A DNA stretch of 32,233 nt from a virus. This document shows, in pieces, positions 1 through 32,233 of the stretch. Each line of letters begins with the position of its first letter. The first letter of the stretch is position 1. The stretch is from IMG/VR virus record IMGVR_UViG_3300025759_000396, positions 1 through 32,233 of that record. One strand, 5' to 3'. Position numbers and translations under genes: made by a program. The notes under the pieces are model-generated. The model saw nothing but the letters and a program-made list of their open reading frames with translations, did no database searches and was not told where the DNA came from.

Positions 1-2975
1 CCGCTGGTAATGTTGGCATAGGCACAAATTCACCTTTACAACCTCTGCACATTGAATCAAATAATAATAATTCTGATGCATCTGTTATTATAAAAAATAA
101 TAATGTTGATGGTACTTGTGGTATAGCGTTTCGTAGTGGTACTGCTAATAATATTACTATAGGTATAGAAAAAATTGGAAGCAATTTTGCAATGAATACT
201 GGAGTTGGTTTAGGTAGTGGGTATAGAATGCTTACAGTTACTCCAAGTGGATCTGTTGGCATCGGTACATCTTCGCCAGTATATGGTCTTGATGTAAGAA
301 AAACTGGCTACTTTGCAACTGCATCATCTTCTAATCAACTTACATTAGGAGATACAACAAACGGAACTATATCATCATTTAATACGACAAATAATGCTTT
401 ATCGTTTAAATATAATGGTAGTGCTACTGGTATGACACTTACAAGCACTGGTCTTGGTATAGGTACAACATCTCCTAGTGCAAAACTTCATGTTGCTGGT
501 GAAATATTAACTACTGGTAATTTTACTGTACAAAAATCATTTCCCGATATTGCTTTAAGAGCAAATAATGAACAACGCTTAAACTTTATGGATAATGGGG
601 GTGCAATACAAAGCGGTATAAAAAATAACTCTGGGACTATGAAATTTTATGGTAACAGTAGTAGTAGTTCTTTTAGATTAATCCTCGATTCAAACTCTCG
701 CATTAGTCTATCTAATAATGATAGTGGTACATCAAATACAGTATTTGGAAAAAGCATAGGTACAATAGATGCTGGTACAAATTATAATACATTTTTTGGA
801 GAAGGTATAGTTGCTGGTGGTACATTAGATAATGCATCAGAAAATACTGGATTAGGTTGGTATTCATTAAGAAATTTAACGACTGGAGATGGGAATACAG
901 CAGTTGGCTCTACTGCTATGGAAATGAACACTACTGGTGGTAGTAATGTAGCTATAGGAAAAATATCAGGAAGGTATAATCAAACTGGTTCATCAAATGT
1001 TTCTGTAGGCTATGGTGCTTTACGAGGAAATAGTGGTAATTCGCATAGTAATAATACTGCTTTAGGTGCTTACGCTTTATCTGAAACAACAACTGGCTCT
1101 AACAATGTTGCAATTGGTAGTCAATCGATGCTCTCAGCAACTATTTCTGCTGGTTCTACGGCAGTAGGTGCTTACTCAGCTAATAAACTCACAAGCGGTG
1201 GAGCAAATACATCTTTAGGAAATACAAGTTTATATAATAATCAAACTGGTACTAACAATGTAGCAGTAGGTTATGAAAGTATGGTTGGTGGTAGTGGTAG
1301 TTCTCATTCTAACAATACTGCTGTAGGTTATCAAAGTTTAAGAGCAATTACAACTGGAAGTTACAATGTTGCTGTGGGTATTTACGCTGGGTATCAACTA
1401 ACCGATGGCACAAAAAATACTTTACTGGGTGCAAGTGCTGGTGAAAATTTAAGTACAAATACTAATTTTAATGTTTTTGTAGGATATCAGGCAGGAGAAC
1501 ACGCAGATGGTGCAGGTACACCAGCTACGAATAATTCTTACGTTGGAACTATGGCTGGTAGGTATTTAGACGATGGTCAGAAAAATGTTGCCGTTGGATA
1601 TCATGCTTTGTATAGTAATTCAGCGGAAGGCAATAATGCTTCTCAAAATGTAGGAATTGGACAAGAATCTTTATATTCAATTACTGACGGAGATAACAAT
1701 GTAGCAATAGGATATCAATCAGGAGATAGCATCACTACTGGCTCTAGCAATGTAGCGATAGGGCTTAAGGCATTAACTACTGCAACTACTGCAAGTTCAA
1801 ATGTTGCTATTGGTGTTAATGCAATGGAAAGTATTCCATCAGGTGTAGCATTATCAAACTCAATAGCAATAGGCTATGAGGCTTTTAAAGGTTCAGGATC
1901 TACTACTACTGGTGCAAATGGTACAATTTCAATCGGCTATCAATCTCTTAAATCTTTAACATCAGGTGCTGGAAATACTGCTATAGGTTATCAGGCTGGA
2001 ACGGCATTAACAGATTGTAATCATAATACTATACTTGGTTATCAGGCTTTTAAATCAGCGGATGATGGTGAACATAACAATGTTGTAATTGGAAGTGGTG
2101 CAGGTTATTTAATTAACAATAGTTCTTCTGATAGTAGTGTATTAATTGGAAATAGTGCAGGTGCTGGTGGAACTGGTAAGATAGATAGGTGTGTTGCTAT
2201 TGGTTTTCAAGCAATGGATGGTACTGGTTCAATTGATGCTCAACAAAATATTTTTATAGGAGATAATGCAGGTGGTGGTACTTGGACTGGTTCAGCTTGT
2301 AACTCAAATGTAGCCATAGGTTCTACTGCTATGAGTGGAGCAATGAATGGAGCTTTAGGAAATACCGCTTTAGGACACGATACATTAAAAGCTGTTACAA
2401 CTGGTGACCATAATACTGCTTTAGGACATGGTAGTGGCGATTTAATTACTATCGGAGTAAGAAATACACTCGTAGGTAGAAGTTCAGGAGATGTTTTAGT
2501 TGCTGGGGAGGATAATACAATTGTAGGTCATGATGCCGATGCAAGTGGAAGTAGCGGAACTCATCAAATAGTAATTGGTAGTGGAGCAACTGGCGTTGGA
2601 GATAATACTGCTATTATTGGTGGTTCTAATGTAACAGATGTTTATATGGGTGATAATGGTTCTACTTGGAGTACAACATCTGATGGTAGATTAAAAGAAA
2701 ATGTTGAAGATTGGAATGTAGGTTTAGATGCAATAAACAATCTAAGAATTGTATCATATAACTTTAAAAAAGACAATCCATATAAATATAATTCCGATAA
2801 AAAACGACAAGGAATTATTGCTCAAGAAGCACAAAAAGTTTTGCCTGAAATGATTAAAGATAATGGTGAATGGTTATCAGCTAATCAAGAACCAATGATT
2901 TGGGCATTAGTAAATGCGGTGCAGGAACTAAGCACCGAAGTAAATGAACTTAAACAACAACTCAAGGATAAATAA
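1..2975 (+). CDS. Tail fibre/spike, C-terminal part, with Peptidase_S74 chaperone domain (5' truncated)
   Basis: The frame is open from the first base, so the N-terminus lies outside the window (or at its other end). It begins with fibre motifs of the form VGIGTSSP, followed by several hundred residues of degenerate repeats such as NVAIGYQS and TTGSNNVA, which resemble the YadA-type trimeric left-handed beta-roll of adhesin heads. The last ~100 residues are an intramolecular chaperone of the endosialidase type (Peptidase_S74). The motif SDGRLKEN starts at 2679; the Ser there is the expected self-cleavage residue, with the conserved GIIAQE and a terminal coiled coil (ELSTEVNELKQQL) after it. 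The role is a trimeric host-binding fibre whose chaperone folds it and is then cut off. The frame matches the partial gene at 31291, with which it would form a protein of about 1305 residues. Confidence 0.9.
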   Translation, partial: AGNVGIGTNSPLQPLHIESNNNNSDASVIIKNNNVDGTCGIAFRSGTANNITIGIEKIGSNFAMNTGVGLGSGYRMLTVTPSGSVGIGTSSPVYGLDVRKTGYFATASSSNQLTLGDTTNGTISSFNTTNNALSFKYNGSATGMTLTSTGLGIGTTSPSAKLHVAGEILTTGNFTVQKSFPDIALRANNEQRLNFMDNGGAIQSGIKNNSGTMKFYGNSSSSSFRLILDSNSRISLSNNDSGTSNTVFGKSIGTIDAGTNYNTFFGEGIVAGGTLDNASENTGLGWYSLRNLTTGDGNTAVGSTAMEMNTTGGSNVAIGKISGRYNQTGSSNVSVGYGALRGNSGNSHSNNTALGAYALSETTTGSNNVAIGSQSMLSATISAGSTAVGAYSANKLTSGGANTSLGNTSLYNNQTGTNNVAVGYESMVGGSGSSHSNNTAVGYQSLRAITTGSYNVAVGIYAGYQLTDGTKNTLLGASAGENLSTNTNFNVFVGYQAGEHADGAGTPATNNSYVGTMAGRYLDDGQKNVAVGYHALYSNSAEGNNASQNVGIGQESLYSITDGDNNVAIGYQSGDSITTGSSNVAIGLKALTTATTASSNVAIGVNAMESIPSGVALSNSIAIGYEAFKGSGSTTTGANGTISIGYQSLKSLTSGAGNTAIGYQAGTALTDCNHNTILGYQAFKSADDGEHNNVVIGSGAGYLINNSSSDSSVLIGNSAGAGGTGKIDRCVAIGFQAMDGTGSIDAQQNIFIGDNAGGGTWTGSACNSNVAIGSTAMSGAMNGALGNTALGHDTLKAVTTGDHNTALGHGSGDLITIGVRNTLVGRSSGDVLVAGEDNTIVGHDADASGSSGTHQIVIGSGATGVGDNTAIIGGSNVTDVYMGDNGSTWSTTSDGRLKENVEDWNVGLDAINNLRIVSYNFKKDNPYKYNSDKKRQGIIAQEAQKVLPEMIKDNGEWLSANQEPMIWALVNAVQELSTEVNELKQQLKDK

Positions 2976-3298
2976 TGAAAAACTATAAAGCAATGAAATC
3001 TGCTAAAAGTTGGTCAGTAAAGAAAGCTAAGATTGTTGATTCTCCAGCGGTTTCTGAAGTCCAAGATGATGACGGAAACGTAGTAAGAGAAGCACAAGCA
3101 GAGCTTTCTCACGATGAACTACAATTAGTAAAAAAACAATGGGATGCTAATAGCGGTAAAGCACTAGATGACTCAGTTCAATCATTTAGCTTAGACCAAG
3201 TAGCTAGAGAAATTCAATCTTGTAAAGATAGAGCATCTGAAGCGCAAGCTGAACAAGCTGGTTGGGAAGAACTAGAAAAAGACCTTAAAGCACTTTAA
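2975..3298 (+). CDS. Hypothetical protein following the tail fibre
   Basis: This is a 107-residue, charged, soluble protein with no membrane segment or signal peptide. It starts within the fibre stop codon (TAATG), so it is translationally coupled to the fibre gene. The middle is acidic (VQDDDGN) and the C-terminal third is predicted helical and rich in Glu, Gln and Ala. I do not recognise the family. Position suggests a fibre accessory or assembly factor, but the sequence alone does not show that. Confidence 0.75.
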   Translation: MKNYKAMKSAKSWSVKKAKIVDSPAVSEVQDDDGNVVREAQAELSHDELQLVKKQWDANSGKALDDSVQSFSLDQVAREIQSCKDRASEAQAEQAGWEELEKDLKAL

Positions 3299-3322
3299 TC
3301 AATAACCAAATAGGAGTCAATC

Positions 3323-3547
3323 GTGGCTAAAAAAGAAAAAAACGAGCCTCAAAAGTTGAACCTATTCGACAAAGAATATTTGTTGGATGACCTAACGGAT
3401 GAGCAAAAAGCAATGGTAAATCATATCGCAGATCTAGAAAATAAAATATCTGGAACTGCTTTTAATCTAGATCAACTTAATGTTGGAAAAGAAGCATTTA
3501 TCAATCGTTTAAAAGAATCCTTGGAAGAGGAGTCTGAGGAAGAATAA
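3323..3547 (+). CDS. Small acidic helical hypothetical protein
   Basis: This 74-residue protein starts with GTG at 3323, supported by an AGGAG ribosome binding site about 7 bases upstream. It is highly charged, with an acidic tail (LEEESEEE) and a likely amphipathic helix around residues 25-60 (DEQKAMVNHIADLENKI). It resembles short chaperone-like or coiled-coil phage proteins. Function is unknown. It overlaps the next gene by TAATG. Confidence 0.7.
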   Translation: MAKKEKNEPQKLNLFDKEYLLDDLTDEQKAMVNHIADLENKISGTAFNLDQLNVGKEAFINRLKESLEEESEEE

Positions 3548-3831
3548 TGCTTGTTCGTAGATGCGCTCAAGGTCATAAGGTTTATATATTTAAACCGAGA
3601 ACAAATGAAAACGCTACCTACACTTTTAGTGAAGATGAATCGGTTTCATTTGATGCGCAGAACAAGTCTTATATTGTGACAAGTGATGGGGCGGTGGTTA
3701 AAAGAACTGATTCTTGGATTACCGCTCAATCCAGTTACGATGTAGAATGTAAAAAACATCATAGTGATACTACTGGTAAAATTAAAGTTGGTATTCATAC
3801 GCTTATAAACGGAGTGGCTACAGAATTATAA
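3547..3831 (+). CDS. Hypothetical 94-residue protein
   Basis: The start overlaps the preceding stop (TAATG). The protein looks beta-rich with no membrane segment. Two cysteines are present: C6 in RRCAQGHKV and one in VECKKHH, and the C/H spacing hints at a possible metal site, though this is weak. I do not recognise the family. It lies between the fibre-associated genes and the lysis block. Confidence 0.65.
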   Translation: MLVRRCAQGHKVYIFKPRTNENATYTFSEDESVSFDAQNKSYIVTSDGAVVKRTDSWITAQSSYDVECKKHHSDTTGKIKVGIHTLINGVATEL

Positions 3832-3947
3832 TGAAAAAAGATTATACGGATTTAATGAAAGTAATAATATTTGTTTCAATATTTTTTCTATCTTTTATTT
3901 TATTGGCTTGTGATTCTGGTTGGAGCGTAGTTGGTTATGAGGTATGA
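3831..3947 (+). CDS. Micro-lipoprotein (38 residues) with lipobox
   Basis: The start codon is in the preceding stop context (TTATAATG). The precursor has a short charged N-terminus (MKKDYTDLMK), a hydrophobic stretch (VIIFVSIFFLSFILLA) and a lipobox LLAC with the cysteine at residue 27. Signal peptidase II cleavage would leave a lipidated peptide of only 12 residues. Position directly upstream of membrane/coiled-coil proteins and the endolysin suggests an outer-membrane lysis factor, for example a very short Rz1-type o-spanin or something like a bacteriocin-release lipopeptide. Which of these is unresolved, since typical o-spanins are longer. The stop overlaps the next start (ATGA). Confidence 0.7.
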   Translation: MKKDYTDLMKVIIFVSIFFLSFILLACDSGWSVVGYEV

Positions 3948-4270
3948 GTAATGGCAAACCTAAAACGGCAAGGAGCTATCGTGGAACTATGGTCGATGAC
4001 AACGCTATTATATCTATTAACATTAAGTGGCTTATTCAGGCAGTTGTGGTTATCGCTGGACTTGTTTATTCGTACTTACAAATTGAAAATAGAATTAAAG
4101 AGCTTGAGCGAAGAGTGGAACTTGCTGATAATGAAATTGAAGAGCTTGTCAGTAAGCATATAGCGGAAGAAGAAGCAAAGATTGCTCAAATGGAAAAAGA
4201 GATCGAATGGTATTCAAAGGAATTAAATTTAAACCCTTTAAGCTGGGGAAAGAAAAAAAGAAAAAAATAA
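3944..4270 (+). CDS. Single-TM coiled-coil protein, possible i-spanin-like lysis protein; carries -1 slippery sites
   Basis: This 108-residue protein has a short cytoplasmic N-terminus, one membrane segment at about residues 29-45 and a long charged coiled coil (residues 46-90), ending in a Lys-rich tail. That topology matches an inner-membrane spanin. The preceding micro-lipoprotein and the downstream endolysin support a lysis role. The start ATG overlaps the lipoprotein stop. Near the 3' end the in-phase heptamers GGGAAAG (4246) and AAAAAAA (4261, directly before TAA) could send ribosomes into the -1 frame, giving a ~141-residue product that ends at 4368. It could instead be an unrelated membrane anchor. 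Confidence 0.7.
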   Translation: MSNGKPKTARSYRGTMVDDNAIISINIKWLIQAVVVIAGLVYSYLQIENRIKELERRVELADNEIEELVSKHIAEEEAKIAQMEKEIEWYSKELNLNPLSWGKKKRKK

Positions 4271-4368
4271 ACCCCATCGAATGGTGGAAAGAAGATATTT
4301 GGATTGAATTAGATGATATTGAACATAATTATTTTATTAACAAAGAACTACGAAGAGTGCGAGGATGA
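4207..4368 (+). CDS. Overlapping -1-frame ORF (53 codons), separate gene or frameshift extension
   Basis: This ORF lies in the -1 frame relative to the gene at 3944 and overlaps its last 64 bases. It can start independently at ATG 4207, though the upstream GAGAT is a weak ribosome binding site, or be entered by slippage at 4246-4267. The extension beyond the 0-frame stop encodes Trp-rich acidic sequence (INPIEWWKEDIWIELDD) that looks like real coding sequence and fills the gap up to the next gene at 4372. No function is recognised. If expressed by frameshifting, it would add 38 residues to the membrane/coiled-coil protein. Confidence 0.6.
   Translation: MVFKGIKFKPFKLGKEKKKKINPIEWWKEDIWIELDDIEHNYFINKELRRVRG
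4246..4267 (+). promoter_or_regulatory. Candidate -1 ribosomal slippery sites (GGGAAAG and AAAAAAA)
   Basis: G GGA AAG at 4246-4252 is in the X XXY YYZ phase of the 3944 frame and is the same heptamer used by phage lambda G/T. A second heptamer, A AAA AAA (4261-4267), ends immediately before the TAA stop at 4268. Both lead into the open -1 frame that ends at 4368. Confidence 0.5.
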
Positions 4369-4371
4369 AGA

Positions 4372-4689
4372 ATGGACTTTCTAGCAATTTACAGCGAAGC
4401 GGGTATGATCGGTGTCGTAGGGGCTTTGTTAGTGTATGTCGTTTACTCTATGAACAAAAGGGGAAGTACACAAGCAGAGGCTTTACAAGATCTAAAGACG
4501 GAGAACAGAGGACAAAGTGAAACCCTTGAGAACATGGAAGGTATGGTCATTAAACTTATTAACCGCTGGAATCAGACTGACGACAGGATGGACAGAAAAT
4601 TTGATTCACTTACGAAGGAAATTAATGATTTGGACAATCAAGTATCGGAGATAAAGGGCATAATAAGTAGATTGAATGGAAAACACTAA
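4372..4689 (+). CDS. Putative holin-like protein (one TM segment plus coiled coil)
   Basis: This 105-residue protein has a short N-terminus, one hydrophobic segment at about residues 10-27 (AGMIGVVGALLVYVVYSM) and a long polar coiled coil to the C-terminus. The arrangement recalls BhlA/UviB-type holins. It is preceded by a GAGG ribosome binding site and followed by a TAATG overlap. The setting of adjacent small membrane proteins and the M15 endolysin at 5155 supports a role in inner-membrane permeabilisation. Assignment is by topology and position only. Confidence 0.6.
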   Translation: MDFLAIYSEAGMIGVVGALLVYVVYSMNKRGSTQAEALQDLKTENRGQSETLENMEGMVIKLINRWNQTDDRMDRKFDSLTKEINDLDNQVSEIKGIISRLNGKH

Positions 4690-4925
4690 TGAAGTTAAAT
4701 ACTAATATATCTATAGAAAATATTGTAACAATAATAGCTCTTATTTGCTCCGTAACGCTTGCATTTGGGTTTATGCAATACGATATAGACCTAATTAAAA
4801 AAGAACTCGATTTAAAGGCAAATAAACGCCAAATTGTAGCTGATAGACAATTAATCGAATACAAGCTAGATGTAATTATAGAGGATATAGAAGAAATAAA
4901 ACAAACGCTAAAGGAGAATAAATAA
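4689..4925 (+). CDS. Small membrane-anchored coiled-coil protein, lysis region
   Basis: This 78-residue protein has a membrane segment at about residues 11-29 (NIVTIIALICSVTLAFGFM) followed by a charged helix to the end. It has the same plan as its upstream neighbours, giving three consecutive single-pass coiled-coil proteins. The stop and start codons overlap on both sides (TAATG). It may be a second holin-like or spanin-like component; the sequence does not decide which. Confidence 0.6.
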   Translation: MKLNTNISIENIVTIIALICSVTLAFGFMQYDIDLIKKELDLKANKRQIVADRQLIEYKLDVIIEDIEEIKQTLKENK

Positions 4926-5152
4926 TGGATTTAAAATTAATTATGTTAAAAGTTGCCGAGCAACAAGCTGACGCTTTTAAAGATAAAGCGGTAGCATGGG
5001 TTCAATCTGATGAATTTCAGGAAGAATTAGCAAGTAAGATTAACGCTAAAATTGACATACCATTTGTCGCAGAAGATAAAGAACAAATATTTTTTGAAAA
5101 ATGCGTAGATCTAGTTGCCGATATTGTTGAAGGATTATTTAAAGGAAAATAA
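4925..5152 (+). CDS. Hypothetical 75-residue protein upstream of endolysin
   Basis: This is a helical, acidic protein without a membrane segment; it contains AFKDKAVAWVQSDEFQEELASKI and a second helix VDLVADIVEGLFKGK. It starts in the preceding stop codon and has a GGAG ribosome binding site in the upstream gene. It is probably co-translated with the lysis genes. The family is not recognised. Confidence 0.65.
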   Translation: MDLKLIMLKVAEQQADAFKDKAVAWVQSDEFQEELASKINAKIDIPFVAEDKEQIFFEKCVDLVADIVEGLFKGK

Positions 5153-5154
5153 AA

Positions 5155-5589
5155 ATGCCCAGACTTGGTCGAAGAAGTATGAAAAGACTGAAGGGTGTAG
5201 ATCCTAGACTGGTATCAGTTTTACAAAAAGTGGTGAAGTATTTCGATATTACAGTCATAGAAGGATTACGCAGTCAGGAAAGACAAAACGAATTGTTGGC
5301 GCAAGGAAAATCTAAGACCAAGTTTGGCAAACATTGTAAAGGATTAGCGGTTGATATTGCTCCCTATAATTATAAAACCCGAAAAATAGATTGGAATAAC
5401 AGAGACGATTGGCATTATTTAGGCGGTTTTGTTTTAGGGGTTTCCGCTATGATGGGTGTAAATATTCGCTGGGGCGGTGATTGGTCATCTCCTAGTCTTG
5501 ATAAAAACGTTATGAAAGGTACTGAAGTGAGAACTACAAAAGATAATGGATTTGATGATTTATTACATTTTGAGTTAATAGATGAGTAA
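5155..5589 (+). CDS. Endolysin, M15-family L-alanyl-D-glutamate / D-Ala-D-Ala peptidase
   Basis: This 144-residue protein matches the compact Peptidase_M15 (VanY-like) endolysins that cut peptidoglycan stem peptides. The zinc-ligand motif KHCKGLAVD places H60 and D67, and the C-terminal LLHFEL provides the third ligand H138. The N-terminal half contains the family's IEGLRSQERQNELLAQG. There is no signal peptide, so export would depend on the neighbouring holin-like proteins. ATG follows the upstream stop by two bases with AGGAAA as ribosome binding site. The stop region overlaps the next gene's start (GATGAGTAA). Confidence 0.88.
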   Translation: MPRLGRRSMKRLKGVDPRLVSVLQKVVKYFDITVIEGLRSQERQNELLAQGKSKTKFGKHCKGLAVDIAPYNYKTRKIDWNNRDDWHYLGGFVLGVSAMMGVNIRWGGDWSSPSLDKNVMKGTEVRTTKDNGFDDLLHFELIDE

Positions 5590-6658
5590 ACAACCTAATG
5601 GAATCACTAAAAAAAGAGCTAAAGATGCCGAAGGTAATTTTGTTGGGTGTCCTAAATGTAATACAGATGCTATCAGAAAAGATGGTTGGCAGTACTGGAA
5701 AAATAATAGAAAAAGACAACGCTGGATGTGTTCAGATTGCGGGCATAAAACTTTGAATCCAATAATATTAGAAAAAAGTCAATTTAGTGTTCAAGACCTA
5801 CCGATTGAGGAAATGAATATTGATGACATAATTGAATATCGTAAAAAAAGATATGTACAAAAATATGAAGCGTATAAACAAAGACAATTAATCGATATTA
5901 AAATAAACGTAAATGGAATTGTTGGAATATGTCATTTTGGAGATCCACATGTAGATGATGACGGAACTAATTTGGCTGAGATCTATTCTTTATGCGATAT
6001 GATAAGAGAAACAGAAGGAATGTTTGCAGGTAATTTAGGAGATGTACAAAACAACTGGGTTGGTAGATTAAAAGCCTTACATGGTCAACAATCTACTACT
6101 GCGAAAGAGTCTTGGATGATTACTGAGCATTTTTTAAATAGCGTTAATTGGCTATATTTAATTGCGGGTAATCACGATGTTTGGTCTGGAGATGGTGATC
6201 CACTAGATTTTATTATGAGAGATAAAAACGCTTTATATAAACAACATGGAGCTAGAATGAACTTGAGGTTTCCAAATGGAAAGTGTGTAAGGGTGAACGC
6301 TAGACATCAGTTCAAAGGCAACTCCATGTGGAATACAGCTCACGCTATTAGTAGAGCGGTTCAAACTGGGTGGCGTGATCATATTTTAACCGCAGGGCAT
6401 ACTCACGTATCGGGTTATCAAGTTTTAAAAGATCCAGCTAGTGGTTTAATTAGTCATGCTATACAAGTAGCATCGTTTAAAAATATGGATGAATATGCTA
6501 ATAAATTAGGCTTAGATGATAAAAATATATTTAATGCTCCTGTAACAATAATAGATCCTAAATATGACGATGATGATAATAGATTAATTACAACTTTTTT
6601 TAATCCCTATGAAGCTGCGGATTATTTAACATTTAAGCGTAAAAGGTACAAATCATGA
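5582..6658 (+). CDS. Zinc-ribbon / calcineurin-like metallophosphoesterase fusion
   Basis: The 358-residue protein starts with a four-cysteine zinc ribbon (C23, C26, C50, C53) whose intervening KDGWQYWKNNRKRQRW resembles the N-terminal ribbons of IS1/IS1595-type transposases, suggesting nucleic-acid binding. A helical linker follows, then a metallophosphoesterase core: GDPHVD (120-125), GNLGD (150-154), GNHD (196-199) and GHTH (272-275), the canonical binuclear metal motifs. The family includes nucleases, phosphodiesterases and protein phosphatases, so the substrate cannot be named. It sits between the endolysin and head-tail connector genes, overlapping both. That is an odd place for a DNA-processing enzyme. 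Confidence 0.85.
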   Translation: MSKQPNGITKKRAKDAEGNFVGCPKCNTDAIRKDGWQYWKNNRKRQRWMCSDCGHKTLNPIILEKSQFSVQDLPIEEMNIDDIIEYRKKRYVQKYEAYKQRQLIDIKINVNGIVGICHFGDPHVDDDGTNLAEIYSLCDMIRETEGMFAGNLGDVQNNWVGRLKALHGQQSTTAKESWMITEHFLNSVNWLYLIAGNHDVWSGDGDPLDFIMRDKNALYKQHGARMNLRFPNGKCVRVNARHQFKGNSMWNTAHAISRAVQTGWRDHILTAGHTHVSGYQVLKDPASGLISHAIQVASFKNMDEYANKLGLDDKNIFNAPVTIIDPKYDDDDNRLITTFFNPYEAADYLTFKRKRYKS

Positions 6659-7644
6659 GTACATACGAAACAAGCTATTGTAACACTACTACTGACTTGC
6701 TGTTTGTAGAGCCATATTTGGCTCAATACGATGGGAAAAGAGTTTTAACGAGTAATTGGGTAGCTAGTGGTGTAAGCCACCTATTTTACCTATATAATAG
6801 CGGTGATGTTAGCGGTCAATTATATTTAGATGGGCAAGAAATGACATCTACAACTAGCCAACCTAGTTCAAATAATGAATATCGTTATACCGCATCAACC
6901 GATCTATTAGAATTATATCAAAGCGGTGGAAGCCATTCCACATTAAACTCAAGTATGGTTGAAGCATCTACTGATTGGGCAACTTTAAAATCAGATGCAG
7001 TAAAAAGAGCAAGTGATTTTATTCGTTCATATCTTCCGTTTCCAATATATCCAAATAAAGGTGTAGGAACTCAAGATGCTACTGGATCAGATTATCCTGA
7101 AATTATAGTTAGATCTACAGCTATTATGGCGGTTGAATCTTTGGTAAGACCTTATGACCTAGAAAAAGCGGATCAAATAAAAAACCAAGCTATAAACGAT
7201 CAAGGCACTGGATATTTAGATATGCTAAGAACTGGTCAAGTTCATTTATATTCTAGTGAGAGCGAATATAAAAAACGTGGCATATTAAGAACTATTAGTC
7301 AAAACGCTAGTTCTACAGGCGGTATCGTAGATGTAAAAGGCACTCCAAGTTATTCTTGGGATAAAATAAAAATTATTATTACCGCTGGAGGCACTGTTCA
7401 AGAAGGAGTAGAAAATACCACTGTAAAATTTTCTAGCTTTATAGGAAATGAAAACGGATTAAAACTTGATGTTATGGCTAGTGATGAGATTGTAGATTGC
7501 TATTGGCAACTTGTAGGGCACTCTATGTACGTTAGATTTAGTGCTGGAGTTTATACGACTAATGATGAGTTTGAATTAGAAATAAGCGGAGTAACTGATC
7601 AAATGTTTACTCCTATTAAAAGAGTACAAATGACTAGAAAATAA
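6655..7644 (+). CDS. Head-tail connector/adaptor protein with extra beta domains
   Basis: The 329-residue protein begins with a beta-rich region (1-95). Residues ~105-205 are helical (DWATLKSDAVKRASDFIRSYL, ...IIVRSTAIMAVESL...), like the helical bundle of gp6-type head-tail adaptors. A third, beta-rich domain spans ~220-329 (TAGGTVQEGVEN, FELEISGVTD). It is the first gene of the connector/tail block and is coupled to the next gene by TAATG. Compared with typical adaptors of 100-180 residues it carries additional domains. Assignment rests on gene order and helical pattern. Confidence 0.65.
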   Translation: MSTYETSYCNTTTDLLFVEPYLAQYDGKRVLTSNWVASGVSHLFYLYNSGDVSGQLYLDGQEMTSTTSQPSSNNEYRYTASTDLLELYQSGGSHSTLNSSMVEASTDWATLKSDAVKRASDFIRSYLPFPIYPNKGVGTQDATGSDYPEIIVRSTAIMAVESLVRPYDLEKADQIKNQAINDQGTGYLDMLRTGQVHLYSSESEYKKRGILRTISQNASSTGGIVDVKGTPSYSWDKIKIIITAGGTVQEGVENTTVKFSSFIGNENGLKLDVMASDEIVDCYWQLVGHSMYVRFSAGVYTTNDEFELEISGVTDQMFTPIKRVQMTRK

Positions 7645-8066
7645 TGCCGACAGATTTTACAAATATATTATTTACAAATATTTTAAAACCATTAGCAACG
7701 TTAGTTAATAATGAATTTAAAATTCCAGTTTATTATGACGAACATCGGGGAAACTCTTCTTTCGTATTGACTCCGCAATCTGACGATCTAGTAACTCAAT
7801 TATCATACGGAACGCAACGTGAATATAATATAGAAATAAACTATCAATTAAAATTAGGCGGTAATTACAATAAAGATAGTATTAAGCAAGTAAGTAATAT
7901 TATGGAACGCTTGAAGAAACTTATAAACAGCAACACTATTTCTAATAATGGAAGTGAGTTTTTTGATGCTAATATTTCTAGTATAGAATATCAGCGTGAT
8001 GAAGAAGATGCTTCACTATTAAGAGGGGTAGCAACTTTTAATTGTCAAAACATAGAGGTGTTATAA
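7644..8066 (+). CDS. Probable tail terminator / tail completion protein
   Basis: This 140-residue alpha/beta protein contains a central IEINYQLKLGG strand, a helix SIKQVSNIMERLKKLI, and a C-terminal RGVATFNCQNIEVL strand, in the style of small phage tail-terminator/neck proteins. It lies between the head-tail adaptor and tail tube genes, the usual place for tail completion. ATG overlaps the previous stop and the next gene starts within its stop. Confidence 0.6.
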   Translation: MPTDFTNILFTNILKPLATLVNNEFKIPVYYDEHRGNSSFVLTPQSDDLVTQLSYGTQREYNIEINYQLKLGGNYNKDSIKQVSNIMERLKKLINSNTISNNGSEFFDANISSIEYQRDEEDASLLRGVATFNCQNIEVL

Positions 8067-8257
8067 TGAAAATAAAGGCAAGATTAAATAAATTTCATAG
8101 AATAAATCCAAACGGAGTTCTATGCGATGCAGGTTCACTTGATAAACTTCGGGCAGGTGAATCGGTAGAAATACCCGAAGATGCTGCAAACGAACTTCTT
8201 TCAATGGGATTCGTTGAGCTAGTAAAACAAAAACAAAAGAAAAAGGAGAGTAAATAA
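8066..8257 (+). CDS. Small hypothetical protein in the connector/tail block
   Basis: I take the start at 8066 rather than the in-frame 8042 because it has the TAATG overlap and a GAGGTG ribosome binding site, and the upstream extension lies wholly inside the previous gene. The 63-residue product (MKIKARLNKFHRINPNG...) has a Lys-rich tail. The segment VEIPEDAANELLSMGFVELV resembles small head-tail joining proteins. No firm function. Confidence 0.7.
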   Translation: MKIKARLNKFHRINPNGVLCDAGSLDKLRAGESVEIPEDAANELLSMGFVELVKQKQKKKESK

Positions 8258-9336
8258 TGGCAGATACTCGTGTACTCCCTGTAAGTAATGTAAAATACGG
8301 CTTAAAAGCAGAAACAACTTTCGGGGTAGGATTAGACAGTGATGGCGCAGATGGCACAGCGTACATAACACAACCTGCGGTTCAAGTTGAAAAACCTACA
8401 TTTAATATATTAAGAGAATCAAGATTGTTAAGTGGCAGAGGTTTAGTAAAAAATGCCGCAGATACTATAACAAACCTAAGAGGCGGAACAGTGACAATGC
8501 CTTTTGATATGATTGCTACACCTAAAACGTTAGTTCAACACGCTATGTTGGCAGGTCAAGAAAATGGTCAGTCAGGATCTATTTTACATGAAATGGAAAT
8601 AGACGGATCTAGCAATCCAAGTTCTATGGGCGGTACAATAACAGGTGGAATACCTCATAGTGTTAATTTAGCGTATTATCCAGCTGCGGGCGAAGGTATT
8701 AAACTTTGCGGTGTAGTTTGTTCCGATCTAACAATAGCAGGAGATGTAGCTGCAAACAATGGTTTAGTTTCTATGAGCGGAAATTATTTCAGCGGTTTTA
8801 GTAATCCTGTTACAACCTCAACTGCCTTAGAGCAAACATTTGACGGAACTTGGGTGGATGCTCAAACTCAGTATTTTAATGTACTTGATTTTGACACTAG
8901 AACGTTAGATGTTGAAGGAAATGCTAATCAAAACTTTATTATGAAAGCATTTTCGTTTAATATAGCTAATGGAGTAAATAGAGTTGGAGCTGACGCTAAT
9001 GGTAATGCTGAATTATACGCTTTTCCTGAGTACGTTATAACTGGAAGTATAACAATTAAATATGACGATTTATTTGATTATAGTGCTGGAACTAACGTGA
9101 TACAGGATTTCTTAGATGGCGATACTATGACGCTCAATTTAATTTGCGGAGATAGTGAACCAGATGCTGCGGGAGAAATGGAAATAACAGCAGAAATTCA
9201 ATACACTGGCGATCCAGGTCAGGATCTAAGTGAAAGCGGTGTTTTTCATACGCTAGAATTTGAGTGCGTACAAAACGGATCTAATGAAGCGTTTAAACTT
9301 CAAGTATTCGAAAATACTGCATTAACAGCAATGTAA
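8257..9336 (+). CDS. Major tail tube protein
   Basis: This 359-residue beta-rich protein begins with a region typical of siphovirus tube subunits (VKYGLKAETTFG, TFNILRESRL, GGTVTMPFDM). It is preceded by AAGGAG and directly followed by the two tail assembly chaperone frames and the tape measure gene, the standard order. The C-terminal part (VFHTLEFECVQNG) matches a closing tube strand. It forms the hexameric rings of the tail tube. No obvious Ig-like extension is seen. Confidence 0.8.
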   Translation: MADTRVLPVSNVKYGLKAETTFGVGLDSDGADGTAYITQPAVQVEKPTFNILRESRLLSGRGLVKNAADTITNLRGGTVTMPFDMIATPKTLVQHAMLAGQENGQSGSILHEMEIDGSSNPSSMGGTITGGIPHSVNLAYYPAAGEGIKLCGVVCSDLTIAGDVAANNGLVSMSGNYFSGFSNPVTTSTALEQTFDGTWVDAQTQYFNVLDFDTRTLDVEGNANQNFIMKAFSFNIANGVNRVGADANGNAELYAFPEYVITGSITIKYDDLFDYSAGTNVIQDFLDGDTMTLNLICGDSEPDAAGEMEITAEIQYTGDPGQDLSESGVFHTLEFECVQNGSNEAFKLQVFENTALTAM

Positions 9337-9357
9337 ACTAAAACAGAGGAGTAAATA

Positions 9358-9633
9358 ATGATAGTTGATACAAAACATGGTCAATATGAATGTAACGATA
9401 TAACGAGGAAGCAACGCAGAGACCTATATAAAAAAGTAAAGCAAATATATGCTAGCGAAGATATGGAAAAGATGCACGATTTAGCTGACGAGTTTGCGAT
9501 ACTAGCTTTTGGAGATGAAAAAAAGGCTAATGAAAAGTTAGGTAAATTAACTGCGATAGAGGAAGATGAAGTGTTGATGACTATTATTAATTCGTACATG
9601 GGGATTGAAACCCCTTTAGATATTGGCGGTTGA
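9358..9633 (+). CDS. Tail assembly chaperone, short form (lambda gpG-like)
   Basis: This 91-residue acidic helical protein lies between the tube and tape measure genes, where tail assembly chaperones are found. AGAGGAG precedes ATG 9358. Near its end an in-phase C CCT TTA heptamer (9612-9618) lies six codons before the TGA stop (9631-9633). Slippage there would join it to the next frame, as in lambda G and GT. The protein is thought to coat the tape measure before tube polymerisation. Confidence 0.8.
   Translation: MIVDTKHGQYECNDITRKQRRDLYKKVKQIYASEDMEKMHDLADEFAILAFGDEKKANEKLGKLTAIEEDEVLMTIINSYMGIETPLDIGG
9612..9618 (+). promoter_or_regulatory. Programmed -1 frameshift site CCCTTTA
   Basis: C CCT TTA is read as ACC CCT TTA in the 0 frame and fits X XXY YYZ. 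The -1 frame is closed by TGA at 9606 but open from 9609 into the downstream ORF, so productive slippage must occur between 9609 and the stop at 9631, precisely where the heptamer lies. Confidence 0.75.
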
Positions 9634-10028
9634 GAACTGCACTTTGGTTTTCCGCTTTTGGAATCCCAAGAACTGGACTACTCCTCCCATACCAAGCTCA
9701 ATCGCCAAGTCTTTTTAAGCGTATAACGTTTGAAAATGAAAAGGATATTTATGATGAGATCTATAGAATTTTATCAGAAGATAATATTGAAAAATTTGGC
9801 ATTGGAAAAAGTTTGTATTTTCAATTACCATTTTTTTGCGATCCATCCCATATTATTTCAGATTGGTGTTGGCAAATGATAGAAGATTATCATATAACAA
9901 CCAAATATAATATTCCTTTATGTAGCAATTTAAACGAGTTGGATGTATTTACTTCTGATTGTTTTATTCAAATAGAAAATGAATTAGAAGAAATTAAAAA
10001 GTATAAGGCAAAAGAAAATGGCAGTTAA
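9630..10028 (+). CDS. Tail assembly chaperone T-part, expressed by -1 frameshift (GT fusion)
   Basis: The frame is open from 9609 and has no credible initiation site. The only early start is TTG at 9630, overlapping the upstream TGA without a ribosome binding site. I therefore read it as the C-terminal portion of a GT-type fusion, entered at CCCTTTA: the fusion runs ...GIETPL then RYWRLRTALWFSAFG. The 132-residue part is followed, with overlap, by the tape measure gene. T domains bind the tube protein and recruit it to the chaperone-covered tape measure. Confidence 0.78.
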   Translation: MRTALWFSAFGIPRTGLLLPYQAQSPSLFKRITFENEKDIYDEIYRILSEDNIEKFGIGKSLYFQLPFFCDPSHIISDWCWQMIEDYHITTKYNIPLCSNLNELDVFTSDCFIQIENELEEIKKYKAKENGS

Positions 10029-12063
10029 AAATGTAATTTTAAAGGTAGGTGCTAAAGGAGTAAAGGGAACAGTACAGGGTTTAAAAAACGTTTCAGTTGG
10101 ATTAGCTAATATAGGAAAAAAAGCTGCTATAGTTAGTGCTGGTTTTGCTGGGTTATCTACTAAACTTGCGGGAGACTTTCAAAAAAACCTTTTAGAAATA
10201 TCAACGCTATTAAAAGACGATGTAGACAAAAGCCTAAAAATAATAGATAAATCTCTAAGAGAAGCTGCGAGTGCTTCTGGATTAGCGTTAGACTCTCTTT
10301 CAAAAGCTCAATATGATATTATATCAGCTGGATTTAGCGGTGCTGCGGAGAGTGCCGAGGTTTTAAATCAATCGATGAAATTAGCGGTGGGTGGCGTTAC
10401 TTCCGCTGCTCAAGCAGCTGACCTTTTAACTTCAGCCATAAACGCTTATGGAGGAACTTCCGCAGATGCTCAAAGAATTAGTGATATATTATTTACTACT
10501 GTTAAAGAAGGTAAAACAACTATAGGCGAGTTAGGCGGAAGCATAGGGCAAGTTTTACCATTTGCTAAATCTTTTAATTTAAGTTTACAAGATGTTGGCG
10601 CATCAATTGCTATTTTAACTGCTTCGGGTATAAGCACCGCTGAATCGGTTACTGCTTTAAAAGGGGCAATATCGGGTTTAGAGTCTCCTAGTCAGGCAGC
10701 TAGAAAAGCTATGGAAACCGCTGGAATAGAGGTAAAAAGACTTGATAACGGAACAGTAGATCTATTAAAAACTATAGAGCAATTTCAAGGAGTAGATGCC
10801 TCTCTAATAGCAAAATTTATTCCTGAAAAAACCGCACAACTTGCTATAAAAACTTTAGCTAACGATACAGAAGGTTTAAAAGAAGCTATGATTGAGTTTA
10901 AAGGTTCGTCTAGTGCTACTCAAACTGCTTTTGAAAAAATGAGAGAAGGTATAAACACTCAGTTAAGTATGCTAAAAAATAATTTTAGTAATGTAATGAT
11001 TGGGATCGGTAATGTAATTATAGAAAAAATACAACCAACTATTAAAGCGATTAATGGCGAGTTTAAAAGATTAAATGAAATAGGGTTTGAAAATTTAAGT
11101 TCTGCTTTAAAAGACCAAATGCCTGAGATTTTAAACGGATTAACTAAAGCTGCCGAAATAGCGTTTCAAGTAATTAGAGATCAATTAAAATTATTAAAAG
11201 TTTCTATTATAGATGCCTTTAATCCTTTTAAGGATTTTTCAGAAGAAATAGCAATAATTCAAAAAACCACTGATAAATCTTTTGCTTTAAGCGGAGATAT
11301 AATAAAAGACATTTTTGTTAATATGTATAAAAGCGTTACTGACGCTGCCGAAAATGCAAAAGATCAACAAATATTAAACAATCAAGAAGTAGTTGAGTCA
11401 GAAAAAACCAAAGCTGAAGCCACTGGTCAAGAAGGAGAAAAGATAAAAGAAAGAATTGAATTTATAACTTTAGAGCAAATGAAAAAACAAGAGCATACTA
11501 ATGCGGTATTAGAACAAATGAAATTAATGGAAGCTGCTAATGTTAGTTCGGTAGAAATCGAAGAATTTAGAAAAAATCAAATTTTAGCTTTCGAAAAAAC
11601 GATTTTAGCAACAAAGGCACAAAGTTTTTCAACGCTTGTAGGGGGATTAGGTAAAGCAAATCAAGCGTTTAAAGGTTCTGCGTTGGTTTCTAAAAGATTA
11701 GCTCAAACTGAAGCATTAATTAGTGCATATGTAGGTTATAATAAAGCATTAGCGGCAGGTGTTCCTCCTTTTAATTTTATAAGTGCGGCAGGTGTTTTGG
11801 CTGCTGGTTTAGCCAACGTTGCTACTATCGAAGCTCAAAAGTTTGCTACTGGAGGTATAGTTCAAGGAGATCCATCGAAAGGCGATACAGTGCCGATTAT
11901 GGCTACAGCTGGTGAGTTAATATTAAATGAAGCTCAACAAAATAATTTAGCAAATAGCATGAGCGGAGTTACTATAAATATTGCTGGAAATATAATTGGC
12001 GAAGAGGCTTTTGTTAGAGATACTTTAATTCCCGAAATAGAAAGGGCAGGAACCCTAGCGTGA
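10018..12063 (+). CDS. Tape measure protein
   Basis: The 681-residue protein shows the TP901-type N-terminal core (LQDVGASIAILTASGISTAE, LKGAISGLESPSQAARKA). Helical segments follow, then a hydrophobic segment (FISAAGVLAAGLANVATIE). The C-terminal signature FATGGIVQGD...VPIMATAGELILNEAQQ is frequent at the ends of tape measures. It fixes tail length and is probably ejected with DNA. At the usual scaling of about 0.15 nm per residue, a tail of roughly 100 nm is inferred. The start overlaps the chaperone ORF and the stop overlaps the next gene (GTGA). Confidence 0.88.
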   Translation: MAVKNVILKVGAKGVKGTVQGLKNVSVGLANIGKKAAIVSAGFAGLSTKLAGDFQKNLLEISTLLKDDVDKSLKIIDKSLREAASASGLALDSLSKAQYDIISAGFSGAAESAEVLNQSMKLAVGGVTSAAQAADLLTSAINAYGGTSADAQRISDILFTTVKEGKTTIGELGGSIGQVLPFAKSFNLSLQDVGASIAILTASGISTAESVTALKGAISGLESPSQAARKAMETAGIEVKRLDNGTVDLLKTIEQFQGVDASLIAKFIPEKTAQLAIKTLANDTEGLKEAMIEFKGSSSATQTAFEKMREGINTQLSMLKNNFSNVMIGIGNVIIEKIQPTIKAINGEFKRLNEIGFENLSSALKDQMPEILNGLTKAAEIAFQVIRDQLKLLKVSIIDAFNPFKDFSEEIAIIQKTTDKSFALSGDIIKDIFVNMYKSVTDAAENAKDQQILNNQEVVESEKTKAEATGQEGEKIKERIEFITLEQMKKQEHTNAVLEQMKLMEAANVSSVEIEEFRKNQILAFEKTILATKAQSFSTLVGGLGKANQAFKGSALVSKRLAQTEALISAYVGYNKALAAGVPPFNFISAAGVLAAGLANVATIEAQKFATGGIVQGDPSKGDTVPIMATAGELILNEAQQNNLANSMSGVTINIAGNIIGEEAFVRDTLIPEIERAGTLA

Positions 12064-15000
12064 GCTTATCCAATACCAATTATTTAAATATAGCTAAAAC
12101 TAAAAATATAGAAGAAAATTGGCTATTTCAACTATTTAATCAAAATTCATATATAGAGTTTGATGGCGATGATGATTATATAGATCTGGGTGCTACAACG
12201 TCATCTTCTCCTACCTCACTAACATCAACAGAAGATATGTCAGTATCTTTTTGGGTAAAGTTTAATGGTGCTAGTCAATGGATATATATGAATAATAGTG
12301 TTGATAATAATTACGCTGGTGTAAGTATTTATGTAGATCAAGATAGAAAATTTTCTTTTTTATATGGAGATAATACTGGTGTAGCAGGTACTGATTTTAT
12401 CAGATTTAAAACGAGTACAACTTATGATGATAATACATGGTATCATGTAACTATCACTACTAATTTTTTTCAATCAGGCACTACGTTTTATGTTAATGGT
12501 TCAAGCTCTGGGATTACTACTAATGGTTCAGGTAGTTTATCGCCATCAAGTATTCAATACACAAATGGTAACGCTTATATTGCTAGGAGTAATCCTCAAA
12601 ACCCAGATTCTTATGGTAATATATGTTTAAGAAATTTAGCAGTTTGGTCAGGAGTTTTAGATTCAAATAATGCTGCTGCAATATATAATAATGGTAATTT
12701 TTTAAGTTTAATAAACGATTATGGCAATTATAATCAATCTGCTAATCTAGTTGGTTATTGGGAGTTTAATAATGGTAATAATATAGCAACTGATTTAACT
12801 GGTAATAGTGCTGCTGGTACTATATATGGTGCGTATTATAGAGGGTTTTTAGGTCTTTCTTTCGCTAATACTAAAGTAAGTGATTCATATTATCATGGAG
12901 CTTTAAAAACAAGTCCAACTATCAGAGAGTCATTAGACCTAAAAAATTCAATAGCAAAAACAAGCAATCTTAGAATAAGTGCAATAAACTTTAAATATCA
13001 GGGTTTTAATCTTAGTGAAGAGATATTAGGAAGCTCTAACTATTATTACAATCAAACAGTAAAGATCTATTCTCAATTAAATAAAACGGATGATATAAAT
13101 AATTGCATGCAAATTTATCATGGGAGGCTGTCAGACATATCTCATACTATCGAAAATGTTAGCATGAGTATTATTCAACAGAGACCATGGGATTTTATAA
13201 CTATTCCTACAGATAAAACTACAGACAGAAAATTATTAATACCAGTTGCCTATGGTAATTATACTAGAAATAGTGCTAGCAGTGTATCTTCTCCTCAATT
13301 TAAATCCGATTTAACATCGTATGCTTATAGGCAGGTTAATTATAATAAAATAGATGATACATTTGCTTTATATCCTAACACCAATTCTGCTTCTAGCGAA
13401 GCGGAGTTGGCTCACTATAATGAACAATTTGACGTTTTTATACCTTTAGCTAATGCTCAAGCTACAACAATAAATACAGACGGAGCTTTTCATGGTAAAA
13501 TAGAATCAAGATTTCAAAGAATATTTGGTGTAAGACCGCACTCGATAGATACTATCGGTTCAGTTGATAGTAGAATTACAGTAAATAATTTAAGTAACGC
13601 TATAGATGGAAATAATAGTAGTTTTGCTCAATTTACTGCAAACTTTACTACATTTGTTATTGCGGGTGCTAATTATTATTTAAATATAGATACACCTGAG
13701 GAAGATGTTAATTTTTTCTTGTTAAGAGATAGTAATGGTGATAGGGTAGTTATTAATGATACTGGTGGAATAAGTGCTAGTGATGTGACAGTAACTATAA
13801 CTGATGCTAGTAATTTATTTGCGGGATCGGTTTTAAAATTAAAAGAAGAGATAGTCACTGTAACAAGCATTAGTTCTAATACTTTAACTATAATAAGAGG
13901 AGAATACAATACAACCGCAATAGCTCACGATGACCAAGACGATGTTTATACAACTAATAATTATAATATATTACACGTTAAATATGAAATTAACGTTACT
14001 GCTGCTAGCGGTAATAATAAATTTGTTTTAGTTGCTGGAAATGAAGGTGCGTTTTTCGTAGAAGATACTCAAACAAGTATTTCAACTCGCACTAAAAAAA
14101 TACCATTTCCTGGATTTTGCAAAAGAATAGTTTTGTCAGTTAATTTTATAGGCGATGGCAACACTCCTATAGTTGGTAATTTTGAGATATTCGATGTTTA
14201 CGTTGTTGCTAGTAGGGAGAGTAAAAAACCTGAAAAGAATTTATACATAGCAAACGATGGATTAACAAGCTCTTTATCTGATACAACGACTGTAAATGGT
14301 TTAGTGTCATCTGGTTTACACGCTCATCGTGATTTACTTGCAAGGTTTACAGGTTATGATATAAGAGATTCTGATTTATATAACTGGTCATCAGGTTTAA
14401 ATGTTAATTCAATTAGATCCGCTTGGCTTGCTAGAATTAACCTATTAAAAGAAACCGATTTAAAAAAGATTTTAGAAAAAATACAGAAAGAATTTGGATT
14501 TATTTTTAAGTTTAGAGCAGACGGCACTGGATCTTATTGGACAGTAAAAGCTAGTTATAGTTCAGGAGATGAAGTTGAAACACTAACTAAAAACGATATT
14601 TCAAATATTAAAATTTCTCATACACCTTTTTCTGAGTTATTAACTAAAATAAAAGTAAATTATGTAAAACACCCAGCTGAAAATAATTATCTTTCTTCCG
14701 TTACTTCCGAAGATACAACAACTTCACCTACTCCAAGACAAAGAATGAATATAAGAGACAAAGAAAACACCGCCACTATAAACTTAGATTATAATTATAA
14801 TGCACCTGGTAACGCAGATGTTGGAGCTGGAAGTTCAGATCCAGCTGATGGATATAGCGATTATTACATGAATATATTTGGAGATGTAAGAAAGATAATA
14901 TCATGCGATATTATAAATATAGAAAAAGGGTACAAATTTGAAACTGGAGATATAGTAAAATTTAATATTGATGAAATAAAACCTTATGGAAATGATTGGT

Positions 15001-15074
15001 CTAATTATTATATGATAACTATAATAAAAAGAGGTTTAAGAAAAATTAGCATAGAATGTAGAGAGGTAGGATAA
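12060..15074 (+). CDS. Tail hub / distal tail protein with LamG-like insertion
   Basis: This 1004-residue protein starts with GTG inside the tape measure stop. Residues ~32-265 look like a concanavalin/LamG jelly roll (YIEFDGDDDYIDLG, SVSFWVKFNG, WYHVTITTNFF, LVGYWEFNNGNN). This is a sugar-binding type fold inserted near the N-terminus. The rest resembles a siphovirus tail hub: a receptor-end beta region, TDRKLLIPVAYG (~395), and a C-terminal part with LKKILEKIQKEFGFIFKF and TPFSELLTKIKVNYVK typical of hub proteins. It probably closes the tail tube and contributes to host attachment. The LamG part is a likely modular acquisition. Confidence 0.75.
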   Translation: MSLSNTNYLNIAKTKNIEENWLFQLFNQNSYIEFDGDDDYIDLGATTSSSPTSLTSTEDMSVSFWVKFNGASQWIYMNNSVDNNYAGVSIYVDQDRKFSFLYGDNTGVAGTDFIRFKTSTTYDDNTWYHVTITTNFFQSGTTFYVNGSSSGITTNGSGSLSPSSIQYTNGNAYIARSNPQNPDSYGNICLRNLAVWSGVLDSNNAAAIYNNGNFLSLINDYGNYNQSANLVGYWEFNNGNNIATDLTGNSAAGTIYGAYYRGFLGLSFANTKVSDSYYHGALKTSPTIRESLDLKNSIAKTSNLRISAINFKYQGFNLSEEILGSSNYYYNQTVKIYSQLNKTDDINNCMQIYHGRLSDISHTIENVSMSIIQQRPWDFITIPTDKTTDRKLLIPVAYGNYTRNSASSVSSPQFKSDLTSYAYRQVNYNKIDDTFALYPNTNSASSEAELAHYNEQFDVFIPLANAQATTINTDGAFHGKIESRFQRIFGVRPHSIDTIGSVDSRITVNNLSNAIDGNNSSFAQFTANFTTFVIAGANYYLNIDTPEEDVNFFLLRDSNGDRVVINDTGGISASDVTVTITDASNLFAGSVLKLKEEIVTVTSISSNTLTIIRGEYNTTAIAHDDQDDVYTTNNYNILHVKYEINVTAASGNNKFVLVAGNEGAFFVEDTQTSISTRTKKIPFPGFCKRIVLSVNFIGDGNTPIVGNFEIFDVYVVASRESKKPEKNLYIANDGLTSSLSDTTTVNGLVSSGLHAHRDLLARFTGYDIRDSDLYNWSSGLNVNSIRSAWLARINLLKETDLKKILEKIQKEFGFIFKFRADGTGSYWTVKASYSSGDEVETLTKNDISNIKISHTPFSELLTKIKVNYVKHPAENNYLSSVTSEDTTTSPTPRQRMNIRDKENTATINLDYNYNAPGNADVGAGSSDPADGYSDYYMNIFGDVRKIISCDIINIEKGYKFETGDIVKFNIDEIKPYGNDWSNYYMITIIKRGLRKISIECREVG

Positions 15075-16151
15075 ATGGCATATCAAAGAATTTTAAACCC
15101 AAGAGCATATCTTAATATGATTGCTCCAATGTTAATAAATAAAAAAATGTCACTAACAAGCGGAACATATTCCAATTCAGATATAAAAATGGCTGGGCTG
15201 GGTAGTTCTCAAAGCGATGTATTACAATTATTTGATAATAATCCGTCAAACACTGTTAACTTAGGCGGTAAAACTGCATCAACTACTCATTATATAACGA
15301 TTGATACTCATTTTACACCCACTGACACTTTATTAGGTGAAACTATGTTTATAGCTATATTAAATCATAATTTTCAATCTGCAGGTGCGGGATTTAGAGT
15401 ACAATTAAGTGATAATAGTAGTTTTACTAGCACTGACGCAGGAAGCGGTGGAGATGTAGTTGTTACTCCGTCTATGACCGAAGTTTGTAATGCCGTAGAT
15501 GATACTGTTACTAATTTTCATGAACCCGATAATAATGGTTGGTCGTTAGTTACTTATAGTGCTGCTTTATCGGGTAATCTTAGTAATAATAGATACCAAC
15601 GAATAGCAATTACACCGAACTCTTCTACATACTCAACTAACTTAGAAATTGGATGTATAATATGGGGAATAGTTTACGATTTTCCTCAATCTCCTGATTT
15701 AAAAATAGTTGAAAGCTATATCAATAATAGTTTAAACACTTCGGAATCTTTAGGTGGTCAAGTTTATGGTCATATTACTTACAGCAATAATCCGTCTTGG
15801 CTTGGTGTTAGCGATCCATTTGATAATAAAACAACTGGTACAGCGACCTCATTTAAAAGCGGTAAAAAGAAACTAGATATGAGCTTTACATATTTAACAG
15901 ATACCGATGTATTTACGGAGAAACTATATGACGTTGATAAATCAACTAGCGATGATTCTATGATTAGTAGGTTAATTTGGTTTACTAATAATGGACTTCA
16001 TCCGTTATTATTACAATATGATAATTCAGATGTTACCGATTTAGACGGAGATGATGAATTTTTATTTTGTAGATTAAGTAATGATCCGACTTTTGAACAG
16101 GTAGCGTATAGGCATTATAATACTAATTTATCGTTTATTGAAGAATATTAA
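15075..16151 (+). CDS. Distal tail / baseplate-associated protein
   Basis: This 358-residue beta-rich protein (MAYQRILNPRAYLNMIAPML...) starts directly after the hub gene's stop, with GAGGTAGG as ribosome binding site, and is the last gene of the tail block. The N-terminal ~200 residues resemble a carbohydrate-binding beta sandwich (YITIDTHFTP, GWSLVTYSAALSG). The C-terminal part (LGVSDPFDNKTTGTATSFKS) is unfamiliar. It may be a tip or receptor-binding component. A strong structured terminator follows. Confidence 0.65.
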   Translation: MAYQRILNPRAYLNMIAPMLINKKMSLTSGTYSNSDIKMAGLGSSQSDVLQLFDNNPSNTVNLGGKTASTTHYITIDTHFTPTDTLLGETMFIAILNHNFQSAGAGFRVQLSDNSSFTSTDAGSGGDVVVTPSMTEVCNAVDDTVTNFHEPDNNGWSLVTYSAALSGNLSNNRYQRIAITPNSSTYSTNLEIGCIIWGIVYDFPQSPDLKIVESYINNSLNTSESLGGQVYGHITYSNNPSWLGVSDPFDNKTTGTATSFKSGKKKLDMSFTYLTDTDVFTEKLYDVDKSTSDDSMISRLIWFTNNGLHPLLLQYDNSDVTDLDGDDEFLFCRLSNDPTFEQVAYRHYNTNLSFIEEY

Positions 16152-16201
16152 CTTTTTATTATGCCTTATTATATTTAATTTAGATCTCTTTCTTGTTTAT
16201 T

Positions 16202-16270
16202 GAGGGGTGGTTTTCGCTACGTTCCAGTAGCACTTCTTGTTTATCAATCATCATCTCCCACCCCTCTTTT
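16202..16270 (+). terminator. Structured late-operon terminator with internal hairpin and single-stranded antisense segment
   Basis: GAGGGGTGG (16202-16210) pairs with CCACCCCTC (16258-16266), followed by a T/A-rich run. The 47-nt interior holds a second hairpin, GCTAC (16216-16220) with GTAGC (16227-16231). A predicted unpaired stretch follows, containing TTTATCAATCATCAT (16240-16254). This 15-mer is the exact reverse complement of the leader of early promoter 2. The element ends the tail operon just before the early region. A closing stem with such a long interior is unusual for a plain terminator. Confidence 0.75.
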
Positions 16271-16285
16271 TATATATTTTTAACT

Positions 16286-16314
16286 AACCCTTAAAAAACC
16301 CTTAATAAACCCTT
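16286..16314 (+). repeat. Three AACCCTT iterons at 11-bp spacing upstream of early promoter 1
   Basis: AACCCTT occurs at 16286, 16297 and 16308, exactly 11 bp apart, so all copies face the same side of the helix. The third ends on the first T of the -35 box. The same motif, direct or inverted, abuts the -35 boxes of the other two promoters. It is likely a binding site for a phage or host transcription factor. Confidence 0.65.
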
Positions 16315-16356
16315 TGACATTTAAATATTTGTTATTACATTTATATCGATGATTGA
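16314..16356 (+). promoter_or_regulatory. Early promoter 1 with conserved leader start
   Basis: TTGACA (16314-16319), 16-bp spacer, then TACATT (16336-16341), followed by GATGATTGA (16348-16356). The same architecture (TTGnnn-N16-TACATTTA, then GATGATT 12-13 bp from the start of TACATT) recurs at 17316 and 22834. It drives the papain-like gene. An ATG inside the motif (16349) is in frame with that gene but is not the likely start. Confidence 0.75.
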
Positions 16357-16384
16357 ATTAAATAACATAAAACAAGGAGTTAAA

Positions 16385-16798
16385 ATGAAAAACAAATTCA
16401 AAAAATCGCATGGCGGTAGAGAAAAATATGTCTCTATTAAATATAAAAAAGATGAGACTAATGATTGTGCTATAAGAGCTGTAGCTCATTTTTTAAATTG
16501 GGATTATGAATATGTTAGAAATAAGATATTTAAACTTGCATCCGAATTATACAGAATGCCTAATGATGATTTAGTTATAGAAACATTCTTAAACGATAGG
16601 AAATTTAAAAGACAAAGCCCACTAAAAAGTCGTGGTAATAAAAAATATAAGATTGGTAATTTTCCATTAAATGGTACTTATCTTATTAGATGCAGTAGGC
16701 ATTGGACTTGCTTAAAAGACGGAGTGGTGATTGATACTTGGGACTGCAGAGAATGGGCAGCTCAATCATTCTATAGCTTTAATGAAGGAGACAAGTAA
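16385..16798 (+). CDS. Papain-like cysteine-peptidase-fold protein, first early gene
   Basis: This protein is 137 residues long. The start at 16385 is supported by AAGGAG 8 bases upstream. Motifs fit a compact papain-like fold: NDCAIRAVAHFLNWDYEYVR with candidate nucleophile C28 at a helix N-terminus, SRHW with H106, and DTWD with D117/D120. The pattern recalls small phage C39-like or transglutaminase-like proteins (NDC...GHW...DTWD). It could be a protease, deamidase or similar modifier. As the first gene behind the first early promoter, it is a candidate for modifying host proteins. Catalysis is inferred from motif order only. Confidence 0.7.
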   Translation: MKNKFKKSHGGREKYVSIKYKKDETNDCAIRAVAHFLNWDYEYVRNKIFKLASELYRMPNDDLVIETFLNDRKFKRQSPLKSRGNKKYKIGNFPLNGTYLIRCSRHWTCLKDGVVIDTWDCREWAAQSFYSFNEGDK

Positions 16799-16799
16799 T

Positions 16800-17306
16800 A
16801 TGAATATATTTTTTTTAGATAAAGATCCAAAAGCGTCAGCGGATCTAATGCACAATAAACATGTAGTAAAAATGATATTAGAATCAGCTCAGATGCTTTG
16901 TACTGCTTTTCATGAGTTAGGCTATAGCGGAGATATACCATACAAAAAAGCATACGTAAATCATCCGATGACTATATGGACTAGGACAACTGGCGGTAAC
17001 TTTAATTGGCTTATAAAACACGCTAAACGCTTATGTAAAATATATACTAAGCAATATAATAGAGTGCATAAAACTGAGGCTGTAATAGATTGGTGCGATG
17101 CTAATAAAAAAGATCTAAGCATTTTTATTGATAATAGATTAGATAAAACTATACCGCCTAAGTGTATGCCTAATCAACATAAAATAGATGGAGACACTAT
17201 AACTGACGTTGTACACTCTTATCTTAATTACTATGTAATGACTAAAATAAAAGAAGATTCTAGTTGGGGTTATAGAGAGAAACCAAACTTTTTTTATCTT
17301 TTTTAA
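16800..17306 (+). CDS. Conserved phage protein, sometimes annotated as pyrimidine-dimer-glycosylase-like
   Basis: I start at ATG 16800, 11 bases after AAGGAG; the longer in-frame version lies inside the previous gene. The 168-residue protein begins MNIFFLDKDP and contains HNKHVVKMILESAQML, NHPMTIWTRTTGGNFNWL and a C-terminal YLNYYV...W..R.KPNFF. I recognise this pattern from a family widespread in marine and T4-like phages, often named putative pyrimidine dimer DNA glycosylase. The biochemical basis of that name is uncertain. It is co-transcribed with the papain-like gene. Confidence 0.6.
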   Translation: MNIFFLDKDPKASADLMHNKHVVKMILESAQMLCTAFHELGYSGDIPYKKAYVNHPMTIWTRTTGGNFNWLIKHAKRLCKIYTKQYNRVHKTEAVIDWCDANKKDLSIFIDNRLDKTIPPKCMPNQHKIDGDTITDVVHSYLNYYVMTKIKEDSSWGYREKPNFFYLF

Positions 17307-17309
17307 ATA

Positions 17310-17363
17310 AACCCTTTGACTTTAATTCTAAAGGGTATACATTTAGTTATGATGATTGATAAA
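17310..17363 (+). promoter_or_regulatory. Early promoter 2 with AACCCTT/AAGGGT operator pair
   Basis: TTGACT (17316-17321), 16-bp spacer, TACATT (17338-17343). AACCCTT at 17310 ends on the first T of the -35. An inverted AAGGGT (17331-17336) lies in the spacer, 21 bp away start to start. The expected transcript start is near 17350, so the mRNA would begin with GATGATTGATAAA, fully complementary to part of the 16202-16270 terminator. Confidence 0.78.
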
Positions 17364-17387
17364 AATAACTTAAACAAGGAGTAAAAA

Positions 17388-17645
17388 ATGACTATCTATC
17401 AAAAAATAAACAATTGGTTAACTAATAATAATTATATGCCTGATACTATGTATGGCGATGATTTTACTTGCGTTATTAAATATAATTTAGGTAACGAAGA
17501 GTGTAAAAGTATGTATGTAAAACTAAGCGACTCTATTAAGAAAAAACCTGCAATTTGGGATAACGCTGATATAAAATTCGCTTTTATAATTGACGAACCA
17601 TCTGTAAAAATAACTGTAACTGCTAATTCTATAAGGAGTATTTAA
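17388..17645 (+). CDS. Hypothetical early protein (85 residues)
   Basis: AAGGAG lies 9 bases upstream of ATG 17388, the first gene after promoter 2. The protein is alpha/beta, begins MTIYQKINNWLTNNN and contains DFTCVIKYNLGNEE; there is no membrane segment. It is probably an early host-takeover or regulatory protein, but I do not recognise the family. Confidence 0.75.
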   Translation: MTIYQKINNWLTNNNYMPDTMYGDDFTCVIKYNLGNEECKSMYVKLSDSIKKKPAIWDNADIKFAFIIDEPSVKITVTANSIRSI

Positions 17646-17646
17646 G

Positions 17647-17850
17647 ATGAAATATTCTATTTGGAAAATGTCTAAAGTAAACGGAATGGATAGATCAATA
17701 AAATTAAACGTTGGTCAAGCATACGCTAATCAGATTTTAAAAAACGAACTCAGCAAAGATCTAAAAAATAAAGATGTAAAGGTTTTATCATATAAATATG
17801 GAGATTTATATGAAACCGATAAATACACTGTTTGGATCGAGGAGGCATAA
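17647..17850 (+). CDS. Hypothetical early protein (67 residues)
   Basis: This is a small basic protein with ribosome binding site AAGGAG (overlapping the end of the upstream gene) and ATG 17647. It includes a helix VGQAYANQILKNELSKDL and ends with a strand KYTVWIEEA. It is co-transcribed from promoter 2. Unrecognised. Confidence 0.72.
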   Translation: MKYSIWKMSKVNGMDRSIKLNVGQAYANQILKNELSKDLKNKDVKVLSYKYGDLYETDKYTVWIEEA

Positions 17851-17851
17851 A

Positions 17852-18067
17852 ATGATAGCATTACCCGATATAGTAAAATATAATGCCTTAAAACGTAAAT
17901 ATATGAAGTTAAGTAGTTTTATTAGATCTATCTATAATCATACTGAAGGTGAAGATTTAAGCGAATATGATGTATGTAAAAAAGAGATGCAGACACTTAG
18001 CAAAAGACTTGATGAGATTACTTTAGAAATGGATGCGTTTGAGCAAAACGAGTTAGGAATGAAATAA
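17852..18067 (+). CDS. Hypothetical coiled-coil early protein (71 residues)
   Basis: Start chosen at ATG 17852, behind GAGGAGG (17840-17845 region); an upstream in-frame ATG at 17798 lies within the preceding gene and lacks a comparable site. The product is helical (VKYNALKRKYMKLSSFIRSI, KKEMQTLSKRLDEITLEM), suggesting a short helical hairpin or coiled coil. Function unknown. Confidence 0.7.
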   Translation: MIALPDIVKYNALKRKYMKLSSFIRSIYNHTEGEDLSEYDVCKKEMQTLSKRLDEITLEMDAFEQNELGMK

Positions 18068-18225
18068 TGATCGGAGAATTTAAACCAATGGTAACAGATG
18101 ACGATTTTACACCATTTTTAAGATGGTTAGTAAATAACTACGATTTTAATGAAGATCGAATAATTGACGTAGTAGAAAAACCTTACAGATACAAAGACTT
18201 ATATGAGGAGTATAATAATGAGTAA
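18067..18225 (+). CDS. Small hypothetical protein (52 residues)
   Basis: The ATG overlaps the preceding stop (TAATG) and the stop overlaps the next gene. The acidic sequence MIGEFKPMVTDDDFTPFLRW continues with a WLVNNYDF segment and ends RYKDLYEEYNNE. It fills the space between two clear genes and has the same compact spacing, which supports it as coding. Family not recognised. Confidence 0.65.
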   Translation: MIGEFKPMVTDDDFTPFLRWLVNNYDFNEDRIIDVVEKPYRYKDLYEEYNNE

Positions 18226-18544
18226 AACAAAAAAACAGCGAATTAGGGAGCATTTAGAGCTTGGAAATAGCATTACTCAAAGAGATGCTTATGAGCTTTT
18301 TAATCATACTCGATTGGCGGCAGTCATACACGAGTTTAAAAATGATCCAGTAAACCCGCTAGATATTGAAAGCGAAGATATAGTTGAGACTAATATGTCT
18401 GGCGATAAAATAAGATACACTAAATATAGCTTAAAAAATCCAGTTGGTAATAAAGACCAAATAAGCATGTTTAGCGATGAACCAGCTGTATTTAGATCTT
18501 GGTTAGAAACTCCGCCTAAACTTAAAAGGGGTGATATAAGATAA
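18218..18544 (+). CDS. Winged-helix DNA-binding protein with clamp-like QISMF peptide
   Basis: I start at ATG 18218 because GAGGAG precedes it; the in-frame 18203 start lies before this site. The 108-residue protein has an N-terminal helix-turn-helix (KKQRIREHLELGNSITQRDA, YELFNHTRLAAVIHEF) like the HTH_39 family seen in phages. A strand pair follows (GDKIRYTKYSL). The C-terminal tail contains QISMF (81-85), similar to sliding-clamp binding peptides. It could regulate the AACCCTT promoters or act in replication; either is inference. Confidence 0.7.
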   Translation: MSKTKKQRIREHLELGNSITQRDAYELFNHTRLAAVIHEFKNDPVNPLDIESEDIVETNMSGDKIRYTKYSLKNPVGNKDQISMFSDEPAVFRSWLETPPKLKRGDIR

Positions 18545-18549
18545 CTATA

Positions 18550-18613
18550 TGGGCATGGGGATTTTATCCATACACCTTAACGTCATGTTGGATTCCGCTT
18601 TTCTTCATGCCCA
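18550..18613 (+). ncRNA. Structured intergenic element (8-bp closing stem, internal hairpin), function unknown
   Basis: TGGGCATG (18550-18557) is the perfect complement of CATGCCCA (18606-18613). Inside, GGAT/ATCC (18559-18569) can form a small hairpin. The 91-base gap is otherwise unused in this dense region and the element is GC-rich for this genome. It lacks a following T-run, so it is not an obvious terminator, and it does not fold as a tRNA. It may be a processing site, a leader element or a small RNA. Confidence 0.4.
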
Positions 18614-18635
18614 AAATTTATTAAAAGAATAAACG

Positions 18636-18776
18636 ATGAATAATTGCAGTAAATGTTATGACAAGTTGAACGGAGTAATGATATTTCATAGAGATATATG
18701 TTTAAATTGCGTAATAGAGCTTGAAAGTGTTCAAAAAATAGATTATTTAAAACATAAAAAGGAGCGTAAACAATGA
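18636..18776 (+). CDS. Zinc-ribbon micro-protein (46 residues)
   Basis: The sequence MNNCSKCYDK...HRDICLNC carries two CxxC pairs (C4, C7, C22, C25), a probable structural zinc site. ATG 18636 has only a weak ribosome binding site (AAAGAA). The stop overlaps the next start (ATGA). One of several tiny zinc-ribbon proteins in the early region; function unknown. Confidence 0.65.
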   Translation: MNNCSKCYDKLNGVMIFHRDICLNCVIELESVQKIDYLKHKKERKQ

Positions 18777-18883
18777 AAGACTTTTTTAATAATTTAGAAA
18801 TGTGGATATTCTTATATATTTGCGGAGCGTTTACTGCGGTAGTAATACAATTTTTAATTAAACTAATATACAGGAGCTTATAA
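18773..18883 (+). CDS. Single-pass membrane micro-protein (36 residues)
   Basis: It starts behind a strong AAGGAG (18768 region) and is mostly one hydrophobic helix (MWIFLYICGAFTAVVIQFLI). Its stop overlaps the next start (TAATG). An early-region membrane peptide could act in superinfection exclusion or membrane association of replication, but nothing in the sequence decides this. Confidence 0.62.
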   Translation: MKDFFNNLEMWIFLYICGAFTAVVIQFLIKLIYRSL

Positions 18884-19365
18884 TGCAACAAAAACCAAAA
18901 CTAGAGTTTGAACCAGGTAAAAAATACAAAATTAAATTATTATTTGATTCACCTAAAACTGGACAAAAAACGAACCCGAATGGAAAAACATATAATTGGT
19001 ATCTATATGGAGTTGAGTATAATACTAGGGAATACACTTTTTTTGCTGATTACGTTTTACAAAAAGAATTAGCAAGGTACACAAAAGGCGATATTTTAGA
19101 GATAAGCGACAAATATATGGGCGATGAACCTTTTAAGCATCAGTGGGAAGTATTTTCAGTTGGATCTGATAAACCTTTAGATCAGATACTAAAAGACGGA
19201 GTAAATGAAACTGAAATTAAAGTTAGTGTATGGGCAGCAATGAAGGTTGCTTCAGCGGTATCTAATAATTTAGACGATCTAAAAGTAAATACATATTCTG
19301 TACTTGAACTTCATAAGGATGTTTGTAAATCTGTAAAAAATGAAGAGGCTTATCTCAATGATTAA
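18883..19365 (+). CDS. Putative OB-fold single-stranded DNA-binding protein
   Basis: This 160-residue protein has an N-terminal half suggestive of an OB-fold: KYKIKLLFDSPKTGQ, WYLYGVEYN, YTFFADYVLQKELARY and GDILEISDKYMG form alternating strands. The C-terminal half is helical (VSVWAAMKVASAVSNNL). It sits with a resolvase-like nuclease and replication genes. I infer an SSB-type role from fold pattern and context; no acidic SSB-style tail is present. GGAG precedes ATG 18883. Confidence 0.6.
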   Translation: MQQKPKLEFEPGKKYKIKLLFDSPKTGQKTNPNGKTYNWYLYGVEYNTREYTFFADYVLQKELARYTKGDILEISDKYMGDEPFKHQWEVFSVGSDKPLDQILKDGVNETEIKVSVWAAMKVASAVSNNLDDLKVNTYSVLELHKDVCKSVKNEEAYLND

Positions 19366-19732
19366 TTCTAACGCTAAAGGCAAAAGAGGAGAACTGCAAG
19401 TTGTTAAAATCATTAATAAATATCTTGGCACTAATTTTCGTAGGACTCCCAACAGTGGTGGTCTTAGTATTAAAGGAGATATTATTGACATTGATAATAC
19501 CAATCCCCTTTATGATTTTCACATTGAAATCAAGAATACTAACTCACTTCAAATACCTAAATGGAGTAAACAAATAGAAAGTGATATGCCTTTGGGTAAA
19601 ACTGGTTTGCTAATAGCTAAATTTAAAAACAATTGGTTTACATGGTTAGCATTACAGGACTTTCTTTATTTAATCAGTACAATAATGGATCTTCAAAAAA
19701 AGTTGCGGAAATATGAAGAAATCGATGATTGA
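19358..19732 (+). CDS. PDDEXK nuclease, Holliday-junction-resolvase-like
   Basis: I start at ATG 19358, overlapping the previous stop. The 124-residue protein contains KGKRGELQVVKIINKYLG with E12, SIKGDIID with D41 and HIEIKN with E57 and K59. This is the order of the PDDEXK/Hjc-like active site. A basic N-terminus and FRRTPNSGG loop are typical of the family. It likely resolves branched replication or packaging intermediates. Confidence 0.75.
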   Translation: MINSNAKGKRGELQVVKIINKYLGTNFRRTPNSGGLSIKGDIIDIDNTNPLYDFHIEIKNTNSLQIPKWSKQIESDMPLGKTGLLIAKFKNNWFTWLALQDFLYLISTIMDLQKKLRKYEEIDD

Positions 19733-19976
19733 ATACATACTCGATCTAACCGAACAAAAAAACATAAATCATAGAATGAGCAAATTAAAAAGTCCAAATA
19801 AATACGAAAGACTACATATTAAAATAGACGATCAATTATGTTTATGTTCTGGGTGCGATAGAGTTTGGAAAAAGAATAGAAAGATGTATGCTAGAAGTGT
19901 AGAATACTTTAGAAAAAACCACATACCAACTATTGGAAAAAAGAGACTAACTTGCCCTAATTGCAAAAAAAGATGA
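19713..19976 (+). CDS. Zinc-finger protein (87 residues)
   Basis: This Lys-rich protein has CLCSGC (C43, C45, C48) and CPNC (C81, C84), likely one zinc ribbon with a long insert. It overlaps the nuclease gene by 20 bases. ATG 19725 is an alternative start. The context (nuclease, SSB-like, replication initiator) suggests nucleic-acid binding. Family not recognised. Confidence 0.68.
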   Translation: MKKSMIEYILDLTEQKNINHRMSKLKSPNKYERLHIKIDDQLCLCSGCDRVWKKNRKMYARSVEYFRKNHIPTIGKKRLTCPNCKKR

Positions 19977-20140
19977 AAAAACAATCTATATACATAGTAA
20001 ATAAAAAAGGTAACGCAGTTAAAGTTAGACTGGATTTAGAAAACAAAACTATCACTCCATTACAAAAAGGTGCAGTGCCCTTTTTAAGATCTAATGGATG
20101 GGATATAGATAAAAGAAAAAGGAGTAAAAAAAATGGCTAA
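19973..20140 (+). CDS. Small basic hypothetical protein (55 residues)
   Basis: The ATG overlaps the previous stop (ATGA) and the stop overlaps the next gene's first codons. MKKQSIYIVNKKGNAVKVRL and GAVPFLRSNGWDIDKRKRSK give a strand-strand-helix pattern. The compact fit between flanking genes supports coding. Function unknown. Confidence 0.62.
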   Translation: MKKQSIYIVNKKGNAVKVRLDLENKTITPLQKGAVPFLRSNGWDIDKRKRSKKNG

Positions 20141-20777
20141 ACGTTTTATAGATACTAACATATGGAATAAAAGTTGGTATAGAAAACTTGATTCAAAAGA
20201 TAAATTATTATGGATCTATATTTTAACTAAATGCGATCACGCTGGAATACTAGACGGAGACTGGGAAGCAGCATCGTTTTTTATGGGTTGTAACATTTCG
20301 GAGTACGAAGAGTTGCCTGAGCCTATTAAACTAAAAATGGTGCCTATAGATGACGATCAATATTTTATACCCTCGTTTGTTGAGTATCAGTACGGAGTAT
20401 TAAGAATTAACTCAAAACCTCATTTATCAGTTATTAAGAGACTTGAGGAAAAAGGCTTAACAGACTATTTACAAAGGGTTATGGTAACCCCTAAAGATAA
20501 AGATCAAGATCAAGATATAGATAAAAGAAAAGATAAATTTATAGAAAAAGTAAACGAGCTAATAAAAGCCAAAAAATATTCTAATGATGAAACTAATAGA
20601 TTTGTTGAATATTGGACTGAGATGAATAATTCAGAAACTAAGATGAGATTTGAATTACAGCAAACTTTTCAAATAAACAGAAGGTTGTCTCAGTGGGTTA
20701 AAAATAATAGAGATTGGAACATAAATAACAAGAAAGATACTAATGAGCGTAAAAAAATGCAGTTCACAGCAAGCTGA
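20133..20777 (+). CDS. Phage replisome-organizer / replication-initiation-like protein
   Basis: The 214-residue protein begins RFIDTNIWNKSWYRKLD, SKDKLLWIYILTKCDHAGI, a pattern of the N-terminal winged-helix domain of phage replisome organizers. A charged linker (KDKDQDQDIDKRKDK) leads to a C-terminal helical domain (NRFVEYWTEMN...RRLSQWVKNN) of the sort found in primosome proteins. AAAAGGAG precedes ATG 20133. It probably binds the origin and recruits host helicase, because no helicase, primase or polymerase gene is seen here. Confidence 0.7.
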   Translation: MAKRFIDTNIWNKSWYRKLDSKDKLLWIYILTKCDHAGILDGDWEAASFFMGCNISEYEELPEPIKLKMVPIDDDQYFIPSFVEYQYGVLRINSKPHLSVIKRLEEKGLTDYLQRVMVTPKDKDQDQDIDKRKDKFIEKVNELIKAKKYSNDETNRFVEYWTEMNNSETKMRFELQQTFQINRRLSQWVKNNRDWNINNKKDTNERKKMQFTAS

Positions 20778-21150
20778 GTTCTACATAAACGATCTATTTG
20801 AAACTTTAGAGATTAAAGGAAACAATCAGTTATTATTTAATCAGTTTTGTAGCGTATTAATGAAATACTCTGAAGAAACTATTAAAAAATCTTGGACAGA
20901 AATATTTAACGCGTGCGACCTACCTAATGGTCAGTTGTCTGGAAGATTACCTAAAATGCAGTTGATTGAAAATATCCTTATGAATAATAGAGTTGAAGAG
21001 TTTACAAGAACTCATAACGAGATAAAAAAACAAGAACCAACTCAAAGCGGTTTAATAAATAAACTTTGGGAATGGGGTTTGGAATTAAGAGATGGTAAAA
21101 TTACAAGGCAAGAACTTGATAAAAGAATAGAGGAGTATAAACATGGATGA
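20743..21150 (+). CDS. Putative replication partner protein (helicase-loader-like position)
   Basis: This 135-residue helical protein overlaps the replication initiator by 35 bases. It contains FYINDLFETLEIKGNNQLL, LMKYSEETIKKSWTEIFNAC and a C-terminal GLINKLWEWGLELRDGKITR. No Walker motif is present, so it is not an AAA+ DnaC-like ATPase. Position suggests a helper in helicase loading; this is inference only. Confidence 0.6.
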   Translation: MSVKKCSSQQAEFYINDLFETLEIKGNNQLLFNQFCSVLMKYSEETIKKSWTEIFNACDLPNGQLSGRLPKMQLIENILMNNRVEEFTRTHNEIKKQEPTQSGLINKLWEWGLELRDGKITRQELDKRIEEYKHG

Positions 21151-21364
21151 CTTACTTTTATTTGATATAGCTCCACCTGAAAAGGATGGGGAGTTGCAGA
21201 ATACAGAAGTTGAGTTTTTAATTGTAGCTTTTGAAGAAAATAATAAAAAAGAGTTTATTAAAATGCTTGAATATTTATGCGATACTATGAATATAGAAGT
21301 TTACGCTGATTTATTATTTAAAATTATAAAGGAGAAGTATGAAGAAAATAGAACTGGATTATAA
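21143..21364 (+). CDS. Small acidic protein preceding the DNA-modification pair
   Basis: This 73-residue acidic protein begins MDDLLLFDIAPPEKDGE, then a strand EVEFLIVAFEENN and helices KEFIKMLEYLCDTMNIEVYA and LLFKIIKEKYEE. GAGGAG precedes it, and it overlaps the oxygenase gene by 26 bases, so it is translationally coupled to the modification cassette. I do not recognise the family; an accessory role is plausible. Confidence 0.65.
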   Translation: MDDLLLFDIAPPEKDGELQNTEVEFLIVAFEENNKKEFIKMLEYLCDTMNIEVYADLLFKIIKEKYEENRTGL

Positions 21365-22241
21365 ATTAAATAAATATGACTGCAAACAATTACTTGGAAC
21401 GTTTGCTAAAAATTCTGATTTTGATACTATAATAGACTTTAATTGCTCTGCTTACAATAAACTAGGTCAGCCTGTTTTATTTTTTATTAAAAACTATATA
21501 AACGCTGATAATTTAGAGAATGCTTATAGATCTATGCTAAAAGCAGCAAAACCTACTCAAAACAGAGGTGCGGCAAGCGGAGGAGAAAGAAAGCAAACGC
21601 TAAAAAAAGATGGTACATTATCTAAAATAACTATTACTTACGATAAAGAAACTGGGGATATAGTAAAACCATTGAGTGGTATAGCTGGATATTTCGATAG
21701 ATCCGCTCATTATGATTTTTGCAGAACTACCGCATTCAATAAAAAAAACTTAGATGATTTTAATCAGGCTTTGCCACTTATAAAAGAAGTAGACAGAGGA
21801 TTTAAAGAGTTTGTTCCTGATAGATATAGAAAACAAAAAGAAATGATAAAAGCTACAGACCCAAATTATAGAATAGCTGATACAGCTTTTACTACTATTA
21901 CTGTAAATAGAGATTATAGAACCGCTTATCATTATGACGCTGGTGATTATCCGAAGGGTTTTGGCAATTTAGTTGCATATTGTAAAAACATTGAGCCGAT
22001 GTATTTAGTTTTACCAAGATATGGAGTGGGGGTTCATTTAGATACTAACGATTTATTATTATTAGACGTTCACGAGCTTCATGGAAATACTGAATTTATT
22101 CCTAACGGATTAGATTCTGTTAGACTTTCTTTTGTTATGTATTACAGGGAAAATATGTGGAGGTGTTTATCGCCAAAAGAGGAGCTAAAGAGAATACAAT
22201 TAAATCAAAGGATAGTTGCAAAAAAATATTTAGAAGGATAA
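21339..22241 (+). CDS. TET/JBP-type 2-oxoglutarate/Fe(II) dioxygenase acting on DNA bases
   Basis: The 300-residue protein has a double-stranded beta-helix C-terminus with the facial triad and 2OG-binding Arg. These are YRTAYHYDAGD (H198, D200), DVHELHGNTEF (H245/H248, the HGN histidine being the likelier ligand) and DSVRLSFVMYY (R262). The surrounding FTTITVNRDYRTAYHYDAGD and the HGN motif are characteristic of the TET/JBP family, which hydroxylates 5-methylcytosine or thymine in DNA. No cytosine methyltransferase is seen here, which favours thymine as substrate, giving 5-hydroxymethyluracil. AAGGAG precedes ATG 21339. The kinase gene follows after two bases. Confidence 0.82.
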   Translation: MKKIELDYKLNKYDCKQLLGTFAKNSDFDTIIDFNCSAYNKLGQPVLFFIKNYINADNLENAYRSMLKAAKPTQNRGAASGGERKQTLKKDGTLSKITITYDKETGDIVKPLSGIAGYFDRSAHYDFCRTTAFNKKNLDDFNQALPLIKEVDRGFKEFVPDRYRKQKEMIKATDPNYRIADTAFTTITVNRDYRTAYHYDAGDYPKGFGNLVAYCKNIEPMYLVLPRYGVGVHLDTNDLLLLDVHELHGNTEFIPNGLDSVRLSFVMYYRENMWRCLSPKEELKRIQLNQRIVAKKYLEG

Positions 22242-22243
22242 AA

Positions 22244-22801
22244 ATGATGAGAGTTAATTTAATTGGCGGTGTTCCAGCTACTGGAAAAAGTTTTTTAATG
22301 AAAAAAATAAAAAAAGAATTGAAAATAAATTATTTTTTCGAAAAAAATATTTTAAGAGGTTATTCAGATAAAAATAAAAAAAATTATATATTCGGTATAT
22401 ATAACAACGATTTATTTGATGGAACCGACAAATTAAGTATGGCTGTACAACCGAAAGCTATAGAATTTATAAAAGAAAATAATTTTAAATCTATATTTAT
22501 AGAAGGAGACAGGTTATTTAGAAAAAGTTTTATAAACAATATAAAAAATTTAGTAGATCTTAATATTTATATATTAAACGTAAATGAAGAAGAATTAAAA
22601 AACAGACATATAAAAAGAAAAGATGAACAAACTAAAAGTTGGTTAAACGCTAAAAAAACGACTATAAACAATATAAAAAGTAATTATTCGGTACATGTAT
22701 TAAATAACGAGAAAGCCTCAGACGTAATTAAAAATATTAACTATATAATAGAAAATAAAAACGCTAATTTAAAAAAACCTACTCAAGTTAGTTTGTTTTA
22801 A
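22244..22801 (+). CDS. P-loop kinase, candidate 5-hydroxymethyluracil DNA kinase, with C-terminal clamp-binding-like QVSLF
   Basis: I start at ATG 22244 (GAAGGA upstream); a longer in-frame start at 22157 lies inside the oxygenase gene. The 185-residue protein has Walker A GGVPATGKS (8-16), a strand with SIFIEGDRLFRK carrying the expected acidic residue, and a basic lid NRHIKRKDEQTKSW. This small kinase form is known from phage DNA-hypermodification clusters, where it phosphorylates 5-hydroxymethyluracil in DNA. Direct pairing with a TET/JBP oxygenase supports that role. The last five residues, QVSLF, resemble the bacterial sliding-clamp motif (QLSLF type). A terminator follows. Confidence 0.75.
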   Translation: MMRVNLIGGVPATGKSFLMKKIKKELKINYFFEKNILRGYSDKNKKNYIFGIYNNDLFDGTDKLSMAVQPKAIEFIKENNFKSIFIEGDRLFRKSFINNIKNLVDLNIYILNVNEEELKNRHIKRKDEQTKSWLNAKKTTINNIKSNYSVHVLNNEKASDVIKNINYIIENKNANLKKPTQVSLF

Positions 22802-22806
22802 AATTT

Positions 22807-22840
22807 AACCCTTAAAAAAAATAATAAAAGGGTTTGTTTT
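22807..22840 (+). terminator. AACCCTT...AAGGGTT hairpin with T-run, overlapping promoter 3
   Basis: AACCCTT (22807-22813) and AAGGGTT (22828-22834) can form a 7-bp stem followed by TTGTTTTT. This fits a weak intrinsic terminator for the modification operon. The same repeats are the operator half-sites of promoter 3, so the element appears to serve both purposes. Confidence 0.55.
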
Positions 22841-22875
22841 TACAAATAATGGTTATACATTTAGATATGATGATT
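22828..22875 (+). promoter_or_regulatory. Early promoter 3 with inverted AACCCTT operator
   Basis: TTGTTT (22834-22839), 16-bp spacer, TACATT (22856-22861), then ATGATGATT (22867-22875). The AAGGGTT half-site ends on the first T of the -35, as in the other two promoters, and lies 21 bp from its AACCCTT partner. The weak -35 (TTGTTT) suggests dependence on an activator. Confidence 0.7.
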
Positions 22876-22905
22876 AACAATAATAAAATAAATAAGGAGT
22901 TAGAA

Positions 22906-23115
22906 ATGAAATCACTACTAAATGAAATATCAAAAGATATTGATCTAAAAGACAACGAGCAAAAACTAAATGTAATTATGCTGGGTATTAAAGAAGTTGT
23001 TAATGATTTAGAAAATCTAGTCATTAATAATATGCATAATGATGAAATAGGCGATCTATTTATTAAAGCTGCTAGGATTCAAACAGAATCGGTATTAATT
23101 AGAAATTATAAATAG
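22906..23115 (+). CDS. Hypothetical early protein (69 residues)
   Basis: The start at ATG 22906 follows AAGGAG; the in-frame 22834 start lies within the promoter. The product is acidic and helical (MKSLLNEISKDIDLKDNEQK, VVNDLENLVINN). It is the first gene behind promoter 3. Unrecognised. Confidence 0.72.
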   Translation: MKSLLNEISKDIDLKDNEQKLNVIMLGIKEVVNDLENLVINNMHNDEIGDLFIKAARIQTESVLIRNYK

Positions 23116-23127
23116 AGGGTAAATAAG

Positions 23128-23466
23128 ATGACTAACGGAGAAAACTGGGAAACTTGGAATTTTAGGCTTTGGATAGAAAATAATGAAGCACTCAGTACTT
23201 ACTTTAAATGTTTATATATAAAATATACTGAAGATGTAAAACTAAATCAATATTTTGGATCTGCTCCCGATCAAAGATTGGTTGCCGACTTAACTCAATA
23301 TGCTTTAGAACTTGTTGAAAAAGAAACTAAAAAGATGGAATGCGGGTTTTTATCTGACGTTTTAAATAGATCTATAAGTTTAGTAAATTTTGATGATATA
23401 GCTAAGTATTATATATGGCAGATAAAAGAAGAAAAGAAAGCCCAAGAATTATTAACTGTAGAATAA
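23128..23466 (+). CDS. Conserved small early protein (112 residues)
   Basis: It begins NGENWETWNFRLWIENNEAL, a pattern I associate with small phage proteins (NWETW..ALWI.N). It has helices through LVADLTQYALELVEKETKK and ends in a charged helix. It overlaps the following zinc-ribbon gene. No function is established from the sequence. Confidence 0.68.
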   Translation: MTNGENWETWNFRLWIENNEALSTYFKCLYIKYTEDVKLNQYFGSAPDQRLVADLTQYALELVEKETKKMECGFLSDVLNRSISLVNFDDIAKYYIWQIKEEKKAQELLTVE

Positions 23467-23582
23467 GTTGCGATATATGCGAAAAGTGGGTTACAATAGT
23501 AAATAAAAAAGATGACGAAAGATCTAAAAAGATATGGATATGTAATGATTGTAACGAAACATACCCGATATGGAACCACTAG
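23415..23582 (+). CDS. Zinc-ribbon micro-protein (55 residues)
   Basis: Cysteines at C15, C19 and C22 (NCRISCDIC) and C43, C46 (CNDC) indicate a treble-clef or ribbon zinc site. The ATG at 23415 lies inside the upstream gene (52-base overlap) and AAGTAT is a poor ribosome binding site, so translation may be coupled. It overlaps the next gene. Function unknown; transcription-factor-like or DNA-binding roles are possible. Confidence 0.58.
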   Translation: MADKRRKESPRIINCRISCDICEKWVTIVNKKDDERSKKIWICNDCNETYPIWNH

Positions 23583-23734
23583 AAAATATAGTAACAATAG
23601 TAAGTTTTGAAGAGTTTCAACAATTAATAAACGATACAGGCGATGACGAACTGACTATAATGGAACTAATAGATGCCATCGCTCAAATAAACGGAAAGAT
23701 ATATGAACAAACAAATACATTCGGACAGAGTTAA
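23570..23734 (+). CDS. Small acidic protein (54 residues)
   Basis: It starts at ATG 23570, overlapping the previous gene by 13 bases and the next by 32. MEPLENIVTIVSFEEFQQLI and an acidic middle (DTGDDELTIMELIDAIAQI) are predicted helical. The overlapping arrangement, as elsewhere in the region, supports coding, but evidence is modest. Confidence 0.5.
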   Translation: MEPLENIVTIVSFEEFQQLINDTGDDELTIMELIDAIAQINGKIYEQTNTFGQS

Positions 23735-23954
23735 TCACTCTTTTAAATACCACGCTGAAATACAATACGAAACTGAAAAAGGTTTTGCATTTATAAGTGC
23801 AGTAGGTACTTCATTAGATGATTTTATAAAAGACATAAAAGAAAGATTAAATTATACAAGAGACAGAGACTCAAGATTAATTGAGGCATTATACGATCCA
23901 AACGGAGAGAAAATAAACATTACACCTAAAGTATTAACTATGTTAAAAAAATAG
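23703..23954 (+). CDS. Hypothetical early protein (83 residues)
   Basis: The last gene of the early block. The sequence has a strand pair YHAEIQYETEKGFAFISAVG then helix SLDDFIKDIKERLNYTR. ATG 23703 has GGAAAG upstream. Family not recognised. It is followed by about 100 AT-rich bases before the packaging genes. Confidence 0.68.
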   Translation: MNKQIHSDRVNHSFKYHAEIQYETEKGFAFISAVGTSLDDFIKDIKERLNYTRDRDSRLIEALYDPNGEKINITPKVLTMLKK

Positions 23955-24056
23955 CTAAATACATTATAAATAACCCCTATAAATATATAAAATAACTCCT
24001 TTTAATAATTTTAAAAGCGTTTTTAAATTAAACGTATTAAAAAAAAGGAGATTACT
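23955..24056 (+). other. AT-rich gap between early and late regions, possible late promoter
   Basis: The stretch contains TACATT (23960) and TATAAAT-like sequences without a good -35. It also has two small inverted repeats, CTTTTAA/TTAAAAG near 23998-24016 and CGTTT/AAACG near 24018-24034. AAAAGGAG precedes the next gene. It is the natural place for a late promoter, perhaps activator dependent, but no consensus is convincing. Confidence 0.35.
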
Positions 24057-24158
24057 ATGCCTAAAGGCAAAGGAACATACGGATCAAAGCGTGGGAGACC
24101 ACCAAAAAAATCTAAATCAATGAAATCTAAAAAGAAAAAGTTTGGCAAGAGAAAATAA
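24057..24158 (+). CDS. Tiny basic protein (33 residues)
   Basis: MPKGKGTYGSKRGRPPKKSK plus a Lys-rich tail contains an AT-hook-like GRPPKK. Short proteins of this type (MPKGKGTYG...) are common in marine phage genomes. A strong AAAAGGAG precedes the ATG. It may bind DNA or be a virion component; function unproven. Confidence 0.72.
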   Translation: MPKGKGTYGSKRGRPPKKSKSMKSKKKKFGKRK

Positions 24159-24321
24159 AGCATCTTTAAAAGCTGAGCTAGTAGGAATAAAAAATCTAAA
24201 GATAGCAGGAGCTTGGCGAATAGAGTTCGATGTTTATGACTTTGAAACTCCAGCGGTAAAAGATTTAATGGACATGCTAAACAAACCTGTAGCCATGGGA
24301 TTAGTTCAATTAGATGACTAA
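24142..24321 (+). CDS. Small hypothetical protein (59 residues, TTG start)
   Basis: The frame between the tiny basic protein and the small terminase is open and encodes plausible sequence (KAELVGIKNLKIAGAWRIEF, then ETPAVKDLMDMLNKPVAMGL). No ATG is available; TTG 24142, inside the preceding gene, is the best start. The stop overlaps the next ATG. The strand-helix pattern looks real, so I list it despite the rare start. Confidence 0.58.
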   Translation: MARENKASLKAELVGIKNLKIAGAWRIEFDVYDFETPAVKDLMDMLNKPVAMGLVQLDD

Positions 24322-24640
24322 ACAAGGGCAAAGCAGGGGTAAACCTTTTAAGAGGGGTAACGAGATAGGCAAAGAAAGTAGATGGAAAAAAGGTCAATCA
24401 GGTAATCCAAACGGAAGAAGAAACGCATACACGGATCTAATAAAAGAATTTAGCTATCAGAAAGTAAACGACAGAGAAAGAAGAGAGATTATTGTTAATA
24501 AACTATTTCAACTGGCTGAACGTGGAGATCTAAACGCAATGAAGATGGTCATAGAACGTTTAGAAGGTAAATCAGTAGAACGTCAAGAAAGAGTAAATAA
24601 AAGCGAACCAATACAAGTGATGGTAATCCAGGAGGACTAA
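24314..24640 (+). CDS. Small terminase subunit-like protein (DUF5681-like N-terminus)
   Basis: The 108-residue protein has the motif RWKKGQSGNPNGRRNAY, characteristic of DUF5681-type proteins, then a helical part (REIIVNKLFQLAERGDLNAM, MVIERLEGKSVERQE) typical of small terminases. Position three genes before the large terminase agrees. It would recognise the packaging site and regulate the motor. Confidence 0.7.
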   Translation: MTKQGQSRGKPFKRGNEIGKESRWKKGQSGNPNGRRNAYTDLIKEFSYQKVNDRERREIIVNKLFQLAERGDLNAMKMVIERLEGKSVERQERVNKSEPIQVMVIQED

Positions 24641-24897
24641 TGGCAAAAATATCACCAGCAGTTTCTAAAAGGTTAGGAGCTTTAGCAAAAAAACATAAGA
24701 TTGGAAAGTCATCTTTAACGCAAGTATATAAAAGAGGTTTGGGTGCGGCTGTAAGTTCAGGAACTAGAAAAGGAATGACGCCATCAAGCTGGGCATCGGC
24801 AAGAGTAAATAGTTTTATTAAGATAGTAAAAGGCAAAAAAGCTATTAAGCATGATCCAGTATTAGTTAGAAAAGAACGGAAGAGAAGAAAGAGATGA
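24640..24897 (+). CDS. Conserved basic protein upstream of terminase (85 residues)
   Basis: It contains SPAVSKRLGALAKKHKIGKS and GMTPSSWASARVNSFIKIVKG, a signature I recognise from small proteins encoded beside phage terminases (DUF5824-like). It is strongly basic, with a KERKRRKR end. Likely DNA-associated or packaging-related; function not established. GGAGG precedes the overlapping ATG. Confidence 0.7.
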   Translation: MAKISPAVSKRLGALAKKHKIGKSSLTQVYKRGLGAAVSSGTRKGMTPSSWASARVNSFIKIVKGKKAIKHDPVLVRKERKRRKR

Positions 24898-25079
24898 GAA
24901 GAAAGAAGCAAAGAAGAGTTGCAAAAGATAAAAAGCAAAAGTCTGTTCCTAAAAAGTATTTAAGCGGAACAAAAGGTTCAGAAAGAACTCAACGAGCTAA
25001 AGACATAGCTAAAATGCAGAGACTATATAAAGCTGGTAAGAGAGTTCCAAAAGCGTTAATGAAAAGGGTATTTGGTTGA
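24894..25079 (+). CDS. Conserved small basic protein (61 residues)
   Basis: The sequence contains VPKKYLSGTKGSERTQRAKD and AKMQRLYKAGKRVP, a conserved pattern in phage genomes (YLSGLKGS..R...I). Very basic. It overlaps both neighbours and is coupled to the large terminase. Function unknown. Confidence 0.7.
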   Translation: MRRKKQRRVAKDKKQKSVPKKYLSGTKGSERTQRAKDIAKMQRLYKAGKRVPKALMKRVFG

Positions 25080-26278
25080 TAAATTGGCATATAAATCCGA
25101 TAAGAAAAGAAATATTAAAAGACTCAAGCAGATTCAAAGTTTTAGTATGCGGGAGAAGATGGGGCAAAACTGTTTTGTCTCTTATGTATTTAATGAAGGA
25201 TCAATTCGAACCAAACGAAAGAAGGTGGTTCATAACTCCTACTTACAGGCAAGGCAAGATGATAGTGTTTCCTATTCTTCGGCAGATGTTTGCTGGTTTC
25301 GATGGAGCTAAACTTAATGAATCTGAGATGTCAGTTATATTTAATAATGGAGCTGAGCTTGCGGTTAAAGGTGCTGATAATGAACATAATCTTCGTGGTG
25401 TCGAACTCACTAAATGTGTAATGGATGAGATGGCTTATATTAAACCTCATGTTTGGGAGGAGATTATTTATCCAATGTTAGCAACTACTAAGGGGACAGC
25501 GTTATTTATCGGAACTCCTAATGGGTATGATACTATGTATGATTTATATAGTAAAGGGCAAAGTGATCCCGATTGGAAGAGTTGGCAATTTAAAACGTTA
25601 GATGGCGGATTTGTACCAGCGGAAGAAATAGCAAGAGCTAAAAGAACTATGGATCCAGTAAGATTTAGGCAAGAGTTTGAGGCATCGTTTGAAACTAGCG
25701 GTAATAGAGCAGCTTGGAACTTTGATAGAGATATACATATTAAACAAGCCAAAGAACTTTCTAGCTATAAATGGTGGGGTTGCGATTTTAACGTGGATTA
25801 TATGACCGCAGTATTAGCATGTCAATACACCGATGGTACTATACACTATTATGACGAAATAAGGCTAAAGAATAGTAATACAGAAGAGATGGCGAGAAAG
25901 ATGAAAGCTATTGAAAAAAAAATAGAAGTGTATCCAGATCCAGCAGGTAATGCTAGATCTACAACTAGCAATAGATCCGATCATCATATATTAAGAGATT
26001 ATGGATTTTTAATAAGATCTAAAAAGGCTCATCCAAGTCATATAGATAGATTAAACGCATTAAATAGAAAGTTATTAGATGCAGATGGTAATGTAAGCAT
26101 GACTATAGATCCCAAATGTAAATATTTAATAAAAGATTTAGAACAAGTGCAGCGTGATAAAAAGGGTGGAATAGATAAAACGCAAATAGATCTTACGCAT
26201 TCACTGGATGCTTGTAGCTACGCTATTAGTTATAAGTTTCCAGTAATTAGTAGGGCATCAAGAACAATGGAATGGTAA
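25076..26278 (+). CDS. terL: Large terminase subunit (ATPase and nuclease)
   Basis: The 400-residue packaging motor starts with TTG 25076 inside the previous stop region. Motifs include Walker A CGRRWGKT (25-32), coupling-type FITPTYRQGKM, Walker B VMDEMAY (D117, E118), and a GTPNGYD motif III. The C-terminal RNase-H-like nuclease has acidic residues in WGCDFNVDY, YPDPAGNA and HSLDACSYA. It cleaves concatemers and pumps DNA into the prohead through the portal encoded next. Confidence 0.93.
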   Translation: MINWHINPIRKEILKDSSRFKVLVCGRRWGKTVLSLMYLMKDQFEPNERRWFITPTYRQGKMIVFPILRQMFAGFDGAKLNESEMSVIFNNGAELAVKGADNEHNLRGVELTKCVMDEMAYIKPHVWEEIIYPMLATTKGTALFIGTPNGYDTMYDLYSKGQSDPDWKSWQFKTLDGGFVPAEEIARAKRTMDPVRFRQEFEASFETSGNRAAWNFDRDIHIKQAKELSSYKWWGCDFNVDYMTAVLACQYTDGTIHYYDEIRLKNSNTEEMARKMKAIEKKIEVYPDPAGNARSTTSNRSDHHILRDYGFLIRSKKAHPSHIDRLNALNRKLLDADGNVSMTIDPKCKYLIKDLEQVQRDKKGGIDKTQIDLTHSLDACSYAISYKFPVISRASRTMEW

Positions 26279-26279
26279 T

Positions 26280-27644
26280 ATGTACAACTTCGGTAAAACA
26301 GTTAATCAGGTAGTAATCCCCGATCTATCAGAACAAATAATCTTAAAAACAGTTGCGAAAGCTGAACAGGATTTTAAAGAAAAAGAACAAGCGGAAAGAA
26401 TGACCGCATTGGATTTTTATTATAACATTAATATGGATAAGCATATTGAGCAATATTTTTCTAGTGAATCGTTACAGCAGATACCAACATATCCAAGTAA
26501 AGTTGTTCCTAGATTCGCAAGAGCTAGAATGATGCTATATAAGCAACCGCCTAAAAGATACTTTAATGGAGAGGAGAACGATGATTATAAAAACATTGCT
26601 TACATGTTAGATAGTCAGACTAAACAATTTAGTGAGTTAGCTTGGCTATTAGGGAGTTGTCATTTTAAAACAAAATATAATCCTATTAAAGAAAGATTGG
26701 AATATGAGATACTTCCAAACGTAAAAGAATATTATTTAAATGGCGAGTCTCATCCATATGGTTATAGTTATGAAATAGATAAAGGAAATAACAAAGATAG
26801 GCAATATGTATTTTGGTCTGAGGATCGAGATGGTATGCCTGGTATGCATTTTAGATTTGATCAAAAAGGCAAAAGGTATGCGGTAGCTGGTAATGAAGAT
26901 ATGATAAACCCTTTTGGATTAAACCCGATTAGTAAAGTTGTTTATCCATCCTCAAGCCACGATGTAGTTAGATCCGCTATACAAATCGGAATAGCTATGA
27001 CTGAAATAGCGTTGAGCGTTAGATCTCGATTAGGTCAACCAGTATTTACAGGAATTGATGAAGGTCAGTCTGTAATTAAATCTGGTATAGACTCTGCCAT
27101 TATTTTACCAGAAGGTGGATCATTTCAGTATGTATCCCCATCAGGCGGATTAAATGAGATGATTGAAGCAGTTAAGATATTCGCTAATCAAACTGCAGAA
27201 AATAATCATTTAAGAATCAGGTGGGGTGATTCAACTGGTAACGCTCCAAGCGGTGAAGCGTTAAAAATATTGGAGATTGAAAATTTAGAATCTCGTGAAA
27301 GTGATATACCTTACTTTAAAGAATGGGAGCAAACCAGATACGAAATTGATAAACGGATTTTAGAAGTTTACAATGTAATGACTCTGCCTGATAATTATTA
27401 TGTAGACTTTGGTGAAATAAGCTACCCGATGTCAGTAGATCAAGAACTAAAAATGTTACAATGGAAGTTAGATAATGGAGTAATGACTAAACGCGATTTG
27501 CTTTTATACTTTAACCCCGATATGAACGATCAAGAACTAGATGAGAAACTTGGCGAGGTAGAAGAAGAACGCAACCAAGAAGTTCAACAGCAGCGTGAAG
27601 CTCAAGAACCTATAAGCCAAGTTGAAAGAATACTAAATGCCTGA
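26280..27644 (+). CDS. Portal protein
   Basis: This 454-residue protein lies directly after the terminase. Portal-like features include VVPRFARARMMLYKQPPKRY near the N-terminus, a wing region with KEYYLNGESHPYGYSYEID, the GNAPSGEALKILEIENL stem helix and LYFNPDMNDQELDEKL near the C-terminus. It forms the dodecameric vertex ring. ATG follows TAATA spacing of one base from the terminase stop. Confidence 0.88.
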   Translation: MYNFGKTVNQVVIPDLSEQIILKTVAKAEQDFKEKEQAERMTALDFYYNINMDKHIEQYFSSESLQQIPTYPSKVVPRFARARMMLYKQPPKRYFNGEENDDYKNIAYMLDSQTKQFSELAWLLGSCHFKTKYNPIKERLEYEILPNVKEYYLNGESHPYGYSYEIDKGNNKDRQYVFWSEDRDGMPGMHFRFDQKGKRYAVAGNEDMINPFGLNPISKVVYPSSSHDVVRSAIQIGIAMTEIALSVRSRLGQPVFTGIDEGQSVIKSGIDSAIILPEGGSFQYVSPSGGLNEMIEAVKIFANQTAENNHLRIRWGDSTGNAPSGEALKILEIENLESRESDIPYFKEWEQTRYEIDKRILEVYNVMTLPDNYYVDFGEISYPMSVDQELKMLQWKLDNGVMTKRDLLLYFNPDMNDQELDEKLGEVEEERNQEVQQQREAQEPISQVERILNA

Positions 27645-28341
27645 TGATATAGATAAAGCAGTAAATAGTTTTATGACTCAAGTAAAAAAGATTGAGGATG
27701 GCTTGCGTAATGACTTAGAACGTTTAGCGTATAGAATGAACGATATGACTGAGACTGAATTATTATTAACTACTAAACGTTTAAACTTTTTACAGGAGTT
27801 AGTTGATAAAGGTTACGGAAGTCAAGTGAATAATCTTATGGATGAATATGACGTTTTATTAGCAGATGCAGTTAAAGAAGCTAAACGCAGAGGAGTAGTG
27901 CCGATGAAAACAGAAACAGTAGAAGCAATACAAACGTTAAAAGATTTAAACACAGAATCATTACTTGGTAAGGCTAGAGCTTGGGGAGATGAAATGAAGA
28001 ATGTTATGTTTGTTAATATATATGGCGGTGCTAGTATAAGAGATACTATTGAAGCTATGGGGCAAGTTAATTTAGCTAGTCATCAATTAAACGTTGCAGT
28101 AAATACAGGACTTAGGCAATTTAGTGATTTTAGTAGGTATAATGTATTTAAAGGCGAAGATGTAAAATGGATCTACGTTGGTCCAAACGATAGCGTTACA
28201 AGACCTGAGTGCGAACGCACTTTATTAGATAAAAGAAATAATTTAAATAAAGGTTTTAGTGAATCTGAAGTAGGATCTAGCGGTACACCTTTTGGTATTA
28301 GAGGCGGTTATAATTGTAGACATAGTTGGATGGTAGCGTGA
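27637..28341 (+). CDS. Minor head protein, MuF-like
   Basis: The 234-residue protein is helical in its first 170 residues. It ends in a MuF/phage head morphogenesis segment: WIYVGPNDSVTRPECER, then GTPFGIRGGYNCRHSW, the classical C-terminal motif with CRH. The gene overlaps the portal gene, as usual. There is no appended toxin domain; the product ends directly after the motif. Confidence 0.82.
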   Translation: MPDDIDKAVNSFMTQVKKIEDGLRNDLERLAYRMNDMTETELLLTTKRLNFLQELVDKGYGSQVNNLMDEYDVLLADAVKEAKRRGVVPMKTETVEAIQTLKDLNTESLLGKARAWGDEMKNVMFVNIYGGASIRDTIEAMGQVNLASHQLNVAVNTGLRQFSDFSRYNVFKGEDVKWIYVGPNDSVTRPECERTLLDKRNNLNKGFSESEVGSSGTPFGIRGGYNCRHSWMVA

Positions 28342-28823
28342 AATTATTTAACGTAATTAAAGCAGAAGTAAAAGACTGGAAAATTTTAGGCGGTAAACTA
28401 GCGACTAGAATAGTATTAGATGCCGATAAAGGCATTAGTCAAGATAAAGATGGTAAAAAGTTTCCAAGCTATAAAAAAAATTATGCTATATCGAAAGCTG
28501 CTGGAACTATTACTTTGCCTAAAGAGTTAAAAGGCACTGGCACTGATAGGCAAGTTAATCCGCCTAACTTAAGATTAACTGGCACTATGTTAGATTCTAT
28601 AAAAGCTCAAAGAGCAACTACAACAAGCGTAGAAATATTATATGCCGATGGATTAAAGGTAATAGGTCATTCTAAAAGAAGGGGCAACAAACCTAAAAGA
28701 AATATTTATGGTTTAAACGATAAGAACCAACAATTTATAGAAAATTATTTTGCTAAAAAAATGGAAAAAAATATTTCAAAATTTGCAGAAAAAGATATAG
28801 AAATAAAGCTGGAGTTTTTATAA
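28338..28823 (+). CDS. Virion morphogenesis (gpG-like) head-tail protein
   Basis: I prefer GTG 28338 (GTGA overlap with the previous stop) to the TTG at 28326. The 161-residue product contains KGISQDKDGKKFPSYKKNY, a repeated-motif start typical of phage virion morphogenesis proteins. LRLTGTMLDSIKAQ and a helical end (QQFIENYFAKKMEKN) follow. It is likely involved in head completion or tail joining. Confidence 0.68.
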   Translation: MKLFNVIKAEVKDWKILGGKLATRIVLDADKGISQDKDGKKFPSYKKNYAISKAAGTITLPKELKGTGTDRQVNPPNLRLTGTMLDSIKAQRATTTSVEILYADGLKVIGHSKRRGNKPKRNIYGLNDKNQQFIENYFAKKMEKNISKFAEKDIEIKLEFL

Positions 28824-29104
28824 TGGCTAAAGATCCAAGATTAAAAAGAGCAGGTGTATCAGGATATAATAAACCTAAAAGAACACCCAAGCATCCTACT
28901 AAGAGCCACGTTGTGGTTGCTAAAGAAGGTAGTAAAATTAAATTAATCCGATTTGGTCAACAGGGAGTAAAGACCAATCAAACTACAGCTCAAAGAAAAG
29001 CGTTTAAATCTCGCCACGCTAAAAATATAGCAAGAGGTAAAATGTCAGGAGCTTATTGGGCAAATAAGGTTAAGTGGTCTCCGAGTAAGACTAGAAGAAA
29101 ATAA
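28823..29104 (+). CDS. Conserved small basic phage protein (93 residues)
   Basis: MAKDPRLKRAGVSGYNKPKR, KSHVVVAKEG, KLIRFGQQGVKTNQT and FKSRHAKNIARGKMSGAYWA form a strongly conserved pattern in marine phage genomes. It lies between head genes and is probably a virion or packaging-associated protein. Function is not established. ATG overlaps the previous stop. Confidence 0.75.
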   Translation: MAKDPRLKRAGVSGYNKPKRTPKHPTKSHVVVAKEGSKIKLIRFGQQGVKTNQTTAQRKAFKSRHAKNIARGKMSGAYWANKVKWSPSKTRRK

Positions 29105-29132
29105 TTTTTTTAATAACGAAAATGGAGGACAG

Positions 29133-29702
29133 ATGTCTGAAGTAAAATCAGGGGTAAAGGTAGAAAAAGACATACCAAACCCGATGCAAGATAATGCAAA
29201 AGAGGTGGCGACTGATAGCCAAGCTCAAGCAACCGATCCCAGCTCTGAAGTTGGTAGCTTGATTGCAGAAAGCAAAAAGTACAGATCCAGAGCGCAAGCT
29301 GCAGAAGATGAACTTTCAAAACTTCAAAAAAGACTTGAAGCGGATAAAGAGACTCAAATGGCAGAGCAGAATAAATGGCAGGAACTAGCTGAACAACGAG
29401 GTTTAAAACTTCAAGAGCAAGAGCCAGTTATAGAAGCTGCAATGAAACAATTAGAGTCTATGAGAGAGGAAATTCTTGCAGATATGAGCGAGGAAGATAG
29501 AGAAACGTTTGGTGATTTACCGCTAGACAAACTCAAAGTTCTTCATAATAAATTAAATGTTCAAACTAAAGCTGACGTTGTGCCTACAGATGGAACTCCT
29601 GCGAGAACTGGAAACCCTGAAAATAAAAGTTGGGTTGATATGTCTAATGAAGAAAGACGTTCAAACTGGGGATCTATTTTGGATGCATATCGAAGGCGAT
29701 AA
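29133..29702 (+). CDS. Capsid scaffold protein
   Basis: The 189-residue, acidic, Gln/Glu-rich protein is mostly coiled coil (SRAQAAEDELSKLQKRLEAD, QEPVIEAAMKQLESMREEIL) with a disordered N-terminus. It sits immediately before the major capsid gene and has a GGAGG ribosome binding site. Scaffold is the standard role for this layout. No protease domain is seen, and no separate prohead protease gene is recognised. Confidence 0.78.
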   Translation: MSEVKSGVKVEKDIPNPMQDNAKEVATDSQAQATDPSSEVGSLIAESKKYRSRAQAAEDELSKLQKRLEADKETQMAEQNKWQELAEQRGLKLQEQEPVIEAAMKQLESMREEILADMSEEDRETFGDLPLDKLKVLHNKLNVQTKADVVPTDGTPARTGNPENKSWVDMSNEERRSNWGSILDAYRRR

Positions 29703-29719
29703 AATAGGAAATAATAATA

Positions 29720-30616
29720 ATGGCTAAACATTATCAAGGTAGTGCGACAACTACTACAACGGATCAACATTTCATTCCTGAGATTTGGTCAGAAGGTATA
29801 TACAAGTATTTCGAAAGAAAGACTGTTTTTCGTGGATTAATCGATGACTATTCTGCTGTATTTAGCGGAGCTGGTTTTGGAGATGTTTTACATGTTCCTG
29901 AGATTAGTCTAATTAGTGCTAGTGATAAATCTGCGGGTGCTGACGTATCTTATGATGCTACTGCTACAACCGAAACTCAGCTCACTGTTAATAAGCATAA
30001 GTATGTAGCTAAGTTATTTGAAGATGTAGCTGAAATCCAGTCTAATGTAGACATGGTTGCTAAGTATTCTCAAATGATGGGTGAAGCTCTTGCTAGACAA
30101 GTCGACGCTGATATTTGGGGCGAGTTAGATGGTTTAAATGAATCTCAAGCTCTTTCCGCTGACGACACTTTAACTGCTGCTGTATTTGAAGCTGCATTAG
30201 CATCGTTAGGTGAGAATGACATACCTTACATGGACGGAGAATGTGCAATGGTTGTTAATCCAACTTTATTTGCAGACATTCTTAATCCGTCTGCTGGTAT
30301 TGCTCAGTATTTTATCAGAAATGACGCTGTCGGTGAAGGCAATAGAGGTCTTAGATCTGGTATGGTTGGATCTCTTTATGGTATAGATGTTTATATGTCT
30401 AACACTGTAAGCACTGGCGGAACAGCTTCCACTATTCCAGGTGCTATCTTTCATAAGTCTGCTGCGGCAATAGCGGTACAGAACGAAGTGAGAGTACAGA
30501 GTGAATACTCAATTGATGCCCTCGGTACTAAGGTTGTTGCTGATTTACTTTACGGAGTAAAGTTGATTGACGATTCTGACAACAAAAAAGGAATTAAGTT
30601 TACTAACGTATCTTAA
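29720..30616 (+). CDS. Major capsid protein
   Basis: The 298-residue protein follows the scaffold. It begins with an N-terminal region FIPEIWSEGIYKYFERKTVF and contains FGDVLHVPEISL, YVAKLFEDVAEIQSNVDMVA, ADIWGELDGL, CAMVVNPTLFADIL and SLYGIDVYMSNTV. This pattern fits HK97-fold capsid proteins of the P22/N4gp56-like type. It is followed by a hairpin that may limit downstream transcription. Confidence 0.88.
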   Translation: MAKHYQGSATTTTTDQHFIPEIWSEGIYKYFERKTVFRGLIDDYSAVFSGAGFGDVLHVPEISLISASDKSAGADVSYDATATTETQLTVNKHKYVAKLFEDVAEIQSNVDMVAKYSQMMGEALARQVDADIWGELDGLNESQALSADDTLTAAVFEAALASLGENDIPYMDGECAMVVNPTLFADILNPSAGIAQYFIRNDAVGEGNRGLRSGMVGSLYGIDVYMSNTVSTGGTASTIPGAIFHKSAAAIAVQNEVRVQSEYSIDALGTKVVADLLYGVKLIDDSDNKKGIKFTNVS

Positions 30617-30628
30617 TGACATAAATAA

Positions 30629-30660
30629 ATGGGGCATGATTCGCTCTGCCCCATATTTTA
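30629..30660 (+). terminator. Hairpin after the major capsid gene
   Basis: ATGGGGCA (30629-30636) and TGCCCCAT (30647-30654) form a perfect 8-bp stem with a 10-nt loop, followed by ATTTTATA. The short, interrupted T-run suggests a leaky terminator or mRNA-stabilising hairpin that sets the ratio of capsid to downstream products. Confidence 0.7.
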
Positions 30661-30673
30661 TAAGGAGATAAAA

Positions 30674-30865
30674 ATGCAATATTGGAAAAATTTTAAAAAC
30701 GGAAAGATGGAAAGATTAGAAAACAGCGATTTAGAAAAACACCCTGAAAAGCTCGAATCTTTAGAAAGTAAAGGATATGTTAGAGTAAAGTCTGAAACGG
30801 ATGATTCAGCCTATTCTAAGCCTAAAAAACGTATATTTAAAAAGAAAAAGAAAAGTAAAAAGTAA
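30674..30865 (+). CDS. Small basic protein (63 residues) after capsid
   Basis: Start at ATG 30674 is supported by AAGGAG; the longer in-frame start at 30629 lies in the hairpin. The sequence MQYWKNFKNGKMERLENSDL is followed by a helical part and an extremely Lys-rich tail. It may be a capsid-associated DNA-binding or decoration protein; not recognised. An 87-base AT-rich gap with GAGAGGAAG follows before the next gene. Confidence 0.68.
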   Translation: MQYWKNFKNGKMERLENSDLEKHPEKLESLESKGYVRVKSETDDSAYSKPKKRIFKKKKKSKK

Positions 30866-30952
30866 CACTTTTAAAAACTTTACTTCTATTTTTAATTTTT
30901 AATAGTAATAATAACTCATTCACGCTAGTCATAGCTTAGAGAGGAAGAAAAA

Positions 30953-31297
30953 ATGGCAGATATACACACTTATTCAGTACAAGAGGCATTAAATACAACA
31001 GTAGGCGGAGAATGGACAGTGGCTTCAGCTGGTACAGCAGGATCTAGTGCGGCAGTAACAAACTCAACTCATCAAATATTAAAAGCATCTTCAGGAACTA
31101 TCGGAGTTTATAGTGCGGTTGAGATCTATTTTAACTTTAGTGCATCGCAAACAGATGTAAATGCATCAAACGATTTATTAATACCAAAAAATACATTAAC
31201 GTTTATAACGATTCCAAGAGGCTTGGGCAATACGATCTATTTCAATTATAACTCAACCTCAACTACAACTGGAGCGGTTAGGATAGTAGAATGCTAA
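30953..31297 (+). CDS. Beta-rich structural protein, possible decoration or fibre-base protein
   Basis: The 114-residue protein (MADIHTYSVQEALNTTVGGEW...) is Thr/Ser-rich and beta-predicted, with LTFITIPRGLGNTIYFNY near its end. Small proteins of this composition often decorate capsids or sit at fibre bases. It is coupled to the tail fibre by an ATGCTAA overlap (31291-31297), favouring a fibre link. Function is inferred. Confidence 0.6.
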   Translation: MADIHTYSVQEALNTTVGGEWTVASAGTAGSSAAVTNSTHQILKASSGTIGVYSAVEIYFNFSASQTDVNASNDLLIPKNTLTFITIPRGLGNTIYFNYNSTSTTTGAVRIVEC

Positions 31298-32233
31298 AAT
31301 CAATGATAAGTAATGTAAGTGCTGGTTTAGCTAGTGGTGGGACAGTAGATGGCGATTTAACTATTACTGGAGATTTTAAAGTTGAAGGTGCTGGTAGTTT
31401 TGCTTATGATGAGATACTTGAAGGCAGTCTAAATGTAGAAACTAGCATTAATGGTGTATTAGCAACTTTTAATCAAACTCACGCATCAGGACTTGGTATG
31501 CTTATAAAAGCTACTGGAACTGGTTCATCTGAATATTTATTAAAACTACAAGGTAATGCTGGTAGCACAGAAGCAATGTTTGTAGGTAAAAATGGCAAAG
31601 TTGGAATTGGGATTACATCTGATATTGACCACGAATTAGATGTTGAGGGCGATATAAGAATTAGAAATGCAATACATTCTTTTGCTACAAATGATAGAGC
31701 ATATACAAGAGAGTGGTTAGCATTTAATGAAGGCAGTCCAACTTACAAAACAAGTGCAGATTATAAATTTCATAAATTTCAAAATGTTAGTGGTACAACT
31801 ATCATGGTTGTAGGAGGTTCTAACAATCGAGTCGGCATCGGCACATCCTCGCCTAGTTATAATTTAGACATTCGAAACGCTGGTCTAACTGAGGCACAAA
31901 TAAAAGCATCATCAAGCGGTAGAGCAAGATTAAGATTAGATGCTTATTCAGATATACCCGAAATATATTTCTCTGTAAGTGGTACAAGAAAATCATCAAT
32001 ATTCCAAAGTTCAAATGGAAACAACTTAGGTATTTTTGGTTTTACAAATCAGAATACAATACTTAGTGCTGACCTTGCAAATGATAGGATTGGGATTGGC
32101 ACAGAATCGCCTCAAGGTAATTTATCAATTACTGCATCTTCAAATCCTTTACTTACTATAACAGAAACAACTTCAGGAACTGGAGCATCAGGCGGTATAG
32201 CATTTAGTAATCAGACTGAGTCAACTTATAGAA
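31291..32233 (+). CDS. Tail fibre N-terminal part (3' truncated by window end)
   Basis: The ATG at 31291 overlaps the previous stop. 314 codons are present. The N-terminus is MLKSMISNVSAGLASGGTVD, then fibre repeats with VGIGITSD, VGIGTSSPSYNLDI and IGIGTESPQGNLSI, the same motif family as the partial gene at position 1. The frame at the last base (one base into a codon) continues exactly with the frame at base 1 (two bases completing ACC, Thr). So the two are likely one gene interrupted by the contig ends. The N-terminus should attach the fibre to the virion. Confidence 0.85.
   Translation, partial: MLKSMISNVSAGLASGGTVDGDLTITGDFKVEGAGSFAYDEILEGSLNVETSINGVLATFNQTHASGLGMLIKATGTGSSEYLLKLQGNAGSTEAMFVGKNGKVGIGITSDIDHELDVEGDIRIRNAIHSFATNDRAYTREWLAFNEGSPTYKTSADYKFHKFQNVSGTTIMVVGGSNNRVGIGTSSPSYNLDIRNAGLTEAQIKASSSGRARLRLDAYSDIPEIYFSVSGTRKSSIFQSSNGNNLGIFGFTNQNTILSADLANDRIGIGTESPQGNLSITASSNPLLTITETTSGTGASGGIAFSNQTESTYR

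Follow-up and report, generated by a model that had tools for sequence, protein, structure and literature searches.

A candidate two-gene hypermodification cassette, TET/JBP oxygenase plus P-loop kinase, in a small tailed phage

The window, i.e. the whole stretch of DNA analysed (a record of 32,233 bases), contains two neighbouring genes on the plus strand which were assigned to the TET/JBP oxygenases and to the P-loop DNA-base-type kinases (Table 1). A preceding sequence-only reading had described the pair as a TET/JBP protein with H198, D200, H248 and R262, followed two bases later by a P-loop kinase with GGVPATGKS and EGDRLF, and genes, residues and motifs were indeed located as stated. Exactly two bases separate the TET stop codon from the kinase ATG, and the position of the likely ribosome-binding site AGAAGGAT within the 3' end of the TET gene suggests that the translation of both genes may be coupled.

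Table 1. Features of the oxygenase/kinase locus (positions refer to the window).
Feature	Position	Strand	Basis
TET/JBP 2-oxoglutarate/Fe(II) oxygenase, 300 aa	21339..22241	+	PF12851, E 3.3e-19
TET residues: Fe ligands H198, D200, H248; 2OG-binding R262	21339..22241	+	
Likely kinase ribosome-binding site AGAAGGAT, within the 3' end of TET	22232..22239	+	sequence, inference
Junction; ADDT or ADDT-like gene here in close relatives, absent in the window	22242..22249	.	blastn
P-loop DNA-base-type kinase (Ploopntkinase3), 185 aa	ATG 22244, stop 22801	+	PF18751, E 8.1e-9

The oxygenase matched the Pfam family Tet_JBP with 69.1 bits (curated cut-off 34.9), covering positions 2-164 of the 164 profile positions. 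Two concerns had been raised with the earlier assignment, namely a loss of the catalytic triad and a better fit to the prolyl hydroxylase/AlkB clade. Alignments with 10 close and 20 diverse homologues revealed that H198, D200, H248, G249 and R262 are invariant, and a profile of the phage TET relatives, run against 177,635 PDB sequences, matched human TET2 (E 1.2e-4) as the only related family and neither AlkB nor a prolyl hydroxylase. The PDB search with the single TET sequence gave chance matches only, and the predicted structure, with a pLDDT of 39, was too poor for use. Judged by its profile, the product is closer to TET than to the AlkB/prolyl hydroxylases. The gene is under purifying selection (dN/dS about 0.09, window vs the nearest relative, L001).

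The kinase scored 35.7 bits against Ploopntkinase3 (Pfam cut-off 27) and matched the PHROG family phrog_800 with E 4.7e-14. Its Walker A motif (GxPxxGK) and EGDR are intact, P11, G14, K15, D62, E87-G-D-R90, R121, R125 and Q129 are invariant in an alignment of 19 kinases, and the predicted structure (pLDDT 81) adopts a nucleotide-kinase-like fold. With the kinase as tblastn query, only the kinases of Cr30, Melnitz and of Mycobacterium and Microbacterium phages were retrieved. The label of phrog_800, 'terminase small subunit', was rejected: its annotated kinase members in Mycobacterium phages are neighbours of the terminase gene and otherwise carry the name adenylate kinase, and the label looks like a misannotation which has spread to several RefSeq phage records.

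Regarding the genome as a whole, the tail-fibre ORF (1305 aa) continues in frame across the ends of the record (31291 to 2975, i.e. 31291-32233 plus 1-2975) and the record is therefore probably a complete genome opened within the tail-fibre gene, either circular or permuted; no terminal repeat was found in the 32,233 bases. The window represents a small marine-type tailed phage, which furthermore encodes a tape-measure protein, a terminase, a major head protein and calcineurin-like/exonuclease-type, resolvase-like and Pyr_excise-like proteins as well as many small ORFs lacking an assignment. Apart from the calcineurin-like/exonuclease-type, resolvase-like and Pyr_excise-like proteins, no DNA polymerase or nucleotide-metabolism gene was recognised in the window, and a search of bacterial genomes yielded no clue to a prophage or host. 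That the phage carries neither a cytosine methyltransferase nor a nucleotide-pool hydroxymethylase, as claimed from the sequence before, holds for the whole record, in which neither the C5-cytosine methyltransferase (PF00145) nor the thymidylate-synthase (TS)-type dUMP hydroxymethylase (PF00303) was matched. The same is true for later enzymes: neither an amino acid:DNA transferase (ADDT) nor a TET-associated glycosyltransferase (TAGT) was found in the entire record. This gene inventory fits a modification that would be made on the DNA after replication. As a separate observation, a PF03013 gene (pyrimidine-dimer glycosylase-like, phrog_624) is located at 16731-17306 of the window, and such genes also occur near the TET cassettes of L003, L031, L054, L056, L137, L143, L151, L153, L156 and L167; the protein might edit or read modified bases.

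Comparison with related loci revealed what is special about the pair. An ADDT gene adjoins the kinase in 66 of 73 distinct kinase relatives and a TET gene is present in the locus of 61 of the 73, in a set that includes loci fetched with TET as query. Restricted to the 39 loci that extend 2.5 kb or more in each direction, TET is present throughout (39/39), and ADDT in 36, i.e. in all but the window, Melnitz and Acadian. The nearest relative, L001 (TET identity 92%), contains a 371-aa ADDT-like protein exactly between TET and kinase. Its match to PF18724 is weak (E 0.0022 in the protein search, below the cut-off; 5.5e-6 in the genome search) and it is 20-23% identical to other ADDTs, which illustrates how diverse this family is. 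In a blastn comparison the aligned blocks of the window abut at 22248/22249, where L001 has 1024 bp more, and no remnant of this insert is left in the window. ADDT likewise lies between TET and kinase in L004 and L031, and L005-L007 contain, besides ADDT, a further PLP-enzyme-like gene with a weak match of the D-cysteine desulfhydrase type. This PLP-enzyme-like family, phrog_3650 (L005:5340-6446, L007:6906-8012, L011:570-1514, L015:4503-5447), is linked to the TET-ADDT-kinase cassette and may act as a tailoring enzyme. Consequently, the pair of the window is a reduced variant of a known and widespread hypermodification cassette and not a separate pathway, and the earlier description as a minimal, little-described pathway has to be modified; while the kind of cassette is known, its transferase-free two-gene form is new.

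The two-gene layout was observed in the window, in L002, which originates from another metagenome and is protein-identical to the window over the overlap, in the diverged L030 (TET 67%, kinase 48% identity) and perhaps in L066, a short contig. On the TET tree the window pairs with L001 inside ADDT-bearing neighbours, and L030 pairs with L003, which carries a glycosyltransferase instead. Because both group apart, the tree suggests that the two-gene layout likely arose at least two separate times. Within the cassette, recent recombination is indicated by sequence identity, since the kinases of L001 (7921-8490) and L004 (8024-8581) are 96% identical while their TETs share only 74% (ADDTs about 22%). 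For the window, loss of ADDT is the simpler reading compared to the gain of an ADDT-free kinase.

Such a loss could mean that the cassette is a decaying remnant on its way out whose kinase is no longer useful, in line with the rarity of ADDT-free kinases (7/73) and with the clean, local loss relative to L001. We nevertheless regard this as improbable: the kinase retains all invariant residues and evolves with a dN/dS of 0.08-0.15, it has accumulated 14 window-only changes vs 9 on the ADDT-bearing branch, its split from L001 is deep (dS about 1.5), and both a second sample and the diverged L030 show the two-gene layout as well. The kinase is under purifying selection and therefore still does something useful.

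Downstream of TET, modules are exchanged frequently. In L003, L009, L013, P12024L and HTVC112P a TAGT glycosyltransferase and/or an FkbM-type methyltransferase replace kinase and ADDT, and the switch between both module types requires nine changes on the TET tree, seven of them forced by well-supported branches. Such exchanges would be expected if the hydroxymethyl handle made by TET served both module types. P12024L has a sister phage on the same host, P12024S, which has no TET annotated and contains other genes at the corresponding place. In L009, L013 and L003, where TET and TAGT are sometimes accompanied by the FkbM methyltransferase, no C5-methyltransferase was detected, and glycosylated, base-J-like 5-hydroxymethyluracil (5hmU) is possible in these phages.

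In order to judge the substrate, thymine and cytosine have to be weighed against each other. The sequence-only reading had proposed the route from T via 5hmU to phosphomethyl-U. Among 39 TET-bearing records searched over their whole length, a PF00145 methyltransferase was detected in three, namely Melnitz, the L015 contig and a contig of 235 kb in which no kinase was detected; many of these records are fragments, for which a single absence is weak, but several are longer than 100 kb, and the Cr30 genome is complete. As only two of the 28 kinase-bearing records (Melnitz and L015) contain the methyltransferase, thymine appears to be the likelier, parsimonious substrate of the window TET. A TS-family enzyme occurred in one of 25 records tested, Cr30, and this is an ordinary-looking TS. 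The TET-bearing phage DLP6, which lacks a C5-methyltransferase, has DNA listed as resistant to restriction enzymes (PMC8228603). Alternatively, a host enzyme or an unrecognised phage methyltransferase could provide 5-methylcytosine (5mC), which TET would oxidise to 5hmC and the kinase convert into 5-phosphomethylcytosine. Phage TETs tested so far reportedly oxidise 5mC (Burke et al. 2021, cited in PMC12730594), and 5mC may be host-made; Melnitz encodes an HhaI-like C5-methyltransferase directly upstream of TET and kinase, and L015 a 213-aa C5-methyltransferase-like gene two genes upstream of TET. However, the match in L015 is confined to model positions 1-87 of 324, the TET of Melnitz lies very far from the others on a long branch of the TET tree, and the methyltransferase is missing from the window and from 26 of the 28 kinase-bearing records. 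With respect to these results the cytosine route seems rather unlikely, and thymine, as in the earlier proposal, stands as the best guess, with 5mC as the less likely substrate.

Restriction-site statistics were considered as a readout of the modified base. GC-only palindromes are strongly underrepresented in the window (9 observed vs about 109 expected), with GGCC and CCGG absent and GCGC and CGCG strongly depleted. Since the depletion is equal in phages without TET, i.e. in P12024S (no TET annotated) and the pelagiphages HTVC010P and HTVC011P, site avoidance was rejected as such a readout and lends no support to either base; it is likely caused by host restriction or bias. GATC avoidance varies among the phages with TET and kinase.

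Taken together, we favour, with a probability of roughly 0.6, a reduced two-gene hypermodification cassette in which TET oxidises a pyrimidine in DNA and the kinase phosphorylates the product, likely protecting the phage DNA. The phage genome would first be replicated with normal nucleotides. The oxygenase would then hydroxylate a DNA pyrimidine at its 5-methyl group, with thymine as the likeliest target, yielding 5hmU. By analogy to the M6-type phages, the kinase would phosphorylate the hydroxymethyl group to give 5-phosphomethyluracil. In these phages the phosphate is added to the hydroxymethyl group by the 5-hydroxymethyldeoxyuridine (5hmdU) DNA kinase and can then be displaced by a transferase (PMC6449724); the purified M6 kinase phosphorylates 5hmdU in DNA (unpublished result quoted in PMC6449724). 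In most relatives of the window an ADDT-type transferase would then displace the phosphate with an amino acid. Because the ADDT gene is missing in the window, the end product would be either the phosphomethyl base itself or the product of an unrecognised transferase. The likely role of the modification would be protection of the phage DNA from host restriction.

Both possible end products deserve consideration. A transfer step by an unrecognised window gene, a co-infecting phage or a host enzyme, giving an amino-acid- or sugar-substituted base, is a serious though not the favoured possibility. The many small unassigned ORFs leave room for such a gene, and so does the diversity of the ADDTs, of which even the L001 copy falls below the Pfam cut-off. 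On the other hand, profiles which recognise this very copy had no match in the window record, and in the early region (16.3-24.3 kb) none of the unassigned ORFs has a length of about 300-400 aa. The more specific proposal, that the pathway ends at 5-phosphomethyl-U made wholly on DNA from thymine, so that a base carrying a negatively charged phosphate would be the functional modification of the finished genome, is put forward only tentatively; on this proposal a phage TET would use thymine as its substrate, as JBP does. We know of no report of a 5-phosphomethyl-pyrimidine as an end product.

The window thus presents, in pared-down form, a pathway for DNA camouflage known from phages, and its possible end product would be unusual. 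A phage ancestry is assumed for the JBP enzymes, and to our knowledge no phage TET has been shown to act on thymine. The clade combining TET and kinase, in which a C5-methyltransferase is almost never present, is well suited for studying thymine oxidation by a phage TET, and a two-gene phage would reveal if a phosphate by itself is of use as the last modification.

Among the known systems, the clusters of TET/JBP, aGPT-Pplase2/ADDT and 5hmU kinase combine the same oxygenase and kinase families as the window, which differs in lacking the transferase/pyrophosphorylase-type gene. Such clusters were predicted by Iyer et al. 2013, as far as cited in PMC6449724; a TET-like/aGPT-Pplase2/5hmU-kinase set in Rhodococcus phage Tonitrus was annotated in 2025 as thymidine hypermodification (PMC11955845), and the cultured, complete Caulobacter phage Cr30 contains TET, ADDT and kinase and no C5-methyltransferase. 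The thymidine hypermodification of M6, ViI and phiW-14 (PMC6449724) would share with the window that a kinase acts on a 5-hydroxymethyl pyrimidine within DNA; there, however, 5hmdU is supplied via the nucleotide pool (5hmdUTP) before kinase and transferases act, whereas the window has no TS-type hydroxymethylase and its TET would work on the DNA itself. Phage C5-cytosine hypermodification (Burke et al. 2021) would resemble the window in that the pathway begins with TET on DNA and that the downstream tailoring enzymes are swappable, but combines TET with a C5-methyltransferase and glycosyltransferases, in place of which the window has a kinase. Finally, in the base J pathway of kinetoplastids (JBP1/2 and JGT) the likeness is that a TET/JBP enzyme would oxidise thymine in DNA, with phosphorylation instead of glucosylation in the window, and in phage instead of nuclear DNA.
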